A stretch of DNA of 61,135 bases, from assembly GCA_017463155.1 (NCBI GenBank), contig JAFTPT010000048.1:1-61135 (forward strand), written 5' to 3'. Positions 1 to 61,135 of the stretch are shown in pieces; within the stretch, counting starts at the first letter, position 1; each line of letters opens with the position of its first letter. The position numbers and the translations under genes are program-made. This DNA is from Blautia sp. (GTDB lineage: Bacteria > Bacillota > Clostridia > Lachnospirales > Lachnospiraceae). The notes beneath the pieces were generated by a model. That model had not been told where the DNA came from, searched no databases, and saw nothing but the letters and a program-made list of their open reading frames with translations.

Positions 1-3000
1 GTCTTCGATCAGGTGGATCGGTTCTCCGTTCTCGCCGGTCAGCTCCTTCGCGTTGCCGTCTGCATCCTTTTCGGTTGCACTGGTCGCCTTCGCAAGGTCT
101 GCGCCGAGCTTCAGCGTTCCGTCCGTCGTGATCTGGAACGGCGTCGCAGTAGTGATTCCATAGCCCGTCGGGGCGACGGTCTCTTCGAGCACATAGCTCT
201 TTCCGTTCGTCAGCTTCGGTCCGAAATCGTGCATTTCTCCCTTCTTCGATGTCCAGCTGTCCACCGGCTTGTCGCTGACATGCTTGCCATCTTTATCTAC
301 TTCATAGACTTCGATGACCGCGTTCTCGACTTCATCTCCGTTGCCGAGATCGGTCTTATTGACCGTGAAGTGGATACGGGCGTCTTCGATCAGGTAGATT
401 GGCTCGCCGTTCTCTCCGGCCAGCTCCTTCGCGTTGCCGTCTGCATCTTTTTCGGTTGCGCTGGTCGCCTTCGCGAGGTCTGCACCAAGCTTCAGCGTTC
501 CATCCGTCGTAATCTGGAATGGCGTTGCGGTCGTAATGCCATAACCCATCGGGGCTACGGTCTCTTCCAACACGTAGCTCTTGCCGTTCGTCAGCTTCGG
601 TCCGAAGTCGTGCACTTCGCCCTTCTTCGATGTCCAGCTGTCCACCGGTTTGTCGCTGACATGCTTGCCATCCTTATCTACTTCATAGACTTCGATAACG
701 GCGTCCTCGACTTCATCACCGTTGCCAAGGTCAGTCTTGTTGACCGTGAAGTGAATGGCATCTTCTTTGATCAGGTAGTTCTTGTTATCGTACGAGTCGA
801 GAATGATTGCTCCATTCTCACTCTTCTCAACCGGAACTTCTGTTCTGATCTCCCCGTATTTACCAACCGTGAATTCCTTCACTGTCGTAAGACCATAGCC
901 TGTCGGAGCCTCCGTCTCCTCCAGTATATAAGTCTTTCCTGCATCCAACACTGACCCAAAGTCATAGTACCTCCCGGCCTCGGTCGTCCAGGTAGCAAGG
1001 GTCTTGTCCTTACCTTTCTCATGCAGGATAAAGGTAGCTCCGCCGACGTCCTCACCGGTCGCGGCATCGACCTTTTTCGTATACAGATGCAGCGGCTTAT
1101 TCTGAAGCAGGAACGCATACTGCTGTCCTGCATCGCTATTCGCCGGAAGCACCTTCTGATCCGCTGTAATCGAGCCGTCATGATTGACTTTGAACGTCTT
1201 CGTTTGCGCGAACGCGTATCCAGTCGGAACGCTGGTCTCCTCAATCACATATGTCTTGTCAGGATCCAGCTTTGCTCCAAAGTCATGTTGCTCACCCTTG
1301 GATGTCCAGGTCTCGATTGCGTCCGATGCACTCTTGCCGACCTCGTAGATCACAATGGTGGTCTCTTCCGGTACGGCCTTGCCGGTCTCCAGGTTAACCT
1401 TGTTCAGGTAGAAATGCAGCGGCGCATCCTTGATCTGGTAAACTCTCTTTCCATCCTTCGTGACAGAAGCCGGAGCATTCTCAAAAGCGATCGAACCGTC
1501 CTTGTTCACCGTGAACGGCACATCCGCCGTGTACGCATGTCCTGTCGGTGCTGAAGTCTCCCGCAGCACATACCGGGTTTCTGCATCCAGCTTACCGCCG
1601 AAATCATGCGTTTCCTCCGCTGCGGAAGTCCAGCTCCCACCGACCTGCTTCTCTGTGTCGGCAGTTCCGTCCACCTTCGCTTCAAAGACGGCCAGTGTCG
1701 CACCTTCGACCTCCTCGCCAGTCTCCGCATCCAGCTTGTTGATGATCAAGTGGATCTCGTCCTCTTTGATCAGGTAGCTCTTCCAGCCGTATTCGTCAAG
1801 AATGATAGCTCCATCCTCGTCCGTCTCCGCCGGGACGTCCGTTACGATCTCACCATACTTCGTGACGGTGAATTCCTTTGCGGTGGTAAAGCCAAAGCCC
1901 GTCGGGGCATCGGTTTCCTCCAACACGTACGTCTTCTCAGCATCCAGCACGGACCCAAAGTCATGATACTCCCCTGAAACCGTCGTCCAGGAATCCAGGA
2001 TATCCTCGTCTTTGTCCTTCCCCTTTTCATGCAGGACAAAGGTGGCTCCTTCCACCTCCTCGCCGGTCTCTGCATCAATCTTCTTCGCAAACAGGTGAAT
2101 CGGCTTATCCTTGATCTGGTAGATCTTCTTTCCGTCCCTGGTGACCGTTTCCGGTGCGTTAGCAAAGGTAAGCGAACCGTCCTTGTTCACCGTGAACGGC
2201 ACATCCGCCGTGTACGCATGTCCTGTCGGTGCTGAAGTCTCCCGCAGCACATACCGGGTTTCTGCATCCAGCTTACCGCCGAAATCATGCGTTTCCTCCA
2301 CCGCGGAAGTCCAGCTCCCACCGACCTGCTTCTCTGTATCGGCCGTTCCGTCCGCCTTCGCTTCAAAGACGGCCAGCGTCGCGCCTTCGACCTCCTCGCC
2401 GGTTTCCGCATCCAGCTTGTTGATGATGAAATGAATCTCATCCTCTTCGATCAGGTAATTCTTACAATCATTTTCATCAAGAATGATCGCTCCATCCTCA
2501 TCCGTCTCCGCCGGGACGTCCGTTACAATCTCGCCGTACTTCGTGACGGTAAATTCCTTCGCAGTCGTAAAGCCGTAGCCCGTCGGGGCATCGGTTTCCT
2601 CCAACACGTACGTCTTTTCCGTATCCAGCACAGAACCAAAGTCATAATACTCCCCGGAAACCGTCGTCCAGGAATCCAGGATATCCTCGTCCTTTTCCTT
2701 GCCCTTTTCATGCAGGACAAAGGTAGCTCCTTCCACCTCCTCGCCGGTCTCCGCATCGATCTTTTTCGCTAAGAGGTGCAGCGGCTTATCCTTGATCAGA
2801 TAAACCGTCCTGCCATCCTCGGTGGTCGTTTCCGGTGCATTTTCAAAGGTGATCGTGCCGTCCTTGTTGACCGTGAATGGGACATCTGCCGTGCACGCAT
2901 AGCCTGTCGGCGCAAACGTCTCCCGCAGCACATAGCGTTTTTCTGCATCCAGAGCGCTGCCAAAATCATGGGGCTCTTCCGCCGCGGATGTCCAGCTCTC

Positions 3001-6000
3001 ACCGACCTGCTTTGTCGTATCAGCTGTTCCATCCGCCTTCGCTTCATAGACGGCCAGCGTCGCGCCTTCGACCTCCTCGCCGGTTTCCGCATCCAGCTTG
3101 TTGATGATGAAATGGATCTCGTCCTCTTCGATCAGATAGTTCTTACAATCATTTTCATCAAGAACGATCTCTCCATCCTCGTCCGTCTCCACCGGGACAT
3201 TTGTCTCGATCTCGCCGTACTTCGTGACAGTAAATTCCTTCGCGGTCGTAAAGCCGTAGCCCGTCGGGGCGTCGGTCTCCTCCAGCACATAGGTCTTCTC
3301 CGCATCCAGCGCGGACCCAAAGTCATGATACTCCCCGGAAACCGTCGTCCAGGAATCCAGAACATCCTCGTCCCTTTCCTTGCCCTTTTCATGCAGGACA
3401 AAGGTGGCTCCTCCTACATCCTCGCCGGTCTCCGCGTCAACCTTCTTTGCAAAGAGATGCAGCGGTTTATCCTTGATCAGGTAGACCGTCCTGCCATCCT
3501 CGGTGGTCGTTTCCGGTGCATTTTCAAAGGTAATCGTGCCGTCCTTGTTGACCGTGAACGGGACGTCCGCCGTGTACGCATATCCTGTCGGTGTAGAAGT
3601 CTCTCTCAGCACATACCGGGTTTCCGCATCCAGCTTGCCGCCGAAATCATGCGTTTCCTTCGCCGCGGAGGTCCAGCTCTCACCAATCTGCTTCTCGGTA
3701 TCGGCCGTTCCGTCTGCCTTAGCTTCATAGACAGCCAGAGTCGCGCCTTCGACCTCCTCACCGGTCTCGGCATCCAGCTTATTGATGGTGAAGTGGATCT
3801 CGTCCTCCTTGATCAGGTAATTCTTCCATCCGTATTCATCAAGAATGACCTCTCCGTCCTCGTCCGTCTCTACCGGGACATTCGTCTCGATCTCGCCGTA
3901 CTTCGTGACAGTGAATTCCTTCGCGGTCGTATAGCCGTAGCCCGTCGGGGCGTCGGTCTCCTTCAGCACGTAGGTCTTCTCCGCATCCAGCACGGACCCA
4001 AAGTCATGGTACTCCCCGGAAACCGTCGTCCAGGAATCCAGGACATCCTCGTCCTTTTCCTTGCCCTTTTCATGCAGGACAAAGGTGGCTCCTCCTACAT
4101 CCTCGCCGGTCTCCGCATCAACCTTCTTCGCAAACAGGTGCAGCGGCTTATTCTCCAACAGGAATGCATACGGCTGCTCATCGCCAGGATCCTCTCCTGG
4201 CTCGGCTTCCCCACTGCCCAACGGAGGCTCCTCTTCGCCGTCGGAATCCGTTTCGTCCTCACCGGACTTCTCTCCGTCCTTGTTCACCGGAAGCTCATCT
4301 GTATCTACGGTGATCGTGCCGTCCTGATTGACCGTGAACCTCTTTGTTTGCGCAAATGCGTACCCTGTCGGCACGCGGGTCTCCTCGATCACATAGGTCT
4401 TTCCGGCCCCCAGGTTCGCGCCAAAGTCGTGTTTCTCGCCGGTGGACGTCCAGGTCTCAATAGCGTCCGCAGCCGTCTTTCCTTCCTCGTAGATAACAAT
4501 GGTGGTTTCTTCCGGCACGGCTTCGCCTGTCTCCAGGTCCACCTTGTTCAGATAGAAATGAAGCGGCGCATCTGTGATCTGATAGACCGTCTTTCCATCC
4601 TTTGTAACGGAAGCCGGTTCTTCCTCAAATGTAATAGTCCCGTCCTTCACCACAAAGAACCGGATATCCGGAATGACCGCATAGCCCGTAGGCGCTTCAG
4701 TCTCACGGATCACATAGCTGCACTGTGTATCCAGAAGATGACCAAATTCAAAGATCTCTCCCTTCTTCGAAGTCCAGTGCACGATCTCGGTTTCCTTCAC
4801 ATTCTCTGCTTCTGTCCCGGATCCTTCTGTGTCCTTTCCACCGGCTCCGGTCCCATCATTGCCGGCTCCGGATCCCTCACCTTCATCGCTGTCTGTTCCG
4901 GACGTCGTTTCTTCGTCGGAAGCCTCCACCTTGTAGACCGTCAGAACAGCTCTGTCGAGCTCTTCCTCCGTGCCTTCGATCAGCTTGTTGACCGAAAGTC
5001 TGACCGGATCATCCTTCATCAGATATACGGTTCCATCCTCCGTTGCCCCGGAAGCCAGCGTCGTCTCGATACTTCCATCCTTTTTTACGGTGAAGGGCAC
5101 ATCCTCTGCGTAGGCGTAGCCTGTCGGAGCAGAAATCTCATGCAGCACATACGTTGTATCCGCATAGAGATCCGAGCCAAAATCATGGGTCTTATTCTTT
5201 CCGGATATCCAGGCGTCTCCGACCTGCTTTGAAAGGTCAGCGGATCCGTCGTCCGCGGTCTCATACACGGCGAGCTTCGCGCCTTCCACCTCTTCTTCCG
5301 TCCCGGAATCCAGCTTATTGACCATAAAGCGGATCGGCGTGTCTTCGATGACAAAGGTTTCCTTTCCATCGATGGTCTTTGCGTTCAGATTGTCAAAGAC
5401 CACCGTTCCATCCGAACGGATCGTGAAGCTGAGATCCTCGACAAAGCCGTATCCCTGCGGTGCGATGGTCTCTCGCAGAATATACTCCACACCCGTATAC
5501 AATTCGCTGCCAAAGTCATGCACATCCATATCCGTCGAATTCCATCGGGCAATCTCTTTATCTGTTTTGGCTTCGCCCTGCGCATCTGCTTCGTAGATCA
5601 CCAGAACCGCATCCGCAAGCTTTTCATCGTTTTCATTCACCTTGCTGACACGTACATGGAGCGGAGCGTCCTTGATGAGATAGGTGGCAAAACCATTCTC
5701 ATCGACCATTTGTCCGTCCGCAGCGACCAGAACCGGATCTCCATCCTCGTTCTCCTGTATCGGAACATCAGTCGTGATGGAACCGTCATGGTTGACCGTA
5801 AATTCCACGTCCTCGACAAAGGCATAGCCCTGCGGCGCCGTGACTTCCTTGATGGTGTAAGACTTGTCTGCATCCAGAAGGCTGCCAATGTCGGTCCTCC
5901 CATCCACGGCGATGGATTTCTCACCATTCACCTTTGTTGCAGTACCCTTAACATACACATCAAATGCAGCGCCTGTCAGCTGACTCTCGTCATCTTCATC

Positions 6001-9000
6001 AACCTTGTTAATGAAAAGATGCAGCGGTGCGTTTTCCACAATATATACAAGGGTCTCTGCATCCGTCTCCGCATCCTTGACGGACTCTGTCCGGACAGCT
6101 TTTGTCTCGATCGTCCCGGACGTATCGGTGATCACCTGCACCGGCGATCCGATCGTGCCGTCCTTGCCGACGGAGAAGTAGATATCCGGAGCATAGCCAT
6201 AGCCCGTTGGAACGCTTGTCTCGCGAAGCACATAGGCATGGCCGGCATCCAGCTTTTCACCGAAGTCATGGGTCTCATTAGCTTTGGATTTCCAGGAATC
6301 GACTTCTTTCGTCAGATTCGGCGTCTTTTTTCCTTCTTCCGCCTCATACAGCGTGAGGGTCGCACCGGCAAGTTCCTCGTCTGAACCTGCGATCATCTTG
6401 TTGATGACATAGTGCAGCGGCTCATCCTTGGCCAGATAGACCAGCTGTCCGTTGGCCGCATCACGCACGATCCGGCCCTCGTCATCCTTCTGCGTATCGA
6501 GACTGCCGCTCTTCCAGGTGATCGTGCCGTCTGTTCCGACCTCAAAATCGACATCGTCCATAAAGGCATACCCTGTCGGGGCCGATGTCTCTTTCAACGT
6601 GTAAGTCTTACCGGCAAAGAGATCTGCACCAAAATCATGACTGCCGTCCCCATTCTTTTCCCAGGAAGCGGCCTGTACACCGGTTGCCTTGTCGAAGATG
6701 GCAAATGTCGCGCCAGCCATCTCCTCACCGGTGACCGCGTTGACTTTGTTGAGGTTAAAATGAAGCGAATCCTCTTCCATCAGGTAGGTGGGAAGTCCGT
6801 TGGTCTTGATGTCATTACCGCCGGCATCGGTGTATGTCGGCATTTCCGTCGTGATCGTACCATCCGTCCTAACCGTAAACTCCCGTTCAACCGCATAGGC
6901 GTAGCCCTTCGGCGCGACGGTCTCCTTCAGCATGTAAGTCTTTCCGGCATCCAGACAGCTGCCGAATTCATGCTGTGGCTCTTCCGTCGTGTTCCAGGTA
7001 TCCAGGATCGTACCCGCATGGCCCTTCTCATACAGGACGATGGTCGCACCCGGGATGTCGGTGAGTTCTTCACCCGGCTCCGAAATCGTCAGGACCTTCT
7101 CAACCACCAGATGTAACGGCGTATCCTCAACGGCGTAGACCTTTTCGTCATTGGATGTGACATCCTGACCCGCTGCATCCTTCTTCACGGACAAAGCGTT
7201 ATCGGTATAGGTGATCGTTCCGTTATCGCCTACCGTAAAGGTCACCGGTGCATGGTACGCGTAGCCTTTCGGCGCATCGGTTTCCTTGAGCGTATAGGTG
7301 TGGCCGGTCTTCAGGATCGGACCATAATCCTTGTACTCATTTTCTACCGACGTCCAGGCAGAATCATCCACCAGCGTGCCATCGCCGCCATCGATGACAC
7401 CCGTCACATCATAGAGCGCAAAGGACGCGCCGGAAAGTTCATCGCCGGTACCGGCCACGATCTTGCTCAGGTAAAAATGAATCGGCGTATCCTGGACCAG
7501 GTAGATCTTTTCCCCGTTTTCTGCCAGGATATCTGCATTGCTTTCATCCTTTTTCGTCGGAAGAGCCGTCGTGATCGTTCCATCCTCCGCAACAGAGAAC
7601 GGCATATTATTCACAATCTTCTGGTACCCGGCAGGAGCAAGCTCTTCATGGAGAACGTAGCCCTGACCGGCTTCCAGGAATTCGCCGCAGTCGTGTACGA
7701 CTCCCATTTCCGATGTCCAGGAATCGACCACCGCATTTTCGCCGGTCGTGACTGCATTGCCGCTTGCATCCGCCTTGTAGACCTTGAACTCTGCCCCCGG
7801 CACTTCATTGCCGGTCGTAATCTCGGTCTTGCTTACGTTAAAGTGGAGCGGTTTGTCCTCCGCAATATAGACGATGGACGTGGTGCCGGTGATGGTCTCG
7901 GTCTTAATCTTCAGGTTCGTACTGCCGCTCTCACCGGAAATGCTCTGGTATGGTGCCGTGATCGTACCGTCCTTCTCAACAGAGAAATGGATATCCTCCA
8001 TATACGCATAGCCTGCAGGCGCACCGGTCTCCTTCACCACATAGCTCTTGCCGGCCTCGAGAGACGTGCCAAAGTCATGGGTTTTATCCTTTTCGGATGT
8101 CCAGGTATCGACCGTCTTGGTTGTATCAGCCGTTCCGTCTTCCCCGGCTTCATAGATGGTCAGTGTCGCTCCTGCCACCTCGTCGCTGCCGGCAAGTACT
8201 TTTTTGTTCATTACAAAGTGGAGCGGCTTGTCCTTGACAAGATAGGTTTCGAAACGATATCCGTCACCATTTCCGACTGCTCCCTGATCATCCACAAGAA
8301 CGGTCTCCCCTTCCTCATCCTTCTGTGTGTCCAGAGCTGTCGTGATCGTACCGTCTCCGGCAATCGTAATCGTAAAGTTTTCCACAAAGGCATGGCCCTG
8401 TGGTGCCGTGACTTCCACAAAGGTATAGGTCTTGCCGGCCTTCAGAAGGCTGCCAAGATCAGTCCGGCTGTCGACAGCGACCGGTGTCCCGTTCACCTTG
8501 GTGCCGCTGATTCCGCCATCATAGATATCAAAGGTGGCACCCGTCAGCTGGCTTTCAGTATCCGCATCGATCTTGTTGATGAAAAGATGGAGCTTTTCAT
8601 CCTCCACTACATACAGAGTTGTGACCGGATCGGTCGAGGTATCCGTTTCCGTTTTGATTACCGCATTCGTTCCGATAGAACCATCCGCATTCGTGGTCTT
8701 CTGATAGGGTGCGTTGATGCTTCCATCTTTGTTCACGGAGAAATAGATGTCATCTGTGTAGAGATAGCCGGCCGGTGCATCGGTCTCCCGGAGGATATAC
8801 GATTGTCCTGCATCGAGCTTCTCACCAAAGTCCTTGCTCGTGGATGAGCCCGAGGATGTCCAGGTATCGACCTGTGGCCCCGGCGTTCCGTCTCCGGAAT
8901 CCTTATATAGAGTCAGGGTCACACCCGGAATCAAAGTAGTTCCATTCAGCAGCTTCTTGGTCACGGTAAAGTGAAGCGGCTCGTCCTTCACGACGTATAC

Positions 9001-10450
9001 AGTCTTATCATCCTCCTTTGTGGTGGCAACTGTACTGTTATCACTCTGTTTGATAAACGCAAGTGTCCCGTCATTCTCAAATCTGAACAGAATATCCTCG
9101 GCATAGGCAAAGCCAGTCGGTGCAGCTGTTTCTTGAAGGACATAGGTCACGCCGGTCTGGAGCTTTCGTCCGACGCCGATATCGTGCACACTTGTTCCAT
9201 CGGTCTCCCAGGTGTCGATTACCGCGTCATCGCCGGTCGTAATAGCCTGGCCGCTGTCATCTGCCTTATAGACTGTCATGGTCGCACCGGCCAGCTTTGT
9301 GGAACCATCGGCCCTGGTCTTGCTGATGAGGAGAGAAAGGGGCTGGTTGGCTGCTGTACATATGCTTGTACTGCCGCTTGTATTGCCGGACCAGTCTAGA
9401 TCCGGGCGGATACTGTAATTATCAACGTAGATCGTTCCGGCGTTGCTTACACTGAATGTAATATCCGCCATCTTCGCGTATCCGACAGGCCAGGAGGTTT
9501 CCACCAGCTTATAGTTGTGTCCCACATCCAAAAGCGGACCCAGGTCTTGATCAAAAGTCTCATTTCCGGTCAGAACTTTGGATGTCCAGGTTCCACCTGG
9601 TACTTCCATGACATTACTCTTATCCGTGATGTCATAGAGTACAAATGTCGCGCCTGCAAGACTATTCCCTGTAATCGCATCCGTCTTTTTTAACTTCAGA
9701 TGCAGGGAAAGATCATCAATATCATAATAACTGATTTTATTGCTAATGGCATCCCGGCGGAATGTCAGCAGTATGGGGCGAGAGTCTTCTATTACCTGTC
9801 CATCAGTATCAATATAGAAGGTTACGGTAGAAGGCTTATATCCCGTCGGCGTCGTTGTTTCTCGTAAAGTATACCTCTTGCCTACTTCCAGATACTGCCC
9901 TATATCATCGGAAGCGGCATCCGTCCGGGATGTCCAGCTATAGATTGGTGTTGCAGCGGATGATCCTGCCTCATAAAGATCGATCACCGCACCTTGAATC
10001 GCCTCTTTCTTCTCCGGATCCCATTTTTTAATCTTGAAATGAATCTTTGCATCTGTGATATTCAAAGTGCGAATCGGGTTTTCGGCATTCGATGTATCCG
10101 TATCGATCGTCACCACTGTATTGGTCTGAGCGTTATTATTATTCAGATGATCTGTCCACCCTGTTATCACTCCGGTTTTATCGACCGTAAAGGTTATGTT
10201 GACAGGCCTGTACCCCTTCGGTGTGACGATCTCTTCAATCCTGTATGTACCGGCCCGGAGTCCATAGATCACCTTAGGATTCTCGTTTGGGCTGCTCCCT
10301 GTTGTCCATTCCTGCCAGGTACCAGTTGTTGCCGTGACCGACGTATGTCCGTTTGCGTCGATCACACCGCCGTCGTCGTCGACCCTGGTGATCCTGAGCG
10401 TTGCGTCATTCATCTCTGTAGGACCTGACGTATCTTCCTTGAACTTCATA
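1..10450 (-). repeat. Array of about 29 SpaA-like domain repeats
   Basis: Counting the APxGY-encoding motif on the minus strand gives about 29 units between ~10210 and ~165, spaced roughly 320-390 bp. Those nearest the left edge are most alike. The unit at 1-381 and that at 382-762 are near-copies with an exact 381-bp (127-residue) spacing. Units between 4.3 and 10.2 kb have diverged. The pattern suggests recent amplification at the C-terminal side and older copies toward the N-terminus. Confidence 0.85.
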
Positions 10451-13400
10451 ATCCGGGTCTCGGTGACGTCGTTGGTAAAGCTGATCCCCTCAGCAGATGA
10501 CCAGGTCATACCCGTAGAACCTCCGGACTTAACACCTTTCTCATAGGTCTGGCTGTCGATCGTAAGTTCATCGATCGTGTTGCCTGATACTACGACGGTA
10601 ACCTTCCATGTAGAAGGATCATACTTGATGCCATTCCCAATGTAATTGTTCCCATCACCGGCGCCGTCCTTCATATCCTCCGTTACATAGTAGATATAGG
10701 TTCCTGCTGACTTAATGCCTATATCCGGTGAAAATGTGATCGTACCATTCGCATTCGATCTGCCGGTCACGGCCTTATCTCCAGCCATTACCGGATTACC
10801 GGATGCATCCTTGACGCTGAACGTAAATGTATTATAGGATAGGTCTCCGTTCGTAAACGCTTTGGTCCCGTTGAGATGCACGTAGGTTCTGACCTTGTCA
10901 TACTTGTTTGTAGCCGAAACCTCGACCGGCTGCGGATCCGCCACGTCGGCGATCGACTCAGTCAGCGTGACCTCATATCCATCCGTACCCGCTGCGCCGC
11001 TGCCTCCGGAGAACTCCACACTGTTAAACACAAAGTCATTGGAGTTGTTGTAAGGATCCTTTTCCGTGACGACATAGGTCCCGATCGGAAGCCAGATGGA
11101 CGTATCCTTGGAGGTCTCGTCTCCCTTCACCTTCAACGTATCCAGTACAGTGTCAGAACCTTTCCTCCTGATCTCGAAGGTGAATTCCTTGTTCTTTACC
11201 TCCGTCTTCAGAGCTCTCTCATACTCCGTTCGTTGTCCGGCAAACCAGTCACCTGCAGGCCCATCCAGCAGGCTGATAAGCTTTATGACCGAGATCCGGG
11301 CCATCTTATGCTTATACTTGTTTGTCAGGTTGACTTCGGCCGTTTTGGGATCCTCCGTTGTCGACTTTTCGACCGTGACATTGCTGACCTCCGTCGTGCT
11401 GCTGCCAGGAACAAAGTTGTAGTTCGCAATCTCACGGCCTGTGTCCTTCTCGATGATCGTGTATTCACGGACACCGACCGGGACGTTGTCGATCACCAGC
11501 TCGCTGCCCATCGTTACCATGATCGGAAATTCATCATCGACCAGCTCTGTAGTACCGTCCGGATTTACCTTCAGATACTGGTCATCCTGGTTCCTGATCA
11601 GAACCTCAAATTGTTTGTTCTGAAGCGTTGTATCAGCCAGCAGGTCCTGAGCTGCAGGCGCTTCATCCGTCCCGTTCGGCTTGATCTCTTCGATGACCTT
11701 CTTGATCTTCAGAGAACCAGTGTGCACCCGGTACTCATTTTTGACGGTCGCGGTGGCCTCGGCCCAGGAGGGGACATTGGCATTCGCAGCGTCCTCTGCG
11801 GTATCATTTCCCGCAGAATTCTTAACTTTCCCATAGTCAACCGAAAATCCAACAAAATCATAATCCTTCTTCAGATTGACCAGGTCATTTGCCTTTGAAG
11901 GATCCGACTCGTCGCTGGTCAGGACCTCCTCGATCGTGTATTCCCCGACCGGAACCGAAAGCTCCAGCGGCTTTGCGCTGGTCACGGTGAATTCATAGGA
12001 TGCTGCTTCAGCCGCATTATACGCCTCCGCAATGATGGTCTCCCCATTCGTTCCTGCGACCTTCTTCAGATACTTATTATCTGCATTCTTAATTCTTACC
12101 TTATATTCCTTGGTGTAGGCCGACGCCGGTCCTCCGACGATCTCCTTTTTGACCGTCAGTTTCTGTTCTGTCTTGACATATTCATTGTTGATCGCGACTG
12201 CCGCCGTCTTGTGCGCCTCATTCAGATCTGTCTGACCAGAGGAAGACGTATTATCCACCAGATAGGTCGTCGTATAGCTGCCATCCGCGCTCGCTGTCTC
12301 CTCCACCTTGTAGGTACCAAAGGGCAGATTGGTCACAACGACCGTCTCCCCGTGTTTGACCGTGAAGGTAATTTCCTTCTTACCCTGCTGGTGTGTCTGG
12401 GTTCCTGTGACAATTGCGCTGCTGAGATCAATATCTTCAGGCGGATTAACCGGCTTGATCTTCACGGTGAAGGATTCCCCGGCTTTCTTTTTGCTGGCTG
12501 CTTCATCCTGAATGGTCTTGGAGACCTTAATCGTCCCGCCGGTCTCCTTGGTATTAGTGACAATAAAGCCCTTATCCACGCGGTTCGGCCTGGAATCATC
12601 GACCCTCTTTCCGTTATCGGAGCTGTACCCGGACGGTGTATTCACCTCCTCGATCGTGTAGGTGATGGTATTTCCGGCCGCGTCCCGACGCGGAATGTTT
12701 GTGAATTCGCCCTCCCAGCTGCCCTTGGCATTTTTGGTGATCGTCAAATCCGGGACTTTTTCTGTCGTGCTGGGCAGTCCGGTACTCTCATCATACTGGT
12801 ACGCATCCCCACCATTTGCTTTCAGTTTGATCGTAACGGATGTCCCTTCCGGCGGGTCTCCTCCGGCCCACACCTTTGTGACCGGAATGGAAATGACCTT
12901 GGTCTCGTTACGGACTGTCAGTACGTCATTGGTCTTATATGTATAGGTAGTATAATCCGTGCTTCCGTCCGCGGAGATTCGGAACCGGTACTTGGTGCTG
13001 TCATACCGATAGGTGTTGTGGACCGCAGAATCCTCCACCTCCTGGAAATAATAATATGTATTCCTTCGAAGGCCGGTCAGATACGCCATGCCGTCAGCGC
13101 CAGTCTCGACATTCTCCTGAATCAGCTCGGGTGTTTCCCCGTCTGCTCCGGTGCCCTTGTACAGGTTGAACTTCACTCCCTCCAGGGGATGTGTCATATC
13201 ACCATCGACATATTTTTTAACAATCAGGTTGTAGGCACTTCCGCCCGCACGTTCCTTTTCACCAAAATCCGCCGTCACTGTGACGCCCTTGTTGTAGCCC
13301 ATAACATCGACCGTGTTGCCGGCACTGACAGCGCCCCAGCCGGAAATGTTTCCGTTGTAGGTGATCACAATGTGCGTCTTGTCCGGAATCGTGTAAATGA

Positions 13401-16400
13401 TGCTGTTTCCGCTTCCATCCCAGTAAGACTGTGCGCCGTCCGGCTTCACGATCGTCTTGGTGCTGCTGTCATAATAGATGACCTTCTGGTCAGCCCCATC
13501 GCCCTCGGTGATCCGGATGGAGTTATAATCCACACTGATCGCTGAATCGTAGGCATCCGGTACAATAATGGTATCCGAATTCGGATTCAGATCCAATGCC
13601 TCCTTGTTGATCTCGATTCGGAACTCCGCTGTCCGGTTTGTCTTGGTCACGCCGCCCTGGTTGACCCACTCCTTCGTCACCGGGGAGTACTCATAAGCCA
13701 CTGTTGTTTCGGTTTCACCGAACATCGTGCTGCTGGCATTGTTCCCCAGATACACGGTATTGTCCGGAGCGGACATCGCCTCATTGACGATCTCGTTCAG
13801 GGCATCCCGGTCCTTGACCTTGATATAGTAGGTCAGGGTATAGTTGTAGATGTTGTTGCTCTGCTGATTCCCTTTATAATGATCCCGCAGAAGGGCCGGA
13901 TCAATGGTGAAGGTCACTTTATTTCCTTCCGCGGCCGCCTGCACATGACCGTCATTTCCCGCATGTGGATCGATCACGCCATAGGAATCCGTGGCAGATG
14001 AGGACGGTACGTAGACTAGACGATCGTCAAAGGTATCCTCGATCTGAAAGTTCTGTCCCACAGTTCCATAGATATTGATCGTACATTTGAACATGGGAAG
14101 CCCGTCCGGAGCACTCTGCACCTGCTGCATTTCCTTTTTCAGACGCGGGTTGCTGACCACTCTGGCATAGGCACTTCTGGTGATCTTGTCATTGGAAAAG
14201 CTGACATCATTCCGATGGATGTAATTCCCGGAAGAATCCGGCGTCCAGGTCGTGCTGTTCTTTGTCCGGAAGGTCACGACGACCTTTCGAAGCTTGTCAT
14301 TTGACTGAAAACCGAGCTGTTGTTTTTCAGCATCCTTAAAGAACGAAACCTTCAGATTTGCAGGATCGCTGCTGTCTTCGGTATAACTCTCACCATCCTT
14401 TAAACCATCTATCTGCAAGGAACCGGCCACATAGCTATCCCGGTTGCTGCCGTTCGTCGGATAGGTATCGGTCAGTATACTATTGCCGTCAAGGCCGATG
14501 GCCGGAACATCGATGGTGATCTTCCAGGTAATCTCATTGGTAGTTGTATCTCTTCCCGCAACCTCCTTCTCAATCTCAAACCGGTTGTCTTCACCGGGTC
14601 CGACCGTCCCGATTCCGGTACCGCTGCCAAAGCCTGAGCCTGTATTCTGGATCGTCTTGTCTTCGACCAGACTGCTGATATCCGTCCGGGTCTTGTAGGT
14701 GATCTCGTAGATGAACGAATTTCCATCGTCCTCACCTGCACGCCGGCCGATCGACACAGCCTCATCCGGGATTATGTAGGACCAGGAGGAATCACTTTTT
14801 TGAGGAAGCTCGGAAAACAACACGTCCCAGGTTTTCACGACCGTATTATCCTTGGCACACTTAACCGTAACCGTGATCCCATCGCCATCATATTCCGTCA
14901 GGCTAGACACCTGGCCCGCGATCGAGTCTGAGATCGTCTTGCCTCCCATATTCAGGGCGTCCTCCGGACGGGATTGCAGCGTGATCATCCATCTCAGGAT
15001 ATCGTACGTCTTTGTTTCACTGCCATCTGCGGAGGTTTCCGTCTCTTTGATCGCGCTGCCCATGGACCTCTTTCCAAGGGACTGTACCTTGATCTTGTCC
15101 ACGATATAGGCTTCCGTGTCCAGGGTGGTTCCGGCCGTCACTTCGTTTGATTTCACCGAAACGCTGTTCTTCGTTTGGTCTTGCGTTCCAAGGGATACAT
15201 TCGCTCCATCCCCCTGCGGAGTCAGGCCATTCATGTTCTTCAGCTTGACAACATAGTTGATCGTGACGGTCTGCCCGTCATCCAGAACCGGGAATTCCTT
15301 GGAAAAGCCGGTCTCATCGGCGGAATTTGTTTTGATAGGGCCTGACACGCTCTCGCTATAGCCTGTCACTTCAAAGGTGCTTGGCGTTGTATCGAATTCC
15401 ATGAACTCACGGGAGCTCTCCGCGATCGTATCGGTCACAACAACGCCTGTATTTACACCCTTAGACGTAACCTTCACCGTATAATGAATGACATTGTTGA
15501 TGGAATCGAAGCTCCCGACCGTCTTCTCAACGTTCAGGTCTCTATTCGTATCGACCGCAAAATCTTTGGTTCCTACCTTTCCGCCCCAATCGATCCTTTC
15601 AGTCTCGTCCTTGATGATTCCTTCCAACTCCAGGACAAAATAGGTATTATAGCATCTGTCAAAAGCGGCCTTGTCTTCCTCATTCCTGAAATTCCACTGG
15701 AACCGGACCTTATTGCCATCCTCGATCCACCATGAGAGCGTCACGCCCTCATAATCCGAACCCGTGGTACTGGCGCCCTCCAAAGTGACGGCTATCGTCT
15801 TCTTATTATCTACTGTGACCGGATTCGGGATCGTCAGACCATTCGGAATCTCATAGGTCATGATGCTGCCCTTCTGATACTGTGCTGTATCTCCATCTCC
15901 GTCAGGGTCTTCCATGAAACCGATCTTGATCTTGTACTTCTTCCCGCTTACGACAACATACTTTCCTTCTGAATCTGTACCTACCCCTTCTATTTCAAAC
16001 GTGCTCGCAAACGGCTTCATCTCCTGATCACTCCCGGCACCAAGCAGCCGGACATTTTTCAGCATTCTCTTTGCAGCTGCGCCGTACTCCACCACGCCGC
16101 TGAAGGTGCTGAAGCTGCCGGTATCGAACTCCATGCCGCTGACCGTCACCCGGTAGGCTGTGACCGCCTCTGCATCGACAGAGGAATCACCCGTTTCATT
16201 GTCTGCCGCATCATATGCGATACTATTGTCAGCATTGTCTGCGGTAAAGTCATCTTCCGCTGCATCATCAGAGCCATTCTTCTTTGACTCATCCTCCACA
16301 GCCGTTCCTTCTCGGGTCTTATCCTCGGTCAAAACCGTTTCATCCTGCTGATACTGTACGGAAGAGCCGTCGAGGGTTTCAAACCCATCCACTGCCTCAT

Positions 16401-17322
16401 GCGCTACCATCGTCGTTTTTACAGGCAGTTCATGGACACCCAGGTCAATGGGCTCTGTAAAGGACAGTTCCACATGAACGTTGCCGTTGACAGGCTCAAG
16501 CACTTCATCCGTTCCTTCTGCCGTAAAATAGAATTTATACGGAATGACCGAGAACGCCGTCGTCTCACCATACCCAAGATCCTGCCGGATGTTTTCTGCA
16601 AGAATCTCAAGTCCTTCTGTGATCGCTTCCGCATGGAACTCCGCATTGGCAGGAATCCCTGCTGCCTCGTCCGCCGTGATCACGGCGCGGAGAGAATCAT
16701 CCTCATAGAGAAACTCTGTCCCATATTCCGGACCGCTCGTAAGCTCTTCTTCTGAAGATAGCTCTTCCGTATATTCATCCGTAAGGAGATCCGCCTTCTC
16801 TTTGTCGGAATCCGCCTCGGTATCCTCGTCACTTCCATTTCCATCGGCTGATCCGTGGTTTTCCTCATCCGTGTCTTTTTCCCCATCATCGGCATCAGAT
16901 TTCTCTTCCCCGGAATCAGTGTCATCACCCGAATCGATCTTCGTCTCATCCATACTGCCTGTCCCATCATCCAGTACAGCTTCCTCTACATCGCTGGTAT
17001 CGCTTTCGTCATACTCCGGGGCTTTTGCATTCGTATCAGCTGCATCCCTGCCGATTCCGGCCGACAGATCGGCATTCTCATCCGGCTCCTGGCCGGAAGT
17101 CACAGGTGACGCCTCCTTCTGCTCTGTTTCCCTGGACGAGGAACCCTCCGTAAGCACTCCGGCCACTTCCCCGGACAGGCTTTCGTCAAAGCCCGTTCCG
17201 ACTGTATCGGATACGGTCTCCTCCTCAGCAGCAATATTCACAAACGACGTCTGCTGGATCAGCATCGTTGTGGCCAGAATCATAGCGAGAACATTCTTAA
17301 AACCGGATCTTCTCTTACTCAT
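1..17322 (-). CDS. Giant multidomain SpaA/Cna-B surface adhesin (C-terminus beyond window)
   Basis: One open frame runs from ATG at 17322 (good AGGAGG-like site just upstream) to base 1, giving 5,774 codons with no stop or frameshift. The start MSKRRSGFKNVLAMILATTM is a signal peptide. Residues ~35-190 are Asp/Glu/Ser-rich. Residues ~400-1350 resemble the isopeptide-forming fimbrial adhesin and DUF11-type modules. Residues ~1355-2290 carry longer Cna-B-like modules. From ~2290 to the edge there are about 29 SpaA-like (prealbumin-fold) domains, each with an NK-D start, a W-T/S motif, a DFG motif and a Y-V-L-x-E-T-xAPxGY motif. Lys and Glu at these places form intramolecular isopeptide bonds in characterised relatives. 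A C-terminal LPXTG anchor is expected but lies outside the window. The product is inferred to be a cell-wall-anchored stalk or adhesin. The substrate is unknown. Confidence 0.9.
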   Translation of the reverse strand, partial: MSKRRSGFKNVLAMILATTMLIQQTSFVNIAAEEETVSDTVGTGFDESLSGEVAGVLTEGSSSRETEQKEASPVTSGQEPDENADLSAGIGRDAADTNAKAPEYDESDTSDVEEAVLDDGTGSMDETKIDSGDDTDSGEEKSDADDGEKDTDEENHGSADGNGSDEDTEADSDKEKADLLTDEYTEELSSEEELTSGPEYGTEFLYEDDSLRAVITADEAAGIPANAEFHAEAITEGLEILAENIRQDLGYGETTAFSVIPYKFYFTAEGTDEVLEPVNGNVHVELSFTEPIDLGVHELPVKTTMVAHEAVDGFETLDGSSVQYQQDETVLTEDKTREGTAVEDESKKNGSDDAAEDDFTADNADNSIAYDAADNETGDSSVDAEAVTAYRVTVSGMEFDTGSFSTFSGVVEYGAAAKRMLKNVRLLGAGSDQEMKPFASTFEIEGVGTDSEGKYVVVSGKKYKIKIGFMEDPDGDGDTAQYQKGSIMTYEIPNGLTIPNPVTVDNKKTIAVTLEGASTTGSDYEGVTLSWWIEDGNKVRFQWNFRNEEDKAAFDRCYNTYFVLELEGIIKDETERIDWGGKVGTKDFAVDTNRDLNVEKTVGSFDSINNVIHYTVKVTSKGVNTGVVVTDTIAESSREFMEFDTTPSTFEVTGYSESVSGPIKTNSADETGFSKEFPVLDDGQTVTINYVVKLKNMNGLTPQGDGANVSLGTQDQTKNSVSVKSNEVTAGTTLDTEAYIVDKIKVQSLGKRSMGSAIKETETSADGSETKTYDILRWMITLQSRPEDALNMGGKTISDSIAGQVSSLTEYDGDGITVTVKCAKDNTVVKTWDVLFSELPQKSDSSWSYIIPDEAVSIGRRAGEDDGNSFIYEITYKTRTDISSLVEDKTIQNTGSGFGSGTGIGTVGPGEDNRFEIEKEVAGRDTTTNEITWKITIDVPAIGLDGNSILTDTYPTNGSNRDSYVAGSLQIDGLKDGESYTEDSSDPANLKVSFFKDAEKQQLGFQSNDKLRKVVVTFRTKNSTTWTPDSSGNYIHRNDVSFSNDKITRSAYARVVSNPRLKKEMQQVQSAPDGLPMFKCTINIYGTVGQNFQIEDTFDDRLVYVPSSSATDSYGVIDPHAGNDGHVQAAAEGNKVTFTIDPALLRDHYKGNQQSNNIYNYTLTYYIKVKDRDALNEIVNEAMSAPDNTVYLGNNASSTMFGETETTVAYEYSPVTKEWVNQGGVTKTNRTAEFRIEINKEALDLNPNSDTIIVPDAYDSAISVDYNSIRITEGDGADQKVIYYDSSTKTIVKPDGAQSYWDGSGNSIIYTIPDKTHIVITYNGNISGWGAVSAGNTVDVMGYNKGVTVTADFGEKERAGGSAYNLIVKKYVDGDMTHPLEGVKFNLYKGTGADGETPELIQENVETGADGMAYLTGLRRNTYYYFQEVEDSAVHNTYRYDSTKYRFRISADGSTDYTTYTYKTNDVLTVRNETKVISIPVTKVWAGGDPPEGTSVTIKLKANGGDAYQYDESTGLPSTTEKVPDLTITKNAKGSWEGEFTNIPRRDAAGNTITYTIEEVNTPSGYSSDNGKRVDDSRPNRVDKGFIVTNTKETGGTIKVSKTIQDEAASKKKAGESFTVKIKPVNPPEDIDLSSAIVTGTQTHQQGKKEITFTVKHGETVVVTNLPFGTYKVEETASADGSYTTTYLVDNTSSSGQTDLNEAHKTAAVAINNEYVKTEQKLTVKKEIVGGPASAYTKEYKVRIKNADNKYLKKVAGTNGETIIAEAYNAAEAASYEFTVTSAKPLELSVPVGEYTIEEVLTSDESDPSKANDLVNLKKDYDFVGFSVDYGKVKNSAGNDTAEDAANANVPSWAEATATVKNEYRVHTGSLKIKKVIEEIKPNGTDEAPAAQDLLADTTLQNKQFEVLIRNQDDQYLKVNPDGTTELVDDEFPIMVTMGSELVIDNVPVGVREYTIIEKDTGREIANYNFVPGSSTTEVSNVTVEKSTTEDPKTAEVNLTNKYKHKMARISVIKLISLLDGPAGDWFAGQRTEYERALKTEVKNKEFTFEIRRKGSDTVLDTLKVKGDETSKDTSIWLPIGTYVVTEKDPYNNSNDFVFNSVEFSGGSGAAGTDGYEVTLTESIADVADPQPVEVSATNKYDKVRTYVHLNGTKAFTNGDLSYNTFTFSVKDASGNPVMAGDKAVTGRSNANGTITFSPDIGIKSAGTYIYYVTEDMKDGAGDGNNYIGNGIKYDPSTWKVTVVVSGNTIDELTIDSQTYEKGVKSGGSTGMTWSSAEGISFTNDVTETRIMKFKEDTSGPTEMNDATLRITRVDDDGGVIDANGHTSVTATTGTWQEWTTGSSPNENPKVIYGLRAGTYRIEEIVTPKGYRPVNITFTVDKTGVITGWTDHLNNNNAQTNTVVTIDTDTSNAENPIRTLNITDAKIHFKIKKWDPEKKEAIQGAVIDLYEAGSSAATPIYSWTSRTDAASDDIGQYLEVGKRYTLRETTTPTGYKPSTVTFYIDTDGQVIEDSRPILLTFRRDAISNKISYYDIDDLSLHLKLKKTDAITGNSLAGATFVLYDITDKSNVMEVPGGTWTSKVLTGNETFDQDLGPLLDVGHNYKLVETSWPVGYAKMADITFSVSNAGTIYVDNYSIRPDLDWSGNTSGSTSICTAANQPLSLLISKTRADGSTKLAGATMTVYKADDSGQAITTGDDAVIDTWETDGTSVHDIGVGRKLQTGVTYVLQETAAPTGFAYAEDILFRFENDGTLAFIKQSDNSTVATTKEDDKTVYVVKDEPLHFTVTKKLLNGTTLIPGVTLTLYKDSGDGTPGPQVDTWTSSGSSTSKDFGEKLDAGQSYILRETDAPAGYLYTDDIYFSVNKDGSINAPYQKTTNADGSIGTNAVIKTETDTSTDPVTTLYVVEDEKLHLFINKIDADTESQLTGATFDIYDGGISGTKVNGTPVAVDSRTDLGSLLKAGKTYTFVEVTAPQGHAFVENFTITIAGDGTITTALDTQKDEEGETVLVDDQGAVGNGDGYRFETYLVKDKPLHFVMNKKVLAGSDEVAGATLTIYEAGEDGTADTTKTVDTWTSEKDKTHDFGTSLEAGKSYVVKETGAPAGYAYMEDIHFSVEKDGTITAPYQSISGESGSTNLKIKTETITGTTSIVYIAEDKPLHFNVSKTEITTGNEVPGAEFKVYKADASGNAVTTGENAVVDSWTSEMGVVHDCGEFLEAGQGYVLHEELAPAGYQKIVNNMPFSVAEDGTITTALPTKKDESNADILAENGEKIYLVQDTPIHFYLSKIVAGTGDELSGASFALYDVTGVIDGGDGTLVDDSAWTSVENEYKDYGPILKTGHTYTLKETDAPKGYAYHAPVTFTVGDNGTITYTDNALSVKKDAAGQDVTSNDEKVYAVEDTPLHLVVEKVLTISEPGEELTDIPGATIVLYEKGHAGTILDTWNTTEEPQHEFGSCLDAGKTYMLKETVAPKGYAYAVEREFTVRTDGTITTEMPTYTDAGGNDIKTNGLPTYLMEEDSLHFNLNKVNAVTGEEMAGATFAIFDKATGVQAASWEKNGDGSHDFGADLFAGKTYTLKETSAPTGYAFMDDVDFEVGTDGTITWKSGSLDTQKDDEGRIVRDAANGQLVYLAKDEPLHYVINKMIAGSDEELAGATLTLYEAEEGKKTPNLTKEVDSWKSKANETHDFGEKLDAGHAYVLRETSVPTGYGYAPDIYFSVGKDGTIGSPVQVITDTSGTIETKAVRTESVKDAETDAETLVYIVENAPLHLFINKVDEDDESQLTGAAFDVYVKGTATKVNGEKSIAVDGRTDIGSLLDADKSYTIKEVTAPQGYAFVEDVEFTVNHDGSITTDVPIQENEDGDPVLVAADGQMVDENGFATYLIKDAPLHVRVSKVNENDEKLADAVLVIYEADAQGEAKTDKEIARWNSTDMDVHDFGSELYTGVEYILRETIAPQGYGFVEDLSFTIRSDGTVVFDNLNAKTIDGKETFVIEDTPIRFMVNKLDSGTEEEVEGAKLAVYETADDGSADLSKQVGDAWISGKNKTHDFGSDLYADTTYVLHEISAPTGYAYAEDVPFTVKKDGSIETTLASGATEDGTVYLMKDDPVRLSVNKLIEGTEEELDRAVLTVYKVEASDEETTSGTDSDEGEGSGAGNDGTGAGGKDTEGSGTEAENVKETEIVHWTSKKGEIFEFGHLLDTQCSYVIRETEAPTGYAVIPDIRFFVVKDGTITFEEEPASVTKDGKTVYQITDAPLHFYLNKVDLETGEAVPEETTIVIYEEGKTAADAIETWTSTGEKHDFGANLGAGKTYVIEETRVPTGYAFAQTKRFTVNQDGTITVDTDELPVNKDGEKSGEDETDSDGEEEPPLGSGEAEPGEDPGDEQPYAFLLENKPLHLFAKKVDAETGEDVGGATFVLHEKGKEKDEDVLDSWTTVSGEYHDFGSVLDAEKTYVLKETDAPTGYGYTTAKEFTVTKYGEIETNVPVETDEDGEVILDEYGWKNYLIKEDEIHFTINKLDAETGEEVEGATLAVYEAKADGTADTEKQIGESWTSAAKETHDFGGKLDAETRYVLRETSTPTGYAYTADVPFTVNKDGTITFENAPETTTEDGRTVYLIKDKPLHLFAKKVDAETGEDVGGATFVLHEKGKERDEDVLDSWTTVSGEYHDFGSALDAEKTYVLEETDAPTGYGFTTAKEFTVTKYGEIETNVPVETDEDGEIVLDENDCKNYLIEEDEIHFIINKLDAETGEEVEGATLAVYEAKADGTADTTKQVGESWTSAAEEPHDFGSALDAEKRYVLRETFAPTGYACTADVPFTVNKDGTITFENAPETTTEDGRTVYLIKDKPLHLLAKKIDAETGEEVEGATFVLHEKGKEKDEDILDSWTTVSGEYYDFGSVLDTEKTYVLEETDAPTGYGFTTAKEFTVTKYGEIVTDVPAETDEDGAIILDENDCKNYLIEEDEIHFIINKLDAETGEEVEGATLAVFEAKADGTADTEKQVGGSWTSAVEETHDFGGKLDAETRYVLRETSAPTGHAYTADVPFTVNKDGSLTFANAPETVTRDGKKIYQIKDKPIHLFAKKIDAETGEEVEGATFVLHEKGKDKDEDILDSWTTVSGEYHDFGSVLDAEKTYVLEETDAPTGFGFTTAKEFTVTKYGEIVTDVPAETDEDGAIILDEYGWKSYLIKEDEIHLIINKLDAETGEEVEGATLAVFEAKVDGTADTEKQVGGSWTSAAEETHDFGGKLDAETRYVLRETSAPTGHAYTADVPFTVNKDGSIAFENAPASVTKDGKRVYQIKDAPLHFYLNKVNLETGKAVPEETTIVIYEVGKSASDAIETWTSKGEQHDFGAKLDPDKTYVIEETSVPTGYAFAQTKTFKVNHDGSITADQKVLPANSDAGQQYAFLLQNKPLHLYTKKVDAATGEDVGGATFILHEKGKDKTLATWTTEAGRYYDFGSVLDAGKTYILEETEAPTGYGLTTVKEFTVGKYGEIRTEVPVEKSENGAIILDSYDNKNYLIKEDAIHFTVNKTDLGNGDEVEDAVIEVYEVDKDGKHVSDKPVDSWTSKKGEVHDFGPKLTNGKSYVLEETVAPMGYGITTATPFQITTDGTLKLGADLAKATSATEKDADGNAKELAGENGEPIYLIEDARIHFTVNKTDLGNGDEVENAVIEVYEVDKDGKHVSDKPVDSWTSKKGEMHDFGPKLTNGKSYVLEETVAPTGYGITTATPFQITTDGTLKLGADLAKATSATEKDADGNAKELTGENGEPIHLIED
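1460..4140 (-). repeat. 681-bp tandem super-repeat, four copies
   Basis: Equivalent landmark bases (the GATCAG that encodes the inter-domain YLI-D/E segment) fall at 1768, 2449, 3130 and 3811, so the spacing is exactly 681 bp (227 residues) three times. Each unit encodes two different SpaA-like domains. One begins NKLDAETGEEVEGATLAV, the other KKxDAETGE(E/D)V-GATFVLHEK. Long stretches are nearly identical between copies, which makes this a likely site of copy-number change and of assembly error. Confidence 0.85.
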
Positions 17323-17431
17323 AGGTCATTTCCTCCCTTTTGTCAGTATGTATCGTCAGACGGACGCGTTTTTTGATGGGGATCAGATCCGCGTGCCGGA
17401 ATTTTGCACATAATAAGTGCAGTATATTCCT

Positions 17432-17460
17432 ATTATATAGCCTTAACGGGTGGAATACAA
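17432..17460 (-). promoter_or_regulatory. Promoter of the giant adhesin gene
   Basis: On the minus strand TTGTAT (17460-17455) and a perfect TATAAT (17437-17432) are 17 bp apart, about 110 bp upstream of the adhesin ATG and downstream of two terminator-like hairpins. This points to independent transcription from htrA. Confidence 0.6.
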
Positions 17461-17538
17461 CGTTTTTTTGATATTTATGTATAATTTTTTGTTCGAAAAA
17501 GAATGGGTTTTTCGTGTATTATTCACAGATTTTCGTAC

Positions 17539-17564
17539 AAAAAAAGGCAGCCTTCCGGCTGCCT
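17539..17564 (-). terminator. Rho-independent terminator
   Basis: On the minus strand AGGCAGCC, loop GGAA and GGCTGCCT are followed by a run of seven T. The hairpin lies between htrA and the adhesin promoter. Confidence 0.75.
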
Positions 17565-17723
17565 GTTCCCCGTATGTGGGTCATTCTGAACAATATGGAC
17601 TTATTCTGTCAAAATCATGTTCGCCGTCCCTGTGTACCTCCTGCCTTCTCACGATCTCCGCTTTCGTAAAAAATGTCCCGGAGGCTGCTCGATGCACGCT
17701 TGCATTTCCTATAAAACAAAGAA

Positions 17724-17751
17724 GGCTCTGTACCATTTCTGGTACAGAGCC
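17724..17751 (-). terminator. Strong hairpin, probable htrA terminator
   Basis: A perfect 11-bp stem (GGCTCTGTACC / GGTACAGAGCC) with a 6-base loop lies about 65 bp past the htrA stop. The minus-strand continuation is T-rich (TTCTTTGTTTT), so it probably ends htrA transcription. The plus-strand side is less T-rich. Confidence 0.6.
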
Positions 17752-17813
17752 AAAATACTTTTTCTCACCTTTACACTGTATGCAAGACTGCTAAACCGTC
17801 CGCCGGATCAGCT

Positions 17814-19331
17814 TTAGTCCTCTTCCTCTCCGAAGATGCTGTTCTCCCAATCCTTGAAGATATCCTCGCGGGATCTCTTCTCGGGTCTGTCATCCTCATC
17901 GTCGCCGTCGCTGAGTTCGGGGTCGTCTTCATCCTCATCATCGTAGAAATCCCACTCGTCGTCATCGCGCTCCTCAACGTCGTCGTCCTTGTCATCCTTA
18001 TCGTCCTTGTCGATATCGTCCGGCTCATCAGCGTCGTCGCGGTCGTCCCTGTCGTCACGATCATCCTTATCATCGTCGTCATCGTCATAGCTCGCATCCT
18101 GCGCGCCCAGCTTGACGACCACTTCCTCGGTCTCGAACTCACCGTCTCTCTGGGTCGCCACAGTCAGGGTGACTTCCTCGCCCGGTGCATAGTAGCTGAG
18201 GTATTCGATCAGCATCTGGATGCTGTCAAGCTTCTTGTTGTTGAACTTGGTGATGATGCTGTTCCTGTGGATGCCCGCTTCATCGGCAGGACCATCGTCG
18301 GTCACTTCCGATACGAACACGCCGACCGGGAAGCCGTACTTCTTGGATTCCTCCTCGCTGACGGTGCCGCCCACGATGCCGAGGATACCATGCTCATCAT
18401 CGCCCAGCTGATCCCGCGTCTCCTCGTTCATCAGGCCTTCCAGCTCTTCCGTCACATCCGAGATGGCGATCGCGTAGCACATACCCTCGACCACGGTATC
18501 GGCCAGCTTGGAGGAGGCGATACCGACCACCTCACCGTCCATATTGACAAGAGCGCCGCCGGAGTTGCCCGGGTTGATCGCCGCATCCGTCTGGATCAGG
18601 TCGATGCCTTCATCCTCCAGATTTCCTTCGTAATCAAACATCTTATCATCATAATGACGGTTCTTGGCACTGACGATACCGGTCGTCACGGACTGTCCGT
18701 AGCCCATCGCGTTGCCCATCACCGCGACCTGCTCACCGACCTGCAATGCGTCGGAGCTGCCGATCTTAGCCAGCGCGATCTCGTTCAGTGTATCATCGGA
18801 AATATCATCCAGCTTAACGGCCACGATCGCGACGTCCGCTTCCTCATCGTAGCCCTTGACCTTGCCTTCGTAGGTCTGGTTGTCAATAAAGGTGACCGAC
18901 AATGTATCAGCACCTTCCACCACGTGCGCGTTTGTTACCATAAGGAGCTCGGTATCGTTCTTGGAGATAATGATGCCGGAACCGCCTCCCTGGACTTCTC
19001 TCTCCTCGTAGGGAGCATATCCGCCGAAGCCGAACATTCCGTAATAGTTCTGCACTTCCTGAATGGACTTGGTCGTGATGGAAACGATGCTCGGCATGAC
19101 ATCTTCGACGACATCCGTCACATCCAGGTTGCCGGTGTTCCGGGTCGACTTGTCCTCCGAATCCGCTTTTGCGTAATACAGCGTCGCCGTTTTGGCCTCC
19201 GCCGCCGAAACATCCCTTCCGTTCATGTTGAAGCCGTTTACTGCAAGGCCGCCGGCCAGTACCGCGCATAAGCTGATGACCGCGCCGGTCTTCATCATCT
19301 TTTTGATCGTGTTATCATTACGGTTGCTCAT
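17814..19331 (-). CDS. htrA: HtrA/DegP-family serine protease with Asp-rich tail
   Basis: This 505-residue membrane-anchored trypsin-like protease degrades or processes misfolded and secreted proteins outside the membrane. An N-terminal hydrophobic segment (~12-32) is an uncleaved anchor or signal. The catalytic triad is visible: His136 in TNAHVVEG, Asp166 in EADVAIV and Ser257 in NPGNSGGAL. A PDZ domain follows (~330-430; GVFVSEV, AGIHRNSIITKFN). The last ~75 residues are an unusual run of Asp/Glu/Arg/Lys. ATG at 19331 is chosen because GGAGG sits at proper distance; the frame is open further upstream but lacks a better start. The gene lies directly upstream of the adhesin in the same orientation, which may reflect a role in surface-protein quality control (inference). 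Confidence 0.92.
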   Translation of the reverse strand: MSNRNDNTIKKMMKTGAVISLCAVLAGGLAVNGFNMNGRDVSAAEAKTATLYYAKADSEDKSTRNTGNLDVTDVVEDVMPSIVSITTKSIQEVQNYYGMFGFGGYAPYEEREVQGGGSGIIISKNDTELLMVTNAHVVEGADTLSVTFIDNQTYEGKVKGYDEEADVAIVAVKLDDISDDTLNEIALAKIGSSDALQVGEQVAVMGNAMGYGQSVTTGIVSAKNRHYDDKMFDYEGNLEDEGIDLIQTDAAINPGNSGGALVNMDGEVVGIASSKLADTVVEGMCYAIAISDVTEELEGLMNEETRDQLGDDEHGILGIVGGTVSEEESKKYGFPVGVFVSEVTDDGPADEAGIHRNSIITKFNNKKLDSIQMLIEYLSYYAPGEEVTLTVATQRDGEFETEEVVVKLGAQDASYDDDDDDKDDRDDRDDRDDADEPDDIDKDDKDDKDDDVEERDDDEWDFYDDEDEDDPELSDGDDEDDRPEKRSREDIFKDWENSIFGEEED

Positions 19332-19479
19332 ACTATTTCCTCCTTTTTGTGAAACAGGCTCTCCCGCATCACTCCCCGGGTGCGGGGCCCTGTCCGGTTT
19401 TCTTTTCTCTTGATGGTTCCCAGTATAGGTACGATTTGTGTTCAGTTTGTGGGAAAATTGTGTTTTTTCTGTGTCCTTC

Positions 19480-19508
19480 AGTATAACACAGATTATCTGC
19501 GGTTCCAA
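19480..19508 (-). promoter_or_regulatory. htrA promoter
   Basis: TTGGAA (19508-19503) and TATACT (19485-19480) on the minus strand are separated by 17 bp. This gives a leader of about 140 nt before htrA. It is divergent from the opp promoter. Confidence 0.55.
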
Positions 19509-19527
19509 CGCTTTTCATTATAAAGTC

Positions 19528-19556
19528 TTGTCATTTTCATTTTTATTGAGTATAAT
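19528..19556 (+). promoter_or_regulatory. opp operon promoter
   Basis: TTGTCA (19528-19533) and a perfect TATAAT (19551-19556) are 17 bp apart. Transcription would start near 19563, about 110 nt before oppB. Confidence 0.65.
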
Positions 19557-19587
19557 AATAAAGGATTTTTTGATGTGACGTGGTAAA

Positions 19588-19626
19588 GGGCAAACGTCCG
19601 CTGCATTTCGGGCCGGATGTTTGCCC
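19588..19626 (+). promoter_or_regulatory. Hairpin in the opp leader
   Basis: GGGCAAACGTCCG pairs with CGGATGTTTGCCC (13 bp with one G-U) around a 13-base loop, between the promoter and oppB. There is no T run after it, so it is more likely an mRNA-stability or regulatory hairpin than a terminator. Confidence 0.4.
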
Positions 19627-19672
19627 TTAAGCCCTGTCCATTTGAATCATAAATACGGAGGTCGTTACTGCT

Positions 19673-20584
19673 ATGTCAAAGTACCTGGTCAAGAGAATTC
19701 TCCTGGCGATCCTGAGTGTTTTCATCATCTGCCTGATCACCTTCTTCGCGATGAACGCGGTCCCGGGCGGACCGTTCAACTCCGAGAAGGCCACGTCCGA
19801 GGCCGTCAGGGCCGTCCTGATGGAACGCTTCAACCTGGACAAGCCCGTATGGCAGCAGTTCCTTATATATATGAGGAATCTCCTGCACGGTGATTTCGGG
19901 ATCTCCCTGAAGACCGGCCGTGATATCAGCTCCACGCTCTGGAGCTGCTTCAAGGTCTCCGCCTTCATCGGCGGCATCGCAGCCTTTTTCGCCGTGATCA
20001 TCGGCGTCATCCTGGGCGCGATCGCGGCACTGTTCCGCAACAAATGGCCGGACCGTGTGATCATCTTCTTCACGACCCTGTTTACGGCCATGCCGTCCTT
20101 CGTTTTCGCGACTCTTCTGCTGCTGGTATTCTGCATCCAGCTGAGAGTCCTGCCGGTCTGGAACCCGTCCGATCCGAACTACACGCTTCCGGTCATTGCC
20201 CTGGCTGCCTACCCGACAGCCTACGTGACCAGGCTTACCAAGACCAGTATGCTGGATTCCCTGGGGCAGGATTATATCCGGACCGCCAGGTCCAAGGGTG
20301 TTTCTACCATCAAGGTGATCTTCAAGCACGCCCTCAGGAACGCTCTTATCCCGGTCATCACCTATGTCGGCCCGATGCTTGCCTACATTCTGACCGGATC
20401 GCTGGTCGTCGAGAACATTTTCAGTATCGGCGGACTGGGCAAACAGTTCGTACAATCCATCACCAACCGGGATTACCCCCTGATCATGGCCACCACCATT
20501 TTCCTGGCCATCATCATGGTGCTGATGAACCTTCTCAGCGATATCCTTTACAAAGTAGTTGATCCGCGGATCAAACTTGACTAA
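19673..20584 (+). CDS. oppB: Oligopeptide ABC transporter permease OppB
   Basis: A 303-residue inner-membrane permease of the dipeptide/oligopeptide family. It shows the typical start (YLVKRILLAILSVFIICLITF), about six membrane segments and the EAA-loop region (DYIRTARSKGVSTIKVIFKHALRNALIPV) that contacts the ATPases. It ends with the family signature VDPRIK. It is the first gene of the opp operon; oppC starts 11 bp after its stop. Length and order match the canonical oppBCDF layout. Confidence 0.95.
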   Translation: MSKYLVKRILLAILSVFIICLITFFAMNAVPGGPFNSEKATSEAVRAVLMERFNLDKPVWQQFLIYMRNLLHGDFGISLKTGRDISSTLWSCFKVSAFIGGIAAFFAVIIGVILGAIAALFRNKWPDRVIIFFTTLFTAMPSFVFATLLLLVFCIQLRVLPVWNPSDPNYTLPVIALAAYPTAYVTRLTKTSMLDSLGQDYIRTARSKGVSTIKVIFKHALRNALIPVITYVGPMLAYILTGSLVVENIFSIGGLGKQFVQSITNRDYPLIMATTIFLAIIMVLMNLLSDILYKVVDPRIKLD

Positions 20585-20595
20585 GGAGGACTCCC

Positions 20596-21657
20596 ATGGA
20601 AATACCTAAAAAGAACGCTCTCAGCCTTCAGATCGACGTAAGCAAGTTCGAGAAGGCCACCGATGAAGAAAAAAGACAGCAGGATGTCATGAGCGAGTCC
20701 ACGACATTCTTCCGCGACGGCATGCGCAAGCTGATGAAGAACCCGCTGGCTGTCGGATCGCTGATCGTCCTTATCCTGGTCATCCTGACCATCATTATCG
20801 CACCGGTCGTCGTTCCCTACAGCTACTCGGACATCATCAAGGTCAACGGCCGCAGGGACAAGACCGCCAAGAACCTGTCTGCTTTTGAATATTCCAAAAA
20901 TGAACAGAAATACATGGATAAGACCGGCGAGAAGCTTTTCCCGCACATCATGGGAACGGATTCCCAGTGCCGTGACTACTTTATCCGTGTGGTGGAGGGC
21001 ACCAAGATCTCCCTGGTGGTAGGCCTGTTCGCCTCCATCCTCGTGCTGATCATCGGCGTCATATACGGCTCCATATCCGGCTATCTGGGCGGCAGGGTCG
21101 ACCTGGTCATGATGAGGATCGTCGACATTATATACTCCCTGCCGGATATGCTGATCATCATCCTGCTTTCCGTGGTGCTGAACGAGACGATGGCCGGTTC
21201 CCAGAACCCCATCATCCAGACCCTCGGTACCAACATGGTCTCGATCTTCGTCGTGTTCGGACTTCTGTACTGGGTCGGCATGGCCCGTCTGGTCCGCGGC
21301 GAGATCCTCAAGATCAAGAACAACGAATACATCCTCGCCGCCAAGGCCGTCGGGGCCGGCTCCGGCAGGATCATCCGTACCCATATCATTCCGAACTGTA
21401 TCAGCGTCATCATCATCACCACGGCGCTGCAGATCCCTTCCGCGATCTTTACCGAGAGCTTCCTTTCCTTCGTCGGAATGGGCGTCAAGGCTCCCATGCC
21501 TTCCCTCGGTTCCCTGGCCAACGCGGCCCGCGAAGGTCTGCAGAGCTATCCCATGCAGCTGGTTTTTCCTGCTGTCACGATCGTCCTGATCGTCCTGGCC
21601 TTCAACCTGCTCGGTGACGGGCTCCGCGACGCATTCGATCCGAAACTCAGGAGGTAA
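20596..21657 (+). CDS. oppC: Oligopeptide ABC transporter permease OppC
   Basis: A 353-residue second permease. The N-terminal cytoplasmic stretch (~50 residues) is followed by a membrane segment (VGSLIVLILVILTIIIAPVV), a periplasmic region with MGTDSQCRDYF and the permease domain. The EAA loop EYILAAKAVGAGSGRIIRTHI is clear, as is the end GDGLRDAFDPKLR typical of OppC. It is followed after 6 bp by oppD. It forms a heterodimer with OppB. Confidence 0.95.
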   Translation: MEIPKKNALSLQIDVSKFEKATDEEKRQQDVMSESTTFFRDGMRKLMKNPLAVGSLIVLILVILTIIIAPVVVPYSYSDIIKVNGRRDKTAKNLSAFEYSKNEQKYMDKTGEKLFPHIMGTDSQCRDYFIRVVEGTKISLVVGLFASILVLIIGVIYGSISGYLGGRVDLVMMRIVDIIYSLPDMLIIILLSVVLNETMAGSQNPIIQTLGTNMVSIFVVFGLLYWVGMARLVRGEILKIKNNEYILAAKAVGAGSGRIIRTHIIPNCISVIIITTALQIPSAIFTESFLSFVGMGVKAPMPSLGSLANAAREGLQSYPMQLVFPAVTIVLIVLAFNLLGDGLRDAFDPKLRR

Positions 21658-21663
21658 GCAAAG

Positions 21664-22692
21664 ATGGCAGATACAAACAACAATCAGAAAAAACCGCCGC
21701 TTCTGCAGGTCATCGACCTGCACACCTCCTTCACCACCGACAAAGGCGAGGTGCAGGCAGTCAACGGCGTCAGCTTTACACTGGAGGAGGGCAAGACCCT
21801 CGGCATCGTGGGAGAATCCGGTTCCGGCAAATCCGTCACCGCCTACTCCATCATGCAGATCCTGGAACAGAACGGCCATATCACCCAGGGCCAGATCCTT
21901 TTCCAGGGCGAAGACATCACCAAATATACCGTCAAACAGATGAACGTGTTCCGCGGGCAGAAATGCGCGATGATCTTTCAGGATCCCATGACATCCCTGA
22001 ACCCGGTCTACACCGTGGGCAACCAGATCGAGGAAGCGATCCTGATCCACTCCGACAAATCCAGGGCCGAAGCACACGCGGCGGCGCTTGAGATGCTGGA
22101 GCTGGTCGGCATCAACGATGCGGAGCGACGTATCAAACAGTATCCCCACGAGCTTTCCGGCGGCATGCGGCAGCGTGTCATGATCGCCATGGCCCTGGCA
22201 TCGGAGCCCTGGATCCTGATCGCCGACGAGCCGACCACCGCCCTGGACGTGACCATCCAGGCCCAGATCCTGGAGCTCATGCAGGATCTGCAGAAAAAGC
22301 TCGACATGGCCATCATCATCGTGACCCACGACCTGGGCGTGATCGCCCAGATGGCGGACGAGATCGTCGTCATGTACGGCGGCCGGATCTGCGAGCGCGG
22401 GACAGCGGACGATATCTTCTACCGTCCTTCCCACGAATACACCAAGGGACTGCTCCGCTCGATCCCCAACGTCAACAATATGAAGGAAAGGCTGATCCCC
22501 ATCTCGGGCACGCCGATCAACCTTCTCAACATGCCGAAAGGCTGTGCTTTCTGTCCCCGGTGCGACAATGCGATGAAGATCTGTCTGGAACAGGTTCCGC
22601 CGGAACTGAAGATGCCGGATGGACATTTCGCCTCCTGCTGGATGAATGTGAAGGATCACAACTATGTAGAGGAGGACACTGCAAATGAGTAA
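21664..22692 (+). CDS. oppD: Oligopeptide ABC transporter ATPase OppD
   Basis: A 342-residue cytoplasmic ATPase that powers peptide uptake. Walker A is GESGSGKS, the ABC signature LSGGMRQR, Walker [13 protein letters not shown] and the H-loop VTHDL. The C-terminal oligopeptide-transporter extension with Cys residues ([14 protein letters not shown]) is present and in relatives binds an Fe-S cluster or stabilises the dimer. Its end overlaps the oppF start by 8 bp, indicating translational coupling. Confidence 0.95.
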
Positions 22693-23662
22693 TACCACCC
22701 AAAACGAAAAGTATCTGGTGGAGGTACGCGATCTGCAGGAGCACTTCCCCATCAAGACGGGCTTCTTTAAGAAAAAGCTCTTAAAGGCTGTGGACGGCGT
22801 CAATTTTGCCATCAAGCCCGGCGAGACGCTGGGTCTTGTGGGTGAATCCGGCTGCGGCAAGACTACGGTCGGCCGTACGCTGCTGCACCTGTACAAGCCT
22901 ACCGGCGGCCAGATCTTCTTTGACGGCAACGAGGTCACCGAAAAGAACATTTACAACTACCGCAAGGAAATGCAGATGGTCTTCCAGGATCCGTATTCCT
23001 CGCTCGATCCCCGTATGACCGTCGAGGACATCATCGGCGAGCCGCTGGATGTCCACAAGCTGTATTCCTCCAAAGCGGAGCGACGCGACAAGATCCTCGA
23101 GCTGATGGGTCTTGTCGGCCTGAACGCCGAGCACGCCACCCGCTATGTCCACGAATTTTCAGGCGGCCAGCGCCAGAGGATCGGCATTGCCCGTGCCCTG
23201 GCGGTCAATCCCCGCTTTATCGTCTGTGATGAGCCTGTCTCCGCACTGGATGTTTCCATCCAGGCCCAGGTCATCAACATGTTCGAAGAACTCCAGGAAA
23301 AGCTTGGAGTCGCGTACCTTTTTATCGCGCACGATCTTCTGGTGGTACACCATATCTCCGACCGCATCGCGGTCATGTACCTGGGAAGGATCGTGGAGAC
23401 GGCGGATGCGGATGAGCTGAACGACAATCCCATCCACCCGTACACGCTTTCGCTGCTTTCGGCTGTGCCGGTCCCGGATCCCAATACGGCCAGGACACAG
23501 CAGCGCATCATTCTCGAAGGCGACGTACCCAGTCCGCTTTCCATGCCGTCAGGCTGTGCGTTCCGAACCCGCTGCCGTTATGCAACCGAGCAGTGCGCGA
23601 AGGAATGCCCGTCCCTGACCGACAGGGGAAACGGTCACCTGGTTGCGTGCTGGAATAAATAA
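22685..23662 (+). CDS. oppF: Oligopeptide ABC transporter ATPase OppF
   Basis: A 325-residue partner ATPase of OppD. It has Walker A GESGCGKT, the signature FSGGQRQR, Walker [13 protein letters not shown] and the H-loop [14 protein letters not shown], plus the C-terminal [14 protein letters not shown] extension. It overlaps oppD by 8 bp. The binding-protein gene starts 43 bp downstream with its own AGGAGG site. Confidence 0.95.
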
Positions 23663-23705
23663 TACCCTGGGGGAAACCCTGCAACATCAACAAGGAGGAA
23701 GAACT

Positions 23706-26700
23706 ATGAAAAAAAAGGTTTTGGCTCTTTTTCTTGCATCTGCAATGGCAGTGAGCATGCTGTCCGCCTGCGGTTCAAGCAAAGAAGCTGAAAAGAAGAC
23801 CGAGGAAGCCAAGGAAGCCGTCGAAGAAAAGGCTGAGGAAGCCGCCGACAAGGCCGAAGAGGCTGCTGAGGAAGTCAAGGAAGAAGCCACCGACGCTGCT
23901 GAGGAAGTCAAAGAAGAGGCGACTGACGCTGCCGAGGAAGTCAAAGAAGAAGCTGAAGAGGCCGTTGAAGGTGCTGAGGAGGCCGTCGAAGAGGCTGCCG
24001 ACGAAGCCACCGAAGCTGCTGAAGAAGTTGCTGACGCTGCCGAAGAGACTGCTGAGGAAGTCGCTGACGCCGCTGAAGAAGTAAAAGAAGAAGCTGCTGA
24101 GGCTGTCGGCGAAGCTGCCGACGCTGCCGAGGAAGCTGTTGAAGGTGCTGAGGAAGCCGTAGAAGAGGCTGCTGACGAAGCTACCGATGCCGCTGAAGAA
24201 GCCGTTGAGGGTGCTGAGGAAGCCGTAGAAGAAGCTGCTGACGAAGCTACCGATGCCGCTGAGGAAGTAGCTGACGAGGCCGCTGAGGCTGTCGAGGGCG
24301 CTGAGGAAGCTGTCGAAGAGGCTGCTGAAGAAGCTACCGATGCTGCTGAAGAAGTAGCTGAAGACGCCGCTGACGCCGCTGAGGAAGTCAAGGAAGACGC
24401 TGAAGAAGCTGTCGAAGAAGTAGCTGACGAGGCTGCTGACGCTGCTGAGGAAGTCAAAGAAGACGCCGCTGAGGCTGTCGAAGGTGCTGAGGAAGCTGTC
24501 GAAGAGGCTGCTGAAGAAGCTACCGATGCTGCTGAAGAAGTAGCTGAAGAAGCCGCTGACGCCGCTGAGGAAGTCAAGGAAGACGCTGAAGAAGCTGTCG
24601 AAGAAGTAGCTGACGAGGCTGCTGACGCTGCTGAGGAAGTCAAAGAAGACGCCGCTGAGGCTGTCGAAGAAGCCGCTGACGCCGCTGAGGAAGTCAAGGA
24701 AGACGCTGAGGAAGCCGTTGAAGAAGCTGCCGACGACGCCGCTGACGCTGCTGAGGAAGTCAAAGAAGACGCCGAGGAAGCTGTAGAAGAGGCTGCTGAC
24801 GCTGCCGAGGAAGCTGTTGAAGGTGCCGAGGAAGCCGTTGAAGAAGCTGCTGACGAGGCTGCTGACGCTGCTGAGGAAGTCAAGGAAGACGCCGAGGAAG
24901 CTGTCGAAGAAGCTGCTGACGCTGCTGAGGAAGTCAAAGAAGACGCTGAGGAAGCTGTCGAAGAAGCTGCTGACGAGGCCGCTGACGCTGCTGAGGAAGT
25001 CAAAGAAGACGCTGAGGAAGCTGTCGAAGAAGCTGCCGACGAGGCCGCTGACAAGGCTGAAGAAGCTGCTGACGAAGCCGCTGACAAGGCTGAAGAAGTT
25101 GCCGAAGACGCCGCTGACGCTGTCGAAGAAGCCAAGGACACTGTCGAGGGTGCTGTCGAAGAAGCCAAGGACGCGGTCGAAGGCGCTGTCGAGGAAGTCA
25201 AGGACGCCGCTGAAGAAGTTCAGGAAGAGGCTGCTGAGGCTGTCGGCGCTGCTGCTGACAAGGCCGAAGAGGCTGTTGGTGCTGTCGCTGCTGCCGGTAC
25301 CGCCGCTGCAGGCGCTGCTGTCGCTGCTGTAGGCGATGCTGCCGCTGCTGTCAAGGAAGACGCCGAAGAAGCTGCCGAAGGCATCAAAGAAGAGGCTGAG
25401 GACGCTGTTGAAGGCATCAAGGAAGATGTCGCCGAAGCCATCGGTGCTGCTGAGGATAAGGCTGACGAGGCTGAGGAAGCCGTTGAAGAAGCTGTCGACG
25501 AAGCTGCCGAGGAGGTCGAAGAGGCCGCTGACGAGGCTGCTGAAGAAGTCGAAGAAGCCGCCGACGAGGCTGCTGAGGAAGTCGAAGAAGCTGTCGACGA
25601 GGCTGAGGCCGAGGTTGCAGAAGCTGCTGAAGAAGCCGTCGAAGAGAAGGCTGAGGAAGCTGCTGAAGAGACCGAAGAAGCTGCTGAGCCCACCGGTTAT
25701 GCTTCCACCATCTATCCGGCCAACGTTGCTTACAAGGCTGCTTCCTACAACGAAGCTGCTCCGGACTGGACCGAATACACCGACCTGATCGCCCAGATCA
25801 AGGCCGAGACCGATATGGAAAAGCGTGTTGCCCTGATGCACGAAGCTGAGGATATCCTCATGGGCACCGCCGCTGTTATCCCGATCTACTACTACAACGA
25901 TATCTTCCTTCAGAAGGCAGACGTGGAAGGCATCTACTCCAACCTGTTTGGATTCAAGTTCTTCCAGTTCGCTACCACTCCGAGAGACGTTCTGAAGATC
26001 AACCTGGCGAGCGAGCCCGCAAAGGTTGACCCGGCTCTTAACTCCTCCGTCGACGGTGCCTGCCTGGCAGTCAACATGTTTGCCGGCCTGTACACCTACA
26101 ACGAAGAAGGCGCTCTGGAGCCCGACCTCTGCGATCCGGAGAATCCGTTTGAAATGTCCGAGGATGGCCTGGTTTACACCTTCCATCTGCAGGAAGGCCT
26201 GAAGTGGTCCGATGGTACGGACGTAACCGCCAAGGATTTCGAGTATGCCTGGAAGCGTGCCGCAGATCCCAAGACCGCTGCTGACTATGGTTACATGTTT
26301 GACTGCTTCGCTCTTGGCGATGACGGTCTCATCAATGTCGAAGCTACCGACGATCTGACACTGGTTGCTACCCTGAACGCTCCGTGTGCATACTTCCTTG
26401 ATCTCTGCGCATTCCCGGCTTACCTGCCGGTTCCGCAGGCACAGGTCGAGGCTGCTGCCGACTGGGAGACCAACCCGGGTTCCTGGGCTGCAGAGGCAGG
26501 CTTTGTCACCAACGGTGCTTACACCATGGATTCCTGGAAGCATGAAGAGTCCATCGTTCTGAAGAAGAACCCGAACTACCACAAGGCTGAACAGGTCAGC
26601 ATCGAAGAGATCGACCTGATGCTGAGCGCTGACGATACCGCCATCTACGCTGCATATCAGTCCGACGACCTTGATTTTGCTGATACTGTACCGACCAACG

Positions 26701-27410
26701 AGATCCAGAACCTTCTGGACAACCCGGAATTCCACATCATCGACAACCTGGGCACCTACTATGCTGCATTCAACGTAAACAGCCCGATCTTTGAAGGCAA
26801 GACCGTTGACCAGGCCATCGCTATGAGAAAGGCATTCGCAATCCTGATCGACCGTGCTTACATCGTTGAGAACGTAGGCCAGACCGGTCAGAAGGTCGCA
26901 ACCTCCTACATTCCGGCCGGAATGGCTGACGGAAACGGCGGCGTATTCAAGGCCAACACCGACGCTTACACCTTCCCGAACGAAGAGTTCGAAGGCTACT
27001 ATCCGGAGTATCCGGACGGTGTCGAAGATGAAGCGATCGAAGAAGCCATCGCTCTTCTTGAGTATGCAGGCTATGAGTTCGAGGACGGCGTTCTTTCCGA
27101 CGCTACCCCGATCAGCATCAAGTACCTCACCAACGACGGAACCGGCCACATCGCTGTTGCAGAAGCCATGCAGCAGGATTTCGCGGAGATCGGCATCGAC
27201 ATGAGCATCGAGACCCGTGAGTGGAACGTATTCCTGGATGAGAGAAAAGACGGCCAGTTCGACTTCGCTCGTGAAGGCTGGCTTGCAGACTTCAACGACC
27301 CGATCAACATGCTTGAGATGTGGACTCCGCAGTCCGGCAATAACGACTGCCAGTTTGGTAAAGAAGTAGTTGCTGCCACGGAAGAAGCTGAAGAAGAAGC
27401 TGCTGAATAA
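23706..27410 (+). CDS. Peptide-binding lipoprotein with long E/A repeat and apparently circularly permuted SBP domain
   Basis: A 1,234-residue lipoprotein: signal peptide MKKKVLALFLASAMAVSMLS, lipobox LSAC with Cys24. Residues ~27-660 are an E/A/V/D/K repeat. Residues ~661-758 match the usual C-terminal part of family-5 peptide-binding proteins (D-RVALMHEAEDILM, VIPIYYYNDIFL, GFKFFQFA). Residues 759-1219 begin like the mature N-terminus (VLKINLASEPAKVDPALNSS) and run through SDGTDVTAKDFEYAWKR, KKNPNYHK, GTYYAAFN, FAILIDRAYIV, EWNVFLDERKDGQFDFAREGW to SGNNDCQFGK. The protein then ends in an acidic tail. The C-lobe strand thus comes before the N-lobe, a circular permutation. The ATG at 23706 follows AAGGAGGAAGAACT. 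No other oppA is seen in this operon, so this is presumed to be its receptor. Confidence 0.85.
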   Translation: MKKKVLALFLASAMAVSMLSACGSSKEAEKKTEEAKEAVEEKAEEAADKAEEAAEEVKEEATDAAEEVKEEATDAAEEVKEEAEEAVEGAEEAVEEAADEATEAAEEVADAAEETAEEVADAAEEVKEEAAEAVGEAADAAEEAVEGAEEAVEEAADEATDAAEEAVEGAEEAVEEAADEATDAAEEVADEAAEAVEGAEEAVEEAAEEATDAAEEVAEDAADAAEEVKEDAEEAVEEVADEAADAAEEVKEDAAEAVEGAEEAVEEAAEEATDAAEEVAEEAADAAEEVKEDAEEAVEEVADEAADAAEEVKEDAAEAVEEAADAAEEVKEDAEEAVEEAADDAADAAEEVKEDAEEAVEEAADAAEEAVEGAEEAVEEAADEAADAAEEVKEDAEEAVEEAADAAEEVKEDAEEAVEEAADEAADAAEEVKEDAEEAVEEAADEAADKAEEAADEAADKAEEVAEDAADAVEEAKDTVEGAVEEAKDAVEGAVEEVKDAAEEVQEEAAEAVGAAADKAEEAVGAVAAAGTAAAGAAVAAVGDAAAAVKEDAEEAAEGIKEEAEDAVEGIKEDVAEAIGAAEDKADEAEEAVEEAVDEAAEEVEEAADEAAEEVEEAADEAAEEVEEAVDEAEAEVAEAAEEAVEEKAEEAAEETEEAAEPTGYASTIYPANVAYKAASYNEAAPDWTEYTDLIAQIKAETDMEKRVALMHEAEDILMGTAAVIPIYYYNDIFLQKADVEGIYSNLFGFKFFQFATTPRDVLKINLASEPAKVDPALNSSVDGACLAVNMFAGLYTYNEEGALEPDLCDPENPFEMSEDGLVYTFHLQEGLKWSDGTDVTAKDFEYAWKRAADPKTAADYGYMFDCFALGDDGLINVEATDDLTLVATLNAPCAYFLDLCAFPAYLPVPQAQVEAAADWETNPGSWAAEAGFVTNGAYTMDSWKHEESIVLKKNPNYHKAEQVSIEEIDLMLSADDTAIYAAYQSDDLDFADTVPTNEIQNLLDNPEFHIIDNLGTYYAAFNVNSPIFEGKTVDQAIAMRKAFAILIDRAYIVENVGQTGQKVATSYIPAGMADGNGGVFKANTDAYTFPNEEFEGYYPEYPDGVEDEAIEEAIALLEYAGYEFEDGVLSDATPISIKYLTNDGTGHIAVAEAMQQDFAEIGIDMSIETREWNVFLDERKDGQFDFAREGWLADFNDPINMLEMWTPQSGNNDCQFGKEVVAATEEAEEEAAE
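23784..25685 (+). repeat. Hendecad-like E/A-rich repeat within the peptide-binding lipoprotein
   Basis: About 1.9 kb encode alternating 11-residue units such as EEVKEDAEEAV and EEAADEAADAA, often pairing as 22-residue blocks. Eleven-residue Ala/Glu/Lys periodicity is typical of long single alpha-helices, right-handed coiled coils and LEA-type proteins. The DNA is strongly repetitive and has no stops on the antisense strand either, a composition effect. Confidence 0.85.
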
Positions 27411-27451
27411 GCAATAGTTGCAGGTGTTTCAACACAAGGGTAAAAATAATG

Positions 27452-27487
27452 CCGGTCTGTCTGCCATGTGCAGGCAGGCCGGTTTTT
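27452..27487 (+). terminator. opp operon terminator
   Basis: CCGGTCTGTCTGC and GCAGGCAGGCCGG form a long stem around CATGT, followed by TTTTT. It lies 42 bp after the lipoprotein stop. Confidence 0.85.
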
Positions 27488-27609
27488 CTATCCTGCTTTT
27501 ATACGATTCCTCCCATATTTTCTGAAATATGCAGATATGGCTTCTTTTTTTTCAATAAATCTGCTACAATGAAACGGTAGCAGATCATTGATTTTTTCAG
27601 GAGGGTACT

Positions 27610-28383
27610 ATGAAATCGTATTTTGATCTTAAAGGACACGTAGCTATCGTAACCGGATGCTCGACCGGTCTTGGCGTACAGATGGCAAAGGCCCTGGCCA
27701 ACCAGGGATGCGCGATCGTACCCATCGCCCGCCGTATGGAACTCTTGGAATCTGTTGCAAAGGAACTGACCGATGAATTCGGTGTGGAAGCTCTTCCGAT
27801 CCGCTGCGACATCACCGACACCGAAATGGTCAACGAAACCGTCAAAAAAGCCTATGAACACTTTGGCCGGATCGACATCCTGATCAACAACGCCGGCACA
27901 GGTGCCGTGGCTCCTGCCGAGGACATCACGGATGAACAGTTCGGAAACGAACTCAACATCGACCTGTTCGGCTCCTTCAAGATGGCCCGCGCTGTCGCCA
28001 AACAGGCCATGATCCCCGCCAAATACGGACGTATCATCAACATCGCTTCCATGTACGGACTGGTCGGCAACAAGATCGCACCCTGCTCTCCGTACCATGC
28101 AGCAAAGGGCGGCGTCGTCAACATGACCCGCGGACTTGCCGCTGAATGGGGCAAATACGGCATCACCGTCAACTGCATCTGCCCGGGCTATTTCTGGACT
28201 CCTCTGACCAAGGATACGCTGGATACCGACTGGTTCAAGCAGTATGCAGCAGGCGCAATTCCGGTAGAGCGCTACGGCAAAGAAGGCGAGCTCGACAGCA
28301 CTGCCATCTTCCTGGCTGCTCCGACCTCCAGCTACGTCAACGGCGTCATGGTACCTGTCGACGGCGGTTACACCTGCATGTAA
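27610..28383 (+). CDS. Short-chain dehydrogenase/reductase (gluconate 5-dehydrogenase-like)
   Basis: A 257-residue classical SDR. The cofactor motif is TGCSTGLG (~15-22), followed by NNAG (~92-95), catalytic Ser in IASMYG, the YHAAK pair (Tyr and Lys, ~157-161) and a PG motif after the active site. The N-terminus FDLKGHVAIVTG and the end NGVMVPVDGGYTCM fit the gluconate-5-dehydrogenase/KDG-reductase branch. That would interconvert a keto sugar acid and its alcohol with NAD(P). The exact substrate cannot be read from sequence. It is monocistronic, between two terminators. AGGAGG precedes the ATG. Confidence 0.85.
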   Translation: MKSYFDLKGHVAIVTGCSTGLGVQMAKALANQGCAIVPIARRMELLESVAKELTDEFGVEALPIRCDITDTEMVNETVKKAYEHFGRIDILINNAGTGAVAPAEDITDEQFGNELNIDLFGSFKMARAVAKQAMIPAKYGRIINIASMYGLVGNKIAPCSPYHAAKGGVVNMTRGLAAEWGKYGITVNCICPGYFWTPLTKDTLDTDWFKQYAAGAIPVERYGKEGELDSTAIFLAAPTSSYVNGVMVPVDGGYTCM

Positions 28384-28404
28384 GTACGCTTTGTGATAAC
28401 CAAG

Positions 28405-28437
28405 GGGGAGTGCCTCGGCCGGAGGTACTCCCCTTTT
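28405..28437 (+). terminator. Terminator of the SDR gene
   Basis: GGGGAGTGCCTC and GGAGGTACTCCCC form a stem around GGCC, followed by TTTT, 20 bp past the stop. Confidence 0.75.
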
Positions 28438-28600
28438 CAAAGCAACGACCTGTCAAAAAGGATTTCATCCGTCCCTGCCAAAGGAAGTATTATCCATGAG
28501 CGACGGCGACCAACGGCGGCAACACCATCATCTACCGGTCATGGGCAGCTCTGACGCGACAGCCTGAAAAGGAACATACCATCGAAAGGAGCAAAGCAAT

Positions 28601-31396
28601 ATGACTTTGAAGAAACGCCTGTCCGGCTTGTGCCTGATCTTTACACTGCTAGTACCCACCCTTACGGTCCTGGCGGAAACCGCCGGGCCGGATACCGCGG
28701 AGGAAACGGCTGCGGAAGCGCCGGATACCGCCGAGGAAGCGCCGGATACGGACGCTGCAGAAACTATCTTTCCGGAGGGACAGCTGTCACCGGAAGATAT
28801 TTCCGCCCTCAATAGCGGCGCGGAGAAGATTTTCTCCCATGACGGCCGTGTTACGTTCATCGACGGAACCTGCACGGACAAGCCCGTGACCAGCGCGGAG
28901 GAAGCCTCCGCCGTCATCGACTCCGTACGGACCATGATCGGTGCGGACGAGGACACGGAGTTTATCCCCTGGCATGAGGTGACCGATCCTCTTGGAAACA
29001 TCTATTATATCTTCCAGCAGATGTACGGCGATACGACCGTCTGCGGCGGCGCCGTCAAGGTGATTACCGACGCCGACGGAAACATGATCGCCCTCTCCGG
29101 CAGTGTGGAATCCGAAATGCCGGATAAGGCCACCGAGGAAGGCATCACGGCGGAGGAAGCCGAACAGGTCGTTCTCGAGACCGAATACAAGCAGACCGGC
29201 ATCCGTCCGGAGATCCTGGCCGGATACACCGACAAGGTGATCCTGCCGGTCGTCATGGACTTTGATATCGAAAATGAGGATTATTCCAACCGGTTTGTCT
29301 GGGCTGTCTACACCGGCAGTCTCCCCGGAAGCGGCCGGGAAAGCGCCGAGCTTCCCTATCTGGCCCACTATGTCTCCATGTCCGGCGAGTACCTGTACAA
29401 CATGCCGGCCATTCTTCCCGGCGACGAAGCCGGCCAGGCAGGCTTTGATTCCAGCTACGTCTTCGAGTTCATGGTGCCGGCCGAGTATACCGGCTACGTG
29501 GATATGAGCGACGGCAGCGAAAAAGAGATCACCGTGACCGTCATGCGAGACAAGCGTACCGGCATGTATTATCTTGGCAACATCGAGCGCAGGATCCTGA
29601 TCGGGCAAAACTATGATTTTCTCTTTAACGACGGACAGGTCGTTCTGGAATCGAGTCCGGACAACCGGGAATGGGATCAGGTCGGCCTCCTTTCGCTGTA
29701 CAATTACTGCCGGGCCTATGACTACTACAGCGCGATCGGCCTCACCAGCCCCGACGGCGATAACACGCCGATCCTCATCCTCAATAATTACTGCGACGAC
29801 CACTACAACGAGATCAACAATGCCTGCTATATCGGAAAGATCCATGGCATGCAGTGCTTTGCGGCCAGCAAGATCAATGATTACTCCCAGTGTCTGGATG
29901 TCATTACCCATGAATTCACGCACTGTGTGACAGGCTCCCTGATGACCTACAGCTCCTACACGAACGACTATGGCGCCATCAACGAGGCTCTGAGTGATAT
30001 CCAGGGCAAAAACAGCGCGATCATAGCCGGTGATTCAGAGCCCACCGACTGGGTGATGGGCAACAGGAGCCAGACCCCCGTCCGGAATATGGCTGAGCCG
30101 CATCAATCCAACCAGCCCGAATTCACATGGGATCTGTACTACCAGGCAAAGGTCGGAACTCCTACCACCCTGAATGACCACGGCGGTGTCCACACCAATT
30201 CCTCCCTGCTCAACCGGGTCGCATACCTGCTGCAGACGGACGGACAGATGACCCCGGAGGAAGCCCGGATCTACTGGTTCATGGTGGACTGCGTCATCGT
30301 TCCCCAGACGGATTACCTGCAGCTCTCGGAGCTTCTGCCATGGGTCCTGAAGGCAGCCGGGATGGAGAAATATACGGAGGTTCTCGCCGAGGCGATCGAT
30401 CTGACACGTCTTGGTGCAGACACCATGCCCGAAAGCATGGAGGACGACCGCGCCATCCTCACGCTGACCCTTCCGGATACCGAGGCCTTTGACGCAGAAA
30501 ACTGGGCACTGCAATTCCTGAGCGTCCGTTTTGACGATCTTTTTGCCTGGGCCTCGACCCTCTTTACCGAGGTCATGAATGAAGATTACTCCCGTCTTCC
30601 GGAATCCCTGCAGCAGGTGATCATCGAAACGAAAGCTTCCTCCGACGCCGAAGGATCCGGACAATCCGGGGAATCAGAAGACCTGTTCTCCGTTATCCTC
30701 TCGTCGGCGGTAGATATCATTACGAGTCTGACGGACGAGAATTCCACGGAGGAACCCGATGCAGAGCCTCTGTCCGAAGAGGAAGCGGCAATGCAGAGCG
30801 AAGAAAAAGCAAAAGAGGATCATCTCCTGGCTGACGCACAGACCTGGCTGCAGAAGGAACTCTTCCAGTTTATCTTCAACTCCAGCGCATCCATGGGACA
30901 GGACGGCAACACGATCAAGATGGTCGTCCCGTCCGGACACGCGATCCCGATCCTGACCCATGCAGTCGTATCCGACCTGGATACGGTCCCGGATCAGCTT
31001 GTCTACGCCCTCTACCTGAACGGCAAATGGTATGATCTGAAGTTCGGTCAGGACAGCGGTGACTTTGCATACGACCAGATCTTAACGGATCTGCTTGAAG
31101 AATTCATAAACAGGTTCAAAGATTTCAAGGGTATCGAGGATGTCCTGAATCTGCTCACCCTTGACGTCAAGGGCGGCGAGGTGCTGGAGCTCTCCTCCAC
31201 GGGACTCGAGCAGATCAACATTCCGGAACCCACTCCCAAGGACGAGAAGGAGTATGCGGTGATCGAACCCGGTCCCAAATCCCGTCCCAAGGTCGAGGAA
31301 GATACCGCGAACGCGGACACGACGGACGCGGACGCAGCCGACACCAAAACCGGGGATGCGGACAGCACTGACGACGCACTGGCCGACGCCGCGTAA
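28601..31396 (+). CDS. Secreted M4 (thermolysin-family) zinc metallopeptidase
   Basis: A 931-residue exported protease. A signal peptide (~1-26, ending TVLAET) is followed by an acidic Thr/Glu/Ala linker and a propeptide of FTP/PepSY type (~60-250; GNIYYIFQQMYGDTTVCGG and the TEEGITAEEAEQV helix). The catalytic domain has the zinc motif HEFTH at 437-441, the third ligand Glu462 in NEALSD and the transition-state His531 in GGVHTNSSLLNRVAYLL. These are all hallmarks of family M4. The ~300-residue C-terminal extension has no family I recognise and ends in an Asp/Ala/Thr-rich tail. It probably degrades extracellular protein to feed the Opp system (inference from adjacency). Confidence 0.9.
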   Translation: MTLKKRLSGLCLIFTLLVPTLTVLAETAGPDTAEETAAEAPDTAEEAPDTDAAETIFPEGQLSPEDISALNSGAEKIFSHDGRVTFIDGTCTDKPVTSAEEASAVIDSVRTMIGADEDTEFIPWHEVTDPLGNIYYIFQQMYGDTTVCGGAVKVITDADGNMIALSGSVESEMPDKATEEGITAEEAEQVVLETEYKQTGIRPEILAGYTDKVILPVVMDFDIENEDYSNRFVWAVYTGSLPGSGRESAELPYLAHYVSMSGEYLYNMPAILPGDEAGQAGFDSSYVFEFMVPAEYTGYVDMSDGSEKEITVTVMRDKRTGMYYLGNIERRILIGQNYDFLFNDGQVVLESSPDNREWDQVGLLSLYNYCRAYDYYSAIGLTSPDGDNTPILILNNYCDDHYNEINNACYIGKIHGMQCFAASKINDYSQCLDVITHEFTHCVTGSLMTYSSYTNDYGAINEALSDIQGKNSAIIAGDSEPTDWVMGNRSQTPVRNMAEPHQSNQPEFTWDLYYQAKVGTPTTLNDHGGVHTNSSLLNRVAYLLQTDGQMTPEEARIYWFMVDCVIVPQTDYLQLSELLPWVLKAAGMEKYTEVLAEAIDLTRLGADTMPESMEDDRAILTLTLPDTEAFDAENWALQFLSVRFDDLFAWASTLFTEVMNEDYSRLPESLQQVIIETKASSDAEGSGQSGESEDLFSVILSSAVDIITSLTDENSTEEPDAEPLSEEEAAMQSEEKAKEDHLLADAQTWLQKELFQFIFNSSASMGQDGNTIKMVVPSGHAIPILTHAVVSDLDTVPDQLVYALYLNGKWYDLKFGQDSGDFAYDQILTDLLEEFINRFKDFKGIEDVLNLLTLDVKGGEVLELSSTGLEQINIPEPTPKDEKEYAVIEPGPKSRPKVEEDTANADTTDADAADTKTGDADSTDDALADAA

Positions 31397-31502
31397 CAGA
31401 TATCCTTACAAAATCCGAAAGGCCCGTACGGTGGAGCACGCTAAACAACTCCCGCGCGTCCCTGCAGGTCACAGATTCCCTGACTTTTTTTTGCTTAAAG
31501 TA

Positions 31503-31531
31503 TGGACAATCCTGAACTCTGATGATATTAT
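31503..31531 (+). promoter_or_regulatory. Promoter of the SH3-domain protein gene
   Basis: TGGACA (31503-31508) and TATTAT (31526-31531) have 17-bp spacing, each one base from consensus. They lie about 110 bp upstream of the ATG. Confidence 0.45.
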
Positions 31532-31641
31532 GTCAATGCGGTTTGCTCGTATTCTGTGTGACGGTTTTGTGACAGATAGTATCCTATACTGGGTTACACA
31601 AAAGCAAACAAAATCAAATCTAAAATATACAGGAGGTTATC

Positions 31642-32838
31642 ATGATCAAGAAAACAATTTTCGCTACTCTGGCAGCTGCTGCAATCCTCTGCCTGGCCGT
31701 ACCGGCCGCAGCCGAGACCTACACGACTTCTGACGGTGTGCTCTCCATCGAGCTCCCCAACGAAAGCTGGAAAGAGATGCAGGATCCGCTCAAGTGGGTT
31801 GCACTCAGTGACGGTGCCAACCTGATCACCATCGAGCATTATTCCAACGGAGAGACCCTTCCGGCCATGACGATCGCTGACGATCACTATGTGAACGTGT
31901 ACCAGGCTGTCGTTTCCACCCAGAACGAAGTCTTCATCATCACCGGTTCCGTCGTGGATTCCGTCAAGATCGCGGACGTCTGCAACGCCATCGTTTCCGC
32001 AAAGGTCCTGCAGTATGACACCAAGCTGGCCATCAAGAAGGACGCCGTCAACGCAGGTGAATTCACAGTTGTTCCCATGGATGCGACCATGTACGCCACC
32101 TCCGGCGTCAACGTCAGATCCGGCTGCTCCACCAACGACCAGATCCTCGGTGCCGTCGCGCAGGGCGAAAGCGTCCACGTGACCGGCAAGGTTCAGCGCA
32201 ACGGTGCTGATTACGGCTGGTACCAGGTCTCCTTCAATTCCGGCACAGGCTACATCAACGCAAGCTTCCTGAGCGACAAGGCCGGCGAAGGATCCCAGAG
32301 CGGCAAGCAGTTCACGGGCGAAGCCAAGACCATCTACGAGATCGACGGCGCTGCTGTCACGGTCTACAAGGCTGCCGACGGTTACTGGTATGACAGCCAG
32401 GGAACCAAATATGACTGGATCACCGAGTACGAATTCTCCGCGGAGAACGGTGCGGTCCTGTCCGTCAACAGGCCGCAGGCGTACACCGGCAACACCCCGT
32501 CCGGCGATTCCTTCACCGTATACTGGGGCAACGGCAACGCCGATTCCCTGACTCCCTACAGCGACGGCTACTACTACTCCGATGAGTGGGTGCGCTACTC
32601 TGCCGGCGGTGACGGAGCTTATTACGGTGCAGACGGAACGACCCTCTATGCACAGGCACCGAGCTATGGTTCCAACGAGGAAACCTACCACAAGATCCTG
32701 GATCAGAACACCGGCGCAGCCGTGATCATCTCCGAGAATCCTGACGGTTCCATGACCGACGAAGCAGGCAACAACTACTATTTCAATGACAACGGCGTCT
32801 ATGACGATGCCGAGAACACCTACGATGTTCTCTGGTAA
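31642..32838 (+). CDS. Secreted bacterial SH3-domain protein
   Basis: A 398-residue exported protein. A signal peptide (~1-24, ending VPAAAETY) is followed by a ~115-residue N-terminal domain of unknown type. An SH3b domain follows (~150-215; SGVNVRSGCSTNDQILGAVAQG, then DYGWYQVSF and GYINASFLS). The C-terminal half is Tyr/Gly/Asp-rich with short repeats of W-YD/YY-DEW type. SH3b domains usually bind peptidoglycan, so it is likely a cell-wall-associated protein. AGGAGG is well placed before the ATG. No enzyme motif is visible. Confidence 0.75.
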   Translation: MIKKTIFATLAAAAILCLAVPAAAETYTTSDGVLSIELPNESWKEMQDPLKWVALSDGANLITIEHYSNGETLPAMTIADDHYVNVYQAVVSTQNEVFIITGSVVDSVKIADVCNAIVSAKVLQYDTKLAIKKDAVNAGEFTVVPMDATMYATSGVNVRSGCSTNDQILGAVAQGESVHVTGKVQRNGADYGWYQVSFNSGTGYINASFLSDKAGEGSQSGKQFTGEAKTIYEIDGAAVTVYKAADGYWYDSQGTKYDWITEYEFSAENGAVLSVNRPQAYTGNTPSGDSFTVYWGNGNADSLTPYSDGYYYSDEWVRYSAGGDGAYYGADGTTLYAQAPSYGSNEETYHKILDQNTGAAVIISENPDGSMTDEAGNNYYFNDNGVYDDAENTYDVLW

Positions 32839-32859
32839 GAGATCGTAAGCACAACGTAC

Positions 32860-32893
32860 GAAGCCCGGAACCACACGGTTCCGGGCTTCTTTA
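32860..32893 (+). terminator. Terminator between convergent genes
   Basis: GAAGCCCGGAACC and GGTTCCGGGCTTC form a 13-bp stem with ACAC loop, followed by TTT. It serves the SH3-protein gene and may also stop the convergent esterase transcript. Confidence 0.75.
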
Positions 32894-32896
32894 TGC

Positions 32897-33793
32897 TTAT
32901 GATCGGTTCAGAAGCCATGCAAAGGCTTTGGCTGTCCTTATGTCAGGCTCCTTAAAATGATTCCCCTGGTTCCATTCCAGAATGCAGGCCGTTCCGGCCT
33001 TTGTAAGGATCTCCCTGGCCTCGCGGATGGCGTTTCCCACCTGTGCCATGACCGGGTTGCGCGTCTTTTCCTCCCGGTCGCCCAGGCTCAGATAGACCGC
33101 GCCCGCATGGATCTCCTCCCGGCGCATATAGTCCGTAAAACCCGGAAACCACACGGACGGCGACGCAGCCGCCACGCCGTCAAAGCGGTCGGTCCGGTAT
33201 GCGGCCCAGAGAGCGAAAAGCCCGGCCAGGGAGTAGCCGCCTATGAAGGTCCTGCGGGTATGATCCGCCGGTACCTTCTCCAGAAGATACGCCAGCGTCT
33301 CCTCCGCTCCTCCGCCAAAATCCTCCTTGCCGAACACGGCCGGCGCCGGCCACGGAGAAAGGTCGTCGTTCCAGTTATCCACCTTCACCGCCCGCAGGCA
33401 GAAGTTCTGCCCGCCGGTCAGCTCCCGGATGCAGGAAACCTCCTGCTCAATGACCTCCATGTCATGGTCATCGACCATCTGCACCAGCAGCACATCCGCA
33501 TCCGGATCACCGTACGTTAATACAGGCCTTACGGTGGTCCTTTCGTTGTATCCTTTCCCCATAGCCTCTGCCTTTTGAATTGCCTGCGGGGTAAGGCTTA
33601 ATGTAACATTTTGTCCTTTACGATCTGCCTGCCTGCTTTCGTGCGCTCTTCGCATCTGGGCCAGCTGCGCATCCGTTAATTCCGGAGCATCATCATCTAT
33701 GACAGGGAGGCGTTTTCCGGCTTCTTCAATCATTTTAATCTGTTCTTCCGTAAGTTGCTGGTCTGCACTTAATACATATTTCTTAATTGCCAT
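32897..33793 (-). CDS. Antitoxin-like N-terminus fused to an alpha/beta-hydrolase esterase
   Basis: A 298-residue chimera. Residues ~1-83 resemble BrnA/ribbon-helix-helix-type antitoxins: LTEEQIKMIEEAGKR, PELTDAQLAQMRRA, then VTLSLTPQAIQKAEAMGKGY. In that family this leads to the DNA-binding helix. From ~84 the sequence switches to an esterase: PVLTYGDPDADVLLVQMVDD, nucleophile elbow GGYSLAG, an acid region SLGDREEKTRNP and an expected His in NQGNHFKE. The DNA for the first part is visibly AT-richer than the rest. ATG at 33793 follows AAGGTG. Substrate unknown. It could alternatively be a misfused pair, but no stop or second start separates them. Confidence 0.75.
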   Translation of the reverse strand: MAIKKYVLSADQQLTEEQIKMIEEAGKRLPVIDDDAPELTDAQLAQMRRAHESRQADRKGQNVTLSLTPQAIQKAEAMGKGYNERTTVRPVLTYGDPDADVLLVQMVDDHDMEVIEQEVSCIRELTGGQNFCLRAVKVDNWNDDLSPWPAPAVFGKEDFGGGAEETLAYLLEKVPADHTRRTFIGGYSLAGLFALWAAYRTDRFDGVAAASPSVWFPGFTDYMRREEIHAGAVYLSLGDREEKTRNPVMAQVGNAIREAREILTKAGTACILEWNQGNHFKEPDIRTAKAFAWLLNRS

Positions 33794-33811
33794 AGTATTT
33801 CACCTTTTCAT

Positions 33812-33840
33812 AGTATATCAAAAAAGAAATATTTTTTGAA
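33812..33840 (-). promoter_or_regulatory. Promoter of the antitoxin-esterase fusion
   Basis: On the minus strand TTCAAA (33840-33835) and TATACT (33817-33812) are 17 bp apart, only 19 bp before the ATG. The promoter is therefore tightly coupled to the antitoxin-like N-terminus. Confidence 0.45.
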
Positions 33841-33953
33841 TTGCATTTTTCTATCGGCAGAAAAGAGCAGGTTCAGCTTTGCCGGCTTTCAGGTGCCAAA
33901 ACCCGCATTCTTTCATGGACTTTGCTATCTGATGATGGATATTGAATATGGAG

Positions 33954-33964
33954 TATGATATAAT
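33954..33964 (+). promoter_or_regulatory. Extended -10 promoter
   Basis: TATGATATAAT contains TG-N-TATAAT (TATAAT at 33959-33964), about 78 bp before the secreted-protein ATG. A weak -35 (TGGATA) is 17 bp upstream. Confidence 0.4.
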
Positions 33965-34041
33965 GATCAGAGAACCCGTTATGACCACTCAATCACATAC
34001 TGATCAGAGACCTGTTCTGAATATGGAAGGAGAAACAGACC

Positions 34042-34839
34042 ATGAAAAAGTTATTTCACAGATGCAGACCACTGCTGATCCTGGCTGTCTTTGCAACTCT
34101 TTTGATCAGCGTTCCTGTCATGGCCAAGGACAAGACCGTAAATGTCGGTAAGCTCAAGAACGGCGGTTATCTTGACTATGAGGGTACCACGCAGAGCCAC
34201 AAATTCATTTATCATCGCATCAATGTGCCTTCTGACGGGGCCGTCGGTGTGATCGGTATCAGGGTAAAGAATGGCAGTAAATACAGTATCAAGGCCGCTA
34301 TGTGCGATTCCAAAAAAGCCCGTATCGACTACTACACAAATTGTACTCTCTTTGACAGCGGTGACGATAATTCCATGGCGCAGGTATACGGACTGAAAAA
34401 AGGAGTCTACTATCTGCGCATGCAGAACAACTCCCCGGGAAGCAAGTACTTTGTGACCTTCTATTATCTAAAGTATTCGAACGGCGGTGCAAGCAAAGCC
34501 AAGGCACGCAGCATGTCCGCAGGCAAAAAATATTCCATGCTCATCGGCGCGGGCACCAGTGCCTCCACCTCCGCATGGTACAAGCTCAAAGTCAATGGAT
34601 CGCGCCAGGTCATTCTGACGGTATCGACCGAGGGACAGGGAACCTTTAAGATACAGATAACCGGTTCCCGCATGAACCAGAGTGACACCATCAAAGCCGG
34701 CCAGGGCTTTGACTTTACTCTGTACGGGCTGAAAGGTTCCAAAAAGATCGCGTTATCGGCAGGAACCTATTATGTTAAACTTTCCAAGTCCTCCAAGCGG
34801 ACCAACGGCTATGCCGAACTCAGCTGGAAATATAAATAA
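34042..34839 (+). CDS. Secreted protein of unknown function, two beta-rich domains
   Basis: A 265-residue exported protein: signal peptide ~1-28 (LLILAVFATLLISVPVMAKD). The rest is Lys/Ser/Gly/Tyr-rich with two similar halves. Both contain a hydrophobic strand followed by Y(Y/V)(L/K)(R/L) near GVYYLRMQNNSPG and GTYYVKLSKSS. These resemble bacterial pre-peptidase C-terminal (PPC-like) beta-sandwich domains, but that match is weak. AAGGAGAAACAG precedes the ATG. It ends just before a large palindrome that probably terminates it. Confidence 0.65.
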   Translation: MKKLFHRCRPLLILAVFATLLISVPVMAKDKTVNVGKLKNGGYLDYEGTTQSHKFIYHRINVPSDGAVGVIGIRVKNGSKYSIKAAMCDSKKARIDYYTNCTLFDSGDDNSMAQVYGLKKGVYYLRMQNNSPGSKYFVTFYYLKYSNGGASKAKARSMSAGKKYSMLIGAGTSASTSAWYKLKVNGSRQVILTVSTEGQGTFKIQITGSRMNQSDTIKAGQGFDFTLYGLKGSKKIALSAGTYYVKLSKSSKRTNGYAELSWKYK

Positions 34840-34864
34840 ATCCAGGTAACTATTCAGAACTTTT

Positions 34865-34932
34865 CAAGACAAGGGGACGGTTCTCTGTCTTTTTTCAGTT
34901 GAAAAAAGACAGAGAACCGTCCCCTTGTCTTG
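34865..34932. repeat. Perfect 68-bp palindrome (REP/RAYT-type element, bidirectional terminator)
   Basis: Two perfectly complementary 33-bp arms flank a 2-base loop (GT). Each arm carries the word AAGGGGACGGTTCTCTGTC followed by a six-T run. This word is, to my knowledge, a widespread interspersed palindrome linked to REP-associated tyrosine (Y1) transposases in Bacillota and other phyla. No transposase gene is present here, so it is a non-autonomous copy. Placed between two convergent genes with T runs on both strands, it can also act as their shared terminator. Confidence 0.8.
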
Positions 34933-34962
34933 TTCTTTCCTTATTGCATAGCTGATTTGCTG

Positions 34963-35367
34963 CTATACGATCTCGATGATATTCCGGAGAGGGATCCGCT
35001 CTCCTCTTTCCATCACGATCTCCCCGCCCCGGACTTTTTGGATCCTTCCGGTGGCATCGTGGTAGGCCCCGCCGGCTTTCCGGTCATCCGGTACATAATA
35101 AACGATCCGGATCTCCCGGTCCTCCGCCATAGCCTCCCGGACCTTTCGGTCGAGTTCGCCCATGGCCTCCTCCGTCAGCTCCACCCGGTCGTCCGTCAGG
35201 CGGGCGGCCTCGGTGACCGCGTCGTTGTATCCGGTCAGGGCCGCAAAGGGCGCAAACTGGGCGGCACGCTTCTCCATCGGCATCGGAGAGCGCCTCGTCG
35301 ACACATGGTGCGGAAGATCCACGATATCCTCATACGGCCAGCGGCCGTTTTCTCTTTGCTTATTCAC
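34963..35367 (-). CDS. YolD-like protein
   Basis: A 134-residue protein of the YolD family, small partners encoded next to Y-family polymerases of the UvrX/PolV type. Signature parts are MEKRAAQFAPFAALTGYNDAV (~31-51) and IRIVYYVPDDRKAGGAY (~87-103). Its ATG overlaps the polymerase stop (ATGA), so the two are translationally coupled. In other bacteria YolD is inferred to act with the polymerase in damage tolerance; its biochemical role is not settled. Confidence 0.9.
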   Translation of the reverse strand: MNKQRENGRWPYEDIVDLPHHVSTRRSPMPMEKRAAQFAPFAALTGYNDAVTEAARLTDDRVELTEEAMGELDRKVREAMAEDREIRIVYYVPDDRKAGGAYHDATGRIQKVRGGEIVMERGERIPLRNIIEIV

Positions 35368-36830
35368 GCCTTGTGGCCTCCCACCTGCCGGTTGCGCTCC
35401 CGGCCGGTCGCGCCCTCCTCAAAGTTCACACCCTTCAGAATGGCGTTCTTGCCGTAGCGGTTCTTGATCTTCAGCATGGCCTCCTGCATGGAGCGCTCCT
35501 TCTCAAGATCCTTTTCTTCCTTCTCACGCTCTGCAAGATCCGTAAAAAGATCCAGCTGCTCATATTCCCGCGGTTCCTGCCCCTCCGGCATGACATGGTT
35601 GACCGCCAGGGTGATCCTTCGCACCAGCAGGTTCCTGTCTACGGTCCTGTCATAGATCCTGAGGGCCGCGTCCACGATCAGCTTCCCGGAGGAAGTGGCG
35701 CGGGGCAGGTTCTCTGTCCCGTGGGCGTGTTTCGGCACCTTCTTCCCGTAATAGCCGACCGTCACCTCGCCCTTGTAGCCCTGCTTCTGCCGGGCCAGGT
35801 CTTCGTAATTGATCGTCAGCACGACCTGATCCGTCGTCATCCTTTTTTCCACCAGGTCGAGGGCGGCCGCGTCGGCCATCTCATGGACCACGATCCGCGC
35901 CTTGTCAAACGGGTAGGGCTCCATCAGCACCTGCCCGGACGAAAAGCTCCTGTCCTCCGGCACGTAGGATCTGATCAGATCGATCGTACAGGGCTCCCAG
36001 CCCCAGGCATGGTCGATCAAAAGCTCCGCGTTCACCCCGAACATGTGGTACAGGATATCCTCATCCCGGATGCTGCACCGGGCGACGTCGCCCATCGTGT
36101 ACATGCCGGCGGATTTCAGCTTTTCGGCGTAGCCCCTTCCGACCCGCCAGAAGTCCGTGAGCGGCCTGTGATCCCACAGCTGCCGCCGGTAGCTCATCTC
36201 ATCCAGCTCGGCGATCCGTACGCCGTCCTCGTCCGGGGCGGCCTTTTTGGCCATGATGTCCATAGCGATCTTGGCCAGATACAGGTTTGTCCCGATCCCG
36301 GCCGTCGCCGTGATCCCGGTCTCCCCGAGAACCTCCCGGATCATCCGGATCGCCAGCTCATGGGCCGTCAGACCGTAGGTTTTGAGATAGTTTGTCGCGT
36401 CGATAAACACCTCGTCGATGGAGTACACGTGAATGTCCTCCGGCGCTATGTAACGCAGGTAGATCTGGTAGATCCGCGTGCTGTATTCCATATACAGGGA
36501 CATGCGCGGGGTCGCCGTGACATAACCGACCTTCAGGGTCGGATCGGCGTTCAGGTCCGTGATCTGGGCGGACTCACCGGTAAATTCTTTGACCCGTCCA
36601 AGCCGCGCCCGGTTTACTTCGCCGACCCTCTCAACAACCTCAAAAAGCCGTGCCCGTCCCGGGATCCCGAAGGATTTCAAGGACGGAGACACGGCCAGGC
36701 AGATCGTTTTTTCGGTCCTCTCCGCGTCGGCCACGACAAGGTTGGTCGTCAGCGGATCCAGGCCTCGTTCCCGCGCCTCCACCGAGGCGTAAAATGATTT
36801 CAGATCGATCGCGATATATTGACGTTTCAT
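35364..36830 (-). CDS. Y-family (UmuC/UvrX-like) translesion DNA polymerase
   Basis: A 488-residue error-prone polymerase that copies past DNA lesions. The N-terminus YIAIDLKSFYASVEARERG holds the first catalytic Asp. YSIDEVFID (Asp139-Glu140) is the second acidic pair. GIGTNLYLAKIAMD is the helix-hairpin region, and a little-finger domain follows. The C-terminal ~60 residues are charged (REKEEKDLEKERSMQE). ATG at 36830 overlaps the upstream nhaC stop as ATGA. The frame is open far upstream but that part is only the antiporter gene read out of frame. Confidence 0.92.
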   Translation of the reverse strand: MKRQYIAIDLKSFYASVEARERGLDPLTTNLVVADAERTEKTICLAVSPSLKSFGIPGRARLFEVVERVGEVNRARLGRVKEFTGESAQITDLNADPTLKVGYVTATPRMSLYMEYSTRIYQIYLRYIAPEDIHVYSIDEVFIDATNYLKTYGLTAHELAIRMIREVLGETGITATAGIGTNLYLAKIAMDIMAKKAAPDEDGVRIAELDEMSYRRQLWDHRPLTDFWRVGRGYAEKLKSAGMYTMGDVARCSIRDEDILYHMFGVNAELLIDHAWGWEPCTIDLIRSYVPEDRSFSSGQVLMEPYPFDKARIVVHEMADAAALDLVEKRMTTDQVVLTINYEDLARQKQGYKGEVTVGYYGKKVPKHAHGTENLPRATSSGKLIVDAALRIYDRTVDRNLLVRRITLAVNHVMPEGQEPREYEQLDLFTDLAEREKEEKDLEKERSMQEAMLKIKNRYGKNAILKGVNFEEGATGRERNRQVGGHKA

Positions 36831-38314
36831 GCATTTCTCCGGTTTAATACCAGCAGCGCTCCGATCAGCAGTACAACGCCGGCAGCCAGGCCGATCCACG
36901 GCGTCAGCGTGAATCCGGCGATCAGATAACCGACCGCGCAGATGACCGCCACGAGCGTCGCGTAGGGCAGCTGTGTTTCCACATGCCGGATATGCTGGCA
37001 CGACGCCCCCGTGGAAGCGAGGATCGTCGTATCCGAGATCGGCGAGCAGTGGTCTCCGTACACCGATCCGGCCAACGTCGCGCCGAGGGTGGGCACAAGC
37101 AGCGCGCCGGCGCCTTCGGAGGCGCAGATCATGGTCACGATCGGGATCAGCATGCCGAAGGTTCCCCAGGACGTTCCCATGGAAAAGCTCATCAGCGCGG
37201 CGACCACAAAGATCAAAAACGGCAGGAAACCGAGCGGCAGGCTCGTGCTTTCCACAAATCCCGAGATAAAGACCCCGGTTCCGATCAGCTGCCGGCAGAC
37301 ACCTCCCAGGCTCCACGACAGGATCAGGATCAGCATCGGCGGCACGATATTGCTGATACCGCTGACGATGTTTTCGATAAACTCCTTCGGCGTCATCAGC
37401 CTGCGCGGAATATACATCACAAAAGCCGTAACAAGGCCTGCAAAAGCACCCAGCGTAAGGCCCGCGGTCGGATTCTCTCCGATCGCCTCCGAAAAGCTGA
37501 CTCCGCTGAAGAATCCGCCGACGTAGGCCATGCCGAGGATCGCACAGACGATCAGCACGGCGATGGGCAGCACCAGGTCCAGCACATGCCCCTTCGGGCC
37601 CTTCTGCTCTTCCTTCGCTTCGGCCGCGATATCGGCCTTCATGGCGGCCTCCTCGGCCTTCTTCATCGGACCGAAATCCTTCCCCGTAAAACAGACGAAC
37701 AGCACCATCAGGATGGTCAGCAGCGCATAGAGATTGTACGGGATCGTCGAAAGAAAAATGTTGAACCCGCCGGTCTCGCTGACCTCGCTCGCCACGGCCA
37801 CGGCCCAGCTGGACACCGGCGCGATGATGCAGACCGGCGCCGCCGTCGCGTCGATGATGTACGCCAGCTTCTCCCTGGAGATGTGCAGCCTGTCCGTGAT
37901 CGGACGCATGACGGTGCCGACCGTCAGGCAGTTGAAGCCGTCGTCGATAAAGATCAGCACGCCCAGGAGCGAGGTGGCAAAGGCGGCCGAACGGCGTGTT
38001 TTCAGCCATTTTTCGGCCCATCGTCCGTAGGCCTCGCTGCCCCCGGACTTTGATACCAGGATGACGACAGCCCACAAAAGCGCCAGAAAAATGATCATAT
38101 ACGCATTGTCGGAGATCTTCGAATACATCATGTCAAAGGTCGTCGCAACCGCGGAGACGAGCGTTCCGCCGCTTGAAAAGCTGTAGATCAGCATGCCCGA
38201 AAACAGCCCGATGAACAGGGACGAATAGACTTCTTTTGTCAGAAGCGCCAGTGTGATAGCAATGACCGGTGGAAGTAACGAAAGCCAGCCGGTTTCGATC
38301 ATTGTGAATTCCAT
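36827..38314 (-). CDS. nhaC: NhaC-family Na+/H+ antiporter
   Basis: A 495-residue polytopic membrane protein with about 11-12 hydrophobic segments. Family-type motifs include FIDDGFNCLTVGTVMRPITD (~127-146), APVSSWAVAVASE and SMGTSWGTFG with SVYGDHCSPISDTT. Members swap external protons (or malate) for internal sodium or lactate; the precise ions cannot be told. GGAGAG precedes the ATG at 38314. It shares a transcript with a DNA polymerase, an uncommon pairing. It could instead be an amino-acid antiporter of the same superfamily. Confidence 0.82.
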   Translation of the reverse strand: MEFTMIETGWLSLLPPVIAITLALLTKEVYSSLFIGLFSGMLIYSFSSGGTLVSAVATTFDMMYSKISDNAYMIIFLALLWAVVILVSKSGGSEAYGRWAEKWLKTRRSAAFATSLLGVLIFIDDGFNCLTVGTVMRPITDRLHISREKLAYIIDATAAPVCIIAPVSSWAVAVASEVSETGGFNIFLSTIPYNLYALLTILMVLFVCFTGKDFGPMKKAEEAAMKADIAAEAKEEQKGPKGHVLDLVLPIAVLIVCAILGMAYVGGFFSGVSFSEAIGENPTAGLTLGAFAGLVTAFVMYIPRRLMTPKEFIENIVSGISNIVPPMLILILSWSLGGVCRQLIGTGVFISGFVESTSLPLGFLPFLIFVVAALMSFSMGTSWGTFGMLIPIVTMICASEGAGALLVPTLGATLAGSVYGDHCSPISDTTILASTGASCQHIRHVETQLPYATLVAVICAVGYLIAGFTLTPWIGLAAGVVLLIGALLVLNRRNA

Positions 38315-38442
38315 AGCCCTCTCCTCTGTGATGAAAAATACTACAAATAGCGTCCTGTTATACTCTGCTCGTTCTTCCGGATCTCGATCTTCTTTGGTAT
38401 GTGAAACTGCTTGTCGTCAAGATTCATTATCCTATCCGTTCT

Positions 38443-38679
38443 TTAGAACTTCCTGCTGATCCAGATCAGGATGCATGCGCCAACGACCGACACGATCGTA
38501 CCGCCGATCAGGCCGTGGCCCTCAATCCCGATGATCCCGAGAACCACCGATCCGACGACACCGCCGATCAGTCCGAGAATGATATTTCTCACCATCCCGC
38601 CTTCGCTTCCCGTCAGCTTTCCTGCGATCCATCCTGCGAGTCCACCCAGAAACAACGTCCAAAGTAATCCTAAGATCAT
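38443..38679 (-). CDS. GlsB/YeaQ/YmgE-family small membrane protein
   Basis: A 78-residue protein with three hydrophobic stretches and the Gly-rich pattern LFLGGLAGWIAGKLTG, ILGLIGGVVGSVVLG and GLIGGTIVSVVGACILIW of the transglycosylase-associated (GlsB/YeaQ) family. These are general-stress-linked membrane proteins of unclear function. The start MILGLLW at 38679 is preferred because AAAGGAG lies just upstream. It is 128 bp upstream of nhaC in the same direction. Confidence 0.88.
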   Translation of the reverse strand: MILGLLWTLFLGGLAGWIAGKLTGSEGGMVRNIILGLIGGVVGSVVLGIIGIEGHGLIGGTIVSVVGACILIWISRKF

Positions 38680-38763
38680 GATTTTTCTCCTTTGATTCAA
38701 TTCTTCGATGAAATGTGTAATTACCGGTTTCACCGTAAATTATAATCGCGGCGTGCATTTGCG

Positions 38764-38887
38764 TCAATGCACGATCTCTGCTGCTGCCTCGGTTTTCTCG
38801 GCCGGCACGAACAGGTACGCAATATCGGTTCCGTCCTCCTTCGACGGAGGACACCATGTTCAGCTTCAGGGTTCCGTCTTCGTTCAT
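38764..38887 (-). pseudogene. Possible decayed gene fragment
   Basis: Reading the minus strand from ATG at 38887 gives MNEDGTLKLNMVSSVEGG. After a shift of frame it continues as DGTDIAYLFVPAEKTEAAAEIVH and a stop at 38764. The two pieces look like one protein tail interrupted by a small indel. I do not recognise the family. It lies in the gap between two divergent genes. Confidence 0.25.
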
Positions 38888-38932
38888 AAGCGTGCGGGTC
38901 GCCCGTAAAGCGACTCTGCTGACGCTCCTGTG

Positions 38933-38941
38933 TGATATAAT
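38933..38941 (+). promoter_or_regulatory. Extended -10 promoter of the ADP-ribosylglycohydrolase gene
   Basis: TGATATAAT contains TG-N-TATAAT (TATAAT at 38936-38941), 45 bp before the start. No good -35 is visible, as is common with an extended -10. Confidence 0.4.
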
Positions 38942-38985
38942 CTGTTTAAAGAACAAACATACAGCATATAAAGGAGATGATTCAA

Positions 38986-39963
38986 ATGACAAAAACCAAT
39001 ATCTGGCAGAACGGAATCATGGGCGTCGTCGTCGGAGACGCTCTCGGCTGTCCCGTACAGTTTGAATCGAGGGCAGAGGTTGCAGCTCATCCGGTCACCG
39101 GCATGCGCGGATACGGCACTTTTCATCTGCCGGAGGGCTCCTGGACAGACGACAGCAGCCTGACGCTGGCGCTTCTCGAGAGCATCCGCCGCAAGGACGG
39201 CATCGACCTGGATGATATCATGGAAAATTTCATGAAATGGCTCTATGACGGGGAGTTCACACCCTACGGCCGGTCCTACGATATCGGCCAGGGCACCAGG
39301 CAGGCCATCGACCGCTATGCAAGCCGCCGGGATGCAAAGAAATGCGGCGGCGCTGACGAATGGAACAACGGAAACGGCAGCCTCATGCGCATTATGCCGG
39401 CCTGCCTGTACTGCAGTGAGATGATGAGCCGCGGCGAATTTTCCGACAAGGACGCCATCGAGACGATTCACGCCGTAGGCAGCCTCACCCACGCGCATAT
39501 CCGGGCGAATATCGCCTGCGGGCTGTACTTCTTTATGGTGGACGCGGTCCTGACCGGAGAAGGTTCCCTCAACGACCGGCTGCAGGCCGGCCTGGCCCGG
39601 GGCTTTGCATTTTATGATTCGTACCTGGCAGACAAAGAAAACCTGCACTGTTATGACCGGCTTCGCGACCTGGCTGCTTTTTCGGCTGTCCCGGCCGACC
39701 GCATCCGGAGCACCGGATACGTGGTGGACGCACTGGAAGCCGCCGTCTGGTCCCTGGTCACGACAGACCTCTTTGACCAGGCCCTTCTGAAGGCCGTAAA
39801 CCTGGGTGACGATACCGATACCGTCGGCGCCATCGCCGGTGGTCTCGCAGGCCTCTACTACGGCTATGCGGCCATCCCGGAGGACTGGCTGAACGCCATC
39901 AAGCGCCGGGACTGGATGGAAAGCCTGTGCGGCGGTCCGGACCCGTCACCGGGTATCGTCTGA
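38986..39963 (+). CDS. ADP-ribosylglycohydrolase (DraG/ARH family)
   Basis: A 325-residue enzyme predicted to remove ADP-ribose from proteins or nucleic acids. Metal-binding motifs are visible: GVVVGDALGCPVQFE near the start, SWTDDSSLTLALLES (~47-61) and the C-terminal LGDDTDTVGAIAGGLAGLYYG. Together they give the family's paired Asp/Thr ligands for two divalent ions. The ATG at 38986 fits the AAAGGAG site; an ATG 9 bp earlier would touch it. Its 3' end overlaps the convergent acetyltransferase by 18 bp. Confidence 0.9.
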   Translation: MTKTNIWQNGIMGVVVGDALGCPVQFESRAEVAAHPVTGMRGYGTFHLPEGSWTDDSSLTLALLESIRRKDGIDLDDIMENFMKWLYDGEFTPYGRSYDIGQGTRQAIDRYASRRDAKKCGGADEWNNGNGSLMRIMPACLYCSEMMSRGEFSDKDAIETIHAVGSLTHAHIRANIACGLYFFMVDAVLTGEGSLNDRLQAGLARGFAFYDSYLADKENLHCYDRLRDLAAFSAVPADRIRSTGYVVDALEAAVWSLVTTDLFDQALLKAVNLGDDTDTVGAIAGGLAGLYYGYAAIPEDWLNAIKRRDWMESLCGGPDPSPGIV

Positions 39964-40332
39964 TGGCTTGCATCTTGCGTATTCGTATATCCGTTTTGTG
40001 TATACGCGGTCTCCGACCGTAAGGCCGTCTTTCTCCGTTCGGACGAGCCGCATACCGGATTTTTCAAGCACTCTGCGTGACCCCGTGTTCTCTTCGGCGC
40101 ACCAGGCGGTCACGCAGGGGATGCCTTCGTTCTCCGTCAGATACTCCAACACTTTCTTTACCGCTTCTGTCGCAAAGCCTCGTCCCTGCCAGTTCCGGTC
40201 CACACTGAATCCAACCTCGATCCGGCTGCCGGTATAGTCGTAAGCACCGATCGTTCCGACAACGATATCTTCAACGTCCATCACCCAGGAATAAGAATGG
40301 TCGTCGTCATAGCTTTGGATGAATCCGCGCAC
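39946..40332 (-). CDS. GNAT (RimJ/RimL-like) acetyltransferase, N-terminally truncated
   Basis: 128 residues from GTG at 40332. The acetyl-CoA-binding part is intact: VGFSVDRNWQGRGFATEAVKKVLEYL, WCAEENTGSRRVLEKSGM. Relatives of this family usually start 40-50 residues earlier with an LRL/LRPF strand, missing here. In-frame upstream codons end at a TGA near 40345. A frame-shifted MKETVTLRD sits just before, possibly the remnant of the original start. The ribosome site is poor. It is probably a broken gene, though expression from the GTG cannot be excluded. Confidence 0.6.
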   Translation of the reverse strand: MRGFIQSYDDDHSYSWVMDVEDIVVGTIGAYDYTGSRIEVGFSVDRNWQGRGFATEAVKKVLEYLTENEGIPCVTAWCAEENTGSRRVLEKSGMRLVRTEKDGLTVGDRVYTKRIYEYARCKPSDDTR

Positions 40333-40347
40333 CGTCTCCTGCGCATG

Positions 40348-40605
40348 TCACGAAGTGTAACCGTTTCCTTCATCGAAATCTGCCGCGATGTCTACTTCGG
40401 AAAACTCCGCCTGTGTGATATACCGGATACATTTCGGATTCAGCTTATCCGAATCATCGATCACGGCCACGAACGCTTCCGGCCCGGCCTCTACGGCCAT
40501 CTGCATGGCCTCCATAAGATCTTCATTCCCATAGTACCAGTCATCTTCCGCATTCAGCAGAACTGCATACCAATAATTCTTTGGCAACTCTTCTCTCATT
40601 ATCAT
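40348..40605 (-). CDS. Small acidic protein of unknown function
   Basis: 85 residues, start MIMREELPKNYWYAVLLNAE at 40605 after GAGGAG. It is strongly acidic (many Asp/Glu), has no signal or membrane segment and ends 15 bp before the truncated acetyltransferase on the same strand. No family recognised. The amphipathic segment EDLMEAMQMAVEAGPEAFVAVID suggests a small alpha/beta fold. Confidence 0.5.
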   Translation of the reverse strand: MIMREELPKNYWYAVLLNAEDDWYYGNEDLMEAMQMAVEAGPEAFVAVIDDSDKLNPKCIRYITQAEFSEVDIAADFDEGNGYTS

Positions 40606-40616
40606 AACCGGTCTCC

Positions 40617-40724
40617 TCACAGCCCTAATTCCGCGCACAGCTTGTCGTAGCGCGCCATCTCATGCGGTTTGACTTCCTTGGTCGGATCTCCCAGCGAATG
40701 GTGGATCACGTCAACAGTCCCTTT
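40617..40724 (-). pseudogene. C-terminal fragment of an unidentified gene
   Basis: An open stretch after an in-frame TGA encodes VDVIHHSLGDPTKEVKPHE and ends LCAELGL at 40617, just upstream of the small acidic protein. The residues look protein-like and there is no start codon, so I read it as the tail of a lost gene. Confidence 0.3.
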
Positions 40725-40744
40725 TCAAGGTGAAGTTCTTTTAA

Positions 40745-41770
40745 TCAGCCTTTCGGCAGAACTACCTCCTGCAGATATTTCTCAACCGTCTCCCTGGTCA
40801 CGTCATAAGACGACATGATCTTTGAAATGATCTTTTCATCGGAATAGTGAAGGTCTTCTCGCAACGTCTTGATCCTTCCCTTGATCTCACCAATATACTC
40901 TCCTTCCACGCGTCCCGCAGCACGGCCTTCTTCGCGTCCCGCGGCTTCTCCCTCCGCTCTTGCTTCATCCAATATAAATGTCAGCATTTTTCCGTTCCCT
41001 CCCCTTTCATTGACCTTTTCGGGCATCTCTGAAAACCAATCTGTATCTGTCACCGCATTCATCAGCTCAAAGAATTCCTCGACATGCTTCAGCTGATCCA
41101 CCGTCATTCGGAACTCCGGAATCAGGCCTTCCTTCCTCTTGCGGTTACTGACAAAATACTCTGCCACGAATTTGAAATCGCTCCGGAACATCTCCAGCTG
41201 CTCATCCGTCAGATAAGAAACATCAACTACTTTGATCGAATAATCCGGTATGAATGCTTCCAGATCATTGTATTCTTTGAAATAGTTCCGGATACTCCGA
41301 GGTCCCTTCCATCGCTTCTCTGAAAAGAAAAGCACGATCGTGACGACCGGATAAAAGTCCGGCACCCTCTCCAGTTTCACCGATCCTTCAGCTCCGGCAC
41401 CTTCTGTCTTCATCGCTTTCATCCGGTTTTTATTTTTGCGTCGTATTGATTCCCGCCTTCGTATCTGGTCCCTGTACTCTGCTCCGTCATAGCTGAAATT
41501 CCGGAAGATCATCTCCTGGTCTTCCTCCGTTTGGTTTTCAATGCCGAAGACAGCCAACCGGAACTGTCCGTTCTTCCAGAACTTCTTGGTGTCCCGTTCC
41601 TGCTCCGCTATTTTTCCTTTGTGATCGTTGTACGCGCTGCGGGCCATGCCCGTCTCCAGTTCATCCTCGCGTATCCTGACCCTGCCGTTGAAAAGACAAA
41701 CATTCAAAATGTCCGCAAAGACATCGTTGAAATCTTCGAGCTTCTTTTCGGTAAAGTCTTTTGCTGCCAA
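40745..41770 (-). CDS. Rpn-family recombination-promoting nuclease (PD-(D/E)XK)
   Basis: About 341 residues. The family core is clear: DFNDVFADILNVCLFNG near the N-terminus and GIENQTEEDQEMIFRNFSYDGAEYRDQ (~75-101). The latter contains the E-x-Q of the PD-(D/E)XK nuclease site. The C-terminus holds the Glu/Gly/Arg-rich helix (GEAAGREEGRAAGRVEGE) typical of transposase-like Rpn proteins. The TTG at 41770 follows GGGGAGGAG at good spacing and is preferred over an ATG inside that site. Rpn proteins nick DNA and stimulate RecA-independent recombination. Often mobile or phase-variable. Confidence 0.8.
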   Translation of the reverse strand: MAAKDFTEKKLEDFNDVFADILNVCLFNGRVRIREDELETGMARSAYNDHKGKIAEQERDTKKFWKNGQFRLAVFGIENQTEEDQEMIFRNFSYDGAEYRDQIRRRESIRRKNKNRMKAMKTEGAGAEGSVKLERVPDFYPVVTIVLFFSEKRWKGPRSIRNYFKEYNDLEAFIPDYSIKVVDVSYLTDEQLEMFRSDFKFVAEYFVSNRKRKEGLIPEFRMTVDQLKHVEEFFELMNAVTDTDWFSEMPEKVNERGGNGKMLTFILDEARAEGEAAGREEGRAAGRVEGEYIGEIKGRIKTLREDLHYSDEKIISKIMSSYDVTRETVEKYLQEVVLPKG

Positions 41771-41899
41771 TTGATCTCCTCCCCGCATGTTCCGAAGACA
41801 TGCTGTGTGATGCCTTCCACATTACTCTATGCAGGGAAAGAATTCAAGGGATATATTTCGACAATTTCCGTCATTTAGTCAATTAATGCTCAGCCATCT

Positions 41900-42520
41900 T
41901 TATTCATCAGGGACGTCTTTTTCCCGTATTCTCTCGATCTCATCAACTACCAAAACATCCGCCGGCAGCCAGTTCACCTGGCGCAGGTTATCGAGCGGAA
42001 GCCATCTGGCTGCTTCATGTTCCAGCAGCGTCAGATGCCCTTCTTTGACGCTGCACCAGTAGCAATCCATCGACAAGTGAAATTCCGGATAATCGTACTC
42101 AATTGTTTTGATAAACTCCCCGACTTCGATTTCGGCGGTAAGTTCTTCCCGGATCTCTCGTTTTAATGCCTGCTGCGGCGTTTCCCCTTTCTCGATCTTG
42201 CCTCCCGGGAACTCCCACCAGCCCTTGTATGAACCATATCCTCTTGCTGTGGAAAAAACGACCTGTTCCCCGTTTTTATAGTCGCAGATAACGGCCGCAA
42301 CCACACGGACATATTTCCGAATCTCACCAGAAGCTGTGAAGCAAACCTTCTTTCCTTCTGTAATCCCCTGTGCGGAAAGGGTTTTCTCTGCTACCTCGAC
42401 AGGTTTTTCCTCACCGGATTGCATATCTTCCAATACCAACAATGCCATTGGCTCTTTTCTTCCGCTGTCCTCGCAGCCATAATCAGGTTCCAATATTTGT
42501 TTTACTGAATAAATTTTCAT
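41900..42520 (-). CDS. NUDIX (MutT-like) nucleoside triphosphate pyrophosphohydrolase
   Basis: A 206-residue cytoplasmic hydrolase. The Nudix box G-x5-E-x7-REUxEE is complete in the segment around GGKIEKGETPQQALKREIREEL (residues ~108-129). The protein resembles (deoxy)nucleoside triphosphate pyrophosphohydrolases of the MutT group, with an extra ~70-residue N-terminal domain. The ATG at 42520 is chosen over a GTG two codons earlier. It starts 14 bp after the end of the helicase gene, so the two are co-transcribed. Confidence 0.85.
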   Translation of the reverse strand: MKIYSVKQILEPDYGCEDSGRKEPMALLVLEDMQSGEEKPVEVAEKTLSAQGITEGKKVCFTASGEIRKYVRVVAAVICDYKNGEQVVFSTARGYGSYKGWWEFPGGKIEKGETPQQALKREIREELTAEIEVGEFIKTIEYDYPEFHLSMDCYWCSVKEGHLTLLEHEAARWLPLDNLRQVNWLPADVLVVDEIERIREKDVPDE

Positions 42521-42534
42521 AATCACTCTCTCGT

Positions 42535-43509
42535 TTATGCACTTGTTATATACTCATAAATATCATCTCTAACGGGTTCCTGCAGAATCCATTCAATCTC
42601 AACAGCCGTCTTGTCGGTATTGGCCATAGTAAAAACTTCGGCTTTTCCGCTTGCGTTCATGGATCCAAGATAGTAGAACTCCTTCGAGATTTTATCATCT
42701 TTGTTCTTTCTGACAAACAACTCTACCCGGATTCCCCGCTCTTTCGCCTTGAGGAAGTTCTGAACATCTTCGGATTCCAGACTACGTCCTGATTTGGAGA
42801 TGGCAATCATCACTTGCCTGTTCACAAATCTGTCTTCATATTTGGTCGTATCACTGATATCTTCAGACTTGTTGTAATTGATAAACACCGGAAAGGTTTT
42901 TGTTTTTTTATCGTATTTATAACCGCCGATATTGAGTGGCACCTCGCTGTTTTCCCAGTTCAGTAATCTGCAGACATCTTCATACGTATACTTCTGATAT
43001 AAGACAAAATCTGTGTTCCCATAGCAATTGCTATAATCACGCTGGTACCTGGACATACCAAACTCCACCAGCTCGTCAAGGATATTATAGAAATCTTTGT
43101 TTGCTAGCATCTCCAGAAAACTCTTTGCAGGTCTATAATCCATTGCGTCTTTTTCAATGAAAATGCATTGTGCATACGTTTTCTTTCCGGATCCGCTTGG
43201 GAATTCATTTGTCAAAACATTGATCATATTGGTTTTCTGATTCTCATTAATCTCCTTTTCATATGGTCTGAGATCTTCTGCAAGGCCCTGAAAAAGACCC
43301 ATACGAGATAAACCGTGTGCATATGCTAAAATGCGTTTGAGCATCTGAAGCTCCTGAATACGCTTTCCCGAGGCGAATTTTTTGGAGACAAACTCAACGA
43401 TCACTTCCTCATCCTTTGATAATCGAACGGAATAATCATTTTCATATTTCACAAGAAATTTATAATACGATCCCAGGCTTTTATTGTCGAAAATCCTCAA
43501 CACATCCAT
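42535..43509 (-). CDS. DUF3427 C-terminal part of a frameshifted PLD-helicase
   Basis: 324 residues in a different frame from the upstream helicase part. The true frame extends upstream to about 43625 without a stop: FFSSIDNANFSDIKLIKENY leading into MDVLRIFDNKSLGSYYKFLV. This is the usual continuation of PLD-helicase-DUF3427 proteins. Later landmarks are RILAYAHGLSRM, LLNWENSEVPLNIGGYKYD and TFPVFINYNK. On its own it lacks catalytic motifs. Treat it with the next feature as one broken gene unless resequencing closes the indel. Confidence 0.8.
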   Translation of the reverse strand: MDVLRIFDNKSLGSYYKFLVKYENDYSVRLSKDEEVIVEFVSKKFASGKRIQELQMLKRILAYAHGLSRMGLFQGLAEDLRPYEKEINENQKTNMINVLTNEFPSGSGKKTYAQCIFIEKDAMDYRPAKSFLEMLANKDFYNILDELVEFGMSRYQRDYSNCYGNTDFVLYQKYTYEDVCRLLNWENSEVPLNIGGYKYDKKTKTFPVFINYNKSEDISDTTKYEDRFVNRQVMIAISKSGRSLESEDVQNFLKAKERGIRVELFVRKNKDDKISKEFYYLGSMNASGKAEVFTMANTDKTAVEIEWILQEPVRDDIYEYITSA

Positions 43510-43586
43510 TTCGCCGTAGTTGTCAAAATCTGCCAGCCTCGGTATTCGTCCCAGTTTGTTTTTCAGATTTGTGTAATTCTCTTTGA

Positions 43587-45533
43587 TTAGTTTGATATCA
43601 CTGAAATTCGCATTATCGATGGACGAGAAAATCTTTTTCTGCTGATCTCATCAAAGTGTACTGTAGAGGCTCCCGGAAGAATGCGGCACCCTTCCATTAC
43701 AAATCGGCGAATATTATCTTTGTTGTAAGTCCGATCCCCCGACAATGCGATCGGGATCATAAAATTGTTATTATAATTCCCGATAAAATCAAGGATTACC
43801 ACAAACTCTTTGCCATTTGCTTTTCGAAGTCCCCGGCCTAGCTGCTGAATGAATACAATAGGCGATTGCGTAGGGCGCAGCATAAGAACCTGATTCACTT
43901 CAATAATATCTATTCCTTCATTCAGTATCTCAACGGAAAGGATATAATCAAGGGGCTGTAATGCACCATTCTCATCTGCCGCCAATCGTTCAAAGGCTTC
44001 CTGCCGTTGATCTTCAGAAGCACTGCCATTCAGTGCAATAGTCCTATAGTAACGACCTGTCTCCGGATTAATGGTATGGTTCAATCTGTCAGAAAGAACC
44101 TCGGATTCCCGGATCGACCTGCAGAAGATCAGCCCTTTGACCTTCTCTCCACTGTAGCCGTAATAAGTGGCCTGTTCCACAATATGCTTCACTCGTTCAT
44201 TGCTTGTCAGCATGCTGAAATCATATTGTCCATTTTCCTGATCATCAATAATACTCAGATCCGTGATGCCGAAATAATGAAACGGGCACAGCAGGTTTTC
44301 TTCCATGGCTTGCTGAAGTCGGATTTCATAAACGATGTTATAATTAAAAAGCTCGTAAACATTCCTCCCCTCAATGTGATCATCGCGTTTATCTGGCGTT
44401 GCCGTCATACCAAGCCAAAGCTGTGGCTTGAAGTACGACATGATCCGCTGGTAGGAATTAGCCGGGGAATGATGCGACTCGTCCAGAATAATTGCCGTAA
44501 AGTCGTCGGGCCGGAACTTTTTCAGGTTCTCCTCTCGAGACAATGTCTGTACAGTGGCAAATATGTAATCCTTGTTTCTGCAATCCTCGATCGCTTCTCT
44601 TCCGCTCAGCACTCCCATGGAAACCGTATTCGAGAATACTCTCTTATATGATTGCATCGTCTGCCTGGCAAGTTGATTGCGGTGTACCAGAAACAGAACG
44701 CGTTTGAATCCAATTTCCCGCATAGCAAAAGCAGATGCGTACGTCTTGCCTGTACCCGTTGCCGAAATCAGAAGGCCCTTGTTTTCTCTCTGTTCATAGA
44801 GCTTCTTCAAGCTGCTGATAAACCCCACCTGCATGCTGTTTGGCTGGAGTCGATATGCCTCGATGGAAGGCATTTTCTCTCTTCGAACAAGCTGGCGTTG
44901 TTTCTTAACGATTTCATATTTTGTCAGATACGCATCATAAAAGAGGTCAAAATCCAGAGATCTTTGACTGTTCCACAGAAGTTCAAACTCCGAGCATACC
45001 TTGTCAGCAAATTCTCCGCTTTCTGTCGATACGATTTTTGTATTCCATTCCTGGTTGACGGTCAGCGCATACTGCGTCATATTTGAACTGCCGATCAATA
45101 TCCGGTACAGTCCGTCCTTCCTGAAAATGTAGCCTTTTGTATGGAATCCTGCGTTATCATCCGTCTGATACATTCGAAGAGTAACATTCGTTAAACCAGC
45201 CAATGTTTTTAAGGCTTCCGGTTCACTGAACATCAGGTAATCTGTCGTCAGAATCCTTCCGTTTACACCTTTCTGTTCAAGCTCTTTCAGAATCTGCAGG
45301 AGCGGTGTGATACCACTGCGTGTTATGAACGCGACACTGATCGCAAAGGAGTCACAGGAAGACAATTCGCGCTCAATGACAGAAAGGACTTTCTGCCCCT
45401 CCTGATAACTGTTTACAATGAATTCCGGCTTGTAGGCAAGATTCGAATCAGAACGCAGATCAATAAAGGCTGTTTCTGCGCCTTTTCTTAATTCCGAGAT
45501 ATCATCAACCTGTATGAGTTTTTCATCGTTCAT
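43587..45533 (-). CDS. PLD nuclease-DEAD/DEAH helicase (N-terminal part, frameshifted)
   Basis: About 648 residues. A phospholipase-D-type nuclease domain comes first (HTKGYIF with GSSNMT, ~140-165). It is followed by a superfamily-2 helicase: Walker A SATGTGKT, DESHH box, MTATPDKRD and helicase C motif QQLGRGLRKANGKEF. The frame ends prematurely after ISRKRFSRPSIM; the next frame continues the protein. Together with DUF3427 it would be about 1,000 residues, the usual size. Such proteins are common in defence and mobile islands and probably act on foreign DNA (inference). Start at the ATG 45533. Confidence 0.85.
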   Translation of the reverse strand: MNDEKLIQVDDISELRKGAETAFIDLRSDSNLAYKPEFIVNSYQEGQKVLSVIERELSSCDSFAISVAFITRSGITPLLQILKELEQKGVNGRILTTDYLMFSEPEALKTLAGLTNVTLRMYQTDDNAGFHTKGYIFRKDGLYRILIGSSNMTQYALTVNQEWNTKIVSTESGEFADKVCSEFELLWNSQRSLDFDLFYDAYLTKYEIVKKQRQLVRREKMPSIEAYRLQPNSMQVGFISSLKKLYEQRENKGLLISATGTGKTYASAFAMREIGFKRVLFLVHRNQLARQTMQSYKRVFSNTVSMGVLSGREAIEDCRNKDYIFATVQTLSREENLKKFRPDDFTAIILDESHHSPANSYQRIMSYFKPQLWLGMTATPDKRDDHIEGRNVYELFNYNIVYEIRLQQAMEENLLCPFHYFGITDLSIIDDQENGQYDFSMLTSNERVKHIVEQATYYGYSGEKVKGLIFCRSIRESEVLSDRLNHTINPETGRYYRTIALNGSASEDQRQEAFERLAADENGALQPLDYILSVEILNEGIDIIEVNQVLMLRPTQSPIVFIQQLGRGLRKANGKEFVVILDFIGNYNNNFMIPIALSGDRTYNKDNIRRFVMEGCRILPGASTVHFDEISRKRFSRPSIMRISVISN

Positions 45534-45584
45534 GGAATAATCACCCACGTTTCACAATATTTTCGATTTAGATCCATTGAATAA

Positions 45585-45613
45585 AGAATACCATGTTCGA
45601 GGCGAATTCTCAA
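45585..45613 (-). promoter_or_regulatory. Promoter of the PLD-helicase/NUDIX transcript
   Basis: On the minus strand TTGAGA (45613-45608) and TATTCT (45590-45585) are 17 bp apart, each one base from consensus. They lie about 50 bp upstream of the helicase start. Confidence 0.5.
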
Positions 45614-45630
45614 CACGAAGCAAGCAAATC

Positions 45631-45652
45631 AGCGCCTGCTTCCGCAGGCGCT
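45631..45652 (-). terminator. Hairpin after the metallopeptidase gene
   Basis: AGCGCCTGC and GCAGGCGCT pair perfectly around a 4-base loop, 28 bp beyond the stop at 45680. The T tract is short (GATTTG), so termination strength is uncertain. Confidence 0.5.
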
Positions 45653-45679
45653 GCATCAATAACCACTGCATTCAAATAA

Positions 45680-46087
45680 TCATACATGTAACTTTACATC
45701 TTCTTTGCGACAGACGTTATTTCCTTTCAGTTTAAGCGATGTTTCCCGCCATCTCCAGATATAGTCCTGATAGGTTTTTATAAACCGGGCCGGAACATCA
45801 AACCCGATTCTCTTTGCTTCTTCTAATGCCCATTTTGTAGCTAGATATTCCTGCTCGTATCTTTTCATTTGCACGGTATTTGTTTTTATATGACCGATCT
45901 CATGAAGAAATGCAAACAATGTCCATTCTGTCTGCGAATTTTTTACCTTGTTCGGGATCACGATTCTTCTGGATTGTATATATGCTCCAAAATCATCGTC
46001 TTCTAATTCTTCAAAAGTGATGGCCATCTCATCCCTGTATCGTAGATAAAGATAATTATGAAGATTTCTTAACCGTTCTTTTGTCAT
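45680..46087 (-). CDS. ImmA/IrrE-like zinc metallopeptidase domain protein
   Basis: A 135-residue small cytoplasmic protein with HEIGH (~68-72) in FAFLHEIGHIKTN and a downstream Glu-rich helix EQEYLATKWALEEAKRIGF. This is the arrangement of ImmA/IrrE-type peptidases. These often cleave a repressor in mobile elements or act in stress control. No partner repressor is seen next to it. The ATG at 46087 follows GGGGAG; the longer open frame upstream has no better site. Confidence 0.7.
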   Translation of the reverse strand: MTKERLRNLHNYLYLRYRDEMAITFEELEDDDFGAYIQSRRIVIPNKVKNSQTEWTLFAFLHEIGHIKTNTVQMKRYEQEYLATKWALEEAKRIGFDVPARFIKTYQDYIWRWRETSLKLKGNNVCRKEDVKLHV

Positions 46088-46350
46088 GAAAAACCAATCT
46101 CCCCTGAATGAATACTCTCTTTTTACCGGCGTTTTTCCAATCAAATACCTCGGCACATAGTATATACAAATTCCCGGCTTCTCGGGTCGCCCTCCCGGCG
46201 ACTATTTCCGTTCTCTCACAGTATCATTTTCACACACCATGCTGGTATAAAATCTCACCACCTGGTGCAGACATGTCAGGGATTCCAGATATCTTGCAGA
46301 GAATGTCACCTCTTTTCCAGCTTGCTCGTTTCTTTTTTTCTGGTCTAGAA

Positions 46351-46379
46351 TTGACAGTGTCCTATCCAACAATTATAAT
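46351..46379 (+). promoter_or_regulatory. Perfect consensus sigma-A promoter of the NRPS/glycosyltransferase cluster
   Basis: TTGACA (46351-46356), 17-bp spacer, TATAAT (46374-46379). All twelve bases match consensus, about 63 bp before the deacetylase start. Six genes follow without a visible terminator, so this one promoter may drive the whole cluster. Confidence 0.8.
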
Positions 46380-46448
46380 GTATTATTTAAGGAATTGCTA
46401 ATATCTTACTCGAATCCCGCAATTTTTTCCACCTGAAAGAGATGACTT

Positions 46449-47363
46449 ATGATCCTGTTCCATGCAGATGATTATGGTATAAATACCGCGCAGGCCAAAA
46501 GGATCCTTGCCTGCCACAGCCACGGGTGCCTGAACAGCGTGAGCCTCCTGGTGACGAGCCCGGAGGCTGCAGATTGCGTGCAGCTGCTGCCGGAGGACCT
46601 GCGGTGCCGCCTGCACCTGAATTTCCGTGAAGGCCCCTCTCTCTCAGACCCGGCCGGCATCCCCATGCTGGTGGATGACAGGGGGTATTTCCGCCTGTCC
46701 TTCGGCGCGATGCTCCTCCGGTCCCTTTTCCGGAAAAAGCGCCTCAAAGCACAGCTGCGTAAAGAGATCCGCCTCCAGATCCTCCGTATGCAGGAGCTGA
46801 TGGGGCCGGATGTGCCGCTCCGGATCGACAGCCACGGACATTATCATATGATCCCGGCCGTGTGGGACGCTCTTTTTGAAACCTGTGAGGAGCTGCAGGT
46901 CAAGATCCGGGAGATACGTATCCCGGCGGAACCCTTCGGCCCCATCCTGAGAGACCCGCGTCTTCTTATCAAAGCGCCTGTCTCCGGCATCATCAAGAAC
47001 CTGGTCATGCATCTTCTGTATACCCGGAACCGGATCGCCGGAAGCCAGCCCAAAGACTTTGATTTTAAAAAGAACGTGCCCGTTTTTTTCGGCATGATCT
47101 TTACCACAAGGATGACCCGGCTGCCCGTAAGGAGACTGCTGCCTTCCTTCCAAAAGCTTGCCGTATCCCGCGGACGGGACCTGGAGCTCATGTTTCATCC
47201 GGGCGGATTGTCCGCGAATGAACCCCTGTGGGATGAACGGTTCCGGGAATTCCACGCATCACCGTACCGTTACAGGGAAGCCAGGACACTCTGCTCCATG
47301 TCGTCCACGCCTGCAAGACACACAAAAGAAGACTCACAAGAAGTAAAAGATCATGGTAAATAA
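46449..47363 (+). CDS. YdjC/ChbG-family carbohydrate deacetylase
   Basis: A 304-residue enzyme of the YdjC family, metal-dependent amidohydrolases that remove N-acetyl groups from sugars. Motifs: HADDYG at the N-terminus (metal Asp), HLNF, RIDSHGHYHMIP (second and third ligands, ~122-133) and MFHPGG. In E. coli ChbG deacetylates chitobiose, but other members act on lipid-linked sugars, which would fit a neighbouring glycosyltransferase. Its last 11 bp overlap the glycosyltransferase start. Confidence 0.85.
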   Translation: MILFHADDYGINTAQAKRILACHSHGCLNSVSLLVTSPEAADCVQLLPEDLRCRLHLNFREGPSLSDPAGIPMLVDDRGYFRLSFGAMLLRSLFRKKRLKAQLRKEIRLQILRMQELMGPDVPLRIDSHGHYHMIPAVWDALFETCEELQVKIREIRIPAEPFGPILRDPRLLIKAPVSGIIKNLVMHLLYTRNRIAGSQPKDFDFKKNVPVFFGMIFTTRMTRLPVRRLLPSFQKLAVSRGRDLELMFHPGGLSANEPLWDERFREFHASPYRYREARTLCSMSSTPARHTKEDSQEVKDHGK

Positions 47364-48387
47364 CGACATAATAAGGGAGGAGGAAATCTCCTCAAAGGGC
47401 CCGCAAAACAAAAAGCCCTGCTATCTGTACCTGGTCCTTCCCGTTTACAACGAGGAAGAGCTCCTCGAAGAAAACATTGGAATACTGCAGAACTATTACC
47501 GGGTCCTGATGGCTGCGGGTGAGATCCGCGAGGACAGCCGTATCCTCCTGGTCGATGACGGATCAAAGGACCGGTCCTGGGAGATCATATCATCCTTCTG
47601 TTCCGCCGGCTCCGTCGTGGAGGGCCTGAAGCTGTCGCGGAACGAAGGACAGCAGACCGCTCTCTATGCCGGTATGAAGGAAGCCTGCGAGCTCGGCGCC
47701 GAGGTCGTGATCACCCTCGACGTGGACCTGCAGCAGGACATTCACGCGATCCCCCGTTTTCTGGCCGCCTACCGGCAAGGCGCGGATATCGTAAACGGAA
47801 AAAGGACCTCCCGGGAGACGGACAGCTTTTTTAAACGCCATTCCGCCAGCGTGTACTACAAATGCATGAAATGGCTGGGATGTGAGCTTCTCCCGGACAG
47901 CGCGGATTACCGGCTTATGTCCGCCAGAGCGCTGGAAGCCCTGATGCAGTATGGCGAGAGCGACCTGTTTATCCGCGGCATGGTCCCGACCCTCGGGTTC
48001 CGCTCGGCCATCGTGGAATTTGACGTACACGAGCGCACGGCGGGCAGCACCAAATTTACGCTGGGCAAGATGCTCTCTTTGGCCGGCGCCGGGATCACGT
48101 CCTTCTCCACCCGTCCCATCCGGCTGGTTTTTCTGCTGGGACTTCTTGTCCTTTTGACGAGCGGGATCATGATGATCCATATACTGGTCGATTATCTTCA
48201 CAACAACGCCGTATCCGGATGGTCCTCGATCCTGGCCAGTATCTGGCTGCTCGGAGGCATCGCCATCTTCTCGATCGGGATCGTGGGTGAATACGTGGGA
48301 AGGGCGTATATGGAATCAAAAAAGCGCCCCAGGTATTTTATCGAAGAAAAAAAGATTCATAAAGATAAGGATGATACGGACTTATGA
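47353..48387 (+). CDS. GtrB/DPM1-like family-2 glycosyltransferase
   Basis: A 344-residue enzyme that probably transfers a sugar from a nucleotide sugar to a polyprenyl phosphate. The nucleotide-binding start VLPVYNEEELLEENI, the acidic motifs ILLVDDGSKD and VVITLDVDLQQD, and a priming loop FKRHSASVYYKCMKWLG are visible. Two C-terminal membrane segments (FLLGLLVLLTSGIMMI and SILASIWLLGGIAIFSIG) are characteristic of GtrB and bactoprenol glycosyltransferases. Its stop overlaps the NRPS start as ATGA. Confidence 0.88.
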   Translation: MVNNDIIREEEISSKGPQNKKPCYLYLVLPVYNEEELLEENIGILQNYYRVLMAAGEIREDSRILLVDDGSKDRSWEIISSFCSAGSVVEGLKLSRNEGQQTALYAGMKEACELGAEVVITLDVDLQQDIHAIPRFLAAYRQGADIVNGKRTSRETDSFFKRHSASVYYKCMKWLGCELLPDSADYRLMSARALEALMQYGESDLFIRGMVPTLGFRSAIVEFDVHERTAGSTKFTLGKMLSLAGAGITSFSTRPIRLVFLLGLLVLLTSGIMMIHILVDYLHNNAVSGWSSILASIWLLGGIAIFSIGIVGEYVGRAYMESKKRPRYFIEEKKIHKDKDDTDL

Positions 48388-51278
48388 TCAATCTGCTCAC
48401 AGAATTCTATAAACAGGTTCAGAATACACCCGAAAAACCGGCCATCGTGGACCAGGGCGGAAAACGCTCGACGACCTACCGCGAACTTGCCGACATGTCA
48501 GAAAGACTTGCCGCCTGGCTCCGGATGCAGGGGATCGGCCGCGAAAAGCTCGTGGCCATCCGGGTCCCCCGCGGCGTCACCTTCATCGCCTGCCGGCTTG
48601 CGGCCATGATGGTCGGTGCAGCCTGGGTCGGCGTGGAGGATATGATGGGGGCGGAACGGATCGCCTTTATCCTGAAGGACAGCGGCGCGGACCTTGTGAT
48701 CGATGAGGAAGCCTTCCGGGAGGCCATGAAGCAGGAACCGTATCCAAAAGAGCAATGGGCGGACCCGAATCCCCATGACATGGCCTTTGTCTTTTATACC
48801 TCCGGCAGCACCGGAAGAGCCAAGGGCGCGGTCGAGGAATACGGGATCTACACGTACGTCATGTCCTCGCTTGGCCGGGCTATCGACGGCTATCCTTTTC
48901 TCAGGTACGCCAATATTGCCCCGGAGACCTACATCGGCGGTCTCCAGCTGATGGCAGGAGCCATCTGCAACGGCTATATCCTCCACATTATCCCGCTCCC
49001 CCTTGTGAGAGACCCGGCGGGACTTCTGGCCTATTTTAAGGAGCACGGGATCGATGGCTCCTGCATGCCGCCGACGCTCGTCAAGGCGCTGGAATATGCC
49101 GGAGGACTGAATCTTAAGCTCCTGCACATTACGGGGGAGATCACGTCCGATCTCTTTATCGATCGTTTTACGATGCGGAACGCCTACGGGCCTACGGAGT
49201 TTTCCTACCTGCCGTTCCTGTTCGAGATGGACAAGGCCTACAAGAATACGCCCATCGGCAGACCGGATCAGGACACGCAGATCATCCTGCTCGATGAGGA
49301 CGGTGAAAAGGATCCCCGGGAAGGCCTGATGTGCATCCGGCTGCCCTATTTCCGGGGCTACCTGCATGATGAGGACCGGGCGGACTTTATCACGGTGGAT
49401 GGTGTGACGTATTTTAAGAGCGGCGATTATATGTCCGTGGATGAGAATGGAAACTATACGATCCTCGGCCGGGTCGATGACATGGTCAAGATCAACGGAA
49501 ACCGGATCGAGCCGTCCGAGGTCGAACACGCGATCAAGGAAGTGCTCGGCACGGACTTTGCGGCCGTGCGGGCCTGGGAGCGGGGCGGAAGCCGGTATCT
49601 GTGCGCCTACCACACCACCGGCCAAAAGCTTGACGCCGCCGACATGGCCCAAAAGCTGAGGGAGTATCTTCCCCTGTACATGATCCCGGCCTGCTATGTA
49701 TCGCTCGACCATATCCCCCTGAACGAGAACGGAAAGGTCAATAAAAAAGTCCTTCCGAGGCCGGACGAGAGCGTCCTGTTTGCCCCCTATGCCGCACCGG
49801 AAAACGACTTCCAGGAGCAGCTCTGCCGGATCTTTGCCGACGTGCTGCGGCTTGACGGACACAGGGTCGGCATCGACGATGATTTCTTTTTGCTGGGCGG
49901 CAGCTCGCTGGCCGCGATCGAGCTCATCACGGCGGCCGGAAACGAGGACCTTACGGTGCCCATGGTCTACAAGCTGCGTACCGTGCGAAGGATCGACCAG
50001 GCCCTGCAGGAGCTTCCGAAGGCAGCAGAGGACGGACCCTGCAGCAAAGACTTCCCGCTTACCGATGAACAGATGTATTTTCTGGAGCATGACCTTGCGA
50101 ATCCCGGCCAAAGGATCTACAACCAGCCGGTGATGCTGAGCTTTTTGCCGGATACGGAGGAAGAACGGCTCGCTGGCGCCGTGCGGCAGGTCATCTCCTC
50201 GCATCCGGCCCTGCTGACCGTGGTCCAAAGCACGCCGAATGGCTGGCGGCAGCATCCCGCCGAAGAGAACAATACAAGGCTTCTTGCCGAGCAGATCACA
50301 GAGGAAGACCTGCCGGAGACCGTGCAGGCGTTTATCCTGCCCTTTGCCTTTGACGGATCCCCCCTATTCAGGACCCGGCTTCTTCGGACTCCCGGGCGCC
50401 TTGTTTTCCTGATGGATGTCCATCACATGATCTGCGACGGCGAATCTCTCCGGATCGTCCTCGAGGATATCCTGGCCGCCTATGAAGGAAAGAGCATTCC
50501 AAAAGACGCCTGGTCTTCGATCCTGCACGAAAAGACCACGGCCGATGATGTGACAAAGGAAAAAGACAGCACCTACTTTGAAAATACGTACCGGGGGCGG
50601 TATGACCGGCTCCTGTCTCCCGACCTTGCGGGCGGGGATCACAGGGAAGGAAGCACCGTACACCCGTTTTCATTCAGCGCCGAAGAGATCTCCGAAGCCG
50701 CAGGACGGCTGCATCTCTCCGTAAACAGCTTTTATCTGCTGGCCTCGGCCCTCAGTATGATGGCCTATGAGCATACGCAAAAGGTCATGCTCTCCTGGAC
50801 CTATAACGGACGGTCGGATCTGCGGGCAATGCGGACGGTCGGACTGCTGATCCGGGATTACCCGGCCGCCTTTTCACCGGACGACGATGAGACCATCGCC
50901 ACGATGGCGGCCTCCATAAACAGGCAGATCCGCAAGGCGATCCTGCACGGCAGTGTATCGCCCTATATGCAGCGGAGCAAGGGTGAACTGTTCTGCTTCT
51001 TGTACCAGGGAGATCTGCTTCGAATGCCGGACTGCGTTCAGCTGCTGGACGTTGACTTTCCGGAGGTTCCGGACAAAACGGCCATCGAGCCGCTGGAATT
51101 CCATCTCCATGAGGATGAGGAGGGTTCGTGGAGCGAGCTCGTATATGACGCGGGGATGTACAGCCCCGAAAGCATGCATCGCTTTGCTGCCATCTACGAG
51201 TCCGTCTGCCGGCTTTTGCTGGACAAAAACAGCGGGGCTCTTTCGGTAAAAGACGTCCTCCTGAAGCTACCGGAGTAA
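48384..51278 (+). CDS. Stand-alone nonribosomal peptide synthetase, A-PCP-C
   Basis: A 964-residue single-module enzyme. The adenylation domain has A3 FYTSGSTGRAKGAV (~137-150), A5 NAYGPTE, A7/A8 YFKSGDYM and GRVDDMVKINGNRIEPSEVE, and A10 NENGKVNKK. The carrier protein has DDDFFLLGGSSLAAIE with the phosphopantetheine Ser at about 508. A C-terminal condensation-like domain has an intact HHMICDG (His680-His681-Asp685). The order A-PCP-C suggests activation of one amino acid and transfer to an external amine or alcohol. No thioesterase is seen. Context with a glycosyltransferase and two GT-C-like proteins suggests aminoacylation of a glycolipid (inference). The substrate code was not resolved. 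Confidence 0.88.
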   Translation: MINLLTEFYKQVQNTPEKPAIVDQGGKRSTTYRELADMSERLAAWLRMQGIGREKLVAIRVPRGVTFIACRLAAMMVGAAWVGVEDMMGAERIAFILKDSGADLVIDEEAFREAMKQEPYPKEQWADPNPHDMAFVFYTSGSTGRAKGAVEEYGIYTYVMSSLGRAIDGYPFLRYANIAPETYIGGLQLMAGAICNGYILHIIPLPLVRDPAGLLAYFKEHGIDGSCMPPTLVKALEYAGGLNLKLLHITGEITSDLFIDRFTMRNAYGPTEFSYLPFLFEMDKAYKNTPIGRPDQDTQIILLDEDGEKDPREGLMCIRLPYFRGYLHDEDRADFITVDGVTYFKSGDYMSVDENGNYTILGRVDDMVKINGNRIEPSEVEHAIKEVLGTDFAAVRAWERGGSRYLCAYHTTGQKLDAADMAQKLREYLPLYMIPACYVSLDHIPLNENGKVNKKVLPRPDESVLFAPYAAPENDFQEQLCRIFADVLRLDGHRVGIDDDFFLLGGSSLAAIELITAAGNEDLTVPMVYKLRTVRRIDQALQELPKAAEDGPCSKDFPLTDEQMYFLEHDLANPGQRIYNQPVMLSFLPDTEEERLAGAVRQVISSHPALLTVVQSTPNGWRQHPAEENNTRLLAEQITEEDLPETVQAFILPFAFDGSPLFRTRLLRTPGRLVFLMDVHHMICDGESLRIVLEDILAAYEGKSIPKDAWSSILHEKTTADDVTKEKDSTYFENTYRGRYDRLLSPDLAGGDHREGSTVHPFSFSAEEISEAAGRLHLSVNSFYLLASALSMMAYEHTQKVMLSWTYNGRSDLRAMRTVGLLIRDYPAAFSPDDDETIATMAASINRQIRKAILHGSVSPYMQRSKGELFCFLYQGDLLRMPDCVQLLDVDFPEVPDKTAIEPLEFHLHEDEEGSWSELVYDAGMYSPESMHRFAAIYESVCRLLLDKNSGALSVKDVLLKLPE

Positions 51279-51281
51279 ACT

Positions 51282-52970
51282 ATGACAAGACGAGACAAGA
51301 GAAAACTCATGAAAGTACTGGCGGCAGGCACCGTCACGCTTGCGGGCGTCGCGGGCGCGGCCCTGCTGCCAAGGGAGAACCGCCGGAAGCTGGCAAAAGC
51401 GATCACCAGGGACAAGGCGGCGAAAGCCGCGGTCTTCGCGGCTTTTGGAGGCCTCATGTACCTGAAGGGGCAGATCATCCCCAAATACGCCGATGATTAC
51501 CCCTACTCCTTTAAATGGGATCCTGACTATGGGAATCTCACAAAGGCGGGCCAGAAGCTTGAGCGGGTCAAAACGCTGAAGGACCTGGTCGACTCGCAGA
51601 TCGCCCATTACAAAAACTGGGACGGCCGGGTACTGGCGGATTTTGTGGTGCAGCTGGTCCTCATGAAGGACGACAAGAAGACCTTTGACGTGGTCAATAC
51701 GCTGGTCATGCTGGCCCAGCTGCTGGCCTGTGGAAGCATGGCCAAGGGAAAGCTTACAGGACTTAAGGGCCTGTCGATGCGGGAGGTTCTCCTTCTCACT
51801 GCCGGCTTCTGGACCTGCGCGCCGCATCTCATTGCCACCTGCTTCTGGCTGACGGGTTCGGTCACGTATCTCTGGAGCGGCCTTGTGGAATCCCTGTATG
51901 TACTGCCCTACGCGTTCCATTATCATAGCCCCGGCTTTTCGATCCCGGCGCCCCTTGCGGCTCTTATGGGCCTTGCGGCCGGGTGGTCCGTGGAGACCGG
52001 CGCCGGCGGGGCTATCATGGTCTCCGGCATGGAGCTGCTCCGCTCCTGGCACAAAAAAGAAGCCGCCCCCTGGATGGCCGCCGGACTGTTCGGGGCCGTC
52101 GCGGGCATGGTGCTCCTGCTCGCCGCTCCGGGAAACCGGGTCAAGTTCCGGCTGGAGCGCGAAATGAGCGACACGCTGCCGGAAAGCCTGGACGACAGGG
52201 TGCCCGGATATGTGCCGCCCGAATATAACTATACGCCGTATATGTTCAAGGCATGGTTTCTGGAGGGCTTTCTTCGGACCGTGCTCCGGGAGCTGCCTCT
52301 GCAGATACCGGTTTTCCTGTATTTAAAGAACAGAAAATATCATGATCCGGAGACGACCGGATTCATACTTGCCATGGAAGCCGCCGCGATGGCGATCCCG
52401 ACGGTGCTGATGGTCTCGCCGGAATATCCCGCGCGGGCTCCCTATCATTCCATCCTGTATCTGTTGCCGGCTTCCCTGAAGGCGCTTTCGCATATCGAGC
52501 TTCCTCCCTTCAAGGAGTGGAGCTTTGCAGGAAAGCTGGTGGCAAAACTCTCTGCCGGTGCGCTGGCCGTGAACATTGCCGCCAGCCTGATCATGGATGC
52601 CGACATTCATTGCCAGATCCGGGACCAGGTGGATCTGGTGACCAAAAGCAAGGGAAAGGGCTCCGTCTATATGGATAATGTAGGCGTGTCCTTACCCTGG
52701 AGCATGCTGGCCGGCAACCGGTCCATCACCTGGGATGTCATGATGGGGCTGGGCTTTTCTGACAAAGATGATCCTTATAACAGGGCTGCCGCCGCTTATT
52801 ATGGTGCGGAAAGCCTCTACTGCGGCCCGGAGGAAGGTCACCGGTACTTTTCCGGAAAGAAAGAAGACATTCCCTTCAGCCTGATCAATCCACTAAAGAG
52901 CCTTGTCCGCCTGATCCGCGAGTGGATCCGGGAGGATAAATGGCCCTCCTCCTGCAAGGAAGAAGCATGA
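51282..52970 (+). CDS. Polytopic membrane protein, candidate GT-C glycosyltransferase (paralog 1)
   Basis: A 562-residue protein with ~10 hydrophobic segments. After the first membrane segment comes YADDYPYSFKWD, then VDSQIAHYKNWDGR and QLVLMKDDK, an arrangement that resembles DUF6056/GtrC-type membrane glycosyltransferases. In those, an Asp pair in the first outer loop is catalytic. It is similar in order and motifs to the next gene (APHLIATCFWLTG, LRELPLQIPV, YNYTP). The start is 3 bp after the NRPS stop. GT-C function is inferred from topology and motif only. Confidence 0.7.
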   Translation: MTRRDKRKLMKVLAAGTVTLAGVAGAALLPRENRRKLAKAITRDKAAKAAVFAAFGGLMYLKGQIIPKYADDYPYSFKWDPDYGNLTKAGQKLERVKTLKDLVDSQIAHYKNWDGRVLADFVVQLVLMKDDKKTFDVVNTLVMLAQLLACGSMAKGKLTGLKGLSMREVLLLTAGFWTCAPHLIATCFWLTGSVTYLWSGLVESLYVLPYAFHYHSPGFSIPAPLAALMGLAAGWSVETGAGGAIMVSGMELLRSWHKKEAAPWMAAGLFGAVAGMVLLLAAPGNRVKFRLEREMSDTLPESLDDRVPGYVPPEYNYTPYMFKAWFLEGFLRTVLRELPLQIPVFLYLKNRKYHDPETTGFILAMEAAAMAIPTVLMVSPEYPARAPYHSILYLLPASLKALSHIELPPFKEWSFAGKLVAKLSAGALAVNIAASLIMDADIHCQIRDQVDLVTKSKGKGSVYMDNVGVSLPWSMLAGNRSITWDVMMGLGFSDKDDPYNRAAAAYYGAESLYCGPEEGHRYFSGKKEDIPFSLINPLKSLVRLIREWIREDKWPSSCKEEA

Positions 52971-54547
52971 AAAAAAGAACTGAGCATACATCTTTGAAGG
53001 CGGGGCTTATTTTCGCCGGATTCGGAGCCCTGATCTACATAAGCAACCGGCTGATCCCCAAAATGGCGGACGATTACGCGTTCTCCTTTATCTGGGACGG
53101 AAAGACCAACGGCAATCTGGCCTACGGAAAGCACCGGTACAGACGGGTCCGTACAGTGAAGGACCTGGCCGCGTCCCAGCTGTCCCATTATAAGACCTGG
53201 AGCGGCCGGACCGTCGGGGAGACCCTCAATCAGCTGGTCCTCATGAAGGATGACAAGCGTCTCTATGACTGCATAAACACAGGCGTGATCCTGTCGCAGC
53301 TCTCCCTGTGCCTCTTTGCCGGCCGGGGAAAGGTCTCCATGAAAAAGGTCTCGCCCGCCATGGCACTGATGCTCACGGCAGGATACTGGTTCGGTGCCCC
53401 TCATCTGGTGGCCACCTCGCTCTGGACGACCGGCGCCGCCAACTATTCCTGGCCGGGGCTTTTGCAGTCTGCCTTTCTGCTGCCCTACGCGCTTGCATAC
53501 CATGATAAAAGCTTTTTCATTCCACGCTCCGCGGCCGCCTTATCCGGGCTTCTGGCGGGCTGGTCCAACGAGGCGGGCGGCGGCATGGCTCTCGCTGTGT
53601 CAGCGGCCGCGTCCCTTTACGCCAAAAAGAAAGGCCGGGATACCGGCTGGATGGTTTCCGGTCTTGCGGGAGCCGCCGTCGGCTACGGCCTGCTCATGCT
53701 GGCGCCGGGCAATTTTAAGCGCATAAAAATAGAACAGGAATACAGTGATATCCTGTCCGCGGATTTCAGCGAACCTTCCATGGTCGCTCCGGAGTACCAG
53801 TATACGCCGGCCATGTTTTTGCATTATCTTAAGAATTCGTTTTCGTCGGTCCTGCTGCGGGAGCTTCCGCTGGAGATCCCGGTTGCCCTGTATTTTATGC
53901 AGAAAAACCGTTCCCGGGAAAGCACCGCCTATATCCTGGCGCTGGAAGCGGCCGCCTACGGCGTGCCCGGGATCCTCATGCTTTCCCCGCAGTTCCCGAA
54001 AAGAGCCGCTTATCCAAGCATTCTGTACCGGATGACGGCGGCCGTAAAGGCCCTTGACCGGCTGGAAGCTTCCTCCTGGGAGCTCCCCGCGGGCTTAAAA
54101 AAGCCGTTCGCTTTCGCTGCTGCCGCAGCCGGAGCGGGCCTTCTGGTCAATGTGGCGGCCCAGTGGTTTTTGCATGCGGATGTATCTCTTCAGACCGAAG
54201 AGCAGATCCGGATCATGCGGGAATCAGACGGAAAAGGGATCGTCCGGATCCCGGACCTCATGCTTTCGCCCTTCTGGACCCGCCTCGCAGGCGACCGGGG
54301 GCTGGATGAGTATATCAAAAAGATCATCCGTTTTGAGGAATACGAAGGGGATCCCTACAATATGGCCGCGGCCGCCTATTACGGCGTGGAGGCGATCCAG
54401 GCGTATGTGCCTGAGGACCATCCATACAGCCAAAAAGGCCCGCAGGCCCGGAAGGACCGGATCCTGATGCCGGTTCGCAGCTTCGTTGTGCGGATTCGGC
54501 AGCTGATAACGAAAAGAAAACCATTTAGCAGGTTTTTCACAAATTAA
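52967..54547 (+). CDS. Polytopic membrane protein, candidate GT-C glycosyltransferase (paralog 2)
   Basis: A 526-residue paralog of the upstream gene, sharing ADDYAFSFIWD, SQLSHYKTWSGR, NQLVLMKDDK, APHLVATSLWTTG and LRELPLEIPVALY in the same order, so it arose by tandem duplication. Start MKKRTEH at 52967 overlaps the previous stop as ATGA; the longer open frame upstream lacks a better site. The divergence suggests a second sugar or a heteromeric pair. Function as for paralog 1, by inference. Confidence 0.7.
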   Translation: MKKRTEHTSLKAGLIFAGFGALIYISNRLIPKMADDYAFSFIWDGKTNGNLAYGKHRYRRVRTVKDLAASQLSHYKTWSGRTVGETLNQLVLMKDDKRLYDCINTGVILSQLSLCLFAGRGKVSMKKVSPAMALMLTAGYWFGAPHLVATSLWTTGAANYSWPGLLQSAFLLPYALAYHDKSFFIPRSAAALSGLLAGWSNEAGGGMALAVSAAASLYAKKKGRDTGWMVSGLAGAAVGYGLLMLAPGNFKRIKIEQEYSDILSADFSEPSMVAPEYQYTPAMFLHYLKNSFSSVLLRELPLEIPVALYFMQKNRSRESTAYILALEAAAYGVPGILMLSPQFPKRAAYPSILYRMTAAVKALDRLEASSWELPAGLKKPFAFAAAAAGAGLLVNVAAQWFLHADVSLQTEEQIRIMRESDGKGIVRIPDLMLSPFWTRLAGDRGLDEYIKKIIRFEEYEGDPYNMAAAAYYGVEAIQAYVPEDHPYSQKGPQARKDRILMPVRSFVVRIRQLITKRKPFSRFFTN

Positions 54548-54564
54548 GGAGAGAAAACCAGAGC

Positions 54565-56298
54565 ATGAAGTGGAAAGATTCTTTAGGGCGACGTAAATTT
54601 GACAGTATACTGCTTGCCGCCACCATCGAAATGACGATCGGGATCGTGATGTCCCTGATCGATACGGGCGTATCCGGTCATATCCTTGGCGTCAAAGGCC
54701 TGTCAGCCATGAACCTGATCGGTCCGATCACGGGCTTCACGATCTTTACGGAGGGTCTTTTCTCCGTAGGGACCTCCATGGTCTACGCGACCTATAAGGG
54801 GGATTATAAAGAAGAAAAGGCGGAGGCCGCTTTCGGCACGGGACTGATTGCTTCCATCGTCCTGGGACTGCTCACCTCCCTGGTTCTTCTGCTCATTGTG
54901 CCGCCGTATCTTTCCTATCTGGGGGTAAGCCCCGAGATCACAAAGCTGGTCAGGGATTTTCTGTTCTTCCTCTATCCACAGCTTGCCATGGCGCCTGTCT
55001 ACCAGCTGCTGGCCCAGATGGTCATCACGGACGGAGGCGAAGTTGCGGGCACGGCAGCGAATATCGCGGAAACCGTGCTGAATCTGGTCCTGTCCATCAT
55101 CCTCGGCATGAAGATGGGGATCATGGGCATCGGGCTTGGAACGCTCCTCAGCAACCTGGCCGGCCTGGGGATCGTGTCTCTGCATTTCCTTAACAAACGG
55201 AACGGTCTTCGCGCCCGCCTTGCCTTTGATCCGCAGGATCTGAAGCGGATGCTGTTCTTCGGTGCCAATGATTCTTCCATGTTCTTCCTGATGCCGATCC
55301 TGTCCTTCGTGACCACAAAGTTCGTGATCCTTCAGTTTGGCGAGTACTATCTGCCGATCCTGACGATCATCTACAGTATTTTTGAGATCACCGTGATCTT
55401 TGAAGCGACCGGCGAGGCCATGCGGCCCATCATGCCGATCTACAACGGAGACCGCAATTATAAGGGCATCAAGCATATCCTTGATCATTCGCTGATGGTG
55501 AACCTGCGAAGAGCCGTCGTCTTTTCGCTGTTCCTTCTGATCGGCAGCTCGTATATTCCGGTCGCTTTTGATATTACCGATCCGGTCCTTTTAAATGAAT
55601 GTACAACGGCCCTGCGGATCTATGCATTGGCCGGTCCCGGCCTGGCTGTGGTCGCGAACTTCAACTCCTTTTACTTAAATACCCGCAAACCGGTTCTGGC
55701 CGCGTTTGAGAGCGTCCTGAACACCCTGGTCTGCATTCTGGTGCTTTCGCTTCCTCTTGGCATGCTTTTCGGGATCAAGGGCATGATGCTGGGCTATGCC
55801 CTGGCGCCTTATCTGACCGCCGCGATCCTGTTCGGGTACGTCTATCTCCACTATGGAAAAGAGCTGTTCCCGAGCCTGATCCCGCAGACGGATGAGCCGA
55901 TCTTTTACCGGACCATCCTGCTGGAAGAGAAGGAGATCATGACTCTTGTCTATGATGCACATACTTTTCTGGAGGAAAACAACGTAAGCTCGAAATCCCA
56001 GGGGACCATCGAGCTTACGCTGGAAGAACTCCTGTCTCTGATCAGGGACAGGAACCAAAGTGAAGATGAGGAGAAAAAGCCGCAGAAAATCTATGCGGAA
56101 TGCTTTATGCGCATAGACAATAACGGCGTTGATCTGTCCATCTGGGACAGCGGCGAGATCTTTGATATCACGGATGTGGACAACGACATGGTCAATTTCC
56201 GAAGCTTTTTCGTAGAAAGGATCATGTCCCGGCAGGATGTAAAAATGCACATGGTCGCCACGAGCTTTAACCGGAACTTCTTCCATTTCCCGGTGTAG
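54565..56298 (+). CDS. MATE-type transporter fused to a HATPase-like domain
   Basis: 577 residues. The first ~440 form a MATE transporter (12 hydrophobic segments; SLIDTGVSGHILGVKGLSAM, LTSLVLLLIV, ITDGGEVAGTAANI). From ~450 a cytoplasmic domain resembles a GHKL/anti-sigma-type ATPase: TIELTLEELLSLIRD (N-box-like), GVDLSIWDSGE (D-x-G) and a final TSFNRNFFHF like the usual G-L-N-R end. The Asn normally needed for Mg-ATP is not obvious in the N-box. It is the last gene of the cluster, 17 bp after the GT-C paralog. It probably exports or flips the cluster product under regulation by its tail (inference). Confidence 0.8.
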   Translation: MKWKDSLGRRKFDSILLAATIEMTIGIVMSLIDTGVSGHILGVKGLSAMNLIGPITGFTIFTEGLFSVGTSMVYATYKGDYKEEKAEAAFGTGLIASIVLGLLTSLVLLLIVPPYLSYLGVSPEITKLVRDFLFFLYPQLAMAPVYQLLAQMVITDGGEVAGTAANIAETVLNLVLSIILGMKMGIMGIGLGTLLSNLAGLGIVSLHFLNKRNGLRARLAFDPQDLKRMLFFGANDSSMFFLMPILSFVTTKFVILQFGEYYLPILTIIYSIFEITVIFEATGEAMRPIMPIYNGDRNYKGIKHILDHSLMVNLRRAVVFSLFLLIGSSYIPVAFDITDPVLLNECTTALRIYALAGPGLAVVANFNSFYLNTRKPVLAAFESVLNTLVCILVLSLPLGMLFGIKGMMLGYALAPYLTAAILFGYVYLHYGKELFPSLIPQTDEPIFYRTILLEEKEIMTLVYDAHTFLEENNVSSKSQGTIELTLEELLSLIRDRNQSEDEEKKPQKIYAECFMRIDNNGVDLSIWDSGEIFDITDVDNDMVNFRSFFVERIMSRQDVKMHMVATSFNRNFFHFPV

Positions 56299-56325
56299 AA
56301 GCTCCTTAAGCTTCAGAAGCCCGAT

Positions 56326-56463
56326 CTGCTGCACCGTACACCTTCCGGCTGCGATCATATCCTGATTGTACTCCCTTGCCTTCTCCACAGAAAGTTCCGA
56401 ATAATCAACCGCTGTGACATGTGCCTTCGGATACCGCCGCAGAAGTTCACCTGCGTTCCATGG
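56326..56463 (-). pseudogene. Class I methyltransferase fragment
   Basis: The minus strand encodes NAGELLRRYPKAHVTAVDYS followed by ELSVEKAREYNQDMIAAGRC and TVQQ. This is the SAM-binding region (strand 2 Asp in AVDYS) of a small class I methyltransferase. It is closed by a stop 9 bp upstream of the fragment and runs into the MATE gene's 3' end. Both ends of the gene are missing. Confidence 0.45.
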
Positions 56464-56484
56464 TAAATGCTTTCATTGGCTGTA

Positions 56485-56913
56485 TCACCTCGTTTTTTGC
56501 AAATCCTCCACATCTACGCACCGAAATCCATTCTCCATCAAAAGCTGTGCCGTCACGCCGGCTCCATCTACCAGCGTACCGGTAAATGTTCCGTCATACC
56601 GCTGTTTTACACCACAGCTGGGACTTCTGGACTGCAGCACGATCAGATCCGGCTGCTCACGCATGGCAATCTCCAGGCACTTTGCGGCACCGGCACGGAA
56701 TTCTACGTCCACAATCCTGCCATCCTTAGCCGTAACCACACCATCCTTGATCTCTGACGGAACACGCGGTGTCGGAAGGCCGCCCATCTGCTCCGGGCAG
56801 ACCGTGATCACTTCATTTTCCTCCATCAACCGCAGGACCTTTTCGTTCCGGTTATTGCCGCCATTATATTTACAATTCTCACCTGCCAGGCAGGCACTGA
56901 CCATGATCTTCAA
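56485..56913 (-). CDS. DUF523 family protein
   Basis: A 142-residue small cytoplasmic protein. Signature parts are VSACLAGENCKYNGGNN near the start, CPEQMGGLPTPRVPSEI (~39-55) and LQSRSPSCGVKQRYDGTF (~93-110). Three conserved Cys are present. TTG at 56913 is taken as start because the family begins MKI-VSACL; AAGGAAG precedes it. Function of the family is unknown, although some members are fused to DUF1722 and linked to DNA repair. Confidence 0.9.
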   Translation of the reverse strand: MKIMVSACLAGENCKYNGGNNRNEKVLRLMEENEVITVCPEQMGGLPTPRVPSEIKDGVVTAKDGRIVDVEFRAGAAKCLEIAMREQPDLIVLQSRSPSCGVKQRYDGTFTGTLVDGAGVTAQLLMENGFRCVDVEDLQKTR

Positions 56914-57057
56914 TTTCTTTTTCTTCCTTCTTCAGGTATTTCGGAGGCACTTCCTTTGTCAGCCGGACATGATTGCCGATTCGAAGAAATGATATCCATT
57001 CGGCCCGCAGTCTAAAAGTCATCACGACTACTCCGATCCTTCTTGCATTTTCAGAAA
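56914..57057. other. Gap between methyltransferase and DUF523
   Basis: No confident gene. A minus-strand frame reads RLRAEWISFLRIGNHVRLTK and then EVPPKYLKK before overlapping DUF523. It looks protein-like but has no start site or known family. Confidence 0.3.
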
Positions 57058-57666
57058 TCAAAGTGCCTTTTTCGCAACGCATTGAAAGGAAAACGGTGAG
57101 ATTTTCCGGTATCGGACTTTACAGAACCCGGCGCTGTGAACCATTTCTTCAATTTCGTTTCGGCAGTACATCTTTACATCCCCGCCCGGAAGCCTTGGAA
57201 AGATCCGGTTTGCGACAGCCCTCAGCGGCGCGGCACAATCCATATCATTCAGGAGAAGATATCCACCCGGTTTAAGGATCCGATACATTTCATTCAGGGC
57301 ATCCTGAGGATGTGGATAATGATGAATGCTCATATTGCAGGTTACGACCTGGTATTGCTCGCTTTCAAACGGCATATGTTCAGCATCCCCTACGGTCACG
57401 ATTGCTGTATCAGAGAGCCTTTCTCTCGTTTCGCTGATCATTTCCTCCGACAGATCCAGCGCATTGAGCTGAATATCCGGGAAAGTATCTTCCACAAGAC
57501 TCAGGAAAGCCCCCGGGCCGCAGCCGATATCGATCAGCCGGTCCGGTTTGATCCTGCCGATTGCCTTCAGCTGGTATCGGTAGTCGTGCCGCCAATATCC
57601 TCCATGAGCAAGTCGGGATTTGCGATGGCTGTTGAAATAATTCCTTGATTTCTGTTTCTCATCCAT
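57058..57666 (-). CDS. Class I SAM-dependent methyltransferase (UbiE-like)
   Basis: A 202-residue enzyme from ATG at 57666 (GGAGG upstream). The SAM motif I is LIDIGCGPGAFLSLVE (~43-58), followed by LDLSEEMI, GDAEHMPFE and the motif II/III region MYRILKPGGYLLLNDMD. It belongs to the methyltransferase 11/UbiE type. The methyl acceptor is unknown. It runs in the same direction as DUF523, with about 145 bp between. Confidence 0.88.
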   Translation of the reverse strand: MDEKQKSRNYFNSHRKSRLAHGGYWRHDYRYQLKAIGRIKPDRLIDIGCGPGAFLSLVEDTFPDIQLNALDLSEEMISETRERLSDTAIVTVGDAEHMPFESEQYQVVTCNMSIHHYPHPQDALNEMYRILKPGGYLLLNDMDCAAPLRAVANRIFPRLPGGDVKMYCRNEIEEMVHSAGFCKVRYRKISPFSFQCVAKKAL

Positions 57667-57813
57667 TTCCGCTGCATCCTCCAAAAGAGAAAAGAGCAGG
57701 CCCGAAATCCTTCGAATCCTGCTCCGTAAAAAGTACACTAAAGGTGGTTAGATTTCGCTAACCAATAGTACGATACCACGAACTTCAAGATTTTTCAACA
57801 GCTTTGTGCTTTT

Positions 57814-57961
57814 TCATGGAAATATTTGCAATCCTTCTTCATCATCGCTCTTTTTAGACCATGCAGAGTTTGATGAAATAACTCCTGTGATACCCAGAGC
57901 CGCCTTTATTTGATCAATATGATTAAAGCAAACATTCTCAAAAGCAAACCCCAGAAAAAAC
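57814..57961 (-). pseudogene. Remnant of an AAA-ATPase/nuclease-type gene (C-terminal part)
   Basis: The minus strand reads FFLGFAFENVCFNHIDQIKA, then ALGITGVISSNSAWSKKSDD and EEGLQI to a stop at 57814. This resembles the tail of clostridial AAA ATP-binding proteins (G-AFE-VCFNH-QIK-ALGI-GV...W). The ATPase domain and the PD-(D/E)XK end are missing. It lies directly upstream of the toxin-antitoxin promoter. Confidence 0.5.
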
Positions 57962-58014
57962 CATCGGAAGGAAACCACACCGTATGAAAAAGAAAAGGAT
58001 TTCTTCGATGTGTC

Positions 58015-58050
58015 TTGAAATATGGCTAAATATGATGTATGATTTAGCCA
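58015..58050 (+). promoter_or_regulatory. Toxin-antitoxin promoter with overlapping operator
   Basis: TTGAAA (58015-58020) and TATGAT (58038-58043) are 17 bp apart. A perfect inverted repeat TGGCTAAAT (58023-58031) / ATTTAGCCA (58042-58050) covers the spacer and -10. This is the typical placement for self-repression by a Phd/YefM antitoxin. Confidence 0.75.
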
Positions 58051-58063
58051 CGGAGGTGATATC

Positions 58064-58321
58064 ATGCAGATCGTCCCTATGAGAGATTTGAAAAATACAG
58101 TGGAAATCGAGCGGAAATGCGCCGAGGAGAACGGGCCTGTCTTTGTGACAAAGAACGGATACGGCCGTCTGGTCGTGATGGATATCGAATATTACGAGAG
58201 GACCATGCAGTCCATGGAAGAAGCCCGCATGCTCAACCGCGGGATTGAAGATTACGAAAAAGGAAATGTGACAGACGGGAAGTCTTCCCTGAAAAAGCTG
58301 AGGGAGAAACATGGCATCTGA
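58064..58321 (+). CDS. Phd/YefM-family antitoxin
   Basis: An 85-residue antitoxin. The N-terminal DNA-binding half has the family pattern MQIVPMRDLKNTVEIERKCA and GPVFVTKNGYGRLVVMDIEYYE (~24-45). The C-terminal half is a flexible toxin-binding tail. GGAGGTG precedes the ATG and the palindromic operator lies just upstream. Its stop overlaps the toxin start by 11 bp. Confidence 0.9.
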   Translation: MQIVPMRDLKNTVEIERKCAEENGPVFVTKNGYGRLVVMDIEYYERTMQSMEEARMLNRGIEDYEKGNVTDGKSSLKKLREKHGI

Positions 58322-58640
58322 TCGTTACAATTACGTTTTGACGGAAAGCGCCGAAGCGGATATCGATGAAGCCTTTGACTATATCGCAAATGAGCTGGTG
58401 AATCCCGACGCCGCTTCTGCCTTTGCGGATGAACTGGAAGTAAAACTGGAAGAAATCTGTAAGACACCAAAAGCAGGCCGGCTTGTCTATAACCCTTATC
58501 TAAAAAGAGATGACATCCGGCGGGTTCTGGTAAAGAACTATATTGCCTATTACCTAATCGATGAAGACGAAGCAAAGATCGTTGTCCTTCGCGTTGTCTA
58601 TAATCGCCGTGACCAGGATAAGATATTAAAAACTATCTGA
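58311..58640 (+). CDS. RelE/ParE-family toxin
   Basis: A 109-residue toxin. ParE-type features: YVLTESAEADIDEAFDYIANEL at the N-terminus, KLEEICKTPKAGRLVY, then the conserved strand DIRRVLVKNYIAYYLIDED and IVVLRVVYNRRDQDKIL at the C-terminus. ParE acts on gyrase and RelE on ribosome-bound mRNA; the sequence alone favours the ParE branch. Overlap with the antitoxin ensures coupled translation. Confidence 0.9.
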   Translation: MASDRYNYVLTESAEADIDEAFDYIANELVNPDAASAFADELEVKLEEICKTPKAGRLVYNPYLKRDDIRRVLVKNYIAYYLIDEDEAKIVVLRVVYNRRDQDKILKTI

Positions 58641-58759
58641 TACGGGAAAACCCGGTTATAAGGACAGGCAACAATATCCATCCGATAGGCGCCCTTTTCC
58701 CTGGGATAGAACACGTTCTGTAAGCCACGGAAACGACCTTCCGATTAGCACAGCTAATA

Positions 58760-58867
58760 TCAGGGCTCAGTCTCCGTAAAACTTACCTGATCATAAACAT
58801 CGGCCGCCACTTCCATCAAACCCCTCATCAAAGCCTGGTTTGGAAATGATGTAATTGAAAGATCCAT
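58760..58867 (-). CDS. Candidate 35-residue protein coupled to the ATPase gene
   Basis: ATG at 58867 shares its A with the TGA stop of the upstream AAA-ATPase (TGATG), giving MDLSITSFPNQALMRGLMEV and ending VSFTETEP. The TGATG overlap allows translational coupling. There is no known family. It may be a real small partner, or the fossil of a longer gene; downstream sequence shows no clear continuation. Confidence 0.3.
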   Translation of the reverse strand: MDLSITSFPNQALMRGLMEVAADVYDQVSFTETEP

Positions 58868-60765
58868 CACTTTTTTTCAACCGTCACTGCCACTTTTTTC
58901 CCACTGAAGCCGATGCCAAAGAATATGATATTGCTAATACCATGGTACTCCATGTCAGTATAATACTGATGATCTCTGATCTGCTCAATGCCTTCCGCTG
59001 CCAGCGCTTTCAATCCGGCTTCATCCAGATCCTTCTTCGTTTTGAATTCGAGGATAAATCCTGTCCTGCTTTTATCATGCGGCTCCAGCTGCACATCAAA
59101 CCGGCCCTCTCCGGACTCCCTGTTTGAGGTGATATAATAGCTGTCTGACATCACCGCCAGCATTCCAAATACAGTTCCATGGTAAAAGCTCTCATATGCA
59201 GTATCATACACACTGGCCGACTGAAGCAGATATTTTTGCAGCGTTTCTGTAAGCAGTTCGCTGTTCCCTGTACGAACAGAAACTTCAAAGTCCCGCAGGA
59301 GAGATCCTGTAAAGACCGCACTGTACAGGTTCAGGATCTCCTTCTGAAATACACTCTTGATCTCCCGATTAGGGATGGAAAGAGAGCAGATCGGATTGCC
59401 GCCTATCGCACCGATCGTTCCTGTAACCCGCAGGTATCCGGCAACCAGCAGAAAGCTGTAAATGACATCTGCGTCTCCATTAAGCTCCGGGTAAATGATA
59501 TCTGTATCAATGATCGCCTGAACTGCCTTACCCTGCATCAGTGCAGACAGGCTTTCATATGTCTCGGGATTTGCCTCTCTGATCAGCTGCCCGATCATCT
59601 CATTCCCGCTGGTTCTTGACCAGAATGCTTTCGGTTTACAGTCATTGTTAAAGTAACTGATCACAGACCAGGGATTGTATATTTCCTTACTGCCAAACAG
59701 GTAGCCATCATACCAGCTTTGGATCTCGGGAAGTTTTTCTTCCATTCCGTAATAGGCGGCCATCTCGGAAACTTCCTTTTGTGTAAACCCGAAATACTGC
59801 GCGTACTTGTCATCCATGATCGTGTTTACGACCAGATTGTTTAATCCGCTGAAAAGGCTTTGCCCAGGCACGCCTTCGGTGTCCTTCGCGACCCGCAAGA
59901 TCCCTGTCAGAATCCCAAACTCCAGATCTTCGTTGTCCTTCAGGCCGGCCGAGAAAAGATTGCGCATAAAGTCGATCACTTCATCATAGCAGCCGTTAAG
60001 ATAACCTTGTTGGATCGGTGTATCATATTCATCTATGACCACGATCGCTTTCTGTCCATAATGCTGAGCAAGCATGGAGGACAGCTTTCCCAACGAAAAC
60101 TGAACATCCGTTGTTCCGGCGCTGGAATCAGCGATCCTCTGATAAAATTTCTTGTCGAATTCATTCAGCCTGTCACTGCCGAGAAGCTCAATGTGTGCCA
60201 GAAAAGCTTCTTTAATCGAAAAGCTGAGGTTTTGGTACATATCCTCCCAGTTTTTCTGATGTGCATCCTTAAATGACAGAAAGATAACCGGGTATTTTCC
60301 CTGGTAACTCCTGTATTCTTTACCGGCGGACCAGATCTCCTTATCCCTGAAATAGACAGATGTATCTTTCTCTGACCGCTCAAAGAAAGTTCTGACCATA
60401 TCTAACGTTAATGTCTTGCCAAATCGTCTGGGTCTTGTAAAGAGATATACTTTATTATGATCATCAATGATATCCTTGATCAACAGCGTTTTATCGACGT
60501 AATAACATTCTCCGGAAACTTCCTTATAGGATGTGATCCCAACCGGGCATGGAAGCAGTTTCGTTGTTCTTGTTCGGGAAAGCACCTTATTTGCTTTCTT
60601 CGCACGCAGCACTGACGGCTTTTCAGCATCGGAAGGGACCATCCAGAATTTACCTTTTTTGTAAGCTCCCGAAAAATAACCGTCCACACATAACTGATTG
60701 ATCCGTCTCGTAGTGACGCCCCATTTTTCCGCGAGTTCCTTTACCCCGATATATTCTGCAGCCAA
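58867..60765 (-). CDS. AAA-ATPase-like/PD-(D/E)XK nuclease-type protein
   Basis: 632 residues. An N-terminal helix-turn-helix (VKELAEKWGVTTRRINQL) and ~60-residue linker precede the AAA-ATPase-like domain: YVDKTLLIKDIID, P-loop RPRRFGKT, Walker B IVVIDEYDTP and the conserved region WYDGYLFG. The C-terminus has the PDDEXK_9 core FDVQLEP...TGFILEFKTKKD, with Asp and E-x-K at positions typical of a nuclease site. Such genes are abundant in Lachnospiraceae; their role is unknown. GGGAGG is just upstream; the start is TTG at 60765. Confidence 0.88.
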   Translation of the reverse strand: MAAEYIGVKELAEKWGVTTRRINQLCVDGYFSGAYKKGKFWMVPSDAEKPSVLRAKKANKVLSRTRTTKLLPCPVGITSYKEVSGECYYVDKTLLIKDIIDDHNKVYLFTRPRRFGKTLTLDMVRTFFERSEKDTSVYFRDKEIWSAGKEYRSYQGKYPVIFLSFKDAHQKNWEDMYQNLSFSIKEAFLAHIELLGSDRLNEFDKKFYQRIADSSAGTTDVQFSLGKLSSMLAQHYGQKAIVVIDEYDTPIQQGYLNGCYDEVIDFMRNLFSAGLKDNEDLEFGILTGILRVAKDTEGVPGQSLFSGLNNLVVNTIMDDKYAQYFGFTQKEVSEMAAYYGMEEKLPEIQSWYDGYLFGSKEIYNPWSVISYFNNDCKPKAFWSRTSGNEMIGQLIREANPETYESLSALMQGKAVQAIIDTDIIYPELNGDADVIYSFLLVAGYLRVTGTIGAIGGNPICSLSIPNREIKSVFQKEILNLYSAVFTGSLLRDFEVSVRTGNSELLTETLQKYLLQSASVYDTAYESFYHGTVFGMLAVMSDSYYITSNRESGEGRFDVQLEPHDKSRTGFILEFKTKKDLDEAGLKALAAEGIEQIRDHQYYTDMEYHGISNIIFFGIGFSGKKVAVTVEKK

Positions 60766-60901
60766 AAGATCACCTCCCTAATGGAATTCTACATTCATGT
60801 TAATACATTTTGGGAAGTTTTTCAATCTTTTTTGAGAAATATATTTCTCTTTACAGGAAATATGACATTGGTTCGCATTATGCTTCCTTACTCTATTTGC
60901 T

Positions 60902-61014
60902 CAACTGTCGAGTTGGCAGTGATTTAACTGAATGATGCGATGAGGGTTATGCGATTAACCCATTGTAAATCAGAGATATTTCCCCTATTATTTAATCAAA
61001 TAATAAGGGAGTTT
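60902..61014 (+). promoter_or_regulatory. Structured leader of the second MATE gene
   Basis: Three stem-loops precede the ATG at 61018: CAACT/AGTTG (~60903-60916), GGGTTA/TAACCC (60944-60961) and CCCTATTATTT/AAATAATAAGGG (~60983-61010). The last sequesters the ribosome site AAGGGAG. No known riboswitch class was recognised, but the layout would allow translational control. Confidence 0.35.
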
Positions 61015-61017
61015 GTT

Positions 61018-61135
61018 ATGAAAGAGACTTTTGAAAAACAGGTAATAAACATAGCGATACCGGTCGCACTTCAGTCAATGCTCCAGTCATCTTTTTCCAT
61101 GATCGATCAGATTATGGTGGGACAACTTGGGGAAA
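61018..61135 (+). CDS. MATE-family efflux transporter (5' part only)
   Basis: The first 39 codons: MKETFEKQVINIAIPVALQS and SSFSMIDQIMVGQLGE. This is the typical start of a MATE drug/sodium antiporter, whose first membrane helix carries ALQS and whose D-Q-x-M-VG-LG motif is conserved. The rest lies beyond the window. GGGAG precedes the ATG. It differs from the HATPase-fused transporter at 54565. Confidence 0.85.
   Translation, partial: MKETFEKQVINIAIPVALQSMLQSSFSMIDQIMVGQLGE

Follow-up and report, generated by a model that had tools for sequence, protein, structure and literature searches.

A peptide-importer operon in a Blautia sp. draft genome encodes what is, in our reading and at a probability of roughly 85%, a family-5 (cluster C) oligopeptide-binding lipoprotein that has undergone natural circular permutation and works with the OppBCDF importer whose genes precede its own. 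This reading draws on the order of segments within the gene, their conservation, the predicted fold and the operon. The window analysed here, 61,135 nucleotides in length, is a whole contig (C44 of 55) of the 3.07 Mb draft genome. The receptor gene is a 1234-amino acid (aa) open reading frame (ORF) on the forward strand (23706-27410, with ATG at 23706 and the stop codon at 27408-27410), directly preceded by oppB, oppC, oppD and oppF (19673-23662), which encode the cognate OppBCDF transporter. The lipoprotein anchor proposed in the initial annotation is present as an LSAC lipobox with Cys22. An apparently secreted M4 peptidase (thermolysin-like, HEFTH) is encoded at 28601-31396, 1.2 kb downstream of the receptor gene, and may feed the peptide importer.

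Table 1. Segments of the permuted receptor gene and the importer genes upstream of it, in window coordinates
Feature	Residues	Position	Strand	Evidence
oppB-like permease		19673..20584	+	PF00528 1.9e-45, PF19300
oppC-like permease		20596..21657	+	PF00528 5.4e-33, PF12911 OppC_N
oppD-like ATPase		21664..22692	+	PF00005, PF08352
oppF-like ATPase		22685..23662	+	PF00005, PF08352
AGGAGG ribosome-binding site		23693..23698	+	sequence; seven bases before ATG
Lipoprotein signal peptide and lipobox Cys22 (LSAC)	1-21, Cys22	23706..23771	+	sequence
Ala/Glu hendecad stalk	23 to ~661	23772..25688	+	composition, period, 33-bp repeats, codon use
Short non-repeat spacer	662-685	25689..25760	+	sequence
Displaced OppA C-terminal segment (C-part)	686-758	25761..25979	+	alignment to OppA 455-519, DppE 451-515
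PRD linker, old C-terminus to old N-terminus		25980..25988	+
OppA N-terminal and middle part (N-part), end SGNNDCQFGK	762-1219	25989..27362	+
Short E/A tail and stop codon	1220-1234	27363..27410	+	sequence

The Pfam profile PF00496 (SBP_bac_5), to which the initial annotation had proposed aligning the protein, matches residues 815-1213 (2.7e-78, 264 bits against a cut-off of 32.4), a score that places it in cluster C; the NCBIfam binding-protein models that match it are all far under their cut-offs. Only 21 residues lie between the end of the PF00496 match and the stop codon, whereas 79-121 residues follow the match in nine other PF00496 proteins of the same genome (in the two with the longest C-terminal remainders, the match ends before the end of the profile). 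The protein is therefore a permuted variant of SBP_bac_5 and not an ordinary member, as it lacks the usual order of segments. PF00496 covers just the central portion of the domain; annotation based on it has a blind spot, since the swap does not show in the match.

The missing end of the domain is found ahead of it. When the domain was aligned to solved structures, query residues 99-554 matched OppA (8are) at 19-450 and query residues 28-92 matched it at 455-519 (i-Evalue 1.3e-4), and the displaced block also matched DppE (8ay0) at 451-515 (i-Evalue 4e-10). Both segments are thus homologous to one canonical protein and occur in swapped order within a single chain, which bears out the permutation that had been proposed for this family-5 protein. 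The displaced C-part consists of two helices and a VIPIYYYNDIFLQ strand. The initial annotation was also right that a short link, here PRD, connects the old termini and that the cut lies in the loop before the C-terminal segment, where the N-part now ends. It had placed the old N-terminus at residue 759; the junction stands but the position does not, as VLKINLASEP begins at 762, after the linker.

Structure prediction, suggested at the outset as a check, gave a confident monomer model of the domain (pTM 0.87) with the OppA-type bilobed fold. The C-part has pLDDT values of 90-96 across ten-residue blocks 21-100 of the model and would take its place within that fold. The best fold matches listed are OppA/DppA-type proteins, and no cluster B protein is among the matches listed, a list that excludes nothing. 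Of the 50 fold alignments listed, just one extends into model residues 1-93; the aligners follow sequence order.

The permutation belongs to a widespread family and not to this gene alone. A first search of 41 genomes (the window's own and 40 relatives) recovered three additional single-ORF permuted genes. Among 84,980 species genomes (the stated size of genome_contigs), a scan returned 428 relatives; the best 80 were kept, and every one of these has the permuted order, so that the ortholog search the initial annotation had called for gave the same arrangement throughout this set. By record titles, 76 of the 80 loci are from Bacillota (56 from Lachnospiraceae) and four from Chloroflexota; they include Eisenbergiella porci, Roseburia sp. 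1XD42-69, Proteiniclasticum aestuarii, Murimonas intestini (a record flagged UNVERIFIED_CONTAM) and AP025576.1, titled complete genome. In 77 of the 80 permuted loci the receptor gene has an oppF within the 3 kb before it, the other three being at contig edges, and 71 have a full oppB, oppC, oppD and oppF set. In censuses, the permuted form occurs in 13 of 64 genomes of the genus (the window's own included; one gene cut by a contig end was left unclassed, G058), and in 27 of 397 evenly drawn genomes of the family (one with an internal TAG), while at phylum level the genome of the window is the single case among 398; the latter two counts are lower bounds, since at most three candidates with E <= 1e-120 were scored per genome. 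In one single-contig genome (L190, G349) a permuted gene is broken by a single TAG.

An assembly or binning artefact, or two neighbouring genes read as one, would be the simplest alternative, given that the draft is in 55 contigs, of which the window is one, and that a long repeat is present, and that the nearest relative (L042) breaks at a contig end within its E/A repeat. We consider this practically excluded and have discarded it, because the order is identical in all 80 kept loci of other assemblies, AP025576.1 (L118) among them, and in a single-contig genome (G264), and because 64 other alignment rows are 48-81% identical to the window protein. These orthologues agree with the earlier judgement that a repeat-driven assembly error could hardly explain the join.

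Members of the family differ in other respects. The lipobox is missing by pattern in 25 of the 98 permuted proteins with a start found (L013, L014, L015, L053, L055, L056, L059, L069, L071, L074, L097, L101, L102, L103, L106, L107, L115, L125-L127, L130, L203, L204, L134 and L163), so an argument from the anchor does not cover all of them; it is also missing in 14 of 41 canonical ones. One ORF (L072 499-3333, G069) encodes a single protein in which a permuted SBP is combined with a Ser/Thr kinase domain (PF00069, 1.6e-36) and an apparent transmembrane helix; its domains give it the look of a receptor kinase whose ectodomain would bind peptides. A literature search for the combination of SBP and kinase found none. 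Operons in metagenome-assembled genomes (MAGs) titled Chloroflexi or Anaerolineaceae (L091, L098, L101 and L110) form another group of observations, and since L091 and L098 group with permuted Clostridiales genes in both receptor and transporter trees, either operon transfer or misbinning is suggested.

Across the permuted ORFs, linkers between the old termini have 0-6 residues. After removal of one duplicate (the ORF of L073, which is that of L013), no residue follows the end of the N-part model (QFG[RK]) in 67 of 80 permuted ORFs, a number that includes L057, truncated at its 3' end by a contig end, and one residue follows in 6 of 80. The new N-terminus mostly starts near [A/S]xAPDW, and the cut aligns between about residues 440 and 446 of Escherichia coli OppA. 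The oppBCDF-A slot also holds close relatives of the usual order, 59-73% identical in the N-part to permuted relatives; of the mixed pairs compared, L209 (permuted) and L177 (canonical) are the closest, at 73% identity in the N-part and 66% in the C-part. Most near canonical genes (L177-L187) have a Q[FL]GK-type loop, one to four residues, and then a stretch ending AP-x-W, a loop whose sequence resembles two permuted termini joined. L188 lacks this pattern, and farther canonical genes have either a tight loop (NNDAQW-SNAEYD) or a loop of 18-25 residues (L192-L196).

Phylogeny of the receptor and of its transporter suggests more than one change of topology. A first receptor tree (93 rows, clustered from 147, with several long branches) has five topology changes, three of them forced. 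The rejoined receptor tree was rebuilt from 60 of these rows, after 10 that were long or far had been removed and 23 permuted ones had been thinned out manually; it has four changes, three forced by starred branches, and shuffled labels need 19. The OppBCDF tree (57 rows, 1303 columns, without L211, L215 and L107) has three changes, all forced; shuffled labels need 17. The trees were all quickly built, and their branch support is limited to SH-aLRT. A single origin of the permutation, with the scattered canonical genes due to gene exchange or tree error, seems unlikely to us, as both the receptor tree (log-likelihood lower by 135.6, p 1.9e-4) and the OppBCDF tree (lower by 169.5, p 1.8e-66) reject a single permuted clade, and as the N-parts of L209 and L177 are so similar. 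It draws support from the receptor tree when four late rows (L209, L211, L215 and L216) are left out: a single clade is then acceptable for the remaining 31 permuted receptors (the tree constrained to it scores 5.8 log units better, p 0.61), so most of the permuted family may share one origin, which would make the late rows separate gains. On the transporter tree, where two of the four late rows are present, the same grouping (35 rows) is rejected at p 0.012, which would favour a gain with reversions, or receptor-gene exchange. Both groupings were named after seeing the tree, and their p values are weaker than they look. A shared N-terminal extension, tested as a mark of common permuted origin, was not above shuffles for L209 (score reached by 101 of 300), L216 (44 of 300) or L215 (122 of 300); for L211 it was reached by 5 of 300, and overall the signal is weak and mixed.

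From the forced changes on both trees and the conflicting one-clade results, we claim at least three topology switches, with no direction assigned. It is probable that the receptor of one conserved operon has changed between canonical and permuted topology three times or more, always at one loop and perhaps in both directions, with the tether moving between lobes while fold and transporter stayed unchanged.

The permutation could have started from a tandem duplication of oppA within the operon, followed by fusion and trimming of the outer parts. Such permutation by duplication is presented as a route in the available text of PMC3320104. It is plausible here because there is a tandem pair of permuted genes in L082, a partial copy next to a full one in L112, and fused doubles with two permuted SBP units in one chain (L091 7581-11450, L110 and L163 362-5122). 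The doubles come from two Chloroflexota MAGs and one genome of the window's genus. All the tandem genes and fused doubles seen are of permuted form, and the ORFs compared include no half-way form, either C-N-C or N-C-N. A fused double holds an internal canonical N-C pair, which is an easy way back to the canonical order.

The stretch of about 630 residues described earlier as an E/A hendecad repeat on the N side is 638 aa long (residues 23-660), with 224 Ala, 222 Glu, no proline and a net charge of -252, and a short E/A tail is likewise present on the C side. The hydrophobic period of 3.65 residues fits hendecads, and 33-bp units, among others, were detected in the DNA by TRF. As one straight helix, the stalk is computed to span about 96 nm at most, and in the window lineage this amphipathic A/E helix has been inserted between lipid and receptor, which it might lift off the anchor as first suggested. 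Several models match the stalk above their cut-offs, namely Apolipoprotein (102.5 bits, cut-off 90), ApoLp-III (49.7, 36.3) and YtxH (42.3, 37.5) in Pfam and the Ag473 lipoprotein model in NCBIfam (106.6, 100); these are taken as charged-helix composition, not membership. A 1124-aa open frame antisense to the receptor gene (23775-27149, reverse strand) is probably a by-product of the A/E codon pattern.

The spacer has a median of 39 residues in the 98 permuted ORFs with a start found (a subset of 107, near-duplicates included, with the window, L042 and L086 outside it, and with the L110 value including its first SBP unit), and a median of 23 and maximum of 52 in canonical ORFs (n=41). Further long A/E-rich stalks occur in L042 (~270 residues, cut by the contig end), L086 (~250) and L098 (~195). 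In the set compared they are confined to permuted members, and since most permuted members have no such stalk, it is a lineage-specific add-on, separate from the permutation and not its cause. That it is mere repeat growth, without a function of its own, is possible if rather doubtful: its composition is simple and near relatives (L043, L052 and L057) have short spacers, but long A/E/V-rich stalks recur in L086 and L098, and the helix pattern was kept as the DNA drifted. Codons 11 apart are mixed as usage predicts (same synonymous codon in 189 of 326, 188 expected) and most base differences between them are at third positions (406 of 681), which suggests an old pattern maintained at the protein level; codons 22 apart are somewhat more alike (218 of 330, 191 expected).

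Operon, predicted fold and the invariant Asp1195, equivalent to OppA D419, which we take to hold the peptide N-terminus, point to peptide uptake as the function. The peptide would be bound in the cleft and handed to OppBC in the manner of OppA. With the old termini joined by a short linker and the new ones opening in one loop (between QFG[RK] and AAPDW), the last ~73 residues now lead the domain. In canonical OppA the lipid anchor exits from domain I. The cut near OppA residues 440-446, in domain III, the C-terminal lobe, would let the N-terminal lipid tether leave from that lobe instead of the N-terminal one, a different mooring for the flytrap. Alternatively, the C-part could pack on a neighbouring molecule, with a domain-swapped dimer or chain as the working unit. 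We find this quite improbable, in view of the confident monomer model and because a short link suffices where the old termini are neighbours, as they are in OppA lobe I; yet the shortness of the linkers would suit a swap, fused doubles carry an internal N-C pair, and the related protein AliC is recorded as a domain-swapped dimer (8qlh).

To our knowledge, most natural circular permutations are old, single and without a close canonical sister. In this family, orthologues of the two topologies share the same operon slot at identities of up to 73%, which makes the cause, route and cost of permutation directly testable, a natural experiment in re-wiring a protein without loss of shape. Should the tether have shifted to the opposite lobe, the family also tests the effect of anchoring geometry on ABC import. 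ABC importers with fused or tandem SBP domains exist; the doubles in L091, L110 and L163 are similar, but each of their units is itself permuted. In line with the view that no natural permutation had been described in this family, a search of the literature, mostly open-licence papers, found no permuted OppA-class protein, and the words solute and transporter are absent from the available main text of a large-scale permutation survey (PMC12667903). Natural permutation is known among Type I binding proteins, and an OppA-class permutant would be what is new. According to the available text of PMC4990184, TpMglB-2 (Tp0684) of Treponema pallidum is a natural permutant of the Type I sugar-binding class, for which the name Type Ic or cluster Bc was proposed, and its authors suggest a link between permutation and anchoring. 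Like the window protein, it is a naturally permuted, tethered binding protein of an ABC importer (PMC4990184); it differs in being a Type I, cluster B, glucose-binding protein in which the first three N-lobe strands have moved, and its swapped part is 13% identical to its counterpart, whereas the C-part of the window family is clearly homologous. Unlike TpMglB-2, as far as that account goes, the window family has canonical orthologues at the N-part identities given above. The nearest solved systems are OppA and DppE of Bacillus subtilis (cluster C, PF00496; 8are, 8arn and 8ay0), which share family, fold and the role of oligopeptide-importer receptor and are 32-33% identical to the window protein over the aligned N-part; they have the usual order, whereas the domain of the window protein opens with the last ~73 residues and is preceded by an added stalk of 638 residues.
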